From Massilia timonae CCUG 45783 (lineage in GTDB: Bacteria > Pseudomonadota > Gammaproteobacteria > Burkholderiales > Burkholderiaceae_D), in NCBI RefSeq assembly GCF_000315425.1, contig NZ_JH992922.1, forward strand, positions 195,754-259,753: a DNA stretch of 64,000 nucleotides. Reading direction: 5' to 3'. How positions within the stretch are numbered: the stretch's first letter is position 1; every line of letters starts with the position of its first letter. Positions 1-64,000 of this stretch are shown here, in pieces. Under the pieces are notes generated by a model. The model was not told the DNA's origin. It searched no databases and saw only the letters and a program-made list of their open reading frames with translations. The position numbers were made by a program, and so were the translations under genes.

Positions 1-145
1 TGCGCTCGATGCGGCGCACCCAGTATCTGAGGCGCTCCACGCCGATATTATGCTCGTGGGCATAGGCTTGGACAGGCAGTCCGCTGCTGCGCCAATGCGC
101 GACATGCTCATGCCAGGTCGATGCGGAAATGCGTTGACGGGTCAT
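1..145 (-). CDS. IS66-type accessory protein TnpA, N-terminal part
   Basis: An ATG at 145 opens a frame that runs off the window edge after 48 codons. The peptide starts MTRQRISASTWHEHVAHW and continues with a short helix-turn-helix-like stretch ending in LRYWVRRIER. This pattern (W..H...W..SG.....YA...G....L.YWVRR) is typical of the small first ORF of IS66 elements, which encodes a DNA-binding accessory protein of transposition. Only the N terminus is visible, so it cannot be judged whether the element is intact. Confidence 0.65.
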   Translation of the reverse strand, partial: MTRQRISASTWHEHVAHWRSSGLPVQAYAHEHNIGVERLRYWVRRIER

Positions 146-221
146 GGGATCCTCGAAGTAGAAAACCTCGAGTCTGCATGTCATCGCGGCGACATTACAG
201 GTGGTTGGGCTGCACGCTTAC
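1..221 (-). mobile_element. IS66-family insertion sequence, left end only
   Basis: The minus strand begins at 221 with GTAAGCGT, the start expected for IS66-family terminal inverted repeats. About 76 bases further in, an IS66 TnpA-type reading frame starts. The element continues beyond the left edge of the window, so neither the other end nor the target duplication can be checked. The family call rests on the combination of terminal sequence and first gene. Exact identity is unknown. Confidence 0.6.
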
Positions 222-484
222 GCAACTGTTCCGTCACTACCTTGAAGGAATACTTGGACTAAGCATTCCGACGCGGGCATCGGATATTTTTTTAAATACC
301 GTAAGCATGGACGAATCGGAATCGAATGATCCATTCTGGAATTGGCTCCGTCTACTCAACGGGTAATAATGTGCAACACGCCTTGATACGGGATGTTCGG
401 AGAAAGCAGATCATTGCTCTCGCTCAGCCGAATCGGCCGCAATCACAGGCATATATTTTTTAATTGATACGTAAGCGTTAAAAG

Positions 485-516
485 CCCAAAGCTCTGGTTG
501 CAGCTCTGGGATTTTT
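485..516 (+). terminator. terminator-like hairpin 1 of 3
   Basis: CCCAAAGCT pairs with AGCTCTGGG across one mismatch and a short loop, directly followed by five T residues. The form fits a Rho-independent terminator for plus-strand transcription. No plus-strand gene is seen upstream within the window, so its client is unknown. Confidence 0.45.
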
Positions 517-601
517 CATTTTGATATAAGACTTTTATCCACCCCACGTATTACAGTCCATATTGTCCGCGTTGCACGCCGCGCACGTCGCGGATATCAG
601 A

Positions 602-635
602 AGCCTGAAACCGCAAGGTCTCGGGCTCTTTCATT
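602..635 (+). terminator. terminator-like hairpin 2 of 3
   Basis: AGCC.GA.ACC pairs with GGT.TC.GGCT around a GCAA tetraloop, followed by CTTTCATTT. The stem has one wobble and one mismatch. It repeats the layout of the hairpin about 115 bases upstream. Confidence 0.4.
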
Positions 636-643
636 TCAGAAAA

Positions 644-674
644 CCCGAAGTCCAGCCGGAGCTTTGGGATCTTT
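644..674. terminator. terminator-like hairpin 3 of 3, possibly bidirectional
   Basis: CCCGAAGTCC pairs with GGAGCTTTGGG with one bulge and one wobble. On the plus strand ATCTTTTATT follows, and on the minus strand the stem is followed by TTTTC. It lies 40 bases past the stop codon of the minus-strand AbgT-type transporter, so the natural role is termination of that gene. Confidence 0.5.
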
Positions 675-713
675 TATTCATTCAGGGCGCCATTTAGCGG
701 CGCCCCCAACCTG

Positions 714-2288
714 TCAACGCTCCGCCGGATAGGAATACGAAGACCCGATCCCCAACGGCAGCTCGATCGCCCAGAAAGCGAGGAGGAACGCCGTCCACGT
801 CACGATCAGGCTGATCGAATAAGGCAGCATCAGCGCGATCAGCGTGCCGATGCCCGTCGACTGCACATATTTCTTGCAGAAGACGATGATCAGCGGGAAA
901 TACGGCAGCAAGGGCGTGATGATGTTGGTCGAGGAATCGCCCACCCGGTACGCCGCCTGGGTCAGGTCCGGCGACACCCCGAGTTCCATCAGCATCGGCA
1001 CCATCACCGCCGAGATCAGCGCCCATTTGGCGGACGCGGAACCGATGAACAGGTTGACCGTGGCCGTCAGGAGCACGATGCCTGCCAGCGTGACGCCCAG
1101 CGGGAAGGCCATTTCCCTGAGCCACAGCGCGCCCTTGAGCGCGATGAGCGCGCCCAGGTTGGACTGCCCGAAGGCGAAGATGAACTGCGCGCAAAAGAAC
1201 GCCATGACGACGTAGTAACCCATGCCGCTCATGGCATGGCTCATGCCCTTGACGATGTCGCGGTGGTTCTTCGCGGTGCCGGCGACATAGCCGTAGACCA
1301 CGCCGGGAATCAGGAAGAAGATGAAGATCAGCGCGACGATCGACTGCATCAGCGGCGCCGACGAATGCGTCAGCTCGCGCGTATCCGGCGCACGCCAGGC
1401 CGAACCTTCCGGCATCAGCGAGAGCAGCAGCAGGGCCAGGCTGGCGACCATCGCGATGCCGGCCCAGCGCAGGCCCTTGATCTCGTTCGGCTGCAGGGCG
1501 TCCATCTTGGGCAGGCTGGCGGGATCGGCGTCGACCGGCGAACTCTTGTTCAGCCGCGGCTCGATCACCTTGTCGGTCAGGAACCAGCCGACCAGGATCA
1601 CGAGGAAGGTCGAGGCCGTCGTGAAATAGTAATTATTGAGCGGGTTGATGACGATCGATGCGGCGGCCGGGTCGGACGACAGGCGCGCGGCGACCTGGGT
1701 CAGGCCGGCCAGCAGCGGATCGAGGCTCGACGGCACGAAGAAGGTCGCGGAAAACCCGCCCGATACGCCGGCGAAGGCGGCCGCGATACCGGCCAGCGGA
1801 TGGCGCCCGGCGGCGTAGAAGATGACCGCGCCCAGCGGAATGACCAGCACATAGCCGGCGTCGACGGCCACGTGGCTCAGGATGCCGACACCGATCAGGA
1901 CGGGCGTCAGCAGGAACCTCGGCGTCACCGCCAAGATCTTGCGCAGCCCGGCGTTGATGAAGCCGGTGTATTCGGCCACGCCCAGCCCCAGCATCGCCAC
2001 CAGCACGACGCCGAGCGGCGGGAAGGTGACGAAGGTATTGACCATCTTCGCCATGAAATCCGTCAGGGCGGCCGGCGCCAGCAGATTTTTGATCTCGATC
2101 GGCGCGCCGGTGCGCGGGTCGATGTCGTTGAAGACCAGGCCGGACATGGCCCAGGAGGTGGCCCACACCACGGCCAGCAGCAATGCGAACAGGATGGCCG
2201 GGTCGGGCAGCTTGTTGCCTGCCACCTCGATCCAGTTCAGGACACGGTTCAATCCGCGCGGCTTGGCGCCAGTTGCTTGTGCAGTCAT
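714..2288 (-). CDS. AbgT family transporter
   Basis: A 524-residue polytopic inner-membrane protein whose N terminus (RVLNWIEVAGNKLPDP, then AILFALLLAVVWA) matches the AbgT family. Family members import p-aminobenzoyl-glutamate or export antimetabolites such as sulfonamides by cation-coupled transport. Supporting signs are the conserved GDSSTNIITPLLPYFPLI segment near residue 450 and about ten to twelve hydrophobic segments. The length is normal for the family. It stands alone: no abgA/abgB hydrolase genes are adjacent, so substrate and direction are open. A hairpin lies just beyond its stop. Confidence 0.88.
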   Translation of the reverse strand: MTAQATGAKPRGLNRVLNWIEVAGNKLPDPAILFALLLAVVWATSWAMSGLVFNDIDPRTGAPIEIKNLLAPAALTDFMAKMVNTFVTFPPLGVVLVAMLGLGVAEYTGFINAGLRKILAVTPRFLLTPVLIGVGILSHVAVDAGYVLVIPLGAVIFYAAGRHPLAGIAAAFAGVSGGFSATFFVPSSLDPLLAGLTQVAARLSSDPAAASIVINPLNNYYFTTASTFLVILVGWFLTDKVIEPRLNKSSPVDADPASLPKMDALQPNEIKGLRWAGIAMVASLALLLLSLMPEGSAWRAPDTRELTHSSAPLMQSIVALIFIFFLIPGVVYGYVAGTAKNHRDIVKGMSHAMSGMGYYVVMAFFCAQFIFAFGQSNLGALIALKGALWLREMAFPLGVTLAGIVLLTATVNLFIGSASAKWALISAVMVPMLMELGVSPDLTQAAYRVGDSSTNIITPLLPYFPLIIVFCKKYVQSTGIGTLIALMLPYSISLIVTWTAFLLAFWAIELPLGIGSSYSYPAER

Positions 2289-2501
2289 CGTAGCCTTTGC
2301 TTGAAGGGGACTTTGAAATGGTCGATAACGCGCAGCAGCAAGCCTGTCAATACTTGGGCATTGCCTGCCAGCTGTTATCTACAAGACACATCAAGCCACA
2401 TAGTACGCAGAAGCCGGGCTGTCGAAAAGCTTCTTGATGAGCAAACGTCCTAAGGAAGGATTACGACGCGAATTTCCCTATTTGGCCCGAAGCAATCGAA
2501 C

Positions 2502-2921
2502 TCATTCTTTTCGCTCCCTGAATTCACCTTCAATAACCGTGTCATCGTTGCTCTCGGGACGCTTTTGCCCACCGAATGTGAATACAGACGAAGACATGCG
2601 ATCGACAATCGCTCGCCGCAGCCATGGGTAAGCGACGACAAACGCCGTCGCGACACCTGCAAACAGTGCCGGCACGTAGTCGCCCCGCGCCACGAAGGTG
2701 AACAGGCACAGTGCAAGTATGCTCACGATGAGCGGTCGACGGACAGGCTTGGGCAAGAGGCCGACAATGCGCAACCTGCCCTCTTTTATCCAGGGAAGTC
2801 TCGCGAAAAGAACGCCGAGCAGCAGTCCTGCCGCGATCCGGCCCGTGCCGAGATAATCGGCCACTACCCCGATGACGAGAAAACCGGTGTAGGTCATCGT
2901 AGCGGCCAAGGCGGCCAACAT
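2502..2921 (-). CDS. small polytopic membrane protein of unknown function
   Basis: A frame of 139 residues from the first ATG has four hydrophobic segments (roughly residues 2-24, 26-43, 64-82, 84-101), arginines at the loops, and an acidic tail ending DDTVIEGEFRERKE. The frame stays open upstream into the preceding gene, so an earlier non-ATG start is possible. No clear ribosome binding site precedes the ATG. It lies about 125 bases behind the unknown gene of the TelA-TerD group on the same strand and may be its last member. GC content is lower than its neighbours. The family was not recognised. Confidence 0.55.
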   Translation of the reverse strand: MLAALAATMTYTGFLVIGVVADYLGTGRIAAGLLLGVLFARLPWIKEGRLRIVGLLPKPVRRPLIVSILALCLFTFVARGDYVPALFAGVATAFVVAYPWLRRAIVDRMSSSVFTFGGQKRPESNDDTVIEGEFRERKE

Positions 2922-3046
2922 GGATATCGCAACGGCGGCCGTCAGCTTCGGCCTGCCGATTGCTGCAGTGATGAGAAAACGTAGGATTTGTGTACTCCTG
3001 CAAATGGGCCTCGAGGCTATGGCAAATTCTAACAGCCGCACCTGTT

Positions 3047-3946
3047 TCAGGGCGGCCTCGAGCCTGCCCCGCGCTGCGCCTGCGCCATCTCCACGGCCGG
3101 CAAGGTCACGGTCAGGAACGACGACACCTGCCCGATCAAGTCCGCCGCCTGCTGCCGCACCTGCTTCATCTGCAGCACCGACAGCTCGGCCTGGCGCACC
3201 GCCTGCTGGATCAAGGTCCGGCGCTGCACGAGCGCATCGCGCAAGGCCGCATCCGGCGCGTCCTCGACGAGTGTCGACACCACGGCCAGCACCAGCAGGT
3301 GCAAGCCCAGTCCCTGCGCCGACGCTTCGAGGTTGCGCATGGCGACCTCGCTGTCGGTCATCAGCTGCAGGAGCTGCGTGCGCGCCGACGTCAGCACCGG
3401 CCTGTATTCGGCAGGCGACGTCGGTCGGCGAAACAGCCGGCCGAACATGCCCGGCGGCCCCTTGGTAGTGTCGAGAGCGGCTTCCAGCAGCGCCGGCACG
3501 CCCATCTGCGTGAATTTCACTACGAGTTCGGTGATGGGATGGAGCAGCGCCGCCTGCTCCATCAGCGGCCCCTCTGCCCACTCGGTGACCAGCGCCAGCC
3601 GCACCGGCAGGATGCGCCGAAACAGGGTGGCCAGGCGCTGCTCCGAATGCGCGAACAGATCCGGATAATCGGCGTGGACGGTGGCGAGCGCATCGCGCAC
3701 CGCCGGATGGTCTTCGCTGTCGAACAGCGGCCGGGCCACGGTTTTCCTGGTCACGGCAGACGCAGCCGGAAGCGCAGGAACGTCGTCGAAGGACAGCGCC
3801 CTGGGCGGACCATTACGCTCAGGCGCCGCGGCTTCGTGCTCGTCGCCAAAATCGAAGGCCCGCGGCCCGGCCGGACGGTCGACCGGGTCCGACGGCGGCT
3901 CCGGCGCGTCACCGAAGTCGAATGCCTTGGGCGTCTGGTGTGTCAT
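3047..3946 (-). CDS. unknown protein of the TelA-TerD group
   Basis: A protein of 299 residues. The N terminus carries three repeats of a short motif with the pattern KAFDFGD, RAFDFGD and RALSFDD, separated by Pro/Ala-rich linkers. This is followed by a long, mostly helical region with coiled-coil-like stretches (residues about 190-290). No signal peptide or membrane segment is seen. It follows the TerD gene by 56 bases on the same strand, which suggests cotranscription. The repeated FDFGD motifs look like docking peptides, but that is inference. Cytoplasmic location is likely. Confidence 0.75.
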   Translation of the reverse strand: MTHQTPKAFDFGDAPEPPSDPVDRPAGPRAFDFGDEHEAAAPERNGPPRALSFDDVPALPAASAVTRKTVARPLFDSEDHPAVRDALATVHADYPDLFAHSEQRLATLFRRILPVRLALVTEWAEGPLMEQAALLHPITELVVKFTQMGVPALLEAALDTTKGPPGMFGRLFRRPTSPAEYRPVLTSARTQLLQLMTDSEVAMRNLEASAQGLGLHLLVLAVVSTLVEDAPDAALRDALVQRRTLIQQAVRQAELSVLQMKQVRQQAADLIGQVSSFLTVTLPAVEMAQAQRGAGSRPP

Positions 3947-4002
3947 CGATCTACCTGGCGGCGCCAGCCATCAGCGCCTCGGAAGGATACGCACAACGCT
4001 GC

Positions 4003-4590
4003 TCAGACGGTGCCGCCGAGCTTGCGAATAAAGGTCGCCAGGTTCAGCTTGAAGCCCGCGCCGACGGCCTGGAAGCGCCACTCGCCATCCTTGCGATACA
4101 GCGAACCGAATTGCAGCGCAGTCTTGTCCGAGTAGTCTTCGTTCAGGTTGTATTCAGCGATCGTCTCGCCGGTGTCGTCGTTGTACACCTTCACGTAGGC
4201 GCCGGAGACGCTGCCGAAGTTCTGCTTGCGCGCCTCGGCCTCGTGGATGGTGACCACGATCGGCATTTCCATGACCGCCGCGTCGACCTTGGCCAGGTCG
4301 ACGGTGATGACTTCGTCGTCGCCATCCTTGTCGCCCGTGCGGTTGTCGCCCGAGTGCACCACCGCGCCATCGGGCGAGGTCGTGTGGTTGTAATAGACGA
4401 AGTGGGCGTTGCTGATCATGACCGGATGGTCGTCCGCGTCTTTCCGGCACAGGAACACCGACGAGTCGAGATCGAAGGCATGGCCCGCGGCCGCATTGAC
4501 CTTCCATCCGAGGCCGATCCGCACGCGCTTCAAGCCCGGTGCGGATTTTTCGAGGTTGATGCGGTGGCCGGTCTGGAGCGTCGTCGACAT
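4003..4590 (-). CDS. terD: TerD family stress protein
   Basis: A protein of 195 residues typical of TerD/TerE calcium-binding stress proteins. Visible hallmarks are GLGWKVN near residue 27, FDLDSSVFL near 40, HSGDNRTGDKDGDDE (the acidic calcium-binding loop) near 80, and the C-terminal GEWRFQAVG. Family members act in the cytoplasm or at the membrane in tellurite, phage and colicin resistance phenotypes. AAGGA precedes the ATG. It sits 27 bases behind the TelA gene, and the cluster has no TerB, TerC or TerZ within the window. Confidence 0.92.
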   Translation of the reverse strand: MSTTLQTGHRINLEKSAPGLKRVRIGLGWKVNAAAGHAFDLDSSVFLCRKDADDHPVMISNAHFVYYNHTTSPDGAVVHSGDNRTGDKDGDDEVITVDLAKVDAAVMEMPIVVTIHEAEARKQNFGSVSGAYVKVYNDDTGETIAEYNLNEDYSDKTALQFGSLYRKDGEWRFQAVGAGFKLNLATFIRKLGGTV

Positions 4591-4617
4591 GAGCTTTCCT
4601 TGTAGGGTGAATTGAAA

Positions 4618-5742
4618 TTAGGCCGCGCCTGGCGAGAACCTGGCGATCAGCTCCTGCTCCAGCGCCTGCAGCTTCGGCAGCTCGTCGCGGCGGCGCTGCT
4701 GGCCTTCGTTCGAGATCTGCTCGAGCTTGTCGAACGCGGTCACCAGTTGCGTCTGCACGTGCTGGGCGGTTTCGAGGCTGACGATCGAGCGCTGCTTGGC
4801 ACGCGCGACCGTCTCGGTATTTTCCAGCAGCATATCGGCCTGGGCGCGGAAGGCCGCGTCGGTGGCGTCGTAGGCGGCGTTGGCGACCGCCGCGCTCTGC
4901 TTGGCTTCCAGCTGCAGCAGGTAGAGCGAGAACACGTTGCGCCAGGCCGGGATCGACACATTGACGATGTCGGTGAAGGTATCGGTCAAGGCGCGCGCAT
5001 TGTCTTGCGACAGGCGGATCTGCGGCACCATCTGCGTGGCCATCAGCATCGCGCGGCGCAAGTCGTCGATGCGTTTTTCGAGCCGCTCGAGACGGCGCCG
5101 CAGTTCGGTCGCCTGCTGCGCCTCGAAGGCATTGGCCGCCGCGGCTTGCTGCGCGACCGCCTGGCGCAGCCGCTCGGCCCAGGCTTCGCCCTTCTTCACG
5201 TCGGCGTCCAGGCCCTGATAATAAACCTCGAGGCCCTTGTACATCTCGTCGAAGTCGTGGATGCGCGCCCGGTGCACATTGGCGTGGCGCGTCATCTCGG
5301 ACACCAGCGTGTCCATGCGCGACTCGACCACCTGGTATTGCGACAGCATCTTTTCCTTGACCGAGCCGAACATGTTCGACACGCGCGACAGCAGGCCGCC
5401 CGACTTGAGCTTGGCCGGGTCCAGGCCCTTCGAGGTGGCGATCAGTTCGTTCAGCTGCGTGCCGAACACGTCCGCATCCGAGGCGCGTACCGTGCCCAGC
5501 AGCTTGGCCGACACCTTCGCCACACCCGGTCCCGCGGCGCTGCCCAGGGTCTCGATGGCCTTGTCGTCGATGCCGGTGAGATCGACAGGGATCACCGGCG
5601 CCGCGCTTGCTTCCGGCCGCAATGCCGGCAGCGCGTCCGGCGTGAGGGCCGGATCCAGCAAGGGCGGCAGGCCGGCGGCAGGGGTCACGGGTGTCGTCGA
5701 TGCAGCCTTCGCTTCCTCGTCGGAGGAGAACAGCGGTTTCAT
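4618..5742 (-). CDS. TelA family toxic-anion resistance protein
   Basis: A soluble, largely alpha-helical protein of 374 residues of the TelA/KlaA family, linked to tellurite resistance. The start at 5742 (MKPLFSSDEE) is preferred over an in-frame ATG 81 bases upstream because GAGGA lies seven bases before it and the upstream extension does not look like protein. The central part shows the family's VSNMFGSVKEKMLSQYQVVESRMD and LEVYYQG segments, with heptad patterns throughout. It is the first gene of a minus-strand group with TerD and two unknown genes. Confidence 0.88.
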   Translation of the reverse strand: MKPLFSSDEEAKAASTTPVTPAAGLPPLLDPALTPDALPALRPEASAAPVIPVDLTGIDDKAIETLGSAAGPGVAKVSAKLLGTVRASDADVFGTQLNELIATSKGLDPAKLKSGGLLSRVSNMFGSVKEKMLSQYQVVESRMDTLVSEMTRHANVHRARIHDFDEMYKGLEVYYQGLDADVKKGEAWAERLRQAVAQQAAAANAFEAQQATELRRRLERLEKRIDDLRRAMLMATQMVPQIRLSQDNARALTDTFTDIVNVSIPAWRNVFSLYLLQLEAKQSAAVANAAYDATDAAFRAQADMLLENTETVARAKQRSIVSLETAQHVQTQLVTAFDKLEQISNEGQQRRRDELPKLQALEQELIARFSPGAA

Positions 5743-5890
5743 AGGATTCCTCGGGGGTTGGTATGACAACATCAATAGCTTACCACTGGACAATCGGGCT
5801 GCAAGGGTTTCTGCGCCGGGCATTCTGCCTGTTGTATTGCACCTGGGTCATCATGCTATTCTTGCATGGACCTGACCACCTAGAGAAGAC

Positions 5891-7696
5891 ATGACCCGCT
5901 CGCTCCCCCCTATTCTGTCCAATGCGCTGCGCACTGCGCTGTGCACCGTGCTGTGCGCCGCCCTCCCCGCTTTCGCCCAAGTCAAGACGCCGGCCACCCC
6001 GGAAAAGATGAACCAGTTATATAGCGACTACTGGGAAGACTACCTGCGCGAAAACCCGATCGCCGCCACCTTCAATGGCGACCATCGCTACAACGACCGC
6101 TTCGGCCCGACCTCGTCGGCCGAGAGCCGCAAGCAGACCCGCGCGCTGGCCGAGAAATACCTCGCCAGCAGCGCCAAGTTCGATCCGGCGCCGCTGCCCT
6201 CGGAAGACCGCATCAGCTATGACCTGCTGCGCTACCGCCTGCAGCAAGACCTCGACAGCCTGCGCTTCCCATCCGACCTGGTGCCGGTGGACCAGTTTTC
6301 GGGCCTGCATCTGCTGATGGCCCAGCTGGGTTCGGGCGCCTCCACGCAGCCGTTCCAGACCGTGCAGGACTACGAGAACTGGCTCAAGCGCGCTGCCGGC
6401 TACGCGCCGGCGGTCGACGACAGCATCGCCAATATGCGCGCCGGCATCCAGCAAGGCATCGTGATGCCGAAGGCGCTGATCCAGCGCGTGCTGCCGCAGC
6501 TCGAGAACGTCGGCAGCGACAACCTCGACACCAGCACCTATATGGGGCCGACCAAGAAATTCCCGGAGTCCTTCAGCGCCGCCGACAAGGCGCGCCTGAC
6601 TGAGGCTTATGGAAAAATGGTGCGCGAACAGTTGGCGCCTGCCAACCGCAAGCTGCTGGCCTTCATGAAAGACACCTACTTGCCGGCAGGCCGCGACACG
6701 GCCGGCATCGGCGCTCTTCCCGGCGGCAAGGAATGGTATGCCTTCCTGGCGCGCCGCTCCACCACGACCGACCTGACGCCGGAACAGATCCACGAGATCG
6801 GCCTGCGCGAAGTCGCGCGCATCCGCGCCCAGTTCGAAGAAGCCAGGGTCAAGGTCGGCTTCAAGGGCACGCTGAAGGAATTCTTCGCTCACCTCAACAC
6901 CGCGCCCGAGCTGCGCTTCAAGTCGCGCGAAGAGATCCAGGCGGCCTACGAGGCGATGCGTCCGCGCGTCGAGGCCAAGGTCGACCAGCTGTTCGCCCGC
7001 GTGCCCAAGGCGCCGTTCGAGATCCGTCCGGTGGAAGCCTTCCGCGAAGTGAGCGCGGCCCCGGCCTCCTACCAGCGCGGCTCGGTCGACGGCAAGCGTC
7101 CCGGCGTTTTCTACTTCAACGCCTACAAGCCGGAAACCCGCACCAACTTCACGACCACCGCCTTCTTCCTGCACGAAGCCATTCCCGGCCACCACTTCGA
7201 GCGCAGCCTGGCGCAGGAAACCACCGGTCTGCCGGCCTTCCGCCGCTTCGGCGGCAGCACCGCCTTCTCGGAAGGCTGGGGCCTGTACAGCGAAATGCTG
7301 GGCCAGGAAATCGGCATGTACAACGATCCATGGCAGTGGGTCGGCCGCCTGACCGCCGAAATCTGGCGCGGCGTGCGCCTGGTGGTCGATACCGGCATCC
7401 ACTCGAAGGGCTGGACGCGCGAACAGGCAATCGCCTACTTCATGGACAACGTGCCGCAGAACGAGGTGACGGCGGTGCAGGAAGTCGAGCGCTATATCGC
7501 GATTCCCGGCCAGGCCCTCAGCTACAAGATCGGCGAACTGAAACTGCGCGAACTGCGCGCACGCGCCGAAAAGACCCTGGGCAAGGACTTCGACCTGCGC
7601 GCCTTCCACAACGAAGTGCTGTCGCACGGCGCGGTGCCGCTCGACGTGCTCGAAGCGGCGACCGACCGCTGGATCGCGGCGCAAAAGAAGGGTTGA
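5891..7696 (+). CDS. secreted DUF885 family hydrolase
   Basis: A 601-residue protein with an N-terminal signal peptide (hydrophobic run about residues 9-29 ending in AFA). The DUF885 domain fills the rest. A metallopeptidase-like motif HEAIPGHH lies at residues 428-435, and GWGLYSE follows about 35 residues later, compatible with a gluzincin-like site in which E of the second motif binds zinc. Biochemical function in this family is poorly defined; peptide hydrolysis in the periplasm or outside is the usual guess. It is monocistronic and convergent with the next gene, with only 7 bases between the stops. Confidence 0.85.
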   Translation: MTRSLPPILSNALRTALCTVLCAALPAFAQVKTPATPEKMNQLYSDYWEDYLRENPIAATFNGDHRYNDRFGPTSSAESRKQTRALAEKYLASSAKFDPAPLPSEDRISYDLLRYRLQQDLDSLRFPSDLVPVDQFSGLHLLMAQLGSGASTQPFQTVQDYENWLKRAAGYAPAVDDSIANMRAGIQQGIVMPKALIQRVLPQLENVGSDNLDTSTYMGPTKKFPESFSAADKARLTEAYGKMVREQLAPANRKLLAFMKDTYLPAGRDTAGIGALPGGKEWYAFLARRSTTTDLTPEQIHEIGLREVARIRAQFEEARVKVGFKGTLKEFFAHLNTAPELRFKSREEIQAAYEAMRPRVEAKVDQLFARVPKAPFEIRPVEAFREVSAAPASYQRGSVDGKRPGVFYFNAYKPETRTNFTTTAFFLHEAIPGHHFERSLAQETTGLPAFRRFGGSTAFSEGWGLYSEMLGQEIGMYNDPWQWVGRLTAEIWRGVRLVVDTGIHSKGWTREQAIAYFMDNVPQNEVTAVQEVERYIAIPGQALSYKIGELKLRELRARAEKTLGKDFDLRAFHNEVLSHGAVPLDVLEAATDRWIAAQKKG

Positions 7697-7703
7697 TTCC
7701 CTC

Positions 7704-9221
7704 CTACGGCGCAGTCACCTCCACATCCTGGCTGACCACGGTGCGGCGGCCATCCCGGCCGACCACCGTGGCCGCCACCGTGTAGAGCCCAGGCGCAGCA
7801 AAACTGTGGCTGGCGCGCGCGCTGGCCACGCCGCCGCGCTCGTCGATCCGGCGCGCTGGCGCGCTGCTGCCATCTCCCCACGACCAGTCCACGCCGCGCG
7901 TGCCGACCCGGTCGCCATCCACGAAGGACACCGATGCCTGCAGCGGCGCGCCGACTTCGACCGTGCGCGGCGCGACGAGCGGCCCGACCGTATGGCCGCT
8001 TTCATGTCCACGGTCCGGCCTGAGCAGCACCAGTCCGGCATTCGAGCTGGCCACGATCTCGCCGCGATCGTTGATCGCCATCGCGTGCTCGAGCACCAGC
8101 GTCGGCGGCACACGCCGCACGAGCCGGTTCAGGTCCAGCATGCCGCCGGCGGCGCTCCAGACGAAGGCGCGCATGGCGCCGGCCTTGTCCTCGGCAAAGC
8201 CGACGATCTGGCCTTTCGCATTGACGCCGCGCGCGACCGAGGTCCTGCCGCCCAGTGTGCCGAGTTCGCGCATGCCGCCGCGCCGCGTCCACGACATCGC
8301 CCGCTGGCGCCCGTCGGCAAAGCCGATGCCGCCGGCGATGTGCAGGCCGGGCGTCATCGCATTGACCCAGGCCGTGGTGCCGCGGCCGATCCCGAGGTCG
8401 ACCATGCCGGTGGCGCGCGTCCACAGGAAGGGACGGTCGCCGCCATCGTCCCAGGAAGCCAGGCGATTGCCCGCCACCTCGCCCCCGGCGCCCACGGCCA
8501 CGGGCGACGATTCGACGCTGCCCAGCGTGTCGATGTCGACCAGGCCGCTACCGCGCGTCCAGGCGAACACGCGCGTGAACTCGTCGTCGATCGTGGTCAC
8601 GCCGGCGATCAGGCCGGCGTCGTTGAGCACGCGACCTGAAGGTTGCTGGAAGGCGGGCGTGACGCCCAGGTCTTCCACCCCGCTACCAATGCTCCAGCGG
8701 AACGGACGCGCCGAGTCGCCGAACGAGCCGGTGACGACGCCGCGGTTGTTGATGGCCCAGCCATACGAACGGCCCCGGCCAGGCTCGGCGCGGATGTCGA
8801 GCATGCCGCCGCCCGCGCTCCAGACGAAAGCGTTCTCGACGCCGTGTTCGTTGAGCGAGGTGCCGGCGATCTGGCCGGCCTCGTTCAGGTCGTTCGCATA
8901 CGTGATGCCGCCGCCCAGCGAGCCGATGTTCTTCACGGTTGCGCCGTCATGGAAGAAAGCCGAAATGCGCCCGCCGTTCACCATCGAGAACGCCACCTGG
9001 CCGGCGGCGTTGATGTCGGGGTAGGTCGCGATGGTGCCGGGGCCGAGATTGATCACGCGGTAGCTCGTGCGCTGCGCGCCGTTTCTGCCGTCCGCCTCGC
9101 CGGACGACGACTGCGCAAGCACTGTCGCAGACATCCACATCGCGGCCAGTAGCAAGACCAGGCGGGGCAGCCTCCATATCGAGCTACCGGTCGGCACATC
9201 GTTTCCTCGAGCGATACGCAT
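7704..9221 (-). CDS. exported HAF-repeat protein with C-terminal PKD domain
   Basis: A protein of 505 residues. The ATG at 9221 was chosen because GGAG sits seven bases upstream and a signal peptide follows at once (RLPRLVLLLAAMWMSATVLAQ). Residues about 50-400 contain tandem units of the HAF type, each with a pattern like GG...A..IN..G.V.G....  ...AF.W....M.DLG, which predict a beta-propeller-like fold. The last 90 residues (VSFVDGDR, then WSWGDGS and LYTVAATV) form a PKD-like Ig fold. The likely location is the periplasm or cell surface. Function is unknown. Confidence 0.8.
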   Translation of the reverse strand: MRIARGNDVPTGSSIWRLPRLVLLLAAMWMSATVLAQSSSGEADGRNGAQRTSYRVINLGPGTIATYPDINAAGQVAFSMVNGGRISAFFHDGATVKNIGSLGGGITYANDLNEAGQIAGTSLNEHGVENAFVWSAGGGMLDIRAEPGRGRSYGWAINNRGVVTGSFGDSARPFRWSIGSGVEDLGVTPAFQQPSGRVLNDAGLIAGVTTIDDEFTRVFAWTRGSGLVDIDTLGSVESSPVAVGAGGEVAGNRLASWDDGGDRPFLWTRATGMVDLGIGRGTTAWVNAMTPGLHIAGGIGFADGRQRAMSWTRRGGMRELGTLGGRTSVARGVNAKGQIVGFAEDKAGAMRAFVWSAAGGMLDLNRLVRRVPPTLVLEHAMAINDRGEIVASSNAGLVLLRPDRGHESGHTVGPLVAPRTVEVGAPLQASVSFVDGDRVGTRGVDWSWGDGSSAPARRIDERGGVASARASHSFAAPGLYTVAATVVGRDGRRTVVSQDVEVTAP

Positions 9222-9403
9222 GCATGTCTCCGTTAAAGGTGGAACGTCGGGCCCGTCGCCATAAGTGGCGTTGGGGAGCGGCTCAATCATGCGTTGCACC
9301 TGAAGCGCACGGTATGTCGCATCTCGCACTTGTGCGGCCGTTTGTGCTGGGCCAATGCGATTCTCCAGTCCCTATTCCTGCACTCTATTTCCATCTCATG
9401 AGC

Positions 9404-9433
9404 TTGCGTCAACGCACTTCGCCTTCCTATGAT
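9404..9433 (+). promoter_or_regulatory. sigma70-type promoter candidate for the FAD oxidoreductase
   Basis: TTGCGT (9404-9409) and TATGAT (9428-9433) are 18 bases apart, giving four and five matches to the consensus hexamers. The gene start is about 38 bases downstream. The judgement is by eye only. Confidence 0.4.
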
Positions 9434-9471
9434 GAAGCGAGACGTCGGACCAACCATCTGCGAGGTGCGTC

Positions 9472-10878
9472 ATGGACACGCTGGCGAAGGGGCAATTCAA
9501 TGAATTGAAGGGGCTGTTAAGAGGAGAACTTCTCGAGGCCAACGATGCGGGCTACGACGATGCCCGCGCCGTCTGGAATGCGATGATCGACCGGCGGCCG
9601 GCGCTCATCGTGCGCTGCGCCGGCACGGCCGATGTGCGCGCGTCGCTGGCCTACGCGCGCGACCACCAGCTGCGGCTGGCCGTGCGTGGCGGCGGCCACA
9701 ATATCGCCGGCAGCGCGCTGTGCGATGACGGACTGGTGATCGACCTGTCGCGCATGAAGTCGGTGCAGGTCGATCCGGTGCGCCGCCGCGCCTGGGTGGA
9801 AGGCGGCGCCACCCTGCGCGACTTCGACCACGAAGCCCAGGCCTACGGCCTGGCGACGCCGCTGGGCATCAACTCCACCACCGGCGTGGCGGGCCTGACC
9901 CTGGGCGGCGGCTTCGGCTGGCTCAGCCGCACGCTGGGCCTGGCGGCCGACAATCTGCTATCGGCCGAGATGGTCACCGCCGACGCCGGGCGCCTGCAGG
10001 TGAGCGCGACGGAGCATCCCGACCTGTTCTGGGCCATCCGTGGCGGCGGCGGTAATTTTGGCGTGGTCACGCGCTTCGAATTCGCCTTGCATCCAGTCGG
10101 CCCGCAGATCACGGCCGGGCTGATCGTCTACCCGTTCGCCCAGGCCCAGTCGGTCTTGGAGCAATACCGCGATGCCGTCGCGACCATGGCCCCCGACCTC
10201 ACGGTCTGGACGGTCCTGCGCAAGGCGCCCCCGCTGCCGTTCCTGCCCCCGCAAGTGCATGGCCAGGACGTGCTGGTGCTGCCGGTCTTTTCACCATCGC
10301 CGAGCGACGCCGTGGACGCCGCCATCGCACGCATCGCCAAGCTGGGCGAACCGCTGGGCATGCATGTCGGGCCGATGCCTTACGCGGCCTGGCAGCAGAT
10401 CTTCGATCCGATGCTCACGCCAGGCGCACGCAACTACTGGAAATCGCATAATTTCACGCAACTGAGCGATGGGGCCCTCGACGTCGTTTTACGCTACGCC
10501 TCCGATCTGCCTACCCCGCAGTGCGAGATCTTCCTCGGCCTGCCGGGCGGCCAGGCCGGGGCGCCGCCGCAGCAGGCGACCGCCTATCCGCACCGCGACG
10601 CGTTGTACGTGATGAACGTGCACACGCGCTGGGAAGACCCGGCCGACGACGAACGCTGCATCGCCTGGGCGCGCAGCTTCTTTGCGGATGCCACGCCGTA
10701 TGCGAGCGGTGGCGTCTACGTCAACTTCATGCCGCAGGACGAAGGCGAGCGTACGTCCGATGCCTATGGCGCCAACTATGCGCGCCTGGCGCAGATCAAG
10801 GCGGCCTACGATCCGGACAATCTGTTCCGTACCAACCAGAATATTCGGCCGGCGTCCGCTGCAGCTGCGGCCGGCTGA
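9472..10878 (+). CDS. FAD-binding oxidoreductase, berberine-bridge-enzyme type
   Basis: A 468-residue flavoprotein. The PP-loop/FAD-binding PCMH domain (residues about 35-205) shows VRGGGHNIAGSAL, where the histidine is a usual site of covalent flavin attachment, then TTGVAGLTLGGGFGWL and AIRGGGGNFGVVT. The C-terminal BBE segment contains YGANYARLAQIKAAYDPDNLFR around residue 440. These enzymes oxidise sugars, alcohols or alkaloid-like substrates with oxygen as acceptor. No partner genes indicate the substrate. GAGGT precedes the ATG and no signal peptide is apparent. Confidence 0.9.
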   Translation: MDTLAKGQFNELKGLLRGELLEANDAGYDDARAVWNAMIDRRPALIVRCAGTADVRASLAYARDHQLRLAVRGGGHNIAGSALCDDGLVIDLSRMKSVQVDPVRRRAWVEGGATLRDFDHEAQAYGLATPLGINSTTGVAGLTLGGGFGWLSRTLGLAADNLLSAEMVTADAGRLQVSATEHPDLFWAIRGGGGNFGVVTRFEFALHPVGPQITAGLIVYPFAQAQSVLEQYRDAVATMAPDLTVWTVLRKAPPLPFLPPQVHGQDVLVLPVFSPSPSDAVDAAIARIAKLGEPLGMHVGPMPYAAWQQIFDPMLTPGARNYWKSHNFTQLSDGALDVVLRYASDLPTPQCEIFLGLPGGQAGAPPQQATAYPHRDALYVMNVHTRWEDPADDERCIAWARSFFADATPYASGGVYVNFMPQDEGERTSDAYGANYARLAQIKAAYDPDNLFRTNQNIRPASAAAAAG

Positions 10879-11201
10879 CCGGCCGTGGCTTCGATGGCGT
10901 CGCGGATGCGGCGTCAGCGGCCGGATCTCGCCCTCGTTGTCCGCATCGCTCATCGCAGCAACGAGCCTCATCGCAAACGCCGATCAGGTCTTTGCACGTC
11001 TTAAGGAAAACCGCCCGACTATTGCGCTAGCGAAAGGCCAATGCCTATTTCTCGCGCGATGATGCACGACGTTGGGAACACACCTCACCGTTCGCTGTTT
11101 TCATTGCTTTGTGCTGCTGCTCTCGCGATGCACCGCGGCCTTGATCTTCCTGCGCGCGCTGTGATGACTCGGTACGACACAATTCAACAAGGACTACCGA
11201 T
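10879..11201. other. intergenic stretch upstream of the T6SS effector
   Basis: Base composition falls towards the effector genes. A 48-codon frame (11059 to 11205) ends on the start codon of the effector but has no ribosome binding site or recognisable sequence. No strong promoter or hairpin was identified. Confidence 0.4.
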
Positions 11202-11702
11202 ATGACTCGACCGTCTTTTAGTGCTGCGTGGGCAGCTTCGCAGCGAATCTACGACCCTCTCAATCCCGGAGCCCGGGTGGCAGGAATCATAGGCGGCAAC
11301 GTCAGGAAGAATATCGATAACCCGACTGCAGCGCAGCGATGGGAAAACACGTGTGCTGTACGCATGAGTTATATACTCAGCCAAGCTGGCATGGTCATTC
11401 CTGGCATCAAAGGACAGACTGTATCCGGCGCGGACGGGCGAAGATACTTCTTTCGAGTACGCGACCTGATCGGGTTCCTGACGCAGCGCTGGGGTAAAGC
11501 CGAAGTCGTGAAATATCCTGTCTCCGGTGGGGGCACACTTGCAGGCAAAACAGGCGTCATTCTGTTTGAAGTCTCGGGGTGGTCAAATGCGCAGGGGCAT
11601 GCCACGCTTTTCGACGGTCGCTCCTGCTATGACCACTGTTATTTCAACGAACCCGAAGCGCGGTATCGCACGGATCGTGCAAATTTCTGGAGTTTGCCAT
11701 GA
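11202..11702 (+). CDS. tae4: type VI secretion amidase effector, Tae4 family
   Basis: A 166-residue protein without signal peptide. The first catalytic region is ENTCAVRMSYIL with Cys51; the second is GHATLFDG with His133, followed by CYDHCYF with Asp144 and cysteines 142 and 146. The spacing Cys to His of 82 residues and His to Asp of 11 matches the Cys-His-Asp triad known for Tae4, an NlpC/P60-like peptidase that cuts the gamma-D-glutamyl-mDAP bond of target-cell peptidoglycan. AAGGA precedes the ATG. Its stop overlaps the start of the immunity gene. GC content is well below the chromosomal average, which suggests acquisition. No T6SS structural gene is in the window. Confidence 0.88.
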   Translation: MTRPSFSAAWAASQRIYDPLNPGARVAGIIGGNVRKNIDNPTAAQRWENTCAVRMSYILSQAGMVIPGIKGQTVSGADGRRYFFRVRDLIGFLTQRWGKAEVVKYPVSGGGTLAGKTGVILFEVSGWSNAQGHATLFDGRSCYDHCYFNEPEARYRTDRANFWSLP

Positions 11703-12172
11703 GGTTGTCCCCCTTGCGACTGGCAGTGGTGGTGTTCACCATATTGTCGTTGCCAGCCCATGCTAGTACTCGCGATATCACATCCCCGCAAGCTGTAACC
11801 CGCACGCACGCGCAGAACTACAAGGACATGGTGCTAGCAACCTGTCTAACCCAGGCCTATCGGAATGACAATGGCGTGGCGAAGGATGCCGGAAGCAGCA
11901 TCAGCGCGTTGCGCGACTGGACGTACTTCGATATGGATCAGAGTCCGGATGCAGTCAATTCCTTAGTGGAGAGTTACCTGGAACGGGATTATTCCAGTCC
12001 GCTGGTCGAATCGGAAGTCAAGGGAGTGCGATTCGATTTCTTGAAGTGCCTGGACCTGTACCACAGCAAGGCGCTGGACGATCTGACGAAGCGATTGGTC
12101 ATCCACCCGAAACGCATTTATGGGAAGGAACGTCCTTCGCGACGGCAGGCTCATGATGCTACAGCCAGATAG
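11699..12172 (+). CDS. tai4: periplasmic immunity protein, Tai4 family
   Basis: A 157-residue protein with a signal peptide (residues 1-22, hydrophobic core RLAVVVFTILSL, cleavage after AHA), as expected for a periplasmic inhibitor of an amidase effector. The mature part has YKDMVLATCLTQAY near 41 and FDFLKCLDLYHS near 112; Cys49 and Cys117 could form the structural disulfide known in Tai4. It starts on the ATGA overlap with the effector gene, indicating translational coupling. The basic tail RRQAHDATAR is probably disordered. Confidence 0.85.
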   Translation: MRLSPLRLAVVVFTILSLPAHASTRDITSPQAVTRTHAQNYKDMVLATCLTQAYRNDNGVAKDAGSSISALRDWTYFDMDQSPDAVNSLVESYLERDYSSPLVESEVKGVRFDFLKCLDLYHSKALDDLTKRLVIHPKRIYGKERPSRRQAHDATAR

Positions 12173-12210
12173 CACGTGGCTGGACTTTTCCAGAGCATAG
12201 CTTGTGCGCT

Positions 12211-12232
12211 TGGTCCCGATTCAGTGGGACCA
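12211..12232. other. perfect 7-bp stem-loop behind the immunity gene
   Basis: TGGTCCC pairs with GGGACCA across an 8-base loop, 38 bases after the immunity-gene stop. There is no T-run, so it is a weak terminator candidate at best, or an mRNA 3-prime-end stabiliser. Confidence 0.35.
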
Positions 12233-12260
12233 CGTAAAGCATCCTGGTGGCGTAAGCAGG

Positions 12261-12268
12261 ACTGCCCG
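12261..12268. repeat. target-site duplication of the IS256-family element, left copy
   Basis: GACTGCCC borders the left terminal repeat and recurs exactly at 13633-13640 beyond the right terminal repeat. Eight bases is a normal duplication length for the family. Confidence 0.85.
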
Positions 12269-12291
12269 AGCCTGTCAGAATTTCTGTGTGG
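12269..12291 (+). repeat. left terminal inverted repeat of the IS256-family element
   Basis: Begins GAGCCTGTCAG and ends CTGTGTG. It pairs with the right end with three mismatches. Confidence 0.88.
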
Positions 12292-12328
12292 AACCGGGGT
12301 CATGAAATAATCCCGAAAGGACTGTTCC

Positions 12329-13591
12329 ATGACCGAAGTGATGACCACTAAGAAGCTCAAGAAGCAAAAAGCAGCATACCCATTCCCCGTCGAGCTGATC
12401 GACCAGTTGCTGGCCCAGGTTGAGAACAAGGACGCTGAGTCGATCCTTGGCGAATCGGGCCTGGCCGGGCAACTCAAGAAGATGCTGGCCGAACGTATGT
12501 TGTCGGCCGAGTTGAACCATCACTTGGCCAACGAGGAAGAAGGCACTAAAAACCACCGTAACGGCAGCAGCCCTAAGAAGGTGCTCACGCCCGGCGGCGA
12601 GCTCCACCTGGACGTGCCGCGCGATCGCCTGTCGAGCTTTGAGCCCAAGCTGGTGGCCAAACATCAGCGCCGGATGTCTGGCTTTGATGATCACGTCATC
12701 AGCATGTACGCGCGTGGGATGAGCGTGCGTGAGATCCAGGCGCATCTGCTGGAGTTGTACGGTACCGAGGTGTCGCCGGACCTGATTTCGACCATCACCG
12801 ACGAGGTGCTCGACGAGGTCGCACAGTGGCAACAACGGCCGCTTGAAGCGATGTATCCAATCGTCTATTTCGACGCGTTGCGCCTGAAGATCCGGGACGA
12901 AGGTACAGTCAAGAACAAGGCTGTGTATTTGGCTCTGGGCATTCGTGCCGACGGCCGCAAGGAAGTGCTGGGTCTGTGGATCGAGCAGACCGAAGGCGCC
13001 AAGTTCTGGCTGAAGGTTTTCAACGAGCTCAAGAATCGTGGGCTGGACGATATCCTGATCGCTGTCGTCGATGGCCTGCGTGGCTTCCCCGAGGCCATTG
13101 AAGCCGTTTATCCGCAGGCGCAGATCCAGACGTGCATCGTGCACCTGATCCGCAACTCGACGACGCTTGCGGCCTGGAAGGACCGTAAAGAGCTGGCAGC
13201 GGCGCTCAAGCCGATTTACCACGCTGCCAATGCCGACCTGGCAGAAGCGGCGCTGGACGCGTTTGCGGAAGGTCCATGGGGCACTAAGTTTCCGACCGTG
13301 GCTGCAATGTGGCGGCGCCAGTGGCAGCAGGTGATTCCCTTCTTTGCCTACCCGCCTGAAGTGCGCACGATTATCTACACGACCAACGCCATCGAGAGCC
13401 TGCATATGCGCCTACGGAAGATCGTCAAGAACCGCGGCCACTTCCCCAGCGACGAAGCCGCGACCAAGTTATTGTTCCTGGCCTTGCGCAATATCGAGAA
13501 AGATTGGAAGATGCCGCAGCGTACCTGGAAGCAGGCTGCCAACCAGTTCGCTATCATGTTCGGCGAGCGCTTCACGAACGCAATTATCTAA
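12329..13591 (+). CDS. IS256-family transposase
   Basis: A 420-residue mutator-type DDE transposase. The first catalytic Asp lies in YFDALRLKIRD (about residue 182), the second in AVVDGLRGFPEA (about 250), and the Glu region in TTNAIESLHMRLRKI (about 360). The N terminus has the family's HHLANEEEGTKNHRNG zinc/DNA-binding-like stretch. AAGGA precedes the ATG. Nothing suggests inactivation. Confidence 0.96.
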   Translation: MTEVMTTKKLKKQKAAYPFPVELIDQLLAQVENKDAESILGESGLAGQLKKMLAERMLSAELNHHLANEEEGTKNHRNGSSPKKVLTPGGELHLDVPRDRLSSFEPKLVAKHQRRMSGFDDHVISMYARGMSVREIQAHLLELYGTEVSPDLISTITDEVLDEVAQWQQRPLEAMYPIVYFDALRLKIRDEGTVKNKAVYLALGIRADGRKEVLGLWIEQTEGAKFWLKVFNELKNRGLDDILIAVVDGLRGFPEAIEAVYPQAQIQTCIVHLIRNSTTLAAWKDRKELAAALKPIYHAANADLAEAALDAFAEGPWGTKFPTVAAMWRRQWQQVIPFFAYPPEVRTIIYTTNAIESLHMRLRKIVKNRGHFPSDEAATKLLFLALRNIEKDWKMPQRTWKQAANQFAIMFGERFTNAII

Positions 13592-13609
13592 CTCTGAATT
13601 CTGGCCCCG

Positions 13610-13632
13610 CACACAGAATTTCTGACAGGTCC
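13610..13632 (-). repeat. right terminal inverted repeat of the IS256-family element
   Basis: Read on the minus strand it begins GGACCTGTCAG and ends CTGTGTG. The right outer end directly abuts the second GACTGCCC copy. Confidence 0.88.
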
Positions 13633-13640
13633 GACTGCCC
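13633..13640. repeat. target-site duplication of the IS256-family element, right copy
   Basis: GACTGCCC, identical to 12261-12268. The following 230 bases up to the next gene are pyrimidine-rich (13690-13790) and hold no recognised gene. Confidence 0.85.
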
Positions 13641-13871
13641 TTAACCCGCCGGCCCGTCGTCGTCGCGCCCAACGTCGGGATCGATTCCGCCTCTTATACC
13701 CTCGCCCGCATCACCCGCACTGCCGCCTCTATTCCCGGCACCTCCACGTTTGTCCTTCCTTTGTCCCCCACCACCTCATGCGGCGTTGTCTGACACGTGC
13801 CTGCCTAGATCGGTTTTGCTGTTAGATTATTAATACCGAATACCGACCGTTAGCCCACTCTTCTTTCTGCC

Positions 13872-14990
13872 ATGAAAACCTTTCACTGCGACAAGTGCTC
13901 ACAACAGATATTTTTTGAAAATACCCTCTGCTTCAACTGCGACAGCACGCTCGGCTACCAGCCGGCCACGCGCAGCGTCAACAGCTTCGAGCAGACCGAG
14001 GACGGCCTGTGGCGCAGCCTGAACCGCACCGACGCGGGCAAGGTCTACAAGCAATGCAGCAATTATGTCCAGCACAATGTCTGCAACTGGATGCTGCCCG
14101 CGGATGACCCGCACGATTTGTGCGCCTCCTGCCAGCTGACCGTGGTCATCCCGGCCCTGACGTCCGACAAGAACCACATCCTGTGGGCGCGTCTCGAAGC
14201 GGCCAAGCGCCGCCTGCTGTTTTCGCTGGCGACGCTCAACCTCACCCCGGCATCGAAGGAAGCCGAGCCGGAAACCGGCCTTGCATTCCAGTTCCTGGAA
14301 GACGGCGTGACCGACCAGTGCGTGATGACCGGCCATGCCAACGGCGTGATCACCCTGAACATTGCCGAAGCCGATCCGGCCGAGCGCGAACGCACGCGCG
14401 AGCAGATGCACGAGCGCTATCGCACGCTGCTGGGCCATTTCCGTCACGAAAGCGGCCATTACTATTTCGACCGCCTGGTGGCCGACAGCCCATGGATCGA
14501 CGAGTACCGCGCCCTGTTCGGCGATGAGCGCCAGGATTATGGCGAAAGCCTGAAGCGCCACTACGAGAACGGGCCGCCGGAAGACTGGGCGGAGCGTTTC
14601 GTGAGCAGCTACGCCAGCTCGCATCCGTGGGAAGACTGGGCCGAGACCTGGGCCCACTACCTCCACATGATCGATACGCTGGAGACGGCGCACTCCTGCG
14701 GCCTGCAGCTCAAGCCGCGCAAGGCCGACGAGCCTGCGCTCGACGGCATCACCCTGCCGACCAGGACCGACGCGTTCGACGATACCCTGAGCGACTGGTT
14801 CGCGCTGACTTACGTGCTCAACAGCCTGAATCGCAGCATCGGGATGCCGGACTCCTATCCGTTCACGCTCAGCCCGCCGGTACTGGAAAAGCTGCACTTC
14901 GTGCACCGGGTCGTGCGCGCCCAGATCAAGCAGGCGACGGCGCCAGCCAGGCCGGCCGCGACGCCGGCGCCCGCCACGCCGGGCGCCTGA
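13872..14990 (+). CDS. zinc-ribbon zincin-like peptidase (DUF2248 type)
   Basis: A 372-residue cytoplasmic protein. An N-terminal zinc ribbon uses Cys6, Cys9, Cys20 and Cys23; a second set is Cys62, Cys71, Cys84 and Cys87. The peptidase-like domain carries HESGH (His192, Glu193, His196) inside GHFRHESGHYYFDRL, and an acidic helix EDWAETWAHYLHM near 254 that could give the third zinc ligand. This is a known companion of alpha-E/ATP-grasp/transglutaminase loci. It is convergent with the alpha-E gene. A protease acting on the product or target of the ligation system is an inference. Confidence 0.8.
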   Translation: MKTFHCDKCSQQIFFENTLCFNCDSTLGYQPATRSVNSFEQTEDGLWRSLNRTDAGKVYKQCSNYVQHNVCNWMLPADDPHDLCASCQLTVVIPALTSDKNHILWARLEAAKRRLLFSLATLNLTPASKEAEPETGLAFQFLEDGVTDQCVMTGHANGVITLNIAEADPAERERTREQMHERYRTLLGHFRHESGHYYFDRLVADSPWIDEYRALFGDERQDYGESLKRHYENGPPEDWAERFVSSYASSHPWEDWAETWAHYLHMIDTLETAHSCGLQLKPRKADEPALDGITLPTRTDAFDDTLSDWFALTYVLNSLNRSIGMPDSYPFTLSPPVLEKLHFVHRVVRAQIKQATAPARPAATPAPATPGA

Positions 14991-15068
14991 GCCGACGCAC
15001 CGTCATGATGCCCGCGCCGCCGCCTTCCCCCGAAACGGTGCGGCGCGCGCCATGCCGGTGCGCCCGGC

Positions 15069-16094
15069 TTACGCGGTCTGGGTCTGGGTTTGCGTCATTC
15101 CGCCCAGGGTCTGCGTCTGCGACTGGGTTTGTCCTTCGTCCGGCGGGGCCGGCTCGATCGGGATCAGGAAGTCGCGGCTGATGCCGTTGCCCAGCGCGTC
15201 GACCGACGCCAGGAAGCGGGTCAGGAAGGCGTGCAAGCCTTCTTCGAGGATGGCGCTGATCGGGGACGATTGCAGCATGGCGTACAGCTCGACGGCCAGG
15301 CGTTCGGTATCGTGCGACTGCGCATTGCGCACATCCTTCAGGTTGGCCACCACCGCGGCCATGCACGCCGCCAGCGAGCGCGGCATTTTCTCTTGCAGTA
15401 TAAATAGTTCGGCCACCCGTGTCGACGTGATGGCGTCGCGGTAGACCTTGCGGTAGGTCTCGAAGGCGGACACCGAGCGCAGCAGCGCCGCAAGCTGGTA
15501 GAACTCCGCCTGCGTCCCGGCCTGGACCGCATCATGCGCCCCGAACCTGAACTTGACGTCGAGGATGCGCGCCGTATTGTCGGCCCGTTCCAGGAAGGTG
15601 CCGAGGCGGATGAAGTTGAACGCCTCGTCCTGCAGCATGGTGCCCAGCGTGACGCCGCGCGACAGGTGCGAGCGGTACTTGACCCATTCCAGGAACTGGC
15701 CGGGATCGTGCTCGAAGGTGCGGTTCTTGAGATGCTTCTGCAGCATCAGCCAGGTCGTGTTCTCGGTTTCCCATACCTCGGTGGTCAGGGCGCCGCGCAC
15801 GGCGCGCGCATTCTCGCGCGATGCGCGCAGGCAGCTGGTGATCGAGGACAGGTTGTCCGGATCGCGCACCATGAAGTCGATCACGTCCTTCTGCGTGAGC
15901 GCCGGGTATTTGGCCTCGAACTGCGATTCCAGCTCGGACACGCCCAGCATGCTGCGCCAGCCCTGCTGCTCGGCCTGCGCCGACTGCGGCATCAGCGAAT
16001 ACTGGACCCGGACATCGAGCATGCGGGCCGTGTTTTCGGCGCGCTCGGTGTAGCGGGCCATCCAGAACAAGTGGTCTGCGGTGCGGCTCAACAT
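15069..16094 (-). CDS. alpha-E domain protein
   Basis: A 341-residue, almost entirely helical protein starting MLSRTADHLFWMARYTERAENTAR, the signature of the alpha-E (DUF403) family, whose conserved glutamates gave the name. It probably acts with a circularly permuted ATP-grasp enzyme, whose gene ends one base upstream. The C terminus is unusual: a run of alternating Gln/Thr (SQTQTLGGMTQTQTQTA) that looks disordered. Molecular function is not established. Confidence 0.88.
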   Translation of the reverse strand: MLSRTADHLFWMARYTERAENTARMLDVRVQYSLMPQSAQAEQQGWRSMLGVSELESQFEAKYPALTQKDVIDFMVRDPDNLSSITSCLRASRENARAVRGALTTEVWETENTTWLMLQKHLKNRTFEHDPGQFLEWVKYRSHLSRGVTLGTMLQDEAFNFIRLGTFLERADNTARILDVKFRFGAHDAVQAGTQAEFYQLAALLRSVSAFETYRKVYRDAITSTRVAELFILQEKMPRSLAACMAAVVANLKDVRNAQSHDTERLAVELYAMLQSSPISAILEEGLHAFLTRFLASVDALGNGISRDFLIPIEPAPPDEGQTQSQTQTLGGMTQTQTQTA

Positions 16095-16095
16095 C

Positions 16096-17508
16096 TTAGT
16101 TCTCCAGTATCCAGGTATCCTTGGTGCCGCCGCCCTGCGACGAATTGACCACCAGCGAACCTTCCTGCAGCGCCACCCGGGTCAGGCCGCCCGGCACCAT
16201 CGACACGGTCTTGCCCGACAGGACGAAGGGACGCAGGTCGATATGGCGCGGCGCGATGCCCGATTCGACATAGGTCGGGCAGGCCGACAAGGCCAGCGTG
16301 GGCTGGGCGATATAGCCGTCCGGGTTGGCGATCAAGCGCGCGCGGAAGGCCTCGATCTCGGCGTGGGTCGAGGCCGGGCCGACCAGCATGCCATAGCCGC
16401 CGGCGCCGTGCACTTCCTTCACCACCAGCTCGGGCAGCCGAGACAGGGTGTAGGCCAGGTCTTCCTTTTTCCGGCACTGGTAGGTCGGCACGTTGTTCAG
16501 GATCGGCTTTTCGCCCAGGTAGAATTCGATCATGTCCGGCACGTAGGGATAGATCGACTTGTCGTCGGCCACCCCGGTGCCGATGGCGTTGGCCAGGCCC
16601 ACCCGCCCCGCGCGCACCGCGTCGAGCAGGCCCGGCACGCCCAGCGTGGACTCGGGGCGGAAGGCGCGTGGATCGAGGTAGTCGTCGTCGATGCGGCGAT
16701 AGATGACGTCGACCTGCTTCGGCCCGCGCGTGGTGCGCATGTAGACGGTGTCGTCGCTGACATACAGGTCTTGCCCCTGCACCAGCGCCACGCCCATCTG
16801 CTGGGCCAGGAATGCGTGTTCGAAATAGGCCGAGTTGTGCATGCCCGGCGTGAGCACGACCACGGTCGGGTCAAGCGGTCCGTCCGGCGCCACGGTGCGC
16901 AGGTTGTCGAGCAGCAGGTCGGGATAGTGCTCGACCGGCGCCACGCGGTTGCTCGCGAACAGGGCGGGAAACAGCCGCATCATCATCTTGCGGTTTTCCA
17001 GCATGTAGGACACGCCGGAAGGCACCCGCAGATTGTCTTCCAGGACGTAGAACTCGCCCTCGCCCGCGCGCACGATGTCGACGCCGGCGATATGGGCATA
17101 GATGTTCGAAGGCACCTTGACGCCCTGCATCGCGGGCCGGTACTGCGCATTGTTCAGGATCTGTTCGGAAGGGATGACGCCCGCCTTCAGGATATCCTGG
17201 TCATGGTAGACATCGTGCAGGAAACGGTTCAGCGCGGTCACCCGCTGCACCAGGCCGGCCTGCAGCCGGGCCCATTCGGCGGCGTCGATCACGCGCGGAA
17301 TGATGTCGAACGGGATCAAGCGCTCCTTGCCGGCGTTGTCGCCGTAGACGGCAAAGGTGATCCCCACCCGCTGGAAGGTCAGCTCGGCTTCGGCACGTTT
17401 TTGCGCGATCAGTTGCGGCGACTGCAAGGCAAGCCACCGCGCAAACGCGTCGTAGTGAGGCCTTGCAATTGCCGCAGAGGAATACATTTCATCGTAAAAG
17501 TTCGGCAT
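16096..17508 (-). CDS. circularly permuted ATP-grasp type 2 protein
   Basis: A 470-residue protein of the DUF404/DUF407 group, predicted to form amide bonds by activating a carboxylate with ATP. The start at 17508 (MPNFYDEMY) is preceded by GGAGG with good spacing; the longer open frame upstream is rejected. Recognisable segments are VPSGVSYMLENRKMMMR near 150, the VVKEVHGAGGYGMLVGP glycine-rich ATP-grasp loop near 350, and SQGGGTKDTWILEN at the C terminus. It lies immediately before the alpha-E gene on the same strand and is transcribed divergently from the transglutaminase-DUF2126 gene. Confidence 0.88.
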   Translation of the reverse strand: MPNFYDEMYSSAAIARPHYDAFARWLALQSPQLIAQKRAEAELTFQRVGITFAVYGDNAGKERLIPFDIIPRVIDAAEWARLQAGLVQRVTALNRFLHDVYHDQDILKAGVIPSEQILNNAQYRPAMQGVKVPSNIYAHIAGVDIVRAGEGEFYVLEDNLRVPSGVSYMLENRKMMMRLFPALFASNRVAPVEHYPDLLLDNLRTVAPDGPLDPTVVVLTPGMHNSAYFEHAFLAQQMGVALVQGQDLYVSDDTVYMRTTRGPKQVDVIYRRIDDDYLDPRAFRPESTLGVPGLLDAVRAGRVGLANAIGTGVADDKSIYPYVPDMIEFYLGEKPILNNVPTYQCRKKEDLAYTLSRLPELVVKEVHGAGGYGMLVGPASTHAEIEAFRARLIANPDGYIAQPTLALSACPTYVESGIAPRHIDLRPFVLSGKTVSMVPGGLTRVALQEGSLVVNSSQGGGTKDTWILEN

Positions 17509-17572
17509 CGGATCCTCCAGTGGCATAGGTGCAATCAAGAAACGTGCCAGCTCGGCGACGCCGCACGAGAGA

Positions 17573-17625
17573 ATTATATTGCGGGTATGAATCATGCTTG
17601 TGCACAGTTGAAACAGGTATATATC
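17573..17625. promoter_or_regulatory. divergent promoter region of the ATP-grasp/transglutaminase locus
   Basis: On the minus strand a perfect TATAAT lies at 17578-17573, without a good -35. On the plus strand TTGTGC (17598-17603) is 16 bases from TATATC (17620-17625). The region lies in the only large gap between the two divergent arms, so shared control is plausible. The hexamers are judged by eye. Confidence 0.35.
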
Positions 17626-17671
17626 GATGTGCTGGTATCGTTCGTGACCACCCCTATAAAGGCACTCCCGC

Positions 17672-20600
17672 ATGGCTATCCGTATCGCGCTGCACCACAA
17701 GACCAGTTACCGCTACGACCGGCAAGTCGCCCTCTCGCCGCATGAGGTGCGCCTGCGTCCGGCGCCGCATGCGCGCACGCCGATCCTGTCGTATTCGCTG
17801 TCGGTGCTGCCGCAGGAGCATTTCATCAACTGGCAGCAAGACCCCTACGGGAATTACATCGGCCGTTTCGTGTTCCCGGAAAAAACGGATACGCTCGAGT
17901 TCACGGTCGACCTGGTCGCCGACATGACCGTCATCAATCCCTTCGATTTCTTCATCGAACAATATGCGGAGCATTTTCCCTTTGTCTATCCCGAGCAGTT
18001 GCAGGGGGAACTGAGCGCCTACGCGCAGCCCGAGCCGGCCGGCCCGCTGCTGCTGGCATGGGTAGAAGCGGCGCGGCGCGAGCTGCTGGCGCAGCCGATG
18101 AACACCACCGACTTCCTGGTGGCGATCAACCAGCGCCTGCAGCGCGACATCGCCTATCTGCTGCGCATGGAACCGGGCGTGCAGACGCCCGAAGACACGC
18201 TCGAGAAGCGTTCCGGCTCCTGCCGCGACAGTGGCTGGCTGCTGGTGCAGATCCTGCGCACGATGGGACTGGCGGCGCGTTTCGTTTCCGGCTACCTGAT
18301 CCAGCTGCGCGCCGACCAGGAGGCGCTCGACGGTCCGAGCGGCGCGCTCGAAGACTTCACCGACCTGCACGCCTGGACCGAGGTGTACATCCCCGGCGCC
18401 GGCTGGATCGGGCTCGACCCGACCTCGGGCATGCTGGCCGGCGAAGGCCATATTCCGCTCGCCTGCACGGCGCTGCCCTCGTCGGCGGCGCCGGTGACGG
18501 GCTTCAGCGACAAGGCCGAGGTCACCTTCATCCACGAGATGACGATCACCCGCATCCATGAAGACCCGCGCGTGACCAAGCCGTATTCGGACGCCGACTG
18601 GGAGGCCATCGACCGCCTGGGCCGGCAGGTCGACGCCGACCTGCTGGCCCAGGACGTGCGCCTGACCCAGGGCGGCGAGCCCACCTTCGTCTCGATCGAC
18701 GACATGGACGCGCCGGAGTGGAATACCCAGGCCCATGGCGAGCGCAAACGCGCGCTGGCCGGCACGCTGGCGCAGCGGCTCAAGAATCATTTCGCGCCCG
18801 GCGGCCTGCTGCACTACGGCCAGGGCAAATGGTATCCGGGCGAACCGCTGCCGCGCTGGGCGCTGAACATCTTCTGGCGCGTCGACGGCGAGCCGCTGTG
18901 GCGCGACCCCGGCCTGTTTTCTAGCGAACACGTCGACGACGGCTATGACGCCGGAGACGCCCGCCGCTTCGCCGCCGCGCTGGTCGATGCGCTCGGCCTG
19001 CCCGCCGGCAGCGCCATCCCCGCCTATGAGGACGTGCTGCTGCAGGCCCAACGCGAGCAGGCGCTGCCGCCCAACCTCGATCCCCTGCGGGCAGACCTGG
19101 ACGCGCCGGAGGAACGGCGCCGGCTGGCGCGCCTGCTCGAACGCGGCCTGGGCCAGGTGGCCGGCTACGTGCTGCCGCTGCAGGCCGCCGACGGCGCCGG
19201 CTGGCGCACCTCGGCCTGGCCGCTGCGGCGCGAACACCTGTACCTGCTCGAGGGCGACTCGCCGATCGGCCTGCGCCTGCCGCTGGCCACGCTGCCATGG
19301 GTGCCGCCGCGCGAACGCGATCCCGGTTTCGAGGTCGACCCGTTTGCCCCGCGCAGCGCCCTGGTGGCCGCGCACCACGCCGCGCAGCCGGCGCCGGACC
19401 GCGCGGCCGTCCAGCCGGCCTCTCCCTTCGCGCCGGACGCGCGCGAGGTGATCCACACCGCGCTGTGCGTCGAAGTGCGCGCCGGACGCCTGTACGTCTT
19501 CATGCCGCCGCAGCAGCGCCTCGAGGATTACCTGGCGCTGGCCGGCGCGGTCGAGGCCACCGCCGCCAGGCTCGGGATGAAGCTGCGGATCGAAGGTTAT
19601 GCGCCGCCGCGCGACCCGCGCATCAAGCTGCTCAGCGTCACGCCCGACCCGGGCGTCATCGAAGTCAATATCCATCCGGCCGCGTCGTGGAACGAGCTGG
19701 TACACAACGTGACGACCCTGTACCAGGAGGCGCGCCTCACCCGCCTGGGCACCGAGAAATTCATGCACGACGGCCGCCACACCGGCACCGGCGGCGGCAA
19801 CCACGCCACCCTGGGCGGCGCCAGCGCCGAAGACAGCCCGATGCTGCGCCGTCCCGACCTGCTCAAGAGCCTGATCACCTACTGGCAGATCCACCCGGCG
19901 CTTTCTTACCTGTTCTCGGGCACCTTCATCGGACCGACCAGCCAGGCGCCGCGCGTGGACGAGGCGCGCGACGACAACCTGTATGAACTGGCGATCGCCT
20001 TCCAGCAGATGGACAAGGTGCTGCCGACCCTGCAGCCGGGCGACAAGCCGTGGATGGTCGACCGCCTGCTGCGCAACCTGCTGGTCGACCTGACCGGCAA
20101 TACGCACCGCGCCGAATTTTCGATCGACAAGCTGTATTCGCCGGACGGCCCCACCGGCCGCCTCGGCCTGGTGGAGTTCCGCGCCTTCGAGATGCCGCCG
20201 CACGAGCGTATGAGCCTGCTGCAAATGCTGTTGCTGCGGGCCCTGGTCGCGCGCTTCTGGCGCGAGCCGTGCCAGGCCCGGCTGGTGCACTGGGGCACCG
20301 CCCTGCACGACCGCTGGATGCTGCCGCATTTCGTCGCCCAGGACATCCGCGACGTCGCGCGCGACCTGCGCGTGGCCGGCTATGCCTTCGAGGACCACTG
20401 GTTCGAGCCGTTCATCGAATTTCGCTTCCCGCGCTTCGGCACCGTCGTCTACGAGGGCGTCGAGATGGAGCTGCGCCAGGCGATCGAGCCGTGGAACGTG
20501 CTGGGCGAGGAAGTCGCGGCCGGCGGCACCGCGCGCTACGTCGACTCGTCGGTCGAACGCATGCAGCTGCTGGTGCGCGGGCTGACCGACGGCCGCCACG

Positions 20601-20971
20601 TGGTGGCCTGCAATGGCCGCATGCTGCCGCTGCACCCGACCGGCGTGCCCGGCGAGTACGTGGCGGGCGTGCGCTTTCGGGCGTGGAGCCCGTGGTCGGC
20701 CCTGCATCCGAGCATCCGGGTGCAGGCGCCGCTGGTGTTCGACCTGGTCGACACCTGGAGCGGGCGCGCGATCGGCGGCTGCACCTACCACGTGGTGCAT
20801 CCGGGCGGACGCAATGAAACGGGCGCGCCGGTCAATGCCAATGCCGCCGAGGCGCGCCGTTTCGCGCGCTTCTGGCCGCATGGCCATACCCCGGGTCCGA
20901 TGACGGTGCGCAAGGAGCCGCTCAATCCTAGTTTCCCTACGACACTAGATTTACGCTGGCAGGCAAGCTAA
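17672..20971 (+). CDS. transglutaminase-like protein fused to DUF2126
   Basis: A 1099-residue protein. Order: N-terminal beta domain of bacterial transglutaminases (residues 1-90), papain-like transglutaminase core with Cys184 in SGSCRDSGW, His233 in DLHAWTEV and Asp249 in GLDPTSG, then a very long DUF2126 region (about 300-1099). The core triad is complete, so peptidase, amidase or acyl-transfer activity is possible. There is no signal peptide. The next gene follows after 37 bases on the same strand. The C-terminal part ends in a conserved-looking NPSFPTTLDLRW. Confidence 0.9.
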   Translation: MAIRIALHHKTSYRYDRQVALSPHEVRLRPAPHARTPILSYSLSVLPQEHFINWQQDPYGNYIGRFVFPEKTDTLEFTVDLVADMTVINPFDFFIEQYAEHFPFVYPEQLQGELSAYAQPEPAGPLLLAWVEAARRELLAQPMNTTDFLVAINQRLQRDIAYLLRMEPGVQTPEDTLEKRSGSCRDSGWLLVQILRTMGLAARFVSGYLIQLRADQEALDGPSGALEDFTDLHAWTEVYIPGAGWIGLDPTSGMLAGEGHIPLACTALPSSAAPVTGFSDKAEVTFIHEMTITRIHEDPRVTKPYSDADWEAIDRLGRQVDADLLAQDVRLTQGGEPTFVSIDDMDAPEWNTQAHGERKRALAGTLAQRLKNHFAPGGLLHYGQGKWYPGEPLPRWALNIFWRVDGEPLWRDPGLFSSEHVDDGYDAGDARRFAAALVDALGLPAGSAIPAYEDVLLQAQREQALPPNLDPLRADLDAPEERRRLARLLERGLGQVAGYVLPLQAADGAGWRTSAWPLRREHLYLLEGDSPIGLRLPLATLPWVPPRERDPGFEVDPFAPRSALVAAHHAAQPAPDRAAVQPASPFAPDAREVIHTALCVEVRAGRLYVFMPPQQRLEDYLALAGAVEATAARLGMKLRIEGYAPPRDPRIKLLSVTPDPGVIEVNIHPAASWNELVHNVTTLYQEARLTRLGTEKFMHDGRHTGTGGGNHATLGGASAEDSPMLRRPDLLKSLITYWQIHPALSYLFSGTFIGPTSQAPRVDEARDDNLYELAIAFQQMDKVLPTLQPGDKPWMVDRLLRNLLVDLTGNTHRAEFSIDKLYSPDGPTGRLGLVEFRAFEMPPHERMSLLQMLLLRALVARFWREPCQARLVHWGTALHDRWMLPHFVAQDIRDVARDLRVAGYAFEDHWFEPFIEFRFPRFGTVVYEGVEMELRQAIEPWNVLGEEVAAGGTARYVDSSVERMQLLVRGLTDGRHVVACNGRMLPLHPTGVPGEYVAGVRFRAWSPWSALHPSIRVQAPLVFDLVDTWSGRAIGGCTYHVVHPGGRNETGAPVNANAAEARRFARFWPHGHTPGPMTVRKEPLNPSFPTTLDLRWQAS

Positions 20972-21008
20972 CCTATCGCTTTTGTACCACCCGTAATCAG
21001 CAGCTGCG

Positions 21009-23549
21009 ATGCCGAATCAACTACTTGCCCACTATCTGGCCGCGCCGGACAGTTTCGACGAAATGCTCGACGCGGCCAAGGCGCCGCGCGCGCATTGGCG
21101 TGCGCTGCTGGACAACCTGGCGCACGAGGCGCCCACCATGATGCGCCAGCGCCAGGAGATGGTGCAGCGCCAGGTGCGCGAAAACGGGGTGAGCTACAAC
21201 GTGCCCGCCGACGCCCACGGCCGGCAACGGCAGTGGGACCTGAACGTGCTGCCGCTGATCCTGCCGCACGAGGAATGGAGCGGCATCGAGGCCGCCGTGA
21301 TCCAGCGCGCCACCCTGCTCAACAAGATCCTGGTCGACGTCTACGGCAAGGAGGAGATGCTGAGCGAAGGCTTGCTGCCGCCGGCGCTGATCCACGGCCA
21401 CGCCGGCTTCCTGCGCCCCTGCCACGGGATGCGCCATCACGACGACGTCGCCCTGCACTTCTACGCGGTCGACCTGGCGCGCGCCCCGGACGGCCGCTGG
21501 TGGGTGATGGCCGACCGTACCCAGGCGCCCTTCGGCGCCGGCTATGCGCTGGAAAACCGCGCCATCATCGCTCCCACCTTCCCCGACCTGCTGCGCGAGC
21601 TCAAAGTGCAGCCCCTGAACCGGTTCTTCCGCACCATGCACGAAAGCCTGGCGCACTGGGGCCGCCGGTGCGCGGCCGGCGGCGACGCGCCGGCGCCGCT
21701 GCGCGAGGGCGAAGCGCCGCTGATCGTGCTGCTCACGCCCGGCCCGCTCACCGCCACCTACTACGAGCAGGCCTACCTGGCGCGCCATCTCGGCCTGCCG
21801 CTGGTCGAAGGCGGCGACCTGACGGTGCGCGACGGCGTGGTGTACCTGAAAACCCTGGCCGGCCTGCACCGGGTGCACGTGATCATGCGCCGGGTCGACG
21901 ACGAATCGTGCGATCCGCTCGAACTGCAAAGCTCGTTGCTGGGCGTGGCCGGCCTGACCCAGGCCGCCATGCGCGGCAACGTGCTGGTCGCCAACAGCCT
22001 CGGCTCGAGCCTGCTCGAATCGGGCGCGCTGCTCGGCTTCCTGCCGGCGCTGTCGAAGCGCCTGCTGGGCGAGCCCCTCAAGATGCCATCGGTGGCCACC
22101 TGGTGGTGCGGCGAAGAAGCGGCGCTGGAAACCGTGGTCGCCAGGCTCGACCGGTTGGTGATCAAGCCCGGTTTTTCGCAGTTGCCGCAGGCGGCCGTGT
22201 TCGGCCAGGACCTGGACGGCGCCGCGCGCGCGGCCTTCATCGCCCGCCTGCGCGCCAATCCCAATAATTACATTGCCCAGGAACTGGTGCGGCTGTCGCA
22301 GGCGCCGGTGTGGAAGGACGGCGCCGCGCCCGGCCTGCAGGCGCGCGCCATCGGGCTGCGGGTATTCGCCTGCGCCACGCCGAATGGCTATGTGGTGATG
22401 CCGGGCGGGCTGACCCGGGTGGCCACCGGGCCCGATGCGCGCGTGCTGACGATGCAGATGGGCGGCGCCAGCAAGGACACCTGGGTCCAGGCGCGCGCCA
22501 GGGCCGAAGTGCACCGCCTGCAGCAGCGCAGCATCTCGGGCCGCGACCTGGTGCGCGAAGACACCAACCTGCCGAGCCGCGTGGCGGAAAACCTGCTGTG
22601 GTTCGGACGCCATGCGGAACGCACCGACAATATCTGCCGCCTGCTGCGGGTCGCGCTCGATTTCCTGTTCAACGTCCGTTTCGACCAGCGCGGCGCGGAA
22701 TGGCCGACCGTCGAGGCGCTGTGCATCTGGTTCGGCCTGCTCGACGAAGGGAAGAAGCCGGCCACGCCAGACGCGAGCCAAAGCGGCCCCATCTTTACTG
22801 ATGCCGAGATCGAGTCGGCCCTCCTGACGGCGGTCGTCTCGCCCGCGGTCCCTGGCCTGGCACGGCAGCAGCAGCAGTTGCACCGGCTTGCCGGGCAGCT
22901 GCACGAACGCTTCTCGGTCGACAACTGGCGTGCACTGAACCGGATGGTGCAGCCCGCCGCCGCCGCCGGCGAGCGGCCATCGCAGTCGGGGGTCATGACG
23001 ATCCTCGACGATGCCGCCGCCGCGCTGATGACGCTGGCCGGCTTCGCCCTCGATGGCATGACGCGCGATCTTGGCTGGCGTTTCATGTCGATCGGACGCC
23101 GCCTGGAGCGACTGCAATTCCAGAGCGTGGTGCTGCAGCGCGCGCTTGCCATGAACGGGAGCGGCAACCTCGAATGGCTACTGGAGCTATCCGACAGCAT
23201 CATCACTTACCGGGCCCGCTACCGGGCCCAGCCCGAATGGCTGCCGGTGCTCGACCTGCTGCTGCTCGACGAGACCAATCCGCGCTCGATCGTCTTCCAG
23301 CTCAACGGTATCCTGAGCACGCTGGGCAAGATCGAACAAACCCAGGGTCCCTGCGGCACGCATATGCTGACGCCCTTGAAAAAGGAATTGCTTGCGCTCG
23401 ATCCGGACACTGACCTGAAGCACGGCAACCCCTTGCTCGGCGGCCTGCTGGACCGGATCGGGCGCACCAGCGCGGCCCTGTCCGAGCAGATCAGCGTGCA
23501 ATTTTTCAGCTATACCGACAATGGCCGCCAAAGGAACCGCAGCTCATGA
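21009..23549 (+). CDS. ATP-grasp/alpha-E fusion protein
   Basis: An 846-residue fusion of the two activities encoded separately on the opposite strand at 15069-17508. Residues about 1-500 are circularly permuted ATP-grasp (GFLRPCHGMRHH, then FGAGYALENRAIIAPTFPDL, LVIKPGFSQLPQA, and GGASKDTWVQARA). Residues about 520-835 are alpha-E (LPSRVAENLLWFGRHAERTD). It overlaps the following transglutaminase gene by four bases (ATGA), showing a tight operon. The substrate is unknown. Confidence 0.9.
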   Translation: MPNQLLAHYLAAPDSFDEMLDAAKAPRAHWRALLDNLAHEAPTMMRQRQEMVQRQVRENGVSYNVPADAHGRQRQWDLNVLPLILPHEEWSGIEAAVIQRATLLNKILVDVYGKEEMLSEGLLPPALIHGHAGFLRPCHGMRHHDDVALHFYAVDLARAPDGRWWVMADRTQAPFGAGYALENRAIIAPTFPDLLRELKVQPLNRFFRTMHESLAHWGRRCAAGGDAPAPLREGEAPLIVLLTPGPLTATYYEQAYLARHLGLPLVEGGDLTVRDGVVYLKTLAGLHRVHVIMRRVDDESCDPLELQSSLLGVAGLTQAAMRGNVLVANSLGSSLLESGALLGFLPALSKRLLGEPLKMPSVATWWCGEEAALETVVARLDRLVIKPGFSQLPQAAVFGQDLDGAARAAFIARLRANPNNYIAQELVRLSQAPVWKDGAAPGLQARAIGLRVFACATPNGYVVMPGGLTRVATGPDARVLTMQMGGASKDTWVQARARAEVHRLQQRSISGRDLVREDTNLPSRVAENLLWFGRHAERTDNICRLLRVALDFLFNVRFDQRGAEWPTVEALCIWFGLLDEGKKPATPDASQSGPIFTDAEIESALLTAVVSPAVPGLARQQQQLHRLAGQLHERFSVDNWRALNRMVQPAAAAGERPSQSGVMTILDDAAAALMTLAGFALDGMTRDLGWRFMSIGRRLERLQFQSVVLQRALAMNGSGNLEWLLELSDSIITYRARYRAQPEWLPVLDLLLLDETNPRSIVFQLNGILSTLGKIEQTQGPCGTHMLTPLKKELLALDPDTDLKHGNPLLGGLLDRIGRTSAALSEQISVQFFSYTDNGRQRNRSS

Positions 23550-24487
23550 TCGCACAGCTCATGGATAATTCACCGGCGAGCGCCGGCGCCTGCGCGCGCT
23601 ATCGCGTGGTGCATGAAACGCGCTACACCTACAGCAGCCCGGTCACCCTGTCGCAGCAATACCTGCACCTGACACCGCGCTCCTTCCCCTGCCAGCAGAC
23701 CGAGTCGCACCTGATCTGGCTCGATCCGGTCGTCAACGACGGCAAGGACGGCGTCGACTACTTCGGCAACCTGACCCGCCACGTGACGCTGACCGTACCG
23801 CATGACAGCCTGCTGGTGCACGCCGAATCGACGGTCTCGCTGCGCGCGCGCTACACCCTGGCGCAGATCGCCGGGACGCTGCCGTGGGAATGCGTGCGCG
23901 ACATGATGGGCAAGGAAAAAAGCCCCGCCACCCTGGAAGCCTGCCGCTACCTGTATGCCTCGCCGCATGTCGCCAGCTTCCCCGAGCTCGAAGCCTATGC
24001 CCGCGCCAGCTACACCCCGGGCCGGCCGCAGCTCGATGCCGCGCTCGACCTGACGTACCGGATCTTCGACGACTTCGAATTCGATGCCAAGGCGACCGAC
24101 ATCTCGACCCCGCTCGATCAGGTGCTGCGCGGCCGGCGCGGCGTGTGCCAGGACTTCGCCCAGCTGATGATCGGCTGCCTGCGCAGCATCGGCCTGCCGG
24201 CGCGCTATGTGAGCGGCTACATCCTGACCCACCCGCCGGCGGGCAAGCCGCGCCTGGTCGGCGCCGACGCCTCGCACGCCTGGGTGTCGGTGTTCTGCCC
24301 GGCGCTGGGCTGGGTCGATTTCGATCCGACCAACCGCTGCCTGGTGCAGCATGAACACATCACGCTGGGCTGGGGACGCGACTTCAGCGACGTGACCCCG
24401 CTGCGCGGCATCGTGCTCGGGGGCGGCAAGCAGGAGCTCGACGTCCAGGTGACGGTGACGCCCCTGCCCCTGCTCGACGAGGCCTGA
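23546..24487 (+). CDS. transglutaminase-like cysteine protein
   Basis: A 313-residue protein with the bacterial transglutaminase N-terminal beta domain (YRVVHETRYTYSSPV) and a complete papain-like triad: Cys201 in RRGVCQDFAQ, His244 in ASHAWVSV and Asp260 in DFDPTN. There is no signal peptide. It is the third gene of the plus-strand arm and ends directly against the stop of the next, convergent gene. Like its large relative it could hydrolyse or transfer an amide bond made by the ATP-grasp partners. Confidence 0.9.
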   Translation: MIAQLMDNSPASAGACARYRVVHETRYTYSSPVTLSQQYLHLTPRSFPCQQTESHLIWLDPVVNDGKDGVDYFGNLTRHVTLTVPHDSLLVHAESTVSLRARYTLAQIAGTLPWECVRDMMGKEKSPATLEACRYLYASPHVASFPELEAYARASYTPGRPQLDAALDLTYRIFDDFEFDAKATDISTPLDQVLRGRRGVCQDFAQLMIGCLRSIGLPARYVSGYILTHPPAGKPRLVGADASHAWVSVFCPALGWVDFDPTNRCLVQHEHITLGWGRDFSDVTPLRGIVLGGGKQELDVQVTVTPLPLLDEA

Positions 24488-25153
24488 CTAGACGCCGTCC
24501 TTGTGCCCAAGCCCGGCGGGGATGGGCATGCCCGCGCCGCCGCCGTCCATGCCGCCGCCGCCGCCGCGGTTTCCACCGCCGCCGGCCTCGCCTTTCGCAC
24601 GACCGCCGCCACCCTGCGTGCGCGTCGGCCCCTGCAGCGGAATCATGACCTCGTCCGGCATCGGATCGAGATCGAGCGCGGCGCGAATGAAGGTGCGCAG
24701 GCTGACGACCAGCTCCGCCGTGTGGATCGGCCGCCCCGCCGCCAGGTCGGCCGCCGCCTGCGCCGCCAGCCGGCAATGCTCTTCGGTGCCGAGCAGCAGG
24801 ATGTCGGCCAGCGCGGCTTCGACGGCGTCGCGGATGCGGCGCGAGCGGTCCGAGCTGGCCATTCCCTCATTCGATCCCTCCTCGCCCGACTGGGCCCGCT
24901 CGCGCACATCGCGCAAATGCGTGGGATCGACCGTCAGTTGCCCGGTGAACGAGCCGCCCAGGGTGCGGTAGGCGGCGATCAGGGTTTTCAGGCGCTCGTT
25001 GATCTGGCGGTTCATGCGCTCGCGGCGCTGCTGGATGGTCTGCATCATGAGGATGCGGATGCCCACGCCCAGCAAGGTAAAGACGGCAAGCCCGATGATC
25101 GTCGTCATCGCGCCTTGCCATGAACTGAAATCCATATAGCGCATGCTGGTCAT
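24488..25153 (-). CDS. single-pass membrane protein with glycine-rich tail
   Basis: About 221 residues if started at the ATG at 25153; further in-frame ATGs at 25144 and 25135 and a longer frame upstream leave the start open, with no clear ribosome binding site. One membrane helix near residues 17-37 (MTTIIGLAVFTLLGVGIRILMM) is followed by a basic helical region (QQRRERMNRQINERLKTL) and ends in a Gly-rich low-complexity tail with several GGGG runs. It is convergent with the transglutaminase gene, with no gap between the stops. No function recognised. Confidence 0.65.
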   Translation of the reverse strand: MTSMRYMDFSSWQGAMTTIIGLAVFTLLGVGIRILMMQTIQQRRERMNRQINERLKTLIAAYRTLGGSFTGQLTVDPTHLRDVRERAQSGEEGSNEGMASSDRSRRIRDAVEAALADILLLGTEEHCRLAAQAAADLAAGRPIHTAELVVSLRTFIRAALDLDPMPDEVMIPLQGPTRTQGGGGRAKGEAGGGGNRGGGGGMDGGGAGMPIPAGLGHKDGV

Positions 25154-25321
25154 TGTGGCGTTGTCGATGGCTGTCAGTTTAGCTGCCGGAAAGATGCCGG
25201 CGCGCCACGCTCGCGCCATGGACGAATCGCCAACTTCTTGCGCTAACAAAAAGACAAGGTCTCATGCATCCGGGATGATGGATCCAGCCTGCTTCTCTCA
25301 TCTCAACAAGGACATTCGACC

Positions 25322-25954
25322 ATGGCTTCGGTACTCCCAAGAATCATGCGCACGACCGCAGCACTGCTGGTGTGCGCCGTCGCGCTTGCCGCCCCCGCCG
25401 GCGCCGCGGTCCTGACGACCTCGCTGTCGAGCGCCGCGGTCGCGGTGGGGCAGCAATTCTCCCTCGACGTCATGGTCGGCGACCTGGGGCCGGCCCAGGC
25501 CCTGGCCGCATTCGACCTCGACCTGGTATTCGATCCGGCGCTGGTTGCGCCGGTGAGTGCCGAGTTCGGCCACCACCTGGGCGAGGTCGATGCCGACCAG
25601 CTGACCCACGCACTCTTCGGCGCAGGCCGGGCGGACTTCGCGGCGGTATCGCTGCTGGATGACGCGGCCCTGATCGGCTTGCAGCCCGGGGTGTTCCCGC
25701 TTGCGCGACTGGTGTTTACGGCGCTCGCGCCTGGCGCCGTGTCGATCGACTTCGACCTGCTGACGGCGCCGGGCCTGCTGCTCAGCGACGGATTCGGCGA
25801 GGCCATCGCCGTCAGCGCCGTCCACGGCGCCGTCGTCGACATCGGCACGGCCAACTCTGTCCCGGAGCCGTCCACGCTGGCCTTGCTCATGCTGGGCGCC
25901 ATCCTGGCCCCCGGCCGCCGTCCATCGAGCCGCGGCCGACGCGCCGCCCTGTGA
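25322..25954 (+). CDS. cohesin-like PEP-CTERM surface protein
   Basis: A 210-residue protein. It has a signal peptide (residues 1-28, ALLVCAVALAAPAGA), a beta-rich domain (30-175) with the cohesin-type pattern FDLDLVFDPALV at 64-75 and an even strand rhythm, then a C-terminal sorting signal: SVPEPSTLAL at 179-188, hydrophobic LLMLGAILA, and a basic tail RRPSSRGRR. PEP-CTERM proteins are processed by exosortase and kept at the outer surface. AAGGA precedes the ATG. The downstream gene pair includes a dockerin-like protein, a possible binding partner. The cohesin call is by pattern only. Confidence 0.75.
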   Translation: MASVLPRIMRTTAALLVCAVALAAPAGAAVLTTSLSSAAVAVGQQFSLDVMVGDLGPAQALAAFDLDLVFDPALVAPVSAEFGHHLGEVDADQLTHALFGAGRADFAAVSLLDDAALIGLQPGVFPLARLVFTALAPGAVSIDFDLLTAPGLLLSDGFGEAIAVSAVHGAVVDIGTANSVPEPSTLALLMLGAILAPGRRPSSRGRRAAL

Positions 25955-25957
25955 CGC

Positions 25958-26239
25958 GTGGCGCACCGGCTCGCCGCGGCCGCGCCCTTGCTGCTTCTGG
26001 TGGGCGTGCTGTACGCCCGCTGTTCCGGTAACGACAAGGCGCCCTTCGTGGTCATCGGGGTGCTGGCGCTGACTGCCGTCCTGGCCTTGGCGCTGCTGCT
26101 GCGCGCCCTCATGGAAGGAAGCCTGCACGCCTGGCGCAGCGCCGCGCTGGCGGCGCTGCCGCTGCTGTATGCGGCGGTCGCCATCGCGCTGGCGCGGCAG
26201 GGGTGGGTGGACCTGATGTCGTTTCTTGGTTTTCGATGA
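25958..26239 (+). CDS. small membrane protein between cohesin-like and dockerin-like genes
   Basis: 93 residues from a GTG start three bases behind the preceding stop. Three hydrophobic segments (about 4-20, 31-49, 61-80) make up most of it, with a conserved-looking SGNDKAPFVVIG loop. Tight spacing to both neighbours supports cotranscription. No family recognised. Confidence 0.6.
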   Translation: MAHRLAAAAPLLLLVGVLYARCSGNDKAPFVVIGVLALTAVLALALLLRALMEGSLHAWRSAALAALPLLYAAVAIALARQGWVDLMSFLGFR

Positions 26240-26258
26240 ACCTCGCTCGGGAGATGGA

Positions 26259-28700
26259 ATGCAATCTGCAAAACTGAAGCTGGCGGGCCTGGCGGTCCTG
26301 CTGGTCGGCATCGTCGCCATTCCGGCGGCGATCGCCTTCAAGCCGACCCAGGAGTTCGGCCATGTCGGCATCGTCAGGGACGCGCTGACCCGGATCAGCG
26401 TCCCGGCGCCCGGTGGCAACACCTACCGGTTTTCCGAACGCGCCATCCTGGAAGTACGCGACAGCACGGCCGGCGTCGACGAGATCGTCTCCTCGCGCGG
26501 CGAGCTGTCGGTGCCCACCGCCCACTGCGACGACGAACTGCTGCCGGAATGTTCGCAGCGCATCATCGCGATCAAGAATGCGACGATCGGCCTGCTCGCC
26601 GCGCCGGAGCCGGATGGCGAAGGCGCGCGCCGCCAGGTCGGCCGGGCGCTGCACACGCTGCAGGATTTTTTCTCGCATAGCAACTGGATCAATATTTCCG
26701 GCGGCCAGCCGGGCCTGGGCACCACGGTGATCCCACGCCTGGCCCCCAGCCAGGACACCTGCGAGCGCGGCCTGTCGTCGATCGGCTCCGGCACCCTGGC
26801 CGCCTTTGGCCTGAGTTTCCCGACGACCGGCTATTTCAATCCCTTCCTGGCGCCGCCCGAAGGCAAGTGCAACCATGGACTATTGCTCGACCCCGGCATC
26901 CACAAGGATGCGCCGGGCCGCGCCGGCCACGCGCCCGCGCGCGCCGCCGCGGTGGACGCGACCGAGAGCCTGATCCGCCAGATCCTTGCGGCGCCCGGCG
27001 TCGCGGGCAACGACAAGGCGATCCGCGCCTTCCTCGACGTGCGCGGCGCGGTCGGCTTCGTGGTCGACGATACCGGCAGCATGGGCGGCGTGATCGCCGG
27101 GGTCAAGTCGTCCATCGCCCGGATCGTCGAGACGGTGCGCACCAGCCCCAACCAGCCCGACCGCTACCTGCTGGTCAATTTCGGCGATCCCGAGGTCGGC
27201 GCCGCCTTCGTCACGGCCGACGCCGCGGCGCTGCTGGCGCGCGCCAATGCCCTGTCCGCCGCCGGCGGCGGCGACTGTCCGGAACTGTCCATGGCCGGCA
27301 CGCTGCGCGCGGTCAACGCCGCGCCGAACGGCTCCCAGCTGTATGTCTTCACCGATGCCTCGGCCAAGGACGCCGCGCTGTCCGGCAACGTCGTCACCCA
27401 GGCCAACGCCAAGGACATCACCGTCACTTTCTTTACCTTCGGCTCGTGTTCGCCGATCGATCCGGCCTATTACACCATTGCGGCCGAGACCGGCGGCCAG
27501 TTGTACGCGCTGCAGCGCACGGCCGAAGAAACCGAGAAAGTCTTCGGCCTGGTGATGCCCTACGTTAGCGCCAGCCCAAAATCCCTGCTGGCCGCCAAGG
27601 GCATGGTCGGCGGTGCGCGCAACCTGCAGTTCCCGGTCGACCGCACGCTGCGCAGCCTTCAGGTATCGGTCGCGGTCGACGCCAGTGCGAGCGCGCGCCT
27701 GTTCGATCCGGCCGGCCGCGAGGTGGTCGGCGGCACGGCGGGCGTGACGATCACCACCCTGACGGGTGGCAAGCTGATCGCCCTGACGGCGCCCGCCGCC
27801 GGCAACTGGCGGCTGGCGCTGGCCGGCGTCGGCAACTACGACGTCTCGGTGTCGGGCGACAGCCCCCTGGAACTGAACCGGTTCGAGTTCGTCGAAACGC
27901 GCGGACGCGAAGGCCACGAAGGCCTGTACCCGATCAAGAGCCAGCCGCTCGCACGCGCCACCCAGCAGGCGCGCGCGACGGTGCTCGGCGCATTCAATAC
28001 CGCGCAATTCGCGCTGGTGAACGAGGCCGGCGACACCATCGCCCAGCTGCCCGCCACGCGCCGCGCCGGAGAGACCATGCCCGACGAATTCCTGGCGGAC
28101 TTCGTGCTGCCCACGCAGCCGTTCCGCGTCATGGTGAGCGGCCGCCTGGCCACGGGAGACGCGTTCCAGCGCATCCATCCGCCGGTGTTCCTGGGCCGGA
28201 CCGTCAAGGTCGAGACGCTGGGCGGCGGCTTCGGCGCCTTCAGCCCGGGACAAAGCTACGCGGTGCGCTTCCGCGTGACGAATCTGGGCGCCCAGGACAC
28301 CTTCGCCGTGAACGCCACCGACGAACGCGGATTCGTCCAGGACTATCCCCGCAGCCTCGTGCTGGGACCGAACGGGTCCGCCTTCGTCGACGTGCGGATC
28401 GCCATCCCCGCCGCCACGCCGGTGGGCACGACCAATGCCGTCTCGCTGGCGGTCACGGGAGCGTCGTCGGCCAATGGCACGGTGTTCACGCAGGTCGTGC
28501 GCGCCGCGACACTGGCGGGCGATGTCGATGGCGACGGCGACGTCGACCGTGACGATGCCCAGCTGGTGTTCGTGGCGCGCAACCAGTCCGCTTCCGGCGA
28601 CGCCGACCCGCGCGACATGGACCGCGACGGCCGCGTGACCGTGCTGGATGCACGCAAGGTCAGCCTGGCCTGCACCCGTCCATCGTGCGCACGGCAATAG
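26259..28700 (+). CDS. exported Het-C-like/VWA protein with C-terminal dockerin
   Basis: 813 residues from the ATG at 26259, which has GGGAGA just upstream. A signal peptide spans 5-26. Residues about 30-215 resemble the Het-C-like N terminus found in VWA7-type proteins (EFGHVGIVRDAL, FSERAILEVRD, LQDFFSHSNWI). A von Willebrand A domain follows, with the metal-site motif DDTGSMGG at 270-277. The middle is beta-rich. The C terminus has two calcium-loop repeats, DVDGDGDVDRDD at 755-766 and DMDRDGRVTVLD at 786-797, the layout of a type I dockerin. The likely location is secreted or surface-bound. It lies in the same transcriptional unit as the cohesin-like gene. Confidence 0.82.
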   Translation: MQSAKLKLAGLAVLLVGIVAIPAAIAFKPTQEFGHVGIVRDALTRISVPAPGGNTYRFSERAILEVRDSTAGVDEIVSSRGELSVPTAHCDDELLPECSQRIIAIKNATIGLLAAPEPDGEGARRQVGRALHTLQDFFSHSNWINISGGQPGLGTTVIPRLAPSQDTCERGLSSIGSGTLAAFGLSFPTTGYFNPFLAPPEGKCNHGLLLDPGIHKDAPGRAGHAPARAAAVDATESLIRQILAAPGVAGNDKAIRAFLDVRGAVGFVVDDTGSMGGVIAGVKSSIARIVETVRTSPNQPDRYLLVNFGDPEVGAAFVTADAAALLARANALSAAGGGDCPELSMAGTLRAVNAAPNGSQLYVFTDASAKDAALSGNVVTQANAKDITVTFFTFGSCSPIDPAYYTIAAETGGQLYALQRTAEETEKVFGLVMPYVSASPKSLLAAKGMVGGARNLQFPVDRTLRSLQVSVAVDASASARLFDPAGREVVGGTAGVTITTLTGGKLIALTAPAAGNWRLALAGVGNYDVSVSGDSPLELNRFEFVETRGREGHEGLYPIKSQPLARATQQARATVLGAFNTAQFALVNEAGDTIAQLPATRRAGETMPDEFLADFVLPTQPFRVMVSGRLATGDAFQRIHPPVFLGRTVKVETLGGGFGAFSPGQSYAVRFRVTNLGAQDTFAVNATDERGFVQDYPRSLVLGPNGSAFVDVRIAIPAATPVGTTNAVSLAVTGASSANGTVFTQVVRAATLAGDVDGDGDVDRDDAQLVFVARNQSASGDADPRDMDRDGRVTVLDARKVSLACTRPSCARQ

Positions 28701-28711
28701 CAACGCGCATG

Positions 28712-28734
28712 GCCGCGGCGATCAGCGCCGCGGC
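28712..28734 (+). other. GC-rich perfect stem-loop after the dockerin-like gene
   Basis: GCCGCGGCG and CGCCGCGGC form a 9-bp perfect stem with a 5-base loop, 12 bases past the stop codon. No T-run follows, so it may serve as a transcript end-stabiliser or an inefficient terminator. Confidence 0.4.
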
Positions 28735-28896
28735 GCGCCGTTGAGCTGGCGCCCGTGCCTGTGTCCGGAAAACATCGGCCCGCCGTTTTCCCCCGGTTGT
28801 CACACGCCTGTCATGACGCAGGCGGATGATGGTCAACAGTGAGCTCCGGCACGTGTTCACGCCGGACCGGCCAACGCTACCGGATGCGAAGACATC

Positions 28897-29637
28897 ATGT
28901 ACAAAAGCGACAAGAAGCTCTTGATCCTCGATGCGGACGGCACCACCATCGATGCCTTCGCCGCCATCGAAGCGGCTTTCTCCCACCATGGGCTGGTGAT
29001 CGGCGACGAAACCCGCTTCCAGAAGCGGCACAAGCTGCTCAAGTACATGGGCGGGCTGAAGGAATTCCCGTCGATCGTCCGCAAGAACCTGCGCAAGAAC
29101 AGTCGCGCCCAGCTGATCGACACCCTCACCGGCATCTACCGGCAGGAAGCCCGGCTGTACGACGGCATCGCCGACCTGATCCGCGAACTGATCGCCGCGC
29201 CCGACATCACGGTCGGCATCGTCACGCGCAACGTCACGATCGAACCGCTGGAAACCCTGCGCCAGCTGTTCCTGCGCCACGACATCGACATCGCCGAACT
29301 CGACTTCCTGGTCCACATTCCCCTCAAGGACACCAAGACCGCCCAGTTCCGCGCCACGCGCGAACAGTTCGGCGTCAACCCGGCGCGCGCCTTCATCTGC
29401 GGCGACGAACACAAGGACTTCATGGCGGCGGTCAGCACCGGCATGCACCCGTTCATGGTCTCCTACGGCTTCGAATGCCACGACCGGCTGACGACCAGGT
29501 TCGAGATCCCGCATGAGCTGATCTCGCGCAGCTCGGCCGAGCTGTGCTGCCGGATCCGGCACGCGCTCGACCTGGGCGTGCTGGCTCAGGCGCCGTACCA
29601 GAACAGCAGCAGGCTGATGGCGCCGAATATCCAGTAG
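28897..29637 (+). CDS. HAD superfamily hydrolase
   Basis: A protein of 246 residues. The nucleophile motif DADGTTID is near the N terminus (Asp12, Asp14), motif II is VTRN near 108, and CGDEHKDFMAAVSTGM near 167 is motif III/IV. The helical cap between residues 20 and 90 is lysine-rich (KLLKYMGGLKEF). Phosphatase activity on a small molecule is expected. It overlaps the 3-prime end of the convergent membrane-protein gene by 52 bases. No operon partner suggests a substrate. Confidence 0.82.
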   Translation: MYKSDKKLLILDADGTTIDAFAAIEAAFSHHGLVIGDETRFQKRHKLLKYMGGLKEFPSIVRKNLRKNSRAQLIDTLTGIYRQEARLYDGIADLIRELIAAPDITVGIVTRNVTIEPLETLRQLFLRHDIDIAELDFLVHIPLKDTKTAQFRATREQFGVNPARAFICGDEHKDFMAAVSTGMHPFMVSYGFECHDRLTTRFEIPHELISRSSAELCCRIRHALDLGVLAQAPYQNSSRLMAPNIQ

Positions 29638-30065
29638 TCGACCGGCGCGCCGAACGCCCAGTGCTTATGCCAGGGCACGAGTTCCTGCTTGAAGCGGCGC
29701 CAGCCGAAGGCCGGGTTGATGACGAACCACAGGTAGTCTTCGACGATCCAGAACAGCATGATCGAGGCCGCGGCGCAGGCTTCCAGCTTCCATGACCACT
29801 GCCCCATGAAGAACAGCGGGAAGTGGAAGATCAGGCCGATGAAGGCGAACATCCACAGATGGTAGCCGGTCAGCGCGCGCCCGCCCATGAAGATGTCGAG
29901 CAGCGGATGCTGCTCGATACGCCAGGTCGGCAGGTTCGCCGCCCACCCGGCTTCGCCTTCGATTTCCACCTCCACCCGCGCGAACAGGTAGGCCGCCACC
30001 AGCACCGCACCCACCATCGATACGACCCTGCCGCCCTCCGACAATTCAAGCATAAGCCTCTTCAC
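29586..30065 (-). CDS. polytopic membrane protein at the end of the glycan operon
   Basis: Up to 159 residues from a GTG start at 30065; an ATG at 30053 is the alternative. Both overlap the end of the glycosyltransferase gene, which points to translational coupling. Four membrane segments are visible (about 14-30, 68-85, 93-110, 140-157), with the aromatic loops YHLWMFAFIG and FWIVEDYLWFVINPAFGW between. The latter two motifs look functional. No family was recognised; a role in lipid or glycolipid handling is guessed only from position. Confidence 0.7.
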   Translation of the reverse strand: MKRLMLELSEGGRVVSMVGAVLVAAYLFARVEVEIEGEAGWAANLPTWRIEQHPLLDIFMGGRALTGYHLWMFAFIGLIFHFPLFFMGQWSWKLEACAAASIMLFWIVEDYLWFVINPAFGWRRFKQELVPWHKHWAFGAPVDYWIFGAISLLLFWYGA

Positions 30066-31227
30066 TCTTGCGTTCGCACTGCATCAACACGGTTTCCAGC
30101 ACCTGCATCGCGGCGTGCGGCCGGCCCAGCGCCCGCGCGCGGGCCGCCATGGCCTGCAGCCGTTCGGGATGCGCCAGCAGGTGGCGCACCCGGTATTCGA
30201 GGGTGGCCAGGTCGGATGCCTTGAGCGCCGCCCCCTGCTCGAGCAGGTAGGTGGCGTTGTGTTCTTCCTGCCCCGGGATCGGCGCGTTCACGATCATCGG
30301 CAGTCCCATCGCCAGGCACTCGGCGCTGGTGGCGCCGCCCGGTTTCGTCACCACCAGGTCGGCGCAGGCCATCAGGCGCTCGACCCGGTCGGTGAAGCCT
30401 TGCGGCGCCAGCCGCCCCGGATAGCGCACCGCCAGCCGCTGCAGGGCCGCCAGCTCGGCCGCGTTCTTGCCGGCCAGGGCGATCAGCTGGAAGTCGCCGG
30501 GGATGGACAACAGTTTTTCCGCCACCCGGCTCAAGCCGCCCAGCCCGGCCCCGCCGCCCATCAGCAGCAAGGTCGTCAGCGCGGGATCGAGGCCGAGCTC
30601 ACGGGCGCATTCTTCACGGTCATGCGCCTGGGAGAACGCCGGCATGGTCGGAATGCCGGCCACATGGACCGCATGCGCCGGGATGCCCTGCTCGCGCATC
30701 CGGAACGCCACCTCGTCGTTGGCGGCGAAATAGCCGGCGACGTGCGGGTGGATCCACATGCGGTGCAGGTCGAAGTCGGTCACCTGGACCCACACCGGGC
30801 AGGCCAGCTTGCCGGCCGCGATCTGCTGCGACAGGATCTCGGCCGGCTGAAAATGCGTGCAAACGATGGCGTCCGGCGCCAGCGCGGCGATTTCGGCGGC
30901 CAGCAGGCGGCAATCGCGCCGCTCGACCCAGCGCCGCAGGCGGTTGAGCCAGCCGTCCGGATTGGCCTCGTCGGTCAGCCGGTACACGTGGCGCCACAGG
31001 CCGGGTGCGCGGCCGATCAGGAAGAGATAAAAGTCGGTGTAGACCTTGCGCAGGCGCGGCGCGGCGAAGGCCATCGCGTCCAGGTGGATCACCCTGACGC
31101 AGGCATGGTCGGCGGCCGCGCGGGAACGGATCGCCTCGGCAACCCGGGTGTGGCCGGCGCCGGCGGGCACGCTGAGCAAGAGGATTTTTTTCCCAGCAAT
31201 GCCTTGTTGAAAATCGCCCTGCCTCAT
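30046..31227 (-). CDS. MGDG-synthase-like glycosyltransferase
   Basis: 393 residues from the ATG at 31227, which is preceded by GAGGGG. The N-terminal half has LLLSVPAGAGHTRVAEAI, the fold-specific start of monogalactosyldiacylglycerol synthase and UgtP-like enzymes. The C-terminal half has the GT28-type donor site, GGGAGLG near 225 and VVTKPGGATSAECLAMGLPMI near 293. Such enzymes add a sugar to diacylglycerol at the inner membrane. The gene is in one run with exopolysaccharide glycosyltransferases on the minus strand. Confidence 0.82.
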   Translation of the reverse strand: MRQGDFQQGIAGKKILLLSVPAGAGHTRVAEAIRSRAAADHACVRVIHLDAMAFAAPRLRKVYTDFYLFLIGRAPGLWRHVYRLTDEANPDGWLNRLRRWVERRDCRLLAAEIAALAPDAIVCTHFQPAEILSQQIAAGKLACPVWVQVTDFDLHRMWIHPHVAGYFAANDEVAFRMREQGIPAHAVHVAGIPTMPAFSQAHDREECARELGLDPALTTLLLMGGGAGLGGLSRVAEKLLSIPGDFQLIALAGKNAAELAALQRLAVRYPGRLAPQGFTDRVERLMACADLVVTKPGGATSAECLAMGLPMIVNAPIPGQEEHNATYLLEQGAALKASDLATLEYRVRHLLAHPERLQAMAARARALGRPHAAMQVLETVLMQCERKSEEAYA

Positions 31228-31305
31228 GCACACGCCCCTCGGGTCACGGTATGCAGGCGAATGTAATCGCGAAATATGACCCGCCCATGACGGCGGGGTG
31301 CACCA

Positions 31306-32478
31306 TTACGCCAGGGCCAGCGACTCGCCCTGCTTGAGGATGGAGCGGAACAAACGCAGCTGGCCGGCGGTGGTGTCGTCCCAGCTGAAGCGCTCCGCGT
31401 AGCGGCGCACGGCGGCGCGATCGGGGTAGTTGGCGCGCAGGCGGTTGACGGCTTCGGCCACGCCCTCGGAGGTACGCTCGTTCATCAACACGCCCGCTTC
31501 CGGCGCCGCCACGACTTCGGGCGTGCCATACACGCGGCTGGCCACGACAGGCGTGCCGCAAGCCATCGATTCGAGCAGCACATTGGCCCAGCCCTCGCGG
31601 CTGGACGACAGCACCATCGCGTCGGCCTTGCCGTACTGGACGCGCAGCTCCTGCTGCGAGACGGCGCCCAGGAAGGTGACGCGATCCTCGAGTTTCAGCT
31701 CGCGCACGAGATTCTCGAGGATGCCCCGGTTCGGGCCTTCGCCGGCGATCACCAGGCGCACGCCGGGCAACATGGGCAAGGCGCCGATGCTCAGTTCCTG
31801 GGCCTTGACCGGCACCAGGTGGCCCACGGTCACCAGGGTGAACGGTGTTTCTTCGCGCTGCTCGGGCGGGCGGAACAGCTCCAGGTCGACGCCGTTGCGC
31901 AGCGCGACCACGCGCGCGGGGTCGATGCCCAGGCCAATCACCTCGTCGCGCAGCGCATTGGCCACCGTGATGATGCCGTCGGCGCGGCTGGCGGCCCAGT
32001 GGATCATCCTGCGCGGCAGCGGAAATTTAGGGAACAGCGTGATGTCCGAACCGCGCGCCGTGATCACGAACGGCTTGTTGAAGTAGCGCGCCAGCATGGC
32101 CGCCGCCACGCCGTCCGGATAAAAATAATGGGCGTCGATCAGGTCGAAATCATAGCCCTCGTCGATCATGCGCGCGATCGTGCCCTTGGCCGACTGGAAC
32201 AGCAGCGCCGGCGCCACGTTCATGCCGATCTTGGGCACCACCAGGTAGGGTGGATGCTCGACCTGGATGCCGTGACGCACTTCGCGGCGCGGCACCTTGG
32301 CCTGGCGCGCATACTGTCCGAACCTTGGGTTCTTCGACGGGAACCACGGCGCCGGCGCCACCACGCGCGCCTCGACCTGGCCGCTGGCGACCAGGTGGCG
32401 CAGCCGGGTTTCGACAAAAATGCCGTGGCCGGGCTTTTCGCTGTTCGGAAACAGCGTGCTGAACGTCAGGATCTTCAT
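31306..32478 (-). CDS. GT4 family glycosyltransferase
   Basis: A 390-residue GT-B enzyme. The N-terminal domain has STLFPNSEKPGHGIFVETRLRHL and the acceptor-site stretch DAHYFYPDGVAA near 118; the C-terminal domain has LVTVGHLVPVKAQE near 215 and the EGWANVLLESMACGTPVVAS donor-site E-x7-E near 297. It overlaps the preceding glycosyltransferase stop by one base (TGATG). It probably adds a hexose to a lipid-linked polysaccharide precursor. The sugar cannot be read from sequence. Confidence 0.88.
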   Translation of the reverse strand: MKILTFSTLFPNSEKPGHGIFVETRLRHLVASGQVEARVVAPAPWFPSKNPRFGQYARQAKVPRREVRHGIQVEHPPYLVVPKIGMNVAPALLFQSAKGTIARMIDEGYDFDLIDAHYFYPDGVAAAMLARYFNKPFVITARGSDITLFPKFPLPRRMIHWAASRADGIITVANALRDEVIGLGIDPARVVALRNGVDLELFRPPEQREETPFTLVTVGHLVPVKAQELSIGALPMLPGVRLVIAGEGPNRGILENLVRELKLEDRVTFLGAVSQQELRVQYGKADAMVLSSSREGWANVLLESMACGTPVVASRVYGTPEVVAAPEAGVLMNERTSEGVAEAVNRLRANYPDRAAVRRYAERFSWDDTTAGQLRLFRSILKQGESLALA

Positions 32479-33689
32479 CAGGCCGCGGCTCCGGTCAGGC
32501 GGCCGTAGATGCTCTTGTAGCGGCCCACGCTGGCTTTCCAGTTGCGCTCGCTTTCAACGAACTCGCGGCCGGCCGCGCGCAGGGCGGGCCATTCGGCCTG
32601 GGCGTCGATCAGGCCGCCGACCTTGACGGCCAGCGCCTGCGGATCGTCGGCCTTGAACAGCACGCCGGTCTTGCCGTCGACGATCAGCTCCTGGTGGCCG
32701 CCCACGTCGGACGCCGCCAGCACCCGGCCCTGGGCCATCGCCTCGAGCGGCTTGAGCGGCGTGACCAGGTCGGTCAGGCGCATCGACAGGCGCGGGTAGA
32801 CCAGCACGTCCAGCAAGTCGTAGTACATCTGCACCTGCTCGTGCGGCACGCGGCCCGTGAACACCACCTTGTCGACGATATTCAAATCCTTGGCCAGCTG
32901 GCGCAGGCGCGCGTCTTCGGGACCGCCGCCAACCAGCAGCACGCGCAGGTCGGGCCGCTCGGCGGTGAGCGCCGGCACCGCGCGCAGCAGGATGTCCAGG
33001 CCCTCGTAGGCATAGAAGGAGCCGATGAAGCCGATCAGGCGCGCGCCTTGCAGGCCGAGCTTGGTCTTGAGGTCCTGGTCGGCCACGCCGCCGACGGCGA
33101 ACTTGTCGATGTCGACGGCATTCGGGATCACCGTGATCTTGTCGGCCGGGATGCCGCGCGCCACGATGTCGCGGCGCAGGCCTTCGCAGATGGTGGTGAC
33201 GGCGTCGGCCTGCCTGAGCGCATGGGTTTCCAGCGCGCGCGTCAGGCGGTAGCGCAGGCCGCCCTCGGTCGAGGTGCCGTGGTCGACCGCGGCGTCTTCC
33301 CAGAAGGCGCGCACCTCGTACACCACGGGGATGCCGAATTTTTTACCGGCCTTGAGCGCCGCGATCGCATTGAGCGACGGCGAGTGGGCGTGCAGCACGT
33401 CCGGCTTGATCTGCGGGATGATCTCGGACAGGCGGCGCACCAGGCCGTCGATCACCTGCTTCTGGTTCAGCACCGGCAGCTTGGCCAGCGCGCCGGCGGC
33501 GCTTGGGGTGCGGTAGAAATGCAGGCCGTCCACCGTTTCCTCGCGCATGTCGCCCGAGTTCTGCTTGGAGCCCGTCACGTGGAAGGTCTCCCAGCCCAGC
33601 GCGCGCTGTTCGCGCAGGATCGATCGGGTGCGGAAGGTGTAGCCGCTGTGCAGCGGAATCGAATGATCCAGGACGTGGAGAACACGCAT
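32478..33689 (-). CDS. exosortase A-associated GT4 glycosyltransferase
   Basis: A 403-residue GT-B enzyme beginning MRVLHVLDHSIPLHSGYTFR, a start I associate with the PEP-CTERM/exosortase A-linked glycosyltransferase group. The donor-binding domain has LIGFIGSFYAYEGLDILL near 220. The usual E-x7-E motif appears as YPRLSMRLTDLVTPLKPLEAMAQG with a modified first part. It sits between wecC and another GT4 gene, supporting polysaccharide assembly that accompanies PEP-CTERM surface proteins. The exosortase gene itself is outside the window. Confidence 0.82.
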   Translation of the reverse strand: MRVLHVLDHSIPLHSGYTFRTRSILREQRALGWETFHVTGSKQNSGDMREETVDGLHFYRTPSAAGALAKLPVLNQKQVIDGLVRRLSEIIPQIKPDVLHAHSPSLNAIAALKAGKKFGIPVVYEVRAFWEDAAVDHGTSTEGGLRYRLTRALETHALRQADAVTTICEGLRRDIVARGIPADKITVIPNAVDIDKFAVGGVADQDLKTKLGLQGARLIGFIGSFYAYEGLDILLRAVPALTAERPDLRVLLVGGGPEDARLRQLAKDLNIVDKVVFTGRVPHEQVQMYYDLLDVLVYPRLSMRLTDLVTPLKPLEAMAQGRVLAASDVGGHQELIVDGKTGVLFKADDPQALAVKVGGLIDAQAEWPALRAAGREFVESERNWKASVGRYKSIYGRLTGAAA

Positions 33690-33710
33690 GACGGAATCCT
33701 TTTACGAGCG

Positions 33711-34991
33711 TTAGCGGCCGGTGGCGCTGAGGTAGCCGCAGGTGTCGATGATCACCTTGTCGGCGAACAGCGACTCCTTGAGCGCCAGGAACGGCTTGTG
33801 ATTGACCAGCATGACGACGATCTGCGAACGCGCCAGCGCATCCTGCGGCGTGCGCAGCTCGCCCTTGTCGAGGCTGGCCGGCAGCGCCGAGATGTTCGGC
33901 TCGACCACGATCACGCGGCTGCTGTGCGTTTTCGCGATCTCGGCGGCGATGTCGAGCGCCGGGCTTTCGCGCAGGTCGTCGATGTCGGGCTTGAAGGCCA
34001 GGCCGAAGCAGGCGATGGTGACGTCGGATTCCTTGCGCTCCGGGTTCGCGGCCAGGTATTTCTCGACTTCTTCCCGCACCTTGTCCAGCACCCAGTGCGG
34101 CTTGTAGTCGTTGACTTCGCGCGCCGCCTTGATCAGCTTGGCCTGTTCCGGCGCGCTGTGCACGATGAACCACGGGTCGACCGCGATGCAGTGGCCGCCC
34201 ACGCCCGGTCCCGGACGCAGCACGTTCACGCGCGGATGGCGGTTGGCCAGCGCGATCAGTTCCCACACGTCGATGCCGAGCTTGCCGCAGATGACGGACA
34301 GTTCGTTGGCGAAGGCGATGTTCACGTCGCGGAAGGAGTTCTCGGTGAGCTTGCACATCTCGGCCGTGCGCGAGTTGGTCTCGATGCACTCGCCCTGCAC
34401 GAAGGTCTGGTACAGCGCGATGGCGCGCTCGGAGCAGGCCTTGGTGATGCCGCCGATGATGCGGTCGTTCGACACCAGCTCGTGGATCACCTTGCCCGGC
34501 AACACGCGCTCGGGGCAGTAGGCCAGGTTGATGTCGGCTTCGTCGTTCGGGCCCAGCGGAATCTTGAGGTCGGGGCGCTCTTCGGCCAGCCATTTGGCCA
34601 GGCTTTCGGTGGTGCCCACCGGCGAGGTCGATTCGAGGATGACCAGGTCGCCCTTCTTGAGCACCGGCGCGATCGAGCGCGCCGCCGCTTCGACGTAGCT
34701 GACGTCGGGTTCGTGGTTGCCGCGGAACGGCGTCGGCACGGCGATCAGGAAGGCATCGGCCGGCTGCACGGTGGTGGACGCCTTCAAATAGCCCTGGTTG
34801 ACGGCCGCGGCGACGATCATGTCCAGGTCGGGTTCGACGATGTGGGTCTGGCCGCTGTTGATGGTGTCGACCGCATCCTGGTTGATATCGACGCCGATGA
34901 CGTTCTTCTTGCGGGACGCGAACATTGCAGCGGTTGGGAGACCGATGTAACCCAGACCGATCATCGAGATAGTATCAAAGGTGCTGCTCAT
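33711..34991 (-). CDS. wecC: UDP-N-acetyl-D-mannosamine dehydrogenase
   Basis: A 426-residue NAD-dependent UDP-sugar dehydrogenase. The Rossmann start is [16 protein letters not shown], the family motif is [11 protein letters not shown] near 120, and the catalytic-domain segment is [15 protein letters not shown] near 260, with the active cysteine expected in GGHC. The [17 protein letters not shown] segment fits the ManNAc rather than the glucose enzyme. It converts UDP-ManNAc to UDP-ManNAcA with two NAD+. It overlaps the wecB stop by 17 bases. Confidence 0.93.
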
Positions 34992-36111
34992 GTTTTTCTC
35001 TTAAAAAGTTAAGGATGCGGGTCGCGGCGGTGCCGTCGCCGTAGGGATTGGTGGCCGAACTCATGCGCTCGTATTCGGCCGGGTCTTGCAGCAGCGTGCG
35101 GATGCCGCCGACGATGGAATCGATGCCGGTGCCGACCAGGCGCACGGTGCCGGCCGCCACGGCTTCGGGACGTTCGGTGGTGTCGCGCATCACCAGGACC
35201 GGCTTGCCGAGCGATGGCGCCTCTTCCTGGATGCCGCCGGAGTCGGTCAGCAGGATCGCCGCGCGGTTCATCAGGTAGACGAAAGGCAGGTAGCTCACCG
35301 GATCGATCAGGTGCACGTTCGGGTTGCCCTTCAGGATACGTTGCACCGGTTCCTGCACGTTGGGATTCAGGTGCACCGGATACAGCACCTCGACGTCCGG
35401 CATGCGGCTCACTTCATCCAGCGCGCGGCAGATGTTCTCGAAGCCGTCGCCGAAATTCTCGCGCCGGTGACCGGTCACCAGGATCAGCTTCTTCTTGCTG
35501 TCGAGGAAATCGAACTGGGCTTCCATCTCGCGCTTGAGCTGGGTGTCGGTTTCCAGGCGATGGACGACGTCCAGCAAGGCATCCACCACGGTATTGCCGG
35601 TGACGCAGATGTTCGCGGCCGGCACGCCTTCATTGAGCAGATTCTGGCGCGCGTGCTCGGTCGGGGCGAAATGCAGGCTGGCGATCACGCCGGTCAGGCA
35701 GCGATTGACCTCCTCGGGCCAGGGCGAGTAGATATTCCCGGTACGCAGGCCCGCTTCCACGTGGCCCACCGGTATCCGCTCATAATACGCGGCGAGGCTG
35801 GTCGCAAAGGTCGTGGTAGTATCGCCGTGAACAAAGACGACATCCGGACGCCACTCGCGCAGCACGCCGCGCATGCCGGTCAGTACCTTCGAGGTGATAT
35901 CGGAAAGGTCCTGGCCCGGGGTCATCAGGTTCAGATCGAAATCGGGGGTGAGCGAAAACAGGCTCAATACCTGGTCCAGCATTTGCCGGTGCTGGGCGGT
36001 CACGCAGACCTTGACGTCGACGTCGGGCGATTCGGACAGTACGCGCACCACGGAAGCCATTTTGATTGCTTCCGGTCGCGTCCCGAAAACGGTGAGAACT
36101 TTAATAGTCAT
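34975..36111 (-). CDS. wecB: UDP-N-acetylglucosamine 2-epimerase (non-hydrolysing)
   Basis: 378 residues from the ATG at 36111; the 62 extra codons upstream are AT-rich and unlike protein. Family signatures are [13 protein letters not shown] at the start, [17 protein letters not shown] near 95, [19 protein letters not shown] near 115, THR-RE-N ([10 protein letters not shown]) near 215, and [30 protein letters not shown] near 290. It converts UDP-GlcNAc to UDP-ManNAc, feeding the dehydrogenase encoded next. It is the first gene of the glycan operon. Confidence 0.94.
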
Positions 36112-36426
36112 CTGATTGATTGCTGTCGTGAGACGATCGGAGGCGGCAAACGCCCGTGCGCATACTGATAGGATGTCAACGGCGTTATGTTTCCTGATGG
36201 ATAATTTTTTGACCAGGAAATTATACATCAAGCAATCTGATGCGAATTTCAATCGTGCGTTCCTATCGGAAAGCTTCATACCCCCTTTTCGCCCCACCGG
36301 ATGCGGCCTCCAGGCGTAAAGACACCTGCGATACTAACGCATCCGTTGGAAATAAAATAATCAATTTTTGTGGTCAATAGCACAACGATACAGCAGCTGT
36401 GCCATTAATAACTTGACCATGCTCCG
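36112..36426. other. AT-rich leader region of the glycan operon
   Basis: No gene is seen. The composition is much more AT-rich than the flanks. It contains two minus-strand promoter candidates: TATAAT at 36225-36220, and a weaker pair TTGACC (36377-36372) and TATTTC (36354-36349) with 17 bases between. A roughly 100-base untranslated leader would precede wecB. Confidence 0.5.
36220..36225 (-). promoter_or_regulatory. perfect -10 element upstream of wecB
   Basis: TATAAT on the minus strand, about 110 bases before the wecB start. No matching TTGACA lies at 16-18 bases, so an activator or a poor -35 is expected. Confidence 0.4.
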
Positions 36427-38253
36427 CTAGACGACGCTATTCCACGATTTCGACAAGCGCATCGCGCAGTTGATCAGGCCGACCATCGAATATGTCTGCG
36501 GGAAGTTGCCCCACATCTCGCCGGTGACCGGATGCGTGTCTTCCGACAGCAGCCCCAGGTGGTTGCGCGCCGCCAGCATCGCCTCGAACACCTCGCGCGC
36601 TTCCTTCGTCCTCCCGATCCGCGCCAGCGCATCGATGCGCCAGAAGGTGCAGATATTGAAGGCGGTCTCGGGCACGCCGAAATCGTCGGGCGCTTCGTAG
36701 CGGCGCATATATGGGCCGTCGCACAGCGATTTCTCCAGCGCGTCGACGGTGGCGACGAAGCGCGGATCTTTCGGGTCGATGAAATTGATCTCGGCCATCA
36801 GGAGCACGCTGGCATCGAGGTCGCGTCCGCCCAGGCTCTCGGCGAAGGCCTGGCGCTCTTCGCTCCAGGCTTCTTCCAGCAGCCGATTGCGGATCAGTTC
36901 GGCGCGCTCGGCCCAGAAGGCGGCGCGCTCCGGCAGCTCCAGCACGTCGGCGATCTTGGCCAGGCGGTCGCAGGCGGCCCAGTTCATCAGCACCGACGAG
37001 GTGTGCACGCGGGCGCGGGTGCGCAGTTCCCACATGCCGGCGTCGGGCTCGGCCCACACGCGGAAGGCTTGCTCGCCCACCGCCTCCAGCAGACGGAATT
37101 CGGCATGGCCGGCGCGGCGGAACAGGCGGTGATCGAAGAAGGCCTGGGCCGCGCCGAGCACGATATTGCCGTACACATCGTGCTGGAAGTGTTCTTGCGC
37201 CTGGTTGCCGATGCGCACCGGACGGTGGTTGCGGTAGCCCGGCAGGTGTTCGACGATCGATTCGGGCAACTGCTCCTCGAGGCCGATGCCGTACAGCGGC
37301 TGGATGTGGCCGCCCTTGGCGCGCGCCACCACATTGCTCAGCCAGCGCAGGTAGTCTTCCATGGTCCCGACCTCGGACAGGCTGTTCAGGGCCCGGATCA
37401 CGAAGAAGGCGTCGCGCAGCCAGCAGAAGCGGTAGTCCCAGTTGCGCTCGCTGCCCGGCGCTTCCGGGACGCTGGTGGTCATGGCGGCGATGATGGCGCC
37501 GGTGTCCTCGAACAGCGACAGCTTGAGCGTGATCGCGGCCCGGATCACGACGTCCTGCCATTCGAGCGGCAAGGCCAGGCGGCGCGTCCAGGTGCGCCAG
37601 TAGCCGATCGTCTCCTTCTCGAAGCGGTGGGCGGTGTCGTCGATGCCGTCGGCCAGGGTCTCGTCCGGCCCCAGCATGAAATTCACCGGCCGGTCGAGCA
37701 GGAAGAACGATTCGGCCAGCACATAGCTGAGCGAAGTGTCGGTATTCAGGCGCAGCGTCTGGTCCGGCCCGATGTAGCGGATATGGTGGCTGCCCTGGGT
37801 GATCTCGGGCTGCCTGGCGCCGTACTCGAAACGCGGCCGCAGCTTGACGCGCACGCGCACGCCGGCGCCGAGCGGTTTCACGCGCCGGACCAGCATCAGC
37901 GGACGGAACATGCGGTCGCGGCTCAGGAAGCGCGGCGCGAAATCCGTGATCTCGATGCCGTTGCCGGCGCCGTCATACAGGCAGGTGCGCAGCACCGCCG
38001 TGTTCGGTTCATAGTGCTGCTCGCTGCGCACGACGTCCTCGAGCTCGATGCTCCACAGGCTGCCGTTCTCGCTCGGGTCGACCAAGGCGTTGAATACCGG
38101 ATCGCCGTCGAAGCGCGGCAGACAGGACCACACCACGCGGCCCATGCGGTCGATCATGGCGCTGAAGGCGCAATTGCCGACCACGCCGCAATCGAGGGAG
38201 CCTGGCGCGTCGTTCACTGCGGTCGACGAGCACTGCTGGGAAACATCGTTCAT
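36427..38253 (-). CDS. glycoside hydrolase family 15 enzyme (glucoamylase or trehalase type)
   Basis: 608 residues from the ATG at 38253, preceded by AAAGGA. It has an N-terminal beta domain (1-215, starting with the GVVGNCAFSAMIDRMGRVVWSCLPRFDG type sequence) and an (alpha/alpha)6 catalytic domain. RNWDYRFCWLRDAFF at 270-284 binds substrate. The likely general acid is Glu409 in DAGMWELR and the general base Glu579 in TGEMWGNFPQ. Start and stop overlap otsB by four bases. Trehalose hydrolysis is favoured by context but not proven; glucoamylase-like activity is the alternative. Confidence 0.88.
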   Translation of the reverse strand: MNDVSQQCSSTAVNDAPGSLDCGVVGNCAFSAMIDRMGRVVWSCLPRFDGDPVFNALVDPSENGSLWSIELEDVVRSEQHYEPNTAVLRTCLYDGAGNGIEITDFAPRFLSRDRMFRPLMLVRRVKPLGAGVRVRVKLRPRFEYGARQPEITQGSHHIRYIGPDQTLRLNTDTSLSYVLAESFFLLDRPVNFMLGPDETLADGIDDTAHRFEKETIGYWRTWTRRLALPLEWQDVVIRAAITLKLSLFEDTGAIIAAMTTSVPEAPGSERNWDYRFCWLRDAFFVIRALNSLSEVGTMEDYLRWLSNVVARAKGGHIQPLYGIGLEEQLPESIVEHLPGYRNHRPVRIGNQAQEHFQHDVYGNIVLGAAQAFFDHRLFRRAGHAEFRLLEAVGEQAFRVWAEPDAGMWELRTRARVHTSSVLMNWAACDRLAKIADVLELPERAAFWAERAELIRNRLLEEAWSEERQAFAESLGGRDLDASVLLMAEINFIDPKDPRFVATVDALEKSLCDGPYMRRYEAPDDFGVPETAFNICTFWRIDALARIGRTKEAREVFEAMLAARNHLGLLSEDTHPVTGEMWGNFPQTYSMVGLINCAMRLSKSWNSVV

Positions 38254-39038
38254 GCTGAATCCTTTCCTATGGTTGACGTGGCGGCGGCATGCGCCAGCGC
38301 ATCGCGCACGGCCTGGCTCGATGCGATGCGACAGCTGGCCGCCGTCGGCCCCGGCCCGACCTTGAGCCCGATGCCGCCGACGCGCTGCACGTGATCGAAG
38401 CCCGCTTCGTCGGTGGTGTCGTCGCCGATGAACAGCGGCTGAGCGCCGAGGAACGGCGCCTCGGCCAGGAAGTCGCAAATCGCCGTGCCCTTGCTGACGC
38501 CGGCCGCCTTGATCTCGACGATCATCTTGCCTTCCATCAGCAGCAGGCCCGGGCTGCTGCGCACCGCGTCCGCCATGGTCTCGACGCACAGCGCCTGCAG
38601 TTCCGGCGCCTGGCGATAGTGCAGCGCCAGCGCGCCATGCTTTTCCTCGACCCACAGGCCGGGATGGCGCGCCGCCAGCGCCTGCGCCTGGGTGCGCACT
38701 GCCGTAAAGTCCGGCGCGGGCAGCTGGCGCAGCACGCCGTCGGCGCCGCGCCGCTCCATGCCGTGCACGCCGGCGGCCGGCAGCACCAGGGGCGCCAGCA
38801 GCCGGTCGAGTTCGGCGACCGGGCGGCCGGAGACAATGGCCAGCCGGCCGTCCAGCCGCTGTTGCAGCGCCGCCAGCGAGGCCAGCAACCCGGGCGTCAC
38901 GACCACCTGGTCGGGGCGCGGCGCGATGTCCACCAGCGTGCCGTCGAAGTCGAGGAACAGCGCGCAATCGGGCGCGGCAAGCAGGTCCAGCGCCGCCTGT
39001 TCGTTGGTCAGGATGGTCGCATTCATATGTCCAGTCAT
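38250..39038 (-). CDS. otsB: trehalose-6-phosphate phosphatase
   Basis: A 262-residue HAD phosphatase. The motif DFDGTLVDIAPRPD (nucleophile Asp30, acid Asp32), SGRPVAELDRLL near 74, GAHGxE-like AGVHGMERRG near 90, and GDDTTDEAGF near 205 are diagnostic of OtsB. It removes phosphate from trehalose 6-phosphate. The ATG overlaps the otsA stop by four bases and AAGGGGG precedes it. Confidence 0.93.
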   Translation of the reverse strand: MTGHMNATILTNEQAALDLLAAPDCALFLDFDGTLVDIAPRPDQVVVTPGLLASLAALQQRLDGRLAIVSGRPVAELDRLLAPLVLPAAGVHGMERRGADGVLRQLPAPDFTAVRTQAQALAARHPGLWVEEKHGALALHYRQAPELQALCVETMADAVRSSPGLLLMEGKMIVEIKAAGVSKGTAICDFLAEAPFLGAQPLFIGDDTTDEAGFDHVQRVGGIGLKVGPGPTAASCRIASSQAVRDALAHAAATSTIGKDSA

Positions 39039-41296
39039 GCGTCCCCCTTGCGTACCCGGTTCTGGCTCAGCGAATTGATCCTGGAGCGCACGCGCTCGCG
39101 CTGGCGCAGGCGGGCCGCGTCCTGCAGCATGCGGCCGGCCCAGCGGTAGACGTTGAAGTCGCGCACCCGCACGCGCATGCTGCGCATGCGCTCGCGTTGC
39201 TCGTCCTGCGGCATGCGCAGCGCGCGGTACAGCGCCTCGGCGCCCTCTTCGATGTGATACGGGTTGACGATCAGCGCCTCGTGCAGCTCGCGCGCGGCGC
39301 CGGTGAACTGGCTCAGGATCAACACGCCCTGTTCGTCGTCGCGGGCGGCGATGAATTCCTTCGCCACCAGGTTCATGCCATCGTGCAGGCTAGTCACGCT
39401 GCACACCTCGGAAGCGCGGAAATAAGTGCGCAATTGTGCTTGTTCATGGTGTTCGGTCTTGAGGATGATCGGCAGGTAACTGCCGCTGGAAAAGCGCTGG
39501 TTGATGCGCTGGGCCAGCGCGCGCACCCGCGCTTCGAAGTTCTGGTATTCGTCGAGCGAGGAGCGGGTGGGCGCCGCGATCTGCACGAAGGTGAACTTGC
39601 CGACCATTTCCGGATGCAGCTCGAGCATGCGCTCGACCGCCTGGAAGCGCTCGACGATGCCCTTGGTGTAATCGAGGCGGTCGACGCCGATGCCCAGCAG
39701 CTGGTCGGCCGGCAACGCCAGCGCCTGGCGGATCTCGGCGCGGCAAGCCGCCACGTCGCACTCGCCTGGCACGGGCTCGGGCCAGGCGATCGAGATCGGA
39801 TATGGCTTCACCTGGGTCAGCTCGTTGCCGTAGCTGACGGTCGAGGCCTCGTTCTCGATGCGGGTCTCGAGGTAGCGGTCCACGGTGTCGAGGAAGTTCT
39901 TGCGGTGGAACGGCGTGTGGAAGCCGAGGATCGTGCTGCCCAGCATGCCGTCGAGAATCTCTTCGCGCCACGGGCAGATGCCGAACGATTCCGGATTCGG
40001 CCAGGGGATGTGCCAGAAGGTGATGATGGTGGCCTTCGGCAGCACAGCGCGCACCATGCGCGGCAGCAGCGCGAAGTGATAGTCCTGCACCAGCACCACC
40101 GGGTTGTCGGAACGCGCCTCCGCGATCACGGCGTCGGCGAAGCGCTGGTTGACCCTGACGTATTCGGCCCAGTCGGACGAGCGGAACACCGGCCGCACGT
40201 GGGCGATATGGCACAGCGGCCACAGGCCTTCGTTGGCGAAACCGTAGTAATAGCCCTGCTCTTCTTCCTTCGACAGCCAGACCCGGCGCAAGGTGTAGCT
40301 TGGATTCTCGGGCGGCACGCGCACATGGTCGTTGGCGTCGACCGTGGCGCGGTCGGCCGAGCCGGCGCCGTGCGCGATCCAGGTGCCGGAGCAGGCGCGC
40401 ATCACCGCTTCGACCGCCGTCACCAGGCCGCTGGCCGGGCGCTGCACCTTGACGCCATTGGATGTGTTGACGTGAATGTAGGGCTCGCGATTCGATACCA
40501 CCAGGATCTCGTCGCCCGCCAGGTCCTGGTTCAGCAAGGTCTTCAGCGTGTCGGCGCCCCAGGTCTGGGATTCGACGCCGCTGCCCTGCAGGTCGCGGTT
40601 GTATTCGTTGAGCAGTGCGCGCAGTTCGCTGGCCAGCGGCGCGATTTCCGGCGGCATGTCCTTCGACGCGCGCGGCGACAGCTCGCCGCGCAGCATCTCG
40701 CGCACGCCGTTGAGCCAGCCGTGCCAGCTCAGGTGCGCGATCAGCACGGTGATCAGGGAGATGGCGCCCGCCAGCACGACGAACAGGCCGACGATGTATT
40801 TTTTGGTGTCTTCGCTGCGCCGCTCGATGAAGCTCATGTCCTGCACCAGGATCAGGCGGCCGGCGGAAACGCCGTCCTGGGTCAGCTCACGGCTCGAGAC
40901 ATGGACCGGCCCGCGCGGCAGGCGCACGACCGGATTGGCGTCCTCGCCCTCCGCGGCATTGGCGCCCTGGCGGCAGCCGAGGGACTCCGGGTAGGTATCG
41001 GTCTTGTAGCGGAGGGTTCCGTCGGGATCGCAGAAGGCGAGCGCATACAGGCGCTCGTCCTGGATCGCACGGCTGAACGCGTCGTTGATACGCGCGGAAT
41101 CATTGTCCTCAAGATAGTTGAGCAGCGGCTGTTGCAGCGTGCTCGATACCAGCTGGGAACGCGTATCGAGATCCCGTACGAACCAGCGTACGGTGAGATT
41201 TTCCATCCATGGAATCGCGAAATAACCGAACAGCGCCAGCACCAGGGCCAGCGGGACGATGAAGCGCATGGATAGTTGTACCGATCTGAACCGCAT
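39035..41296 (-). CDS. otsA: membrane-anchored trehalose-6-phosphate synthase with sensor-like N terminus
   Basis: 753 residues, far longer than the usual 450-500. Residues 1-260 hold a membrane helix (11-30), an extracytoplasmic segment with CACHE-like features (about 31-165, including [17 protein letters not shown]), a second helix (168-190) and a HAMP-like linker. The GT20 domain starts near 263 ([13 protein letters not shown]) and shows [39 protein letters not shown], and [15 protein letters not shown]. It makes trehalose 6-phosphate from UDP-glucose and glucose 6-phosphate. AAGGAG precedes the ATG. Confidence 0.93.
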
Positions 41297-41402
41297 GAAG
41301 CTCCTTCAAGATAGGACGACATCGCCGACCGCTTGAGTATAGCTATTTGCAAATTATCACGTCGCAACGTTGCGCACTGCAACATACGGCCAGATTCACC
41401 AT

Positions 41403-41942
41403 TTATCCCGGTACGCGCTGCAGGACGAATTCGGCGCGCGGCCTGGCATGGCGCTCCAGGCGATACGTCAGGGTCCTGCCATCCTCGCTCAGGCTGACGG
41501 TCCAGACGTTCGTTTCCGCGCCGGGCACGAGGTCGGCGGTGTATTTGTCCGCCTGGAACGCCTGGGAGCGCGCGGTGCCGCCCTCCTTCGCCATGCCGCC
41601 GTACATGGTGACCTTGTCCGGCGTGCCGTCCGCGTGGCGGTGATCGTGGCGCAGTTCCAGTCCGGCTTGTGGCCTGGTGAAGATCCAGGTGCGCGAACGG
41701 TCTTCGCCGACCTGCACCGGCATGCGGATGTCGGTCGGGCTGCAATGGACCTGGGTCGAGATCTTCTTGCCGGCGAATTCATTGTTCGGGTCGACCGCAT
41801 ACGATTGCGCACCTTCGAAGCGCTGGCCGCACATGCCTTGCAGCGTCGCCATGAACTGATCGCGCGAATCGCTCGGGGCCGGGGTGGCGGCGCAGCCGGC
41901 GATCAGGGTGGCGGCGGCAATGACGGGAAGGATGGCTTTCAT
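41403..41942 (-). CDS. putative lipoprotein of unknown function
   Basis: 179 residues from the ATG at 41942. Signal peptide with lipobox LIAG|C at residue 17. The mature protein has two further cysteines (in LQGMCGQRFEG and QVHCSPTD), possibly a disulfide, and a beta-rich C-terminal half (TWIFTRPQAGLELRHDHRHADG). It has no clear operon partner. Outer-membrane anchoring is expected because the residue after Cys is Ala. Confidence 0.75.
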   Translation of the reverse strand: MKAILPVIAAATLIAGCAATPAPSDSRDQFMATLQGMCGQRFEGAQSYAVDPNNEFAGKKISTQVHCSPTDIRMPVQVGEDRSRTWIFTRPQAGLELRHDHRHADGTPDKVTMYGGMAKEGGTARSQAFQADKYTADLVPGAETNVWTVSLSEDGRTLTYRLERHARPRAEFVLQRVPG

Positions 41943-42065
41943 TGGATTCCGGTTGTTATTGAACGAATAGCAAGAGTAACACGGCAGGGCTTGCAAAAAT
42001 CCTGCTTGCTTCCTCGCTTATATTCCTTGCACACTGACATCTCCCACATGCAAGATAGGATCACG

Positions 42066-42968
42066 ATGTCCGTTTCCCTTACCGTGCGCCGCACCGGCGC
42101 CCTGCTCTTCGCCATCTCCGCAATGAGTCTTTCCCCGCTGGCCTGCGCCACCACCATCCTCTTCGTCGGCAACAGTTTTACCTACGGCGCCGGCGCGCCG
42201 GCGGTCAACGGCTTCCGCCCGCACACGGTGAGCGACCTGAACGGCACGAAGATCGGCGGCGTGCCGGCGCTGTTCAAGGCGATGACGGAGCAGGCGGGAC
42301 TGGACTACGAGGTGAGCCTGGAAACGGAAGGCGGCGCCGGCCTCGATTTCCACTACAAGCAGCGCCACGGCCTCATCGTGAAACCGTGGGATATCGTGCT
42401 GCTGCAAGGGTATAGCACGCTGGACCAGGACGCGCCCGGCGACCCCGCCAAGCTGATCCATTACAGCGGCCTGCTGGCCCAGGCTTTCCACCAGCAAAAT
42501 CCGCAGGTCGACGTCCGCCTGACCGCAACCTGGTCGCGCGCCGACCAGACCTGGCTGCCGAGCGGCGTCTGGTACGGCAAGCCGATCCGGCAGATGGCGC
42601 TGGACGTGCGCCGCGGCCATGACGCGGCCCATGCCGCTTCGCGCTTCATCAGCGGCGTGATTCCGGTCGGCGAAGCATGGAACCGCGCGATCGCCAGCGG
42701 CGTGGCCGCCGCCAATCCCTATCACGGCATACCCGCCGGCCAGGTCAACCTATGGGGAGACGACGCCTATCATGGCAGCGCCCATGGCTATTATCTGGAA
42801 GCGCTGACCATCTTCGGCAGCATCACTGGACGCGATCCGCGCTCGCTCGGCGCCGGCGACGCGATCGCGCGCGAGATCGGCATCGACGCGCGCACCGCCG
42901 CCGCCCTGCAGGACATCGCGGCGGAACAGCTGGCTTCCGAGAAAGTCCCGGAACCGGCCCTGCCCTGA
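42066..42968 (+). CDS. exported SGNH/GDSL hydrolase-like protein (DUF4886 type)
   Basis: 300 residues from the ATG at 42066. The signal peptide ends near ACA (residue 29). Block I is LFVGNSFTYG with the candidate nucleophile Ser, LLQGYSTLDQD is a middle block, and the D-x-x-H pair is DDAYHGSAHGYYL near 239. This supports an esterase or acetyl-hydrolase. The C terminus ends EKVPEPALP; the VPEP is reminiscent of a PEP-CTERM signal, but the hydrophobic stretch and basic tail are absent. A strong terminator follows. Confidence 0.75.
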   Translation: MSVSLTVRRTGALLFAISAMSLSPLACATTILFVGNSFTYGAGAPAVNGFRPHTVSDLNGTKIGGVPALFKAMTEQAGLDYEVSLETEGGAGLDFHYKQRHGLIVKPWDIVLLQGYSTLDQDAPGDPAKLIHYSGLLAQAFHQQNPQVDVRLTATWSRADQTWLPSGVWYGKPIRQMALDVRRGHDAAHAASRFISGVIPVGEAWNRAIASGVAAANPYHGIPAGQVNLWGDDAYHGSAHGYYLEALTIFGSITGRDPRSLGAGDAIAREIGIDARTAAALQDIAAEQLASEKVPEPALP

Positions 42969-42995
42969 CGTTTGCCACGACCCATTCGCCGGACA

Positions 42996-43038
42996 CACAA
43001 AAGAGAACGCCACCTGGACGGTGGCGTTTTCTTTTGTG
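42996..43038. terminator. strong bidirectional terminator
   Basis: A 10-bp stem of AACGCCACC and GGTGGCGTT with a short loop is flanked by A-runs on one side and T-runs on the other, giving a T-run after the stem on both strands. It serves the SGNH gene on the plus strand and the 25-residue gene on the minus strand. Confidence 0.88.
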
Positions 43039-43051
43039 CGACCAACATGCG

Positions 43052-43129
43052 TCAGCCGAAAATGAAGTACAGGATAACGAGCACGACAGCAGGAATACCC
43101 AGCAGCCAACCGATGAAATACTTACCCAT
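43052..43129 (-). CDS. 25-residue single-helix membrane peptide
   Basis: An ATG at 43129 with AAGGAG seven bases upstream opens a 25-codon frame that starts MGKYFIGWLLG and continues as one membrane helix (IPAVVLVILYFIF) before TGA. A clean ribosome binding site, a charged N terminus, and a terminator just past the stop argue for a real gene. Similar short peptides of this G-W-L-L-G-x-P type occur in proteobacteria. No function is known to me. Confidence 0.65.
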   Translation of the reverse strand: MGKYFIGWLLGIPAVVLVILYFIFG

Positions 43130-43397
43130 GATGAACTCCTTCCAATGCTTGTTGACGATGGATTCATGATGCCGCGCACGAACAGTACGGTCGGTTAGCT
43201 ACAGCACGCCCCAAGGAAATTGATTTAGCGCCTGTTTCGATGGAGCAAGTCACGCACGCCAGAGAAGGCGGTGCGCCGGGCATTTTCACGCAGGGCTATA
43301 CTGAATCATCACTTGTCGCCATGCAGAAGTCCTGGCTCAACATTATCGGGACGATGTAGCGGGCGATTGCCATCACACCATTTTTACAGGGGGTAAT

Positions 43398-43904
43398 ATG
43401 CCAACAACCTGGACGATCGCAGCCAATGCCGGCCGTGCACGCATCTTTTCCGACGCCGATAACGCGGCATCCTTGCAAGAGGTCGAAGACCTGGTCAATC
43501 CGGCCGCGCAACAGCGCGAGCTGGACATTGTCACCGACAAGATGAGCCCGCGTTCCGCGCAGAACAGCGGCCACAATATCGGCGGCGGACAAGGCGGCGG
43601 ATTCCAGCATGCCGCGCCTGCCGGCGCGCAAGGCAACGATTACCAGCCGGCCGTCACGCCGACCGAGCACGAGACGCAGAAATTCGCCAAGGATGTGTCG
43701 AACTACCTGCAGCAGGCACACCAGGCCGGCCGCTTCGAACAGCTGGTGGTATCGGCGTCGCCCGAATTCCTGGGCGTGCTTCGCTCGACCATCGACCCGC
43801 AGCTCAAATCGCTGATCAAGCGCGAAGTCAACAAGGACTACACGCGTTCGAACGGCCAGGAATTGCGCGCGCAGCTCGACGCGCACCAGGACAAGTCGGC
43901 GTAA
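43398..43904 (+). CDS. host attachment family protein
   Basis: A 168-residue protein beginning TTWTIAANAGRARIF, with the C-terminal half FAKDVSNYLQQAHQAGRFEQLVVSASPEFLGVLR, both typical of the Host_attach (Pfam PF10116) family. The name stems from an Agrobacterium mutant; the biochemical role is unclear. The central stretch is rich in Gly, Gln and Asn. A GGGGG run seven bases before the ATG acts as ribosome binding site. A terminator follows. Confidence 0.88.
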   Translation: MPTTWTIAANAGRARIFSDADNAASLQEVEDLVNPAAQQRELDIVTDKMSPRSAQNSGHNIGGGQGGGFQHAAPAGAQGNDYQPAVTPTEHETQKFAKDVSNYLQQAHQAGRFEQLVVSASPEFLGVLRSTIDPQLKSLIKREVNKDYTRSNGQELRAQLDAHQDKSA

Positions 43905-43924
43905 GCAGTCGCCGCGCCGGACGT

Positions 43925-43951
43925 AAGGCCCGCCCCGGTGGCGGGCCTTTT
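43925..43951 (+). terminator. Rho-independent terminator of the host-attachment gene
   Basis: AAGGCCCGCC and GGCGGGCCTT form a 10-bp stem with a 5-base loop and run into TTTT, 20 bases past the stop. Confidence 0.88.
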
Positions 43952-43961
43952 GCATGGCGCC

Positions 43962-44711
43962 TCAGACCTGGACCATGCCGCCGTCGACGAACAACTCGAT
44001 GCCGTTGATGTAGCTGGCGGCGTTCGAGGCCAGGAAGGTCACGGCCTTGCCGATTTCTTCCGGCTCGCCCAGGCGCCCCATCGGCACTTGCGCGGCCAGG
44101 TGGTCGAACAGGCCCTGGCGGCCGGCGTCGTCGACCAGCCCGCCCAGGCCCGGGGTGCGGATCGGACCGGGACTGATGACGTTCACGCGGATGCCGCGCT
44201 CCTTCAAGTCCATCGCCCACGAGCGGGCGAAGTTGCGCACCGCCGCCTTGCTGGCGCTGTAGACGCTGAAGCCCGCGGTGCCCTGCACCGAAGTCGTCGA
44301 CGCGGTCAGGACGATCGCGCCGCCGTCGACCAGCAGCGGCAGCGCCTTCTGCACGGTGAACAGCAGGCCGCGCACATTGGTCGCGAAGATGCGGTCGAAG
44401 TGCTCTTCGGTGATGGCGCCGAGCGGCATCATGTCGCCGCCGCCGGCATTGGCGAACAGGATGTCGAGACGCCCCGCGTCGCGCGCGATCTGCGCATACA
44501 CCTTGTCGAGGTCGGCCAGGCTCGACGCATCGGCGCGGATGCCGGTGGCGGCCGGGCCGATCGCCTCGACCGCGGCGTCCAGCTCGTTCTGGCGACGGCC
44601 GGTGACGTAGACGCGCGCGCCCTGGGCCGCGAATTCGCGCGCCGTCGCCAGCCCGATGCCCGTGGTGCCGCCGGTGACGAGGGCGATCTTGCCGTTCAGT
44701 TGGGTGTTCAT
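43962..44711 (-). CDS. short-chain dehydrogenase/reductase
   Basis: 249 residues from the ATG at 44711 (AAAGGA upstream). The NAD(P) motif TGGTTGIG is near 14, NAGG near 88, and the catalytic set Ser-Tyr-Lys lies in TASTTSVQG and YSASKAA near 138-156. The arginine pair in TGRRQNELD suggests NADP(H). The C-terminal SYINGIELFVDGGMVQV is typical. Substrate unknown. The divergent LysR gene probably controls it. Confidence 0.92.
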   Translation of the reverse strand: MNTQLNGKIALVTGGTTGIGLATAREFAAQGARVYVTGRRQNELDAAVEAIGPAATGIRADASSLADLDKVYAQIARDAGRLDILFANAGGGDMMPLGAITEEHFDRIFATNVRGLLFTVQKALPLLVDGGAIVLTASTTSVQGTAGFSVYSASKAAVRNFARSWAMDLKERGIRVNVISPGPIRTPGLGGLVDDAGRQGLFDHLAAQVPMGRLGEPEEIGKAVTFLASNAASYINGIELFVDGGMVQV

Positions 44712-44794
44712 GGTATGTCCTTTCAGTAGTCGGGGTCCGTTGTGTGCCTGTCGCGTCGCGAAGGCATGGATGAACTTTAACGACCGCTCGTTTA

Positions 44795-44823
44795 TTGATA
44801 AATCCTGAAAAGTGAAATACATT
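44795..44823 (+). promoter_or_regulatory. promoter candidate of the LysR-type regulator
   Basis: TTGATA (44795-44800) and TACATT (44818-44823) are separated by 17 bases, and an AT-rich block surrounds them. It lies between the divergent SDR and regulator genes where a LysR-type site would be expected. Confidence 0.45.
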
Positions 44824-44868
44824 ATTTACACACGTAGATAATGGGATCTCTTTTCGGGAAGGACACTC

Positions 44869-45774
44869 TTGGACCAGTTACTCGCCCTGCGCGCCTTCGG
44901 CCGCGTGGTGGAAGCCGGCAGCTTCACCCGCGCCGCCGATTCGCTGAACATGCCGAACGCCACCTTGAGCAAGCTGGTGCGCGAACTGGAAACGCACCTC
45001 GGTGTGCGGCTGCTGCAGCGGACCACGCGCCGCGTCACGGTCACGCCGGAGGGACGCGACTACTACGAGAAGACAGGGCGCATCCTGGCCGACCTGGAAG
45101 AGATCGACACCTCCTTCGATATCGCCCGCGGCAAGCCGCGTGGCCAGCTACGCATCGACATCGGCTCGTCGACGGCCAGTGACGTGCTGCTGCCGGCGCT
45201 GCCCGAGTTCCTGGCGCGCTATCCCGACATCCGCATCGAGCTCGGCGTCTCTGACCGGGCCGCGGACCTGATCGCCGACAACGTCGACTGCGTCATCCGC
45301 GGCGGCGCGCTGAACGACTCGTCCTTGGTGGCGCGCAGCATCGGCCGGGCCACGATGGTCACCTGCGCGGCGCCGTCCTACCTGAAGCAGTTCGGCACGC
45401 CGGCCTATCCGGACGAGCTGAAAAACGGCCATCGCCTGGTCAGCTATGTCCTGACCACGAATGGCCGCGCCCTGCCGTTCAGGTTCGCGCGCGGCGGCGA
45501 GAGCGTGGAAATCAAGGTGGAGCACCGGGTCGGCATCAATGAAAGCAATGCGTACCTGGCCGCCGCCGTGGCCGGACTGGGCATCGTCCAGACCTTCAGC
45601 TATTGCGCCGGCAAGCACCTGCGGGATGGATCGCTGGTCGAGATCCTGGCCGACTGGCGCCCGGCCGGCTTTCCGTTCCATGTGGTGTACCCGCAGAGCC
45701 GCCACCTGACGCAGCGCCTGCGCGTGTTCATCGACTGGCTGACGGAGCGCTTCCCGCAGCGTGTCAGTGGATGA
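44869..45774 (+). CDS. LysR family transcriptional regulator
   Basis: A 301-residue protein from a TTG start preceded by GGAAGGA. The N-terminal winged helix-turn-helix is LRAFGRVVEAGSFTRAADSLNMPNATLSKLVRELE, and RLLQRTTRRVTVTPEGRDYYE follows; the C-terminal effector domain resembles those of the CrgA/DmlR-type subgroup. It is divergent from the SDR gene with 157 bases between, the usual arrangement for auto- and target control. Confidence 0.93.
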   Translation: MDQLLALRAFGRVVEAGSFTRAADSLNMPNATLSKLVRELETHLGVRLLQRTTRRVTVTPEGRDYYEKTGRILADLEEIDTSFDIARGKPRGQLRIDIGSSTASDVLLPALPEFLARYPDIRIELGVSDRAADLIADNVDCVIRGGALNDSSLVARSIGRATMVTCAAPSYLKQFGTPAYPDELKNGHRLVSYVLTTNGRALPFRFARGGESVEIKVEHRVGINESNAYLAAAVAGLGIVQTFSYCAGKHLRDGSLVEILADWRPAGFPFHVVYPQSRHLTQRLRVFIDWLTERFPQRVSG

Positions 45775-45819
45775 GCGTCCGCGGTTGCCCATGGTGATGC
45801 CCTGCGGTACGCTTGCCGC

Positions 45820-46362
45820 ATGCACATCAGTGAACAACCCACCCACACGCTCGAGCTACGCGTGCGCGAACTGCAGCAGCTGTTCAATTCGCTCGATCCG
45901 GCGCCATTCCTGAACAAGGACCTCGACCACGCCTGCGAGGCCTACATCGAGAACTGGGCGCTGTCGCTGCCGCCGGCCAGCCTCCTGCACCTGAACATCC
46001 ACGTCGAGCAGTTGCCGCCAGTGGGACAGGCTGGCGACATGGTCGCGGACGCGATCCATAACTACTACGGCTACAAGGTGGAACTGGTGCGCGGCGAGCT
46101 GAAGCAACTGCTGCGCCAGGGCCGCATCAGCCTGGCGATCGGGGTGGCCTTCGTCGTCAGCTGCCTGTTGCTGGCGGCAGCCATCGAGACGTTTTCCAGC
46201 GGTCACTTCGCCAGGATCGCGCGCGAGAGCCTGACCATCATCGGCTGGGTGGCGATGTGGCGGCCGGCCCAGATCTTCCTGTACGACTGGTGGCCGCTGA
46301 CGGGGCGCATCAAGGTGTTCGAAAACCTGCGCTTCGCGCGCGTCAGCGTGGTGCAGGACTAG
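45820..46362 (+). CDS. membrane protein of unknown function
   Basis: A 180-residue protein. The N-terminal soluble part starts with HTLELRVRELQQLFNSLDPAPF, followed by two membrane segments (about 104-126 and 138-158) and a conserved-looking tail FLYDWWPLTGRIKVFENL. It may be tethered with both ends inside. It overlaps the convergent helicase gene by 20 bases. I recognise the type as a recurrent hypothetical protein, without assigned function. Confidence 0.72.
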   Translation: MHISEQPTHTLELRVRELQQLFNSLDPAPFLNKDLDHACEAYIENWALSLPPASLLHLNIHVEQLPPVGQAGDMVADAIHNYYGYKVELVRGELKQLLRQGRISLAIGVAFVVSCLLLAAAIETFSSGHFARIARESLTIIGWVAMWRPAQIFLYDWWPLTGRIKVFENLRFARVSVVQD

Positions 46363-49300
46363 CATCCAGGGAAAAGATGGCGCGCAAGTCGTCCGCCTGC
46401 AGACCCGGCGCCAGTTCGGTCTCTTCCTCATTGCTCAGCACCGCATCGGCCAGCTCACCCTTGCGCCACTGCAGCTCCTGGATTTTTTCTTCCAGCGTGC
46501 CGCGCGCGATCAGCTTGTAGACGAAGACCGGCTGCTGCTGGCCGATGCGCCAGGCGCGGTCGGTGGCCTGGTTCTCGGTGGCCGGGTTCCACCAGGGGTC
46601 GTAATGGATGACGGTGTCGGCCGCCGTCAGGTTGAGCCCTACCCCGCCGGCCTTCAGGCTGATCAGGAACACCCCTACCTGCCCCTGCTGGAAGGCGGCG
46701 ACCGGCGCGGCGCGGTCGAGCGTGCTGCCGGTAAGCTCGACGAAGTCGGTGCCGCGCTCGCGCAATGCGGCGCCGACCAGCGCCAGCATGCTGGTGAACT
46801 GCGAGAACACCAGCACCTTGCGGCCTTCACTGGTCAAGGTGTCGAGCAACTCCATCAGCGTATCGAGCTTGGCCGAGCCGGTCACGCTCATTGGTTCGAT
46901 CAGGCGTGGATCGCAGCATACCTGGCGCAGCTTGAGCAGGGCCTCGAGGATCACGATGTGGCTGCGCGCCAGTCCCTTGCGGTCGATCTCGGCCCGCACC
47001 TTGCGGTCCATCGCCACCCGCACCGTCTCGTACAGGTCGCGCTGCGCGCTGCCCAGCTCGACCGGCAGCACGATTTCGGTCTTGGGCGGCAGCTCGGTGG
47101 CCACCTTGTCCTTGGTCCGGCGCAGCATGAAGGGTTTCACGCGCCGCGCCAGGAAATCCTTGCGCTGCACGTCGCCGCCCTGCTCGATCGGCCTGCGGTA
47201 ATCGGCCTTGAACGATCGCTCGTCGCCCAGCAGGCCCGGCATCAGGAAGTTGAACTGCGACCACAGTTCGCCCAGGTGGTTCTGCACCGGCGTGCCGGTC
47301 AGGCACAGGCGATGGCGCGCGTCGAGCAGGCGTGCGGCCTGGGCCGCCTTGGTGCGGCTGTTCTTGATGTACTGCGCCTCATCCAGGATCAAGAGGTGGT
47401 AGCGGTGCCGGCGCAGCGCGTCTTCGTCGCGGCCCAGCAGGGCATAGGTGGTCAGCACCAGGTCGTGCTCGCCGATGGCGTCGAACTGCGCGGCGCGCTC
47501 CTTGCCGTGCAGGAGCAGCACCCGCAGGCCGGGCGCGAAGCGCGCCGCCTCGGCCTGCCAGTTCGGCATCAGGCTGGTCGGCGCCACGACCAGGGCCGGC
47601 GCATCGAGGCGCCCGGCCTCTTTCTCGAGCAGGATGTGGGCCAGGGTCTGGACGGTTTTTCCCAGCCCCATGTCGTCGGCCAGGATGCCGCCGAAGCCGT
47701 ATTCGCGCAGGAACTGCAGCCAGGCCAGGCCGCCCAGCTGGTAGGGCCGCAAGGACGCCTGCAAGCCCGCGGGCGGCGCGACCGCCTGGATGCCGCCGAA
47801 ACTGTCGAGCTTGCGGCCCAGCTCGCGCAGGCGCTCGCCACCGATCCAGCGCAGCCGCGCGGCGCGCTCCAGTTCGGCCAGGCGCGCGGCATCCATGGCC
47901 GGCAGGCGCACTCCATTGCCCAGGCGCTCGCCGAAGTACAGCTCGCCCAAGGTGGTCAGGATCGGTTTGACGCGACCCCACGGCAGGGCGACGCGCTCGA
48001 AGGTGTCCAGCTCGACCAGCAGGTGTTCCTCGTCGCCGCGCGCGGCCAGCGCCGCCGGGGTGAAGTCGCGCGGCGCGGCGCGCACCATCTGCACCAGCAG
48101 GGGCAACACGGCATGGCGCTCGCCGCCGACGACGATGCCCAGCTCGAGCGAGAACCAGCCATTGCCGCCCTCGCCTTCTTCGTCGAGCTCCGCATACCAG
48201 TCGTCGACTTCGGCCAGGTCGTAGCGGTAGTTGCCATCGAAATCGATCTCCCATCCGGCCGCACGCAGGCGTGGGATATCACGACGTGCGAAAGCGACCC
48301 AGGCCGCTTCGTCGTCCAGTTGCAGCGCATCGGGCAACTCGCCCAGCGGGGAACCGGCTGGCGGCGCGCGGAAACCGAGATCGGCCAGCACGGCGGCGGC
48401 CGCCGCTTCGGCGGCGAGATCGCGCTCGATGAGCTGGACGACGCCATCCTCCACCGTGCGCAGGACCGGCTCGTCCACACCGTCCGTGCTGCAGCCGTCG
48501 TACTCGAAATAAGGAATCGCGTAGTCATGCCAGATCAGGTCCCGGCCCGGGTCGGTATATCCGCTGTCGAGGAGCAGGCAGGGGATGGGGACGATGTCGC
48601 TGCGGCGCCGCGTCTCGATTGCCTGTGGCAGCGGCACCAAACGGTCCAGGCCGAGATCGGCAAGGCGCAAGGCCATGCCGGCGCGCTGCTCGGGGTGCAG
48701 CGCGGGCGCCTCGGCCGCCACGCTCACCAGCAAGGCCGGAGGAAATTGCGCGAGCGACGGCGGCAAGGCCAGCTCGCCGAGCATGTCATCCTCGAGGTAG
48801 TACGGCGGGTCGGTCGGCAGCACCGCATCTGGCGCGCCGGCATCGTCGAACTGCCAGCCCAATGTCACGGCATCGCCGAATTGTTCGGCGGATCGCCAGC
48901 ACAGGCTCGCCTGGCGCCGCGGCCCGGGCCGCATGAGATAGACCCTCCCCCGCCGCATGTCGTCGTCCGACCAGCCAAACAGCAGCCTTCCCGCGCTACA
49001 CAAGCGCCCAAGCAACTGCGCGCCGATCGGCCCCGATGGCGCGGCGCCGCTGGCGACCACCCGACCTGCCTTCAACGCCACGAACAGCCGCAGGAATTCC
49101 TCTTCGCCAGGCAATGCCGGGGAGCCGATCATTGCATGAATATCGTTGATCGGGAGGGTGGTGGAAATATCGCCGTTCTTGCGCCGGCGCGCGAGGCGCA
49201 CGTGCAGACGCGGCGCGCCCGTGGCCGGGTCGGGCGCCAGCACCCAGGCCAGGTCCGATTCGGAGGCGCCGCCGGAAGATGCGTCCACGGCGGCCGGCAA

Positions 49301-49642
49301 GCTCGCCAGCTGCTGCAGCCAGCGCTCGGTCAGCGCGGCTACCGCTTGCGGCGACCTGGCAGCCGCCACCGCATCCAGGTCCGTCAGCAGCACGGCAACC
49401 ACATGCTTGCAGTTATAGCTCATGGGACAGCTGCAACTGCCCTGGAAGCCGATGCCGCCCCGCTCGGCGCGGAAGCGGATGGTCTGGCGATACAGTTCGC
49501 CGCCGCTGCCGCCGACTTCGCCGACGAGCCGGTCGCCGTCGCGGCGCGCCATCCGCACCTTGCCCTTGCGCGCGACATCTTCCCCGCGCTGCAGGGTGCC
49601 GGTGTCGAAGTTGCGCGTCAGGTCGGCGTGATCGTAGTACAT
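46343..49642 (-). CDS. SWIM zinc-finger SNF2-family helicase
   Basis: 1099 residues. The SWIM finger is at the N terminus (Cys70, Cys72, Cys78, His80 in SCSCPMSYNCKH). After a long non-catalytic region, the ATPase begins near 650: LADDMGLGKTVQT is the Walker A region, LDEAQYIKNSRT the DEAH-type box, LTGTPVQNHLGELWS motif III, VFSQFTSMLALVG motif IV, and DRAWRIGQQQPVFVYKLI motif VI. It is a bacterial chromatin-remodeller-like translocase, probably involved in DNA repair or transcription recycling. No nuclease or methyltransferase neighbour suggests a defence context. Confidence 0.92.
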   Translation of the reverse strand: MYYDHADLTRNFDTGTLQRGEDVARKGKVRMARRDGDRLVGEVGGSGGELYRQTIRFRAERGGIGFQGSCSCPMSYNCKHVVAVLLTDLDAVAAARSPQAVAALTERWLQQLASLPAAVDASSGGASESDLAWVLAPDPATGAPRLHVRLARRRKNGDISTTLPINDIHAMIGSPALPGEEEFLRLFVALKAGRVVASGAAPSGPIGAQLLGRLCSAGRLLFGWSDDDMRRGRVYLMRPGPRRQASLCWRSAEQFGDAVTLGWQFDDAGAPDAVLPTDPPYYLEDDMLGELALPPSLAQFPPALLVSVAAEAPALHPEQRAGMALRLADLGLDRLVPLPQAIETRRRSDIVPIPCLLLDSGYTDPGRDLIWHDYAIPYFEYDGCSTDGVDEPVLRTVEDGVVQLIERDLAAEAAAAAVLADLGFRAPPAGSPLGELPDALQLDDEAAWVAFARRDIPRLRAAGWEIDFDGNYRYDLAEVDDWYAELDEEGEGGNGWFSLELGIVVGGERHAVLPLLVQMVRAAPRDFTPAALAARGDEEHLLVELDTFERVALPWGRVKPILTTLGELYFGERLGNGVRLPAMDAARLAELERAARLRWIGGERLRELGRKLDSFGGIQAVAPPAGLQASLRPYQLGGLAWLQFLREYGFGGILADDMGLGKTVQTLAHILLEKEAGRLDAPALVVAPTSLMPNWQAEAARFAPGLRVLLLHGKERAAQFDAIGEHDLVLTTYALLGRDEDALRRHRYHLLILDEAQYIKNSRTKAAQAARLLDARHRLCLTGTPVQNHLGELWSQFNFLMPGLLGDERSFKADYRRPIEQGGDVQRKDFLARRVKPFMLRRTKDKVATELPPKTEIVLPVELGSAQRDLYETVRVAMDRKVRAEIDRKGLARSHIVILEALLKLRQVCCDPRLIEPMSVTGSAKLDTLMELLDTLTSEGRKVLVFSQFTSMLALVGAALRERGTDFVELTGSTLDRAAPVAAFQQGQVGVFLISLKAGGVGLNLTAADTVIHYDPWWNPATENQATDRAWRIGQQQPVFVYKLIARGTLEEKIQELQWRKGELADAVLSNEEETELAPGLQADDLRAIFSLDASPAPR

Positions 49643-49700
49643 GGGCGGCGTGGCGTGGCGGTCAAACCGCCATTATCGCCCACGCCTGCCGCATGGGGAC

Positions 49701-50129
49701 TCAGTTGCTCACGACCTTGATCTGCTCGACGTCCAGCTTTGCTTCGCCGAACATCTCCTTGTCGAACTCGCCGGTCAGCTCGACCAGGGTGTTGTGGTCG
49801 ACCGTCACGCCCTGCGGGAAGCGGTCGGCGTCGATCTCGACGGTGATCTTGCCGCTGGCGTCGGTGAACTCATAGTCCTCGTCGCCCTTGTGGCTGGTCA
49901 GCTTGCCTTTCAGGCGCGCGTACTGGTCGTCCTTGCCCTTGGCCAGCAAGTCTTTCGCCGTCATCAGCGGGGCGCCGGACGGGCCGGTATAGCCCGATGG
50001 CGCCGGCTTGGCGGCCGGTGCGGCGACTGCCGCGGGAGCGGCGGCAGGCGCCGCGCCATTCTGGGCGACGGCGACGGCCGAACCGGCGAACAATGCGGCG
50101 ATGCAAGAGAATTGGAAGAAGCGTTTCAT
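49701..50129 (-). CDS. periplasmic BOF-fold stress protein (YgiW/YdeI type)
   Basis: 142 residues from the ATG at 50129 (AAAGGA upstream). Signal peptide of about 22 residues, then an Ala/Pro-rich linker and the OB-like domain with MTAKDLLAKGKDDQYARLKGKL and ITVEIDADRFPQGV. Relatives include hydrogen-peroxide-inducible and cation-stress proteins. Located in the periplasm. Confidence 0.85.
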   Translation of the reverse strand: MKRFFQFSCIAALFAGSAVAVAQNGAAPAAAPAAVAAPAAKPAPSGYTGPSGAPLMTAKDLLAKGKDDQYARLKGKLTSHKGDEDYEFTDASGKITVEIDADRFPQGVTVDHNTLVELTGEFDKEMFGEAKLDVEQIKVVSN

Positions 50130-50214
50130 GGTCGGTCCTTTGTCTGGTCTGTTGGGTTCGCCTGCGTCCTGGGCAGGCACAGGCGCATTACAACGGCCGG
50201 ACATTAAACCGATC

Positions 50215-51381
50215 TTAAGAGGCCTGGAGACGCTGGCGTTTGCCATTGAGCAGCACCCCGATGAAGGTGTTACGCACGAACAGGTGATAGGTCAGCAGGC
50301 AGGCGACTGTCGTGACGATGAGGTTCAGCGTCATCTTGGCGAGGGCGCCCAGCGGCAAGCTGTATACCATGGCGCCGAAGCCGATCGTTCCCAGCATGTG
50401 CATCAGAAATACCCAGTACGAACTCTCGGACACATAACGCAGCAAGCGGTTCTGGTTCGACACATAGCGCAAGAACAGGCCGATCAGCGCGAAGCTCCAC
50501 AGCCAACTGGCCAGGTTGTAGAAAAAGGCGATCCACATCTCGACGTTGGGCACAGTCCCGGGCCTGGTGACGAAGGCGATAAACAGGCCGAGTACGCCTG
50601 TGAATACGACACCGCCGGCAATCGCGTTGCGCCAGCCACTGCCTATGAGCCGTGGGAACAGCGCATCCTGGTGCCGATGTGCGAGCAATCCGAACACGAA
50701 GAACAGGCCGTTGTGCACGACCTCGGCCGCTTGCGGGATGAAAGAGCCGCTGGAAGCGAGCATGCCGGCCCGGTAGCCTGCGCCGACGGCTGCCAGCGGA
50801 ACCGTAAGCACCAGGGCGCCCCACCAATGCGTGGTCAGCGCTGTGAAGACACGGTCGACCAGGCCTTGCAGTCCGGCGGGCGCCTTGGCCCACAGCGGCG
50901 CCAGCGCCGCGGTCAGCACGCAGAACCAGATCAGATAATAGATGAACCACATATGCATCGTGTTGAACGGTGTCGCGCCGGCGCTCTTGTTCGCCAGCAG
51001 CCGCAGATCGATGCCGACCGTCCCGCGCGCCATGATGTGCAAGTAGACGAGCATCAGGACGGTGGTGCAGATGATCAGGATCGGCCAGAAGATCGCGAAC
51101 GGCAGCAGCAGCCGCCGCATGCGGTGCCTGAGCATGCCCAGCGCCCCACGGCGCGCGACAAGGAATGCGACGAAGAAGCCGGCCAGGATGAAGAACACTG
51201 GCATCCGAAAGGCGTGGATGAACATCAGGACGAAGTCGGCCAGCGGTGTTGTCTGCGAATCGCGCCATGGCAGGGGCGATTGACCGGTCGTATGGTTGAG
51301 GGCGACGTGGAGAACGATGCCAAGCCACATCATGATTGCGCGAAGATTGTCGAACGCGTGCAGCCGGCCAGGTTGGTCCAT
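50215..51381 (-). CDS. membrane acyltransferase 3 family protein (OpgC-like)
   Basis: A 388-residue integral membrane protein with about ten helices. RLHAFDNLRAIMMWLGIVLHVALNH gives the family's catalytic-region His near 25, and IHAFRMPVFFILAGFF near 70 is the R/H-x-P-FF motif. It resembles OpgC/MdoC-type succinyl or acetyl transferases that modify periplasmic glucans or cell-surface glycans. No opgGH genes are adjacent in the window. Confidence 0.85.
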   Translation of the reverse strand: MDQPGRLHAFDNLRAIMMWLGIVLHVALNHTTGQSPLPWRDSQTTPLADFVLMFIHAFRMPVFFILAGFFVAFLVARRGALGMLRHRMRRLLLPFAIFWPILIICTTVLMLVYLHIMARGTVGIDLRLLANKSAGATPFNTMHMWFIYYLIWFCVLTAALAPLWAKAPAGLQGLVDRVFTALTTHWWGALVLTVPLAAVGAGYRAGMLASSGSFIPQAAEVVHNGLFFVFGLLAHRHQDALFPRLIGSGWRNAIAGGVVFTGVLGLFIAFVTRPGTVPNVEMWIAFFYNLASWLWSFALIGLFLRYVSNQNRLLRYVSESSYWVFLMHMLGTIGFGAMVYSLPLGALAKMTLNLIVTTVACLLTYHLFVRNTFIGVLLNGKRQRLQAS

Positions 51382-51406
51382 GGTCGCTTTCAGTGGTTTT
51401 CCCTGC

Positions 51407-51616
51407 TCAGGATGCGTCGTCCTGGCGCTCCTCTTTACGCATCAATAATCCGATGCGTTTCTTCTTCTTTTTCACGACGACAGCCTGCTCCTGCGCCGGC
51501 TTGGTGGCCGGCGGCGGGGCGACCGGCAATGGAAAGCCCAGGAAAGCCATGACGAAAAAGATCGGCAGAAGAACGTAAAACAGGGGCCGCTTCCAGTTCA
51601 GTTTCTGTTTTAGCAT
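51407..51616 (-). CDS. small proline/lysine-rich anchored protein
   Basis: A 69-residue frame starting MLKQKLNWKRPLFYVLLPIFF. One membrane helix (about 10-27) is followed by a proline-rich stretch (PLPVAPPPATKP) and a basic block of five lysines and an arginine. The protein ends acidic. A weak GGGG lies before the ATG. It is likely real because of compact position and residue pattern; family unknown. Confidence 0.5.
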   Translation of the reverse strand: MLKQKLNWKRPLFYVLLPIFFVMAFLGFPLPVAPPPATKPAQEQAVVVKKKKKRIGLLMRKEERQDDAS

Positions 51617-51678
51617 GCCCCGCACATAATGCCGAGTTGGCTTAATACAAGTACCAACATTTACCCAAGGTGGATAAT

Positions 51679-53043
51679 CTAGAGAGAGGGCAGGTCCAGC
51701 GTCACGCCCAGGCCGCGGCCATCGATCCCGGGCCCGAACGCCAGCACGATGCCGTGCAGGTCGGCGATGCGCTTGACGATCGACAGTCCGAGCCCGCTGC
51801 CCTGCCGCCCCTGCCCCAGCACGCGGAAGAAACGCTCGGTCAGGCGCTGGCGGCTGTCGGCATCGACGCCGGGGCCGTCGTCGCGCACCACGATGCGCGC
51901 GTGGCCGGCGTGGGGCACGGCCGCGATCTCGATCCGGCTGTCGTCCGGGCAGTAGCGCAACGCGTTGTCGACCAGGTTGCGCAGCACGATCTCGAGCATC
52001 TGCGGATCGGCCTGCACCTCGTGCACCTCGCAGCGCAGGGCCAGCACGATGCCGCGCGCGGCCGCCTCCTGCGCATGCATGGCGGCCACGCGCTCGAACA
52101 ACGGCGCCAGCAGGACCGGCTGGCGCACCAGCTGCTCGCGCGCCAGCGGATCCAGGCGCGCCAGCGTCAAGAGGCTGTCGACCAGCGCCGTCAGGCGCGC
52201 GATGTCCTGGCGCAGCTTCTGGAACGGCGCGGCCAGCTCGGGATGCTGACGCTGCAGCAGCTGCACGTGCATATGCAGGCCGGCCAGTGGCGTGCGCAGC
52301 TCGTGGGCGGCGTCGGCGGTGAAGCGGCGCTCGGCCTGCAGGGCCGCGTCCAGCCGTCCCAGCACGCCGTTGAGCGCCTGCACGATCGGCAGCACCTCGC
52401 GCGCCTGGCCCGCGGTCGGCACCTGGGCCAGGTCGTCGGGCGTCTTGGCCGCGATGCTGGCGGCGGTGCGGCGCAAGGGTTTGAGGACGCGGCCGGTCAG
52501 GATCCAGCACACCAGCGCCAGCAGCAGCAGGAAACCCAACACCGGCAGCCACAGCGAATCGGCCAGTTCTTCCAGGATGTCGTACCGTTTATCCACCTGC
52601 TGGCCGACCTGCACCTCGAAGTTGCGGGCCTCGTCGCGCACCACGAACACGCGCCAGCGCTCGCCATTGGCCAGCGCCTCGGCGAAGCCGTTGTCATCGT
52701 CGAAATTGGACACGAAGGGGCGCAACGGCGCATCGCCGGTGCGCTGGATCACGCGAGCGTCGACCACGATCTGGTACTGCATGTCGACCTTGCGGCCGTG
52801 CGCGCCGCCCGCTCCCGCCTGCGGCAGCAGGCCGCGTTCGTTCCAGTCGGTGGTGGCGGCCATGATCATGTAGCCCGACTCTTCCAGCGCGTCGTCGAAC
52901 ACCTCGTTGGTTTCCTGCCAGGCGATCACGGTGACGATGCCCAGGCTCGCCAGCCACAGCACGGTGCTGGCGGCGACGATGACGGCCAGCAGGCGCCGCC
53001 GCAGCGACCACGGCGCATCCTTGTCGCTTGCCTTATTCGCCAT
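51679..53043 (-). CDS. sensor histidine kinase
   Basis: A 454-residue inner-membrane kinase. Two helices (19-41 and 165-184) flank a periplasmic domain of about 120 residues, then HAMP, the phospho-accepting His247 in DAAHELRTPLAGL, and the ATP-binding HATPase domain with LRNLVDNALRY (N box), DDGPGVDAD (G1) and GSGLGLSIVKRIA (G2). It resembles QseC/TctE-type kinases. It overlaps the regulator gene by about 11 bases. The signal is unknown. Confidence 0.92.
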   Translation of the reverse strand: MANKASDKDAPWSLRRRLLAVIVAASTVLWLASLGIVTVIAWQETNEVFDDALEESGYMIMAATTDWNERGLLPQAGAGGAHGRKVDMQYQIVVDARVIQRTGDAPLRPFVSNFDDDNGFAEALANGERWRVFVVRDEARNFEVQVGQQVDKRYDILEELADSLWLPVLGFLLLLALVCWILTGRVLKPLRRTAASIAAKTPDDLAQVPTAGQAREVLPIVQALNGVLGRLDAALQAERRFTADAAHELRTPLAGLHMHVQLLQRQHPELAAPFQKLRQDIARLTALVDSLLTLARLDPLAREQLVRQPVLLAPLFERVAAMHAQEAAARGIVLALRCEVHEVQADPQMLEIVLRNLVDNALRYCPDDSRIEIAAVPHAGHARIVVRDDGPGVDADSRQRLTERFFRVLGQGRQGSGLGLSIVKRIADLHGIVLAFGPGIDGRGLGVTLDLPSL

Positions 53044-53698
53044 CGTTCTTCAACCGGTAACCCAGGCCGCGCACCGTCACGATGCTGTCGCCCCCAAACT
53101 TCTTGCGCAGGTTGTGGATGTACACCTCGATCGCATTGCTTTCCACCTCGTCGCCCCAGCCGTACAGGGTTTCCTCGATCTGGGCGCGGGTGACGATGGA
53201 GTTCTTCCTCAGCAGCAGCACGTACAGCACATTGTATTCGCGCGCGGTCAGCGCGACCGGCTGGCCGCCCAGGGTGGCCTGCTTGGTGTCGAGGTTGAGG
53301 GCGATGCCGGCGTGGCGCAATTCGTTCGCGGCCTGGTTGGCGCCGCGCCGCACGGCGGCCCGGATACGGGCCGACATCTCTTCGAGCTCGAACGGCTTGA
53401 CCAGGTAGTCGTCGGCGCCCAGGTCCAGCCCCTCGACCCGGTCGGCCAGTGCATTGAAGGCGGTGATCAGGATCACCGGCACGCCGTTGCCGGCCTTGCG
53501 CAGCCGCGCCAGCAGGTCGTCGCCGGACAAAGCGGGCAGGCCGCGGTCGAGCAGCACGCAGTCGTAATGGTGGGTCTTGAGGGCGGTGTCGGCCGAGTCG
53601 CCGCGCTGGACCCAGTCCACCGCGTGCTGGTCCAGGCGCAGCCAAGCCTGGATGGTTTCGCCAAGAGAGGTATCGTCTTCGACCAACAGGATGCGCAT
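53033..53698 (-). CDS. OmpR/PhoB-type response regulator
   Basis: 221 residues from the ATG at 53698. The receiver domain has Asp8-Asp9, phospho-acceptor Asp51 in DCVLLDRGLP, Thr/Ser region ITAFNA and Lys in LVKPFE; the C-terminal winged helix has LTAREYNVLYVLL and VYIHNLRKKFGG. It pairs with the downstream kinase gene. It is the first gene of the pair on the minus strand. Confidence 0.93.
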   Translation of the reverse strand: MRILLVEDDTSLGETIQAWLRLDQHAVDWVQRGDSADTALKTHHYDCVLLDRGLPALSGDDLLARLRKAGNGVPVILITAFNALADRVEGLDLGADDYLVKPFELEEMSARIRAAVRRGANQAANELRHAGIALNLDTKQATLGGQPVALTAREYNVLYVLLLRKNSIVTRAQIEETLYGWGDEVESNAIEVYIHNLRKKFGGDSIVTVRGLGYRLKNDGE

Positions 53699-53807
53699 GC
53701 GAGGTTCCGGCAACTGGGGAACGCCAGTATGGCGCAGGTCGGGAAAAAAGTCCGACCCGCCGCCGAGCATGCCGCGCGAAGGTGAAGCGAATCTTAAGCG
53801 CAGTCCA

Positions 53808-54017
53808 TCATACCTTCTTGAGCGATCCCGGCTTGTGCGCCGCCTCGGCCCCGGTCTTGTCGCTGGCCACCAGGTATTCGGGCTTATCCTTCGACGCCGC
53901 CACGTGGTGGCCCTTGATGTCGGTCGGCGTGGTCAGCTTTTTCTTGACCTTGCCCGTGACCGTGCCTTGCGACGACTTCCACTGCACCTTGTCACCTGCC
54001 TTGAATGTGCCAGCCAT
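53808..54017 (-). CDS. DUF2945 (TUDOR-like) small protein
   Basis: A 69-residue protein starting MAGTFKAGDKVQWKSSQGTV, with TDIKGHHVAASKDKPEYLVASDKTG in the middle, both characteristic of the DUF2945/HVA1 family of small beta-barrel proteins. Cytoplasmic and basic. Function is unknown. AGGAGG lies seven bases upstream. Confidence 0.85.
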   Translation of the reverse strand: MAGTFKAGDKVQWKSSQGTVTGKVKKKLTTPTDIKGHHVAASKDKPEYLVASDKTGAEAAHKPGSLKKV

Positions 54018-54216
54018 GATGCCTCCTGAATGTGATGTGGACCTATTTCACCATGCTTCGAGCCCGTGCCCGCGCATGTGAGCGAGACAAACGGGAGACA
54101 AGCGCCACGTTTTTGGCTTGCCGTAAAGACATGATTTTCAAGACAAAAACTGTAGAATGCGCCGTCCAGCCGCATTGGCGGCGGGCTCGCCGATCCACCC
54201 TTTACCTGGACCTACG

Positions 54217-55461
54217 ATGCAATCTGTCTCTCCGCTAGTCACCAACGATGCCGTCGTCCTCGGCATGCTGGCCGTCATCCTCGGCGCCGTCTTCTGGAGC
54301 GCTTCCCGCAAATCCGGTTTCTGGCACAAGTTCTACACCTATGTGCCGGCCCTGCTGCTGTGCTACCTGATCCCGGCGCTGCTCAACACGGCGGGGATCA
54401 TCGATGGCAATGCTTCTTCGCTGTATCCGGTGGCGCGCGACTACCTGCTGCCGACGGCGCTGGTGCTGCTGTGCGTGGCGATCGACTTCGGCGCCGTCCT
54501 GCGGCTCGGCCCGAAGGCCATCATCATGTTCCTGACCGGCACCCTGGGCGTGATGCTGGGCGCCATCGTGTCTTTCCTCGCGATGGACTTCATCCATCCC
54601 GAAACCGTGGCCGGCGACACCTGGCGCGGCATGACCACGGTGGCCGGCTCCTGGATCGGCGGCGGCGCCAACCAGGCCGCGATGAAGGAAGTGTTCGAGG
54701 TCGAAGCGACCCTGTTCGGCCAGTTCGTGGCGGTCGACGTGCTGGTCGCCAACGTCTGGATGGCGGTGCTGCTGTTCCTGGCCAGCCGCGCCCAGGCCTT
54801 CGACCGCTGGACCGGCGCCGACGTCTCCGCCATCAACGCGCTCAAGGAAAAGATCGAGCATTACCAGGCCGAGCACGCGCGCATTCCGACGCTCACCGAC
54901 GTGATGGTGGTGCTGGCCGTGGGCCTGGGCGCGACCGGCCTGTCGCATGCGCTGACCGGCCCCACCGTGGCCTGGATCTCGAGCCTGCCGGCCGAATGGC
55001 GCCTGCAGGACTACAGCCTGACCTCGAACTTCTTCTGGATCGTGGTGTACGCCACCACCTTCGGCCTGCTGCTGAGCTTTACGCGGGCGCGCAAGCTGGA
55101 AGGCGCCGGCGCCTCGACCATCGGTTCGGCCATGCTGTACATCCTGGTGGCGACCATCGGCATGCACATGGACCTGAACGCGCTGCTCGACCGCCCATGG
55201 CTGTTCCTGCTGGGCCTGATCTGGATCGCGGTGCACGGCGGCCTGATGCTGCTGGTGGCCAAGCTGATCCGGGCGCCGCTGTTCTTCATGGCGGTCGGCT
55301 CGCAGGCCAATATCGGCGGCGCCGCCTCGGCGCCGGTGATCGCCAGCGCCTTCCATCCGGCGCTGGCCCCGGTCGGGGTGCTGCTGGCGGTGATCGGCTA
55401 TGCGCTCGGCACCTACTGCGCCTACCTCACCGGCCTGCTGCTGCGGATGCTGGCCACCTGA
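54217..55461 (+). CDS. DUF819 family membrane transporter-like protein
   Basis: 414 residues from the ATG at 54217. About ten membrane helices. Family segments include GSWIGGGANQAAMKEVFEV near 145 (the glycine- and asparagine-rich re-entrant-like region) and the duplicated GSQANIGGAASAPVIASAFHPAL near 355. The inverted repeat structure suggests a transporter; substrates are not established. A terminator follows the stop. Confidence 0.85.
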   Translation: MQSVSPLVTNDAVVLGMLAVILGAVFWSASRKSGFWHKFYTYVPALLLCYLIPALLNTAGIIDGNASSLYPVARDYLLPTALVLLCVAIDFGAVLRLGPKAIIMFLTGTLGVMLGAIVSFLAMDFIHPETVAGDTWRGMTTVAGSWIGGGANQAAMKEVFEVEATLFGQFVAVDVLVANVWMAVLLFLASRAQAFDRWTGADVSAINALKEKIEHYQAEHARIPTLTDVMVVLAVGLGATGLSHALTGPTVAWISSLPAEWRLQDYSLTSNFFWIVVYATTFGLLLSFTRARKLEGAGASTIGSAMLYILVATIGMHMDLNALLDRPWLFLLGLIWIAVHGGLMLLVAKLIRAPLFFMAVGSQANIGGAASAPVIASAFHPALAPVGVLLAVIGYALGTYCAYLTGLLLRMLAT

Positions 55462-55467
55462 CTTGCC

Positions 55468-55500
55468 GCGCGCCCCGTACAGGGGCGCGCTTTCCTTATT
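55468..55500 (+). terminator. Rho-independent terminator of the DUF819 gene
   Basis: GCGCGCCCC and GGGGCGCGC form a perfect 9-bp stem with a 5-base loop, followed by TTTCCTTATTT. The convergent BCCT gene ends inside the T-rich tail. Confidence 0.85.
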
Positions 55501-57013
55501 TCTCGACCATCTGGCGCATGCGGCGGCGCAGTTCGCGCTCGCGCTTCTCGTGCGCCGTCCAGTCCTCGCACACGGCGCGGTAGAGCGAGACCAGCATCAG
55601 GATGATCACCAGCGAGAACGGCACCGCGAACACGATGGTGGCCGTCTGCAGCGCCTTCAGGCCGCCCGCCAGCAGCAGGCTGATCGCCATGCCGGCAATC
55701 AGGCCGCCCCACATCAGCTTGGTCTTGGTGGACGGGTTCGGGTTGCCGCCGCTGCTCATCATGCCCAGCACCAGCACCGCCGAGTCGCCCGAGGTGACGA
55801 AGAACACCAGCACCAGCACCGTGGCCACGGCCGACATGATCAGGCCCAGCGGCAGCGCGTCGAACAGCGCGAACAGCGCGGTCGAGGTGTCGGCGCGGAC
55901 CGCGTCCGAGATCGGGATCTGCTGCCAGATCTCCATGTGCAGCGCGGTGCCGCCGAAGATCGAGAACCACAGGAAGGCGGCCAGGGTCGGCGCCAGCATG
56001 GTGCCGATGATGAATTCGCGGATCGTGCGGCCGCGCGAGACGCGCGCGATGAACAGGCCGACGAACGGCGACCACGAGATCCACCAGGCCCAGTAGAAGA
56101 TGGTCCAGCTGCCGACCCAGTTGCTGTCGCGGAACGGGGTGGCGCGCAGGCTCATGCGCACGAACTCGGTCACGTAGCTGCCCAGGGTGCTGGTGAAGGT
56201 GTCGATGATCGCCACCGTCGGACCGACCAGGAACACCACCAGCGCCAGCACGGCCGCCATGGTCATGTTGATGTTCGACAGGATCTTGACGCCGCGCGTC
56301 ACGCCGCTGACCGCCGACCCCAGGAACAGGGCGGTGGCGACCAGGATGATGCCGATCTGCGAATATTCGCTGATCGCGAGGCCGAACACCGTGTTCATGC
56401 CGCTGTTGATCTGCATGGCGCCAAGGCCGAGCGAAGCGGCCACGCCGAAGGCGGTGGCCACCACCGCCAGCCCGTTGAACAGGCCGCCCAGGCGCTTGAC
56501 GAGCGGCCAGGGCAAAGCCCCGGTCGCGGTGCTGACCAGGGCGTCGCCGCCGCGCCGGTACTGGAAGAAGGCGATCGCCAGCGCCACCGCGCTGTAGACG
56601 GCCCACGGATGGATGCCCCAGTGGAAGAAGGTGTAGCGCATCGCTACGCCCGCCGCTTCCGGGGTGGCAGACACGGTGCCCGGCGGCGCGTCGATGTAGT
56701 GCGAGATCGGCTCGGCCACGCCGAAGAACACCAGACCGATGCCCATGCCGGCGGCGAACAGCATCGAGAACCAGCTGCCGATCGAGAACTCGGGCTCGTC
56801 GTCCTCGTCGCCCAGCTTGAGGTTGCCGTAGCGGCTGAAGGCCATGAACAGGGCGAAGGCCACCAGGCCCAGCACCACCCAGAGGTAGAACCAGCCGAAG
56901 TTGCGGGTCACGGATGCGAGGACGGTGTCGAACACCGCCCCCATGCTGTCAGGAGCGATCACGCCCCACAAAACGATGGCAAGGATGAAACCCGCCGAGA
57001 GTGCTGTCTGCAT
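55496..57013 (-). CDS. BCCT family betaine/choline/carnitine transporter
   Basis: A 505-residue transporter with 12 membrane helices. The signature WTIFYWAWWISWSPFVG and the following IARVSRGRTIREF are near residue 300. AAGMGIGLVFFGVAEPISHY near 90 is the sodium or substrate region: glycine-rich as in sodium-coupled betaine carriers. The short N and C termini do not carry a long osmosensory tail. It probably takes up a compatible solute such as glycine betaine or a related quaternary amine. A palindrome lies upstream. Confidence 0.93.
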   Translation of the reverse strand: MQTALSAGFILAIVLWGVIAPDSMGAVFDTVLASVTRNFGWFYLWVVLGLVAFALFMAFSRYGNLKLGDEDDEPEFSIGSWFSMLFAAGMGIGLVFFGVAEPISHYIDAPPGTVSATPEAAGVAMRYTFFHWGIHPWAVYSAVALAIAFFQYRRGGDALVSTATGALPWPLVKRLGGLFNGLAVVATAFGVAASLGLGAMQINSGMNTVFGLAISEYSQIGIILVATALFLGSAVSGVTRGVKILSNINMTMAAVLALVVFLVGPTVAIIDTFTSTLGSYVTEFVRMSLRATPFRDSNWVGSWTIFYWAWWISWSPFVGLFIARVSRGRTIREFIIGTMLAPTLAAFLWFSIFGGTALHMEIWQQIPISDAVRADTSTALFALFDALPLGLIMSAVATVLVLVFFVTSGDSAVLVLGMMSSGGNPNPSTKTKLMWGGLIAGMAISLLLAGGLKALQTATIVFAVPFSLVIILMLVSLYRAVCEDWTAHEKRERELRRRMRQMVEK

Positions 57014-57073
57014 GTCTTCTCCCGTAGACAGTAACGCGCGTCGGCGTCTTATGTTTTAAATAATTCATCATTG

Positions 57074-57092
57074 TAAGTGATTTAATCACTTA
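57074..57092. promoter_or_regulatory. perfect palindrome, operator candidate for the BCCT gene
   Basis: TAAGTGATTTAATCACTTA: arms of 8 bases around a 3-base centre, 61 bases upstream of the transporter start in an AT-rich gap. The form fits a dimeric repressor such as a TetR- or GntR-type protein. No adjacent regulator of those families is present. Confidence 0.5.
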
Positions 57093-57256
57093 TTGCAGCG
57101 CAGCAGGACTTCTTGCGTCATGACGGATCTTATACTTTTTATACGAAAACGCATGTACCATTGCGCAAGCTCAGAGTGTTGTCGTGAGTACACACAGTTC
57201 GCCATACAAAGGGGTTTGGCCGCATAATTGATTCAGTCTTGTAATGACGTTATGCG

Positions 57257-58252
57257 ATGCCCGCTCCCGCACTCCCCACCGCATCTCCCATGCCACGCAC
57301 GCGCGTGGATTCGCCACCCGCCGGGCGGGCGACCGCGCGCGATTCGCGCCTCTACGAGGTGATGGACCTGATGCTCGATTCGGTCGGCGACCCGCTGGCC
57401 CTGGGCAGCCTGGCCGCCTCGGCCAGCTATTCGAGCTACCACTTCGACCGCATCTTCCGCGAACTCACCGGTTTCTCGGCGGTGGAATACCAGCGCAAGC
57501 GCCGCCTGCGCCGCGCCGCCCACCTGCTGCGCCACGAGCCGGACGTGCCGGTCGGGCGCATCGCCCAGGATTGCGGCTTCCCGTCCAACGCGGCCTTCGC
57601 CAAGGCCTTCCGCCAGCAGTTCGCGATGTCGGCCAAGGAGTGGCGCGACGGTGGCTGGCGTGCCTATATGGACGCGCAAGTCGGGCGCGAGAGCGACGTC
57701 AGCTTCTTCGTGGCCGAGCCGAGCAACCTGGCGGCCCTGCAGGCCCCTTACTGCCCGCCCGAACCGGGCAGCGTCGCCGCCCGCGTCACGGTGCGCAGCC
57801 TGCCCGGCATCAAGCTGCGCTACCAGCGCTTCTTCGGCCAGTCGGGCGCCGCCCTGTCGCTGACCTGCAATGCCTTCATCTGCGAACGCGAACGCTCTGG
57901 CCTGGCGCGCGGCGCGTCCTGGTATGGGGTGTTCGACGAGGATCCCGGCTTCACCGGCGAGCGCGAATACTGCTACGACTTTGGCTTCGGCGCGGCGGCG
58001 CCGGATGGCGGCTTTGGCGCCGATGCGCCGGACGACGATCCGACGCTCGGCCTGCGCGTGCTGCCGGCCGGCAGCTACGCCTGCCTCGACTTCGACGGCG
58101 ACTGGCCGCGCTTTCGTGCGATGTACGAAGACTGGCTCGAGCGCCAGGCGGTGTGGCGGCTGGACGCCACCCGCCCGCACATTCAGAAGGTCGAGCGCGA
58201 CGGCGACGGACTCTGGCGCGGCTGGCTGGCCCTGCCGGTCAAGAAGCGCTAG
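57257..58252 (+). CDS. AraC-family regulator with C-terminal GyrI-like domain
   Basis: A 331-residue protein. AraC DNA-binding domain at about 30-130 (LGSLAASASYSSYHFDRIFRELTGFSAVEYQRKRRL, first helix-turn-helix, and VGRIAQDCGFPSNAAFAKAFRQQF, second). The C-terminal half resembles GyrI-like/effector-binding domains (residues about 165-325), as in Rob/SoxS-like regulators with small-molecule binding. It overlaps the stop of the convergent MFS gene by 14 bases. The 5-prime end is uncertain: an ATG at 57290 is possible. Confidence 0.87.
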   Translation: MPAPALPTASPMPRTRVDSPPAGRATARDSRLYEVMDLMLDSVGDPLALGSLAASASYSSYHFDRIFRELTGFSAVEYQRKRRLRRAAHLLRHEPDVPVGRIAQDCGFPSNAAFAKAFRQQFAMSAKEWRDGGWRAYMDAQVGRESDVSFFVAEPSNLAALQAPYCPPEPGSVAARVTVRSLPGIKLRYQRFFGQSGAALSLTCNAFICERERSGLARGASWYGVFDEDPGFTGEREYCYDFGFGAAAPDGGFGADAPDDDPTLGLRVLPAGSYACLDFDGDWPRFRAMYEDWLERQAVWRLDATRPHIQKVERDGDGLWRGWLALPVKKR

Positions 58253-59543
58253 AGGCGGACTTATCCGCGGGCGCGATCCGCATGAAGCGGCTCAGCACCA
58301 GCACCGGCACGCTGGCCAGCAACACCCACAGGAAGAAGTCGCGGTAGCCCAGCGCCTGCTGGATGTCGCCGCTGATCGTGCGGAACAACACGAAACCCAG
58401 CTGCATGAAGCCTGTGCCCAGCGCGTAGTGGGCCGCCTGGTAGCGGCCGCTGGCCACCACCTGCATGATGAACAGGATCACGCCGACGAAGCCGAAGCCG
58501 TAGCCGAACATCTCGATCCCCAGCAGGCCGACGATCAGCGCCATCGATTCGGGCTGGGCGTGGCTCAGGTACCAGAAGGCGGCGTTCGGCAGGTTCATGG
58601 CCAGGATCAGGATCGGCAGCGCGCGCCTGAGGCCGAGCCAGGCCGTGAAGTAGCCGCCGGCGATGCTGCCCACCAGAAAGGCGGCGGTGCCGACCGTGCC
58701 GTAGGCCCAGCCCACTTCGGCGGTGGTCAACCCAAGGCCGCCGACCTCGCGCGCATCGCGCAGGAACAGCGGGCCGATCGACTGGATCTGCCCTTCGCCG
58801 GCGCGGAACAGGATGATGAACAGGATCGCCAGCCAGATGCCGGGCTTGGCGAAGAAGGTCTTGATCACGTCCAGCAGGGTGGCGCCGATGCTGCCCAGGC
58901 CGAGTCCTGCCCTGGCCACCCTGGGCGTGGCCGGCAGCGCGCGCACGTGGTACAGCCCGAGCAGCGCCATCAGCCCGCCCAGCAGCAGGAACACGGTGGT
59001 CCAGGCGGCCTCGATGCCGAAGCGCTGTTCCAGCGCCCCGGCCAGGATCAGGAGGCCGCCCAGCGAGATGAACTTGGCCGCATTGAAGAAGGCGCCCTGC
59101 CAGCCGGCATAGGCGGCCTGCTCGCGCGCGTCCAGGCTGGCGATATAGATGCCGTCGGCGACGATGTCGTGCGTGCTCGAAGCCAGAGAGACGACCGCCA
59201 GCAAGGCGATGCACAGGGCGAACCACGCCGGCAGCTGCAGCGCCAGGGCCACCAGCGCCAGGCAGGCGCCGCCGATCAGCTGGCAGGCCACCACCGCCAG
59301 GCGCCGGCTGGGGGCGAGTTCCATGAACGGGCTCCACAGCGCCTTGAAGGCCCAGGCCAGGCCCAATAAACCGGTCCAGCGCGCGATCTGGTCGTTCGGC
59401 ACGCCCATGCTCTTGAGCATCTGGCCCGCCACCAGGGCCACCGCATAGAACGGCAGGCCCTGGGCCAGGTACAGGGTCGGCACCCAGGACAGCGGATGGC
59501 GGCGTTTGAGCTTGGCGACAGGAGCGTCGTTCATCGCGGTCAT
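58239..59543 (-). CDS. MFS transporter, AmpG-like
   Basis: A 434-residue protein with 12 membrane helices. The start WVPTLYLAQGLPFYAVALVAGQML resembles AmpG-type permeases, which import muropeptide or GlcNAc-containing sugars. The gene overlaps the hexosaminidase gene by four bases (ATGA). In this operon it most likely imports N-acetylglucosamine or small oligosaccharides released in the periplasm. Confidence 0.87.
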   Translation of the reverse strand: MTAMNDAPVAKLKRRHPLSWVPTLYLAQGLPFYAVALVAGQMLKSMGVPNDQIARWTGLLGLAWAFKALWSPFMELAPSRRLAVVACQLIGGACLALVALALQLPAWFALCIALLAVVSLASSTHDIVADGIYIASLDAREQAAYAGWQGAFFNAAKFISLGGLLILAGALEQRFGIEAAWTTVFLLLGGLMALLGLYHVRALPATPRVARAGLGLGSIGATLLDVIKTFFAKPGIWLAILFIILFRAGEGQIQSIGPLFLRDAREVGGLGLTTAEVGWAYGTVGTAAFLVGSIAGGYFTAWLGLRRALPILILAMNLPNAAFWYLSHAQPESMALIVGLLGIEMFGYGFGFVGVILFIMQVVASGRYQAAHYALGTGFMQLGFVLFRTISGDIQQALGYRDFFLWVLLASVPVLVLSRFMRIAPADKSASSAS

Positions 59544-61948
59544 GGCAATTCCAGGTTCAGGGTGACGATGCGGCTGGCGCGTCCACGGGTGTCGACGCTG
59601 GCCAGCTTCACGCTGCGGCTGTCGGCAAGCGGCGCCGGCGCCGTGTAGCGCGGGCTGTGCGCGCCGGGCTCGCTGCCATCCAGAGTGTAATGCACGGCCA
59701 GGCCCGGCAGGGCGATATTCGCATGCAGCCAGCCCTCCTCGACCACCGCGCCGGGCGGCGGCAGGCGGTAGGCCCAGGGCTGCGCCAGGCGGTCCAGGCG
59801 CGGCAGCTCGCGCTGGCCGAGGCGGTTGGCGAATTCATTCCAGTCGGCGGCCAGTTCGTCGGGATGCTTCCAGCCGGGGTCGGCGCTCCAGGCCCGTTCG
59901 GCCAGGCCGATCAGGCGCGGCAGCGCCAGGTACTCGACCCGTTCGCGCGAACGCGCGTTCTCGCCCCACAGCTGCCCCTGCAAGCCCTTGACGCGTTGGC
60001 GTCCGCCGGCGTCGAGCGGGGCCAGCGCCGCTATTTGCGCAAGGGTCGGCGCACGGCCCATTGCGTCATGCTGAGGCAGCAGCGGCGCATCGAGGGGAAC
60101 CATGCCGAAGGGTTCACGGGTATCGATGAAGCCGGCCCAGTAATAGCCCGGTTCCTGCGGATGCTTGGCGTAGGCGAAGTCGAAGTACAGGCTGGCGGCG
60201 CTGGACAGCACCACTTCGTGGCCGGCATTGGCCAGGCGGTTGGCGCAGTCTTCCTGGCCGGAACCCCAGCCGTTGTTCCACACGTAGACGTCTTCGCCTT
60301 GGCCGGCGCCGTTCGAGGTCAGCGCGGTCTCTTCCCAGCCGCTGAAGGCGATGCCGTGACGCGCCAGGATCGCGCGGCAGCGCGCCTGGAAGTCGTCGCG
60401 CAACTGGCGCGCCTCCAGCCAGCCGTGCGCGCGCATGCGCGCCTGGCAGGCGGGCGAGCCGAGCCAGGCGCCGACCGGCACCTCGTCGCCGCCGGTGTGC
60501 AGCACGCGCAAGGGCGCGCCGGCTTGCCGGTACAGCGCCGCGACCTCGGCGACCACGGTGTCGATGAAGCGGTCGACCGAGGGCAGCGCGATGCACATCA
60601 CGTTGTCATGCCACAGCTGCACCGACTCGTAGCTTGATGCGTCATCCGGATCGCTCAGCAGGTATTCTTCGGCGCCGGCGATATCTCCCGCCGCCATCAG
60701 GCGCGCATGGCGCACCCGCATCGCCTCGACCGCCGCGCGCGCGTGGCCCGGCATATTGAATTCGGGGATCACCTCGATGTGCAGGCGCCGCGCGTGGCGC
60801 AGGATGGTCACGAATTCGTCGGCGCCATAAAAGCCGCTGCCGCCGGGCGAACGGGTGTCGGCGCCGGAGCCGAACGACGGCGGCAGGCAGGGCTGTTCGC
60901 CCGGCGCGGGAACGCCGCGCCGGGCGCCGACCTCGGTCAGCTCGGGCAGCGCGGCGATCGCCAGGCGCCAGCCTTCGTCGTCGGTCAGGTGGAAGTGGAA
61001 GCGGTTGAGTTTATAGCGCGCCATGCAATCGAGCAGGCGCAGCACGGTGTCGACGCTGGAGAAATGGCGGGCGACGTCGAGCATCATGCCGCGGTAGGCG
61101 AAGCGCGGCGTGTCCACGACCGTCCCGCATGGCAGCGCGCCATCCTGCGCCAGGAGCTGGGCCAGGCTTTGCAGGCCGTTGAAGACGCCGTGCGCGCCGG
61201 CGCCGCGCACCACGACGCGCTCCGGCGCGATCTCCAGCCGGTAGGCTTCGGACTCCATCGCGGGATCGGTCTCGAGCACGATGCGGGCGTCGCCCACCCC
61301 CTCGGGCAGCGTTGCCAGGAGCGAGCGCAGGAACGCCGCTTCATTGTCGAGCCCTTCGCTGGCGTCGATCGGCGTCGACCGCCCGAGCACACAGCTGCGC
61401 GCATCGAAGCGCGCCATGCGCGGGCGCGGCGTGATGCGCCCGACCTGGTCCTCGTTCAACAGCGACAGGCGCGCGTTCTGCGCATGGCGCCAGGCCGCAT
61501 CGGCCGTGGGCAGCAGGTCGCCGCGCATGCGCTGGCGCTGCTCCGGTCGCACGAAGGGCATGATGTCGGGATCGCCCAGGTCGAACGCCCTCCCCGCCGC
61601 ATCCAGCAGATAGAAACCCAGGGGCGCATCGGTGATGCTGATCGCCCAGTGCAGGGAGTCGTAGTCGATCGTATGCGTCTGCCCCGGCAGCCAGGCGCCG
61701 CCTTGCGGCATGCACAGGCTGAACAGGTCGCCATTCAGGTGAACGGCCTGGAAGCCTTTGCTCACCGTCTCGGGCAGGATCTTGCGGCAGGTGTTGAAGC
61801 ACAGGGTCCAGCCGGGCGCGATCGCATCGAGGCCGTCGTTGCGCAGCGTGAGCCGCGCGGTGAACGCGTCGTCGCGCGTGATGTTGCTCAGGCATTCCCA
61901 GGCGATCGCGATCGCCGGGCCGCCGTCTGGTCGGTCCATGGTGGGCAT
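59540..61948 (-). CDS. beta-N-acetylhexosaminidase, GH20
   Basis: An 802-residue enzyme. Order: N-terminal carbohydrate-binding-like domain CHB_HEX type (about 1-160), GH20b alpha/beta domain (170-270), TIM-barrel catalytic domain from RFAYRGMMLDVARHFSS (near 275), the catalytic Asp488-Glu489 in LHTGGDEVP, and a C-terminal Ig-like domain. There is no signal peptide visible at the annotated start; the first residues MPTMDRPDG are polar, so cytoplasmic action or a different start must be kept in mind. It releases GlcNAc from chitooligosaccharides. Confidence 0.92.
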   Translation of the reverse strand: MPTMDRPDGGPAIAIAWECLSNITRDDAFTARLTLRNDGLDAIAPGWTLCFNTCRKILPETVSKGFQAVHLNGDLFSLCMPQGGAWLPGQTHTIDYDSLHWAISITDAPLGFYLLDAAGRAFDLGDPDIMPFVRPEQRQRMRGDLLPTADAAWRHAQNARLSLLNEDQVGRITPRPRMARFDARSCVLGRSTPIDASEGLDNEAAFLRSLLATLPEGVGDARIVLETDPAMESEAYRLEIAPERVVVRGAGAHGVFNGLQSLAQLLAQDGALPCGTVVDTPRFAYRGMMLDVARHFSSVDTVLRLLDCMARYKLNRFHFHLTDDEGWRLAIAALPELTEVGARRGVPAPGEQPCLPPSFGSGADTRSPGGSGFYGADEFVTILRHARRLHIEVIPEFNMPGHARAAVEAMRVRHARLMAAGDIAGAEEYLLSDPDDASSYESVQLWHDNVMCIALPSVDRFIDTVVAEVAALYRQAGAPLRVLHTGGDEVPVGAWLGSPACQARMRAHGWLEARQLRDDFQARCRAILARHGIAFSGWEETALTSNGAGQGEDVYVWNNGWGSGQEDCANRLANAGHEVVLSSAASLYFDFAYAKHPQEPGYYWAGFIDTREPFGMVPLDAPLLPQHDAMGRAPTLAQIAALAPLDAGGRQRVKGLQGQLWGENARSRERVEYLALPRLIGLAERAWSADPGWKHPDELAADWNEFANRLGQRELPRLDRLAQPWAYRLPPPGAVVEEGWLHANIALPGLAVHYTLDGSEPGAHSPRYTAPAPLADSRSVKLASVDTRGRASRIVTLNLELP

Positions 61949-61973
61949 CGATTCGGGTCTTGTTCCGGATTCG

Positions 61974-61996
61974 GGGAGGCGGCCGGCGCCTCCCCT
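61974..61996 (-). other. perfect hairpin between receptor and hexosaminidase genes
   Basis: GGGGAGGC and GCCTCCCC form an 8-bp perfect stem with a 7-base loop. It has no T-run, so readthrough is expected. It may stabilise the upstream receptor message and lower downstream expression. Confidence 0.45.
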
Positions 61997-62004
61997 GAGG
62001 TGGC

Positions 62005-64000
62005 TTACAGCTTGCCGCGCAGGCCGAGGTAGAAGGTACGGCCGTTCGAGTAGAAGGCGCGCGGCCGGTCCTCGTTTTCGGCGTACATCTTGATGGTCTC
62101 GTTGGTGAGGTTCAGCGCATCGAAGGTCAGCGTGAGCTTGTCCGTCAGCTTGACGTTGACCGAGGCCGCCAGCGACGGCATGTCGTCCACGTGCTGGCTG
62201 GCGCCGCGGTCCACGCCGGCCTTGTACTTGGAACGCCAGTTGTAGGCCAGGCGCGCCGAGAAGCGCTCGTTTTCGAAGTAACCGGTCACGTTGTAGGTGT
62301 TCTTCGACGAGTTGAGCAACTCGCCGCCATCGTCCAGCTCACCGTCGGCATAGGTGTAGTTGACCAGCATGCCGAAGTTGTCCAGGAACGGCTGCTGCCA
62401 GCTCAGCTCCACGCCGCGGTTACGTCCGCTGGTGTTGTAGGGCGACGTGATCTGGTATTCGGTGAAGGTCTCACGCTTGTTGTTGTAATAGCTCCCGGTC
62501 GACGTGCCCTGGGCCACGATCGAGCGCAGGTCCATGTAGAACAGGCCGGCCGACAGCAGCGCCTTCGGCGCGTAGTACCACTCGGCGCCGATGTCGAAGT
62601 TGGTCGAGCGCACCGGATCGAGATTGACGTTGCCGCCGCTGCCGCTCAGCGCGTCGTCGTTGAGCGAGACCGAACCGCCCAGCGCGCTGTAGTCGGGCCG
62701 CGCGATGGTCTTGGCCAGCGCGGTGCGAATCGTCAGGTCGGGCGTCAGGTCATATTTCAGGTTGGCGCTCGGCAGGTAGTCGCGGTAGGTGCGCTTGAAC
62801 GTGGTCGGGGTGTAGGGACCGAAGGCCGACCCCGTGATCGGCGTCGGGCCGCCCGGCAGGTTGACCACCGTGCGCTGGCGTGTCTCGATGGCGCGCAGGC
62901 CGATATTGCCGCTCCAGCCATCGCCGCCGAAGTCGACCATGCCGTACAGCGCCGTCGTCTTCTCGGCCACCTCGAACTCGTTCATCCAGTTATGGCGCAG
63001 CACGTAGTCGAGCAGGCGGTTGCCGGGGATCGCGCCCCAGGCGCCGAGCGCCGCGCCGTCGTACTTGAAGTAAGGGATGCCGCTGTAGCCGCCGATGTCG
63101 CTGCCGAAGTCGCTCGGATACATCTGGCCGCTCCAGGCCGGCTGTGGATTGGTGAAGCCGACCGGGCCGGGACGGGTTTCAAGCGGATGCTCGGCGGTGC
63201 GCTTGTGGTCGGTCCAGCGCGCACCAAAGCGCAGCGACTGGAAGGTCGGGTTGTCGAGGCGCAGCTCGCCGTCGAGCTGGGCGTATTCTTCCTTGTCCAC
63301 CGACTGCGATTCGCCGCCGCCGGCCCAGGCGGTCGAGCCGGGCACGGCGGTGTTGCCGCCGGGGTAGCTCACCGAAGCCGGCGACAGCCCGTTCAAGGCA
63401 TACACCATGCCGCCGTCGACGTTGTTCTGGTAATAGACGTCGTCGCGGTCCCAGCCCACGCCATGGGTCTTGCCGACCTTGCCCGACAGGCTGAAGCGCT
63501 CGCTGACGCGCCACTTGCCGTTGAAGTCGAGATACCACGATTCGCCGCCCGCATCCGGGCGGTAGATATTGTCGACCTCGCCCGCATTGCGGGTGAACTC
63601 GGCGCCCACCAGGGTGTTGTTGCGCACCACCGGATTGATCGGAATCAGGCCCAGGCTGTTGATCGAATTGGCCGGGGCGGCCAGCGAGTTGGTGTTCTGG
63701 TGCGGCGCTTCGAGTTTCGAATAGAAGCCGTTCAGGTCCAGCGTGAGGTCGCGGTTCGGCCGCACCTCGATGTCGAAGGCGCCGCCTTCGCGTTTCTTGG
63801 TCTGCTCGAACAGGGCGGCGCCGATAAAGGTCGGCACGATCACGCCGGCCAGCGCCGGGTTGGCGATGGCCGCCGCGCTGGTCGCGCTGATCGGGGTGTA
63901 GCCCAGGATTTCCTGGCCGTCGCGGCGCACGCTGGCCTTCTCGGAGAAGCCCTGGATCAGGATGCCGGCGGTATTGCTGGCGTTCTTCCAGCTCACCAGG
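62005..64000 (-). CDS. TonB-dependent receptor, C-terminal part
   Basis: Only the last ~665 codons are in the window, and the gene continues past its right edge. The visible part starts with a plug-like stretch (SWKNASNTAGILIQGFSEK, then RRDGQEILG) and carries a 22-strand barrel pattern (RTALAKTIARPDYSAL near 430 of the fragment, FDIGAEWYYAPKALLSAGLF). The ending YLGLRGKL is the terminal strand. Linked hexosaminidase and permease genes suggest uptake of chitooligosaccharides or a similar amino-sugar glycan across the outer membrane. Confidence 0.9.
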   Translation of the reverse strand, partial: LVSWKNASNTAGILIQGFSEKASVRRDGQEILGYTPISATSAAAIANPALAGVIVPTFIGAALFEQTKKREGGAFDIEVRPNRDLTLDLNGFYSKLEAPHQNTNSLAAPANSINSLGLIPINPVVRNNTLVGAEFTRNAGEVDNIYRPDAGGESWYLDFNGKWRVSERFSLSGKVGKTHGVGWDRDDVYYQNNVDGGMVYALNGLSPASVSYPGGNTAVPGSTAWAGGGESQSVDKEEYAQLDGELRLDNPTFQSLRFGARWTDHKRTAEHPLETRPGPVGFTNPQPAWSGQMYPSDFGSDIGGYSGIPYFKYDGAALGAWGAIPGNRLLDYVLRHNWMNEFEVAEKTTALYGMVDFGGDGWSGNIGLRAIETRQRTVVNLPGGPTPITGSAFGPYTPTTFKRTYRDYLPSANLKYDLTPDLTIRTALAKTIARPDYSALGGSVSLNDDALSGSGGNVNLDPVRSTNFDIGAEWYYAPKALLSAGLFYMDLRSIVAQGTSTGSYYNNKRETFTEYQITSPYNTSGRNRGVELSWQQPFLDNFGMLVNYTYADGELDDGGELLNSSKNTYNVTGYFENERFSARLAYNWRSKYKAGVDRGASQHVDDMPSLAASVNVKLTDKLTLTFDALNLTNETIKMYAENEDRPRAFYSNGRTFYLGLRGKL

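What the first reader, a model, noticed from the sequence alone, without database searches (positions are those of the whole stretch)
25322..28700. Candidate cohesin-dockerin pair on a PEP-CTERM surface anchor
A PEP-CTERM-tailed protein with a cohesin-like beta domain (FDLDLVFDPALV) is encoded in one unit with a large exported protein ending in two dockerin-type calcium loops (DVDGDGDVDRDD and DMDRDGRVTVLD) plus Het-C-like and VWA modules. In cellulosomes cohesin binds dockerin; here exosortase anchoring could replace sortase-type anchoring. The Het-C/VWA cargo suggests adhesion or contact-dependent function rather than cellulose breakdown. The module calls are by eye, and the pairing is inference.
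Basis: partly seen in the sequence, partly recalled or inferred. Interest (0 to 1): 0.72.

Follow-up and report, generated by a model that had tools for sequence, protein, structure and literature searches.

The report
Bacterial plug-and-socket surface anchor
This stretch encodes a small protein with a sorting tail and a predicted cohesin ("socket") fold beside a large protein, predicted to be exported, that ends in a dockerin ("plug") motif; because related bacteria keep the same kind of socket gene next to plug-ended proteins of quite different sorts, the pair likely works as a plug and socket that would hold exported proteins on the cell surface or its slime.

The parts
25322..25954 (+). 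PEP-CTERM protein with one cohesin-fold domain (210 aa): the proposed socket and anchor
25322..25405 (+). predicted signal peptide, about residues 1-28
   Evidence: sequence by eye; helix 5-21 in the model
25403..25852 (+). cohesin-fold domain, about residues 28-177
   Evidence: AlphaFold model and PDB comparison
25859..25951 (+). PEP-CTERM sorting tail, residues 180-210
   Evidence: PF07589 and TIGR02595 over cut-off
25958..26239 (+). small hydrophobic ORF (93 aa, GTG start); no family over cut-off; role unknown
26259..28700 (+). VWA7-family protein with C-terminal dockerin (813 aa): the proposed plug-bearing cargo
26259..26336 (+). predicted signal peptide, about residues 1-26
   Evidence: sequence by eye; helix 2-19 in the model
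26436..26993 (+). VWA7_N (Het-C-like) domain, residues 60-245
   Evidence: PF25107 65.7 bits, cut-off 27.5; invariant His/Asp set in 67 of 67 aligned sequences
27048..27512 (+). von Willebrand A domain, residues 264-418
27603..27863 (+). Hemicentin galactose-binding-like domain, residues 449-535
   Evidence: PF23560 36.2 bits
28230..28472 (+). Ig_VWA7 domain, residues 658-738
   Evidence: PF23619 43.7 bits
28509..28697 (+). dockerin, residues 751-813, class A, with C...C tail (28671-28673, 28686-28688)
   Evidence: PF00404 18.6-21.6 bits; helices 764-772 and 795-803 in the model; alignment
28521..28556 (+). dockerin calcium-type loop 1 DVDGDGDVDRDD
   Evidence: sequence
28614..28649 (+). dockerin calcium-type loop 2 DMDRDGRVTVLD
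   Evidence: sequence

Best explanation
The two genes likely encode a one-to-one plug and socket: a small PEP-CTERM protein with a predicted cohesin fold would bind the dockerin at the end of the neighbouring VWA7-family protein and so would hold that protein on the cell surface or its exopolysaccharide. Inferred path: both proteins leave the cytoplasm by Sec (signal peptides predicted). The PEP-CTERM tail is held in the inner membrane, cut by one of the two exosortases of this genome, and the mature cohesin is carried out and fixed to the outer membrane or the exopolysaccharide. The dockerin then docks in the presence of calcium. In related bacteria the same kind of socket is used with other exported cargo, and the cohesin and dockerin change class together. 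Shown here: gene adjacency, fold prediction, motif content, cargo variety and class concordance. Not shown: binding, calcium dependence, exosortase processing, the route across the outer membrane, and the final location.
For: Cohesin fold. Only pair in the genome by Pfam. Adjacency: 10 of 11 short PEP-cohesins in 61 relatives against 0 of 12 other cohesin matches (types assigned). Profile search of 399 order genomes: 9 of 14 full-length matches beside a dockerin, 2 at contig ends, 3 without; without the 4 that were in the profile, 5 of 10. Eight shared contig lengths between the two homologue lists, mean 0.27 and at most 3 at offset lengths. Two classes, 7 of 8 loci with held-out cohesin concordant; distance correlation r=0.83 over 25 pairs and r=0.41 (p=0.003) over 12 diverse pairs. 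VWA7 cargo occurs with class A (window) and class B (G448), each beside a cohesin of its own class. Nine cargo kinds. Both gene orders occur. Exosortase in 17 of 18 pair genomes; outside the genus 6 of 7 against 6 of 21 controls, p=0.023.
Against: No binding data. Window cohesin and dockerin are each below Pfam's curated cut-off. PEP-cohesins without an adjacent dockerin: G289:C34, G065, G319, G041 and a weaker one, G289:C29. Of 7 paired cohesins scanned, PF00963 lists 4 at E<=1 (2 at or over the cut-off) and misses G068:C17, G050 and G068:C26; those three rest on profiles made here. G068:C17 has no PF07589 hit, G050 is below that cut-off (18.8 of 20.7), and G009's tail reads DEP and is not listed. 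Of 10 paired cargo proteins scanned at E<=0.001, Dockerin_1 is listed for 6 (5 over the cut-off) and not for G051, G345, G068:C17, G068:C26 (weaker genome-search hits exist for G051, G345 and G068:C26). Most dockerin hits in the order were not shown to have such a cohesin: of 14 loci fetched, 3 do. G228 has a pair of ambiguous class and no exosortase at E<=1e-5. The G448 cohesin frame is broken before its PEP tail. The distance correlation is not corrected for phylogeny. Where PEP-CTERM proteins end up is open in the literature (passages of PMC12188702).
Confidence: 0.72

Rival explanations
1. The two proteins do bind, but the cohesin protein is a transit adaptor: it would hold the cargo at the inner membrane or in the periplasm until exosortase cuts the tail and both are released or handed to a secretion system, so the result is timed release and not lasting display.
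For: [quoted passage not shown] PepA is described as probably secreted by type II secretion and becoming part of extracellular substances (PMC9850573 passages); secretin-sized ORFs in this order carry cohesins too.
Against: Nothing here distinguishes release from display. A few relatives of the cargo end in other anchor-like tails instead of a dockerin, all below family cut-offs, which fits attachment slightly better.
Confidence: 0.15
2. No pairing: the dockerin-like loops are a calcium-stabilised end cap, and the cohesin-like protein is an unrelated surface beta-sandwich; the genes are neighbours because both belong to one surface regulon.
For: Single-sequence scores are sub-threshold; orphan PEP-cohesins and unpaired dockerin hits exist.
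Against: Adjacency of 10 of 11 with changing cargo and both gene orders, and class concordance, are hard to explain without a contact between the two modules.
Confidence: 0.1
3. A cellulosome-like polysaccharide-degrading complex.
For: Cohesin and dockerin modules only.
Against: One PF00963 match at E<=10 in the genome, one strong dockerin match, no carbohydrate-binding module or cellulase domain listed in either protein; cargo of relatives includes peptidases, lipase and phosphoesterases.
Confidence: 0.02

Closest known systems
Single-cohesin anchoring scaffoldins of Gram-positive cellulosomes (e.g. ScaE of Ruminococcus flavefaciens)
   Same: A cohesin protein fastened to the envelope by a C-terminal sorting signal holds dockerin-bearing proteins; ScaE is sortase-attached and anchors ScaB and CttA (PMC4081043 passages). 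The predicted cohesin fold matches solved cellulosomal cohesins.
   Different: Sorting tail is PEP-CTERM with exosortase, not a sortase signal; partner gene is adjacent; one plug for one socket; no cellulose-degrading cargo seen; bacteria are Gram-negative.
PEP-CTERM/exosortase system (e.g. PepA of floc formers)
   Same: Signal peptide, PEP motif, hydrophobic stretch and basic tail; exosortases in the genome.
   Different: [quoted passage not shown] here the mature domain is a cohesin with a neighbouring dockerin protein.
Non-cellulosomal cohesin-dockerin proteins of methanotrophic archaea and their bacterial partners
   Same: Cohesin and dockerin modules proposed as adhesion devices, in one case adjacent (PMC5244752 and PMC10553843 passages).
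   Different: The passages I read do not put the cohesin on a PEP-CTERM tail or describe cargo exchange with class matching.
VWA7 family
   Same: Full domain set VWA7_N, VWA_4, Hemicentin GBD, Ig_VWA7 over cut-offs.
   Different: Adds a dockerin; 37 of 120 listed homologues end in two such loops by a simple pattern.

Membership tests
Cohesin (PF00963) | cohesin beta-sandwich fold | tested here: met
   [not shown]
Cohesin (PF00963) | sequence relation to cohesins | tested here: met
   Profile A4 of 30 sequences hits solved cohesins at 7.7e-10 (8 rows were Massilia proteins found with PF00963); 7 of 9 members of A1 match PF00963 at E<=0.01
Cohesin (PF00963) | single-sequence score over Pfam's curated cut-off | tested here: inconclusive
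   17.7 of 24.1 bits; several homologues carry a precomputed PF00963 call
Cohesin (PF00963) | binds a dockerin | not testable with these tools
   no binding assay or complex prediction available
Dockerin type I (PF00404) | two D-x-[DN]-x-D-G-x-[VI]-x-x-x-D loops, each followed by a helix | tested here: met
   Both loops present; helices 764-772 and 795-803 in the model
Dockerin type I (PF00404) | score over Pfam's curated cut-off | tested here: inconclusive
   18.6 bits, 21.6 bits, cut-off 22.9; the 8 Massilia neighbours of PEP-cohesins score 41-50 bits
Dockerin type I (PF00404) | binds a cohesin | not testable with these tools
   no binding assay or complex prediction available
PEP-CTERM proteins | PEP motif, hydrophobic stretch, basic tail, signal peptide | tested here: met
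   PF07589 and TIGR02595 over cut-off; signal peptide by eye
PEP-CTERM proteins | exosortase in the same genome | tested here: met
   two PF09721 genes, 250 and 237 bits; 24 PEP-CTERM matches at E<=0.01
PEP-CTERM proteins | tail cut by exosortase | not testable with these tools
   needs an experiment
VWA7 family | VWA7_N, VWA, Hemicentin GBD and Ig_VWA7 domains in order | tested here: met
   all four over cut-off
Cellulosome | multi-cohesin scaffoldin with carbohydrate-binding module and dockerin-bearing cellulases | tested here: not met
   one PF00963 match at E<=10 in the genome; no such domains listed in the two proteins

The most novel reading that the evidence does not exclude
PEP-CTERM cohesins are a Gram-negative socket system: each exosortase-anchored single-cohesin protein displays one exported enzyme or adhesin through a class-matched dockerin, cargo being exchanged freely between sockets. 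It would give part of the PEP-CTERM protein world, mostly without known function, a molecular job: holding soluble exported proteins on the surface or slime of Betaproteobacteria.
Probability: 0.6. Interest if true: 0.82.

Novelty: new variant of a known kind. Interest (0 to 1): 0.72.

Why it matters
Cohesin-dockerin pairs are known chiefly from cellulosomes (general knowledge), and the function of such modules outside them has been called unknown (PMC5244752 passage). What PEP-CTERM proteins bind is likewise mostly open (PMC12188702 and PMC9850573 passages). A recurrent, cargo-swapping, class-matched pair links the two questions and makes both testable with small soluble domains. If it binds as predicted, it would also be a compact, natural display system for Gram-negative surfaces with at least two candidate specificities.

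Tried and rejected
Pfam alone is too weak for this locus: both key domains are sub-threshold, and PF00963 at E<=0.1 or 0.01 did not list the cohesins of G050, G035, G345, G228, G068:C17 and G068:C26 that profiles made here found beside dockerins. VWA7_N in 399 order genomes hit only the window genome at E<=1e-5, and the VWA7 protein hit 2 of 62 genus genomes, so co-occurrence could not be tested widely on the VWA7 cargo. I changed the test to cohesin against any dockerin.

A genome-contig scan with one sequence gave 7 short or distant matches and was not used. Sequence search of the PDB with the single proteins gave nothing useful; the VWA7 alignment gave no match at E<=0.01. Fold search of the 813-aa model was filled by the VWA region, so the folds of VWA7_N and of the dockerin alone were not compared.

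Direct fusion of a PEP-CTERM tail to VWA7 cargo, which would be a strong argument, was looked for in 120 homologues. P0069 ends in an SEP + hydrophobic + RRR tail scoring 11.7 bits (cut-off 16), P0062 in a MYXO-CTERM-like tail of 16.7 bits (cut-off 20): suggestive, below threshold.

A Fisher test of genome co-occurrence left out the G041 orphan and is not used. Cellulosome and chance neighbours were considered and rejected. A promoter and terminator scan was uninformative: no promoter-like site, one terminator-like site against 1.6 expected.
Full report
Observation. The window lies in a 6.1 Mb genome (G000:C1:195754-259753). Its genus includes G448, whose 5,351,291-base contig has the same length as the longest contig of P0121, named Massilia sp. 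Dwa41.01b; the closest named cohesin homologue is from Massilia sp. UYP11 (88%). So the genus is very likely Massilia in the broad sense. The PEP-CTERM ORF and the large ORF are at the stated places. PEP-CTERM is over cut-off in Pfam and NCBIfam. Cohesin (17.7 of 24.1 bits) and Dockerin_1 (18.6 of 22.9 bits) are sub-threshold. The large protein is a VWA7-family protein: VWA7_N, VWA_4, Hemicentin GBD, Ig_VWA7; the Het-C hit is a weak match inside VWA7_N. A 93-aa hydrophobic ORF lies between them.

Genome-wide rarity. In G000 PF00963 has one match at E<=10, this gene, and PF00404 has one at E<=0.01, the neighbouring gene, with a second at 0.207.

Adjacency in 61 relatives. PF00963 at E<=0.1 gave 22 matches in 16 genomes. 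By ORF length and sequence 10 are short PEP-CTERM-type proteins (G004, G009, G012, G018, G025, G026, G027, G029, G051, G041), 9 are in 750-955 aa secretin-sized ORFs and 3 lie in ORFs over 2,000 aa. Adding the window, which one search's first look missed but one search found, makes 11 short ones. PF00404 at E<=0.01 gave 14 matches in 13 genomes. Ten of the 11 short PEP-cohesins have a dockerin gene next to them on the same strand (in the window the 93-aa ORF lies between); G041 does not. None of the other 12 cohesin matches has one. A rough uniform-placement estimate gives under 0.0015 per genome for a dockerin within 4 kb on the same strand. Of the four remaining dockerins, two (G050, G035) have a cohesin nearby by profiles built here (in G035 an ORF lies between); G028 (a 20-position match) and G029:C5 (in an 11,426-aa ORF) show none within the 1.5 kb flanks held.

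Adjacency in 399 order genomes. With A4 (capped list, and only 7 candidates scored in many genomes), 14 matches at E<=1e-15 cover nearly the full profile, in 12 genomes. Nine have a dockerin gene next to them (G000, G012, G051, G375, G345, G068:C17, G228, G091, G050), two (G068:C31, C35) run into contig ends that share 100 bases with a contig carrying a class A dockerin, and three do not (G289:C34, G065, G319), all of one family (f29) with ORFs of thousands of residues that hold both modules. Four of the nine (G000, G012, G051, G375) were in A4, so the independent score is 5 of 10. A weaker PEP-cohesin, G289:C29, also has no dockerin by these profiles. From the dockerin side: 45 of 399 genomes have a hit at E<=0.01, and of 14 loci fetched (a chosen subset, one of them the weak second G000 hit) 3 have a cohesin neighbour (G228, G345, G068:C26).

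How firm the modules are at these loci. Of 7 paired cohesins scanned with Pfam at E<=1, PF00963 is listed for G345 (24.1, at cut-off), G009 (43.0), G091 (20.2) and G228 (16.0), and not for G068:C17, G050 and G068:C26. PF07589 is over cut-off for G345, G228, G068:C26 and G091, below it for G050, and not listed for G068:C17 and G009, whose tails are PEP-like only by eye. Of 10 paired cargo proteins scanned at E<=0.001, Dockerin_1 is listed for 6; G051, G345, G068:C17 and G068:C26 rest on weaker genome-search hits or, for G068:C17, on the profile made here and the loops.

Metagenome homologues. Of 33 cohesin homologues and 120 listed VWA7 homologues (144 found), eight share the exact length of their longest contig (3873, 4016, 4117, 4881, 10706, 13330, 18051, 43387); shifting the lengths by 1-100 either way gives a mean of 0.27 matches, at most 3. 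I infer that these are the same contigs. The eight VWA7 partners are 66-81% identical to the window protein.

Classes and cargo. Dockerins fall into class A (window; ends like DxDGRITVLDARK...CTRPxC) and class B (VDCADLxxVKASFGKRxGQ). Cohesins fall into matching classes. For eight loci whose cohesin was not used to build the class profiles, seven are concordant (A-A: G345, G091, G068:C17, G050, G035; B-B: G448, G068:C26) and G228 is not (cohesin 56 A, 48 B; dockerin 18 A, 40 B); the dockerins of G050 and G448 were in the dockerin profiles. Across 25 pairs (7 of them the metagenome pairs) the two distance matrices correlate at r=0.83, within the genus at 0.91 (11 pairs), and at 0.41 (p=0.003, 20,000 permutations) for 12 diverse pairs. 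These tests do not correct for phylogeny; the main guard is that both classes occur in one genus and on one cargo. VWA7 carries A in the window and B in G448, and the gene starting about 20 bases after G448's VWA7 gene is a class B cohesin, frame-broken before its PEP tail. Cargo by Pfam: VWA7; M12B reprolysin-like peptidase (G018 scanned; G004, G012, G025, G026, G029 judged alike by length and ends, not scanned); PD40 propeller (G009); Ig/PKD/cadherin-like repeats (G051); calcineurin-like phosphoesterase (G375); GDSL lipase (G050); IgGFc-binding-like (G345); peptidase C25 (G228); phosphoesterase with phospholipase C C-terminal domain (G068:C26). G035 and G068:C17 gave no telling cargo domain; G091 was not scanned. 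G027's dockerin ORF is only 96 aa, so its cargo gene looks broken. Both gene orders occur.

Exosortase. G000 has two exosortase genes and 24 PEP-CTERM matches. Of 18 genomes with a pair, 17 have an exosortase; G228 has none at E<=1e-5. In the genus nearly every genome has one (11 of 11 with a pair, 25 of 26 controls), so only the other families inform: 6 of 7 with a pair, 6 of 21 without, Fisher p=0.023.

Mechanism. I commit to the plug-and-socket reading: the PEP-CTERM cohesin is the anchor, the dockerin protein the displayed cargo. Shown: modules, adjacency, cargo variety, class concordance. Inferred: binding, calcium need, Sec export, exosortase cutting, final place. In the literature PEP-CTERM proteins are linked to keeping polysaccharide on cells and to floc formation, with the route across the outer membrane and the attachment undefined (passages of PMC12188702 and PMC9850573). 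The VWA, Ig and galactose-binding-like modules of this cargo suggest adhesion; the invariant His/Asp set of VWA7_N (67 of 67) could be a metal site, so an enzymatic part is not excluded.

Known or new. Library searches: PEP-CTERM + cohesin 0 papers, PEP-CTERM + dockerin 0, all three 0, exosortase + cohesin 1 (an archaeal review, passages read), cohesin + dockerin + Massilia 0, dockerin + Burkholderiales 8, 'cohesin and dockerin' + Proteobacteria + anchor 8 (passages of one read), noncellulosomal + cohesin + dockerin 47, 20 listed. Apart from the papers named with passages, I saw only listings and abstract starts. Subscription papers and preprints are not held; the 2009 review of non-cellulosomal cohesins and dockerins (Peer et al., seen only as a reference) could not be read. 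Public annotation names the parts ('cohesin domain-containing', 'dockerin type I domain-containing'). So the parts are known; the paired use with an exosortase tail appears undescribed within these searches.

Noticed in passing
L034-L057 and others: Many 750-955 aa ORFs of Burkholderiales, secretin-like by eye, carry a C-terminal cohesin match over the cut-off; P0149 (221 aa, cohesin) is named general secretion pathway protein D by its source.
   Followed up: no
G065, G289, G319, G041, G091, G175: ORFs of 5,000-14,000 aa hold cohesin and/or dockerin matches; families f29 and f6 also have PEP-CTERM cohesins, several without an adjacent dockerin. A possible scaffold-type network.
   Followed up: partly
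window 26436-26993: VWA7_N has invariant H35, D74, H89, H132, D136, H140, C168, C204, H206 and D217 in 67 of 67 aligned homologues, which looks like a metal site; resemblance to zinc phospholipase C or P1 nuclease is recalled and untested.
   Followed up: partly
L062 10069-10662: The class B cohesin gene next to the VWA7-dockerin gene of G448 changes frame before its PEP-CTERM tail: a decayed gene or a sequencing error.
   Followed up: partly
L088, L089, L090: Three 333-367 aa proteins with an N-terminal membrane segment and a C-terminal cohesin match (G178, G306, G082), no PEP-CTERM tail by eye and no dockerin hit listed for those genomes.
   Followed up: no
window 25958-26239: 93-aa hydrophobic ORF between socket and cargo genes, no family over cut-off; conservation not tested.
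   Followed up: no
P0062, P0069, P0070 C-termini: VWA7 homologues lacking the dockerin end in other anchor-like tails (MYXO-CTERM-like, SEP-type, membrane stretch with basic end); none reaches a family cut-off.
   Followed up: partly
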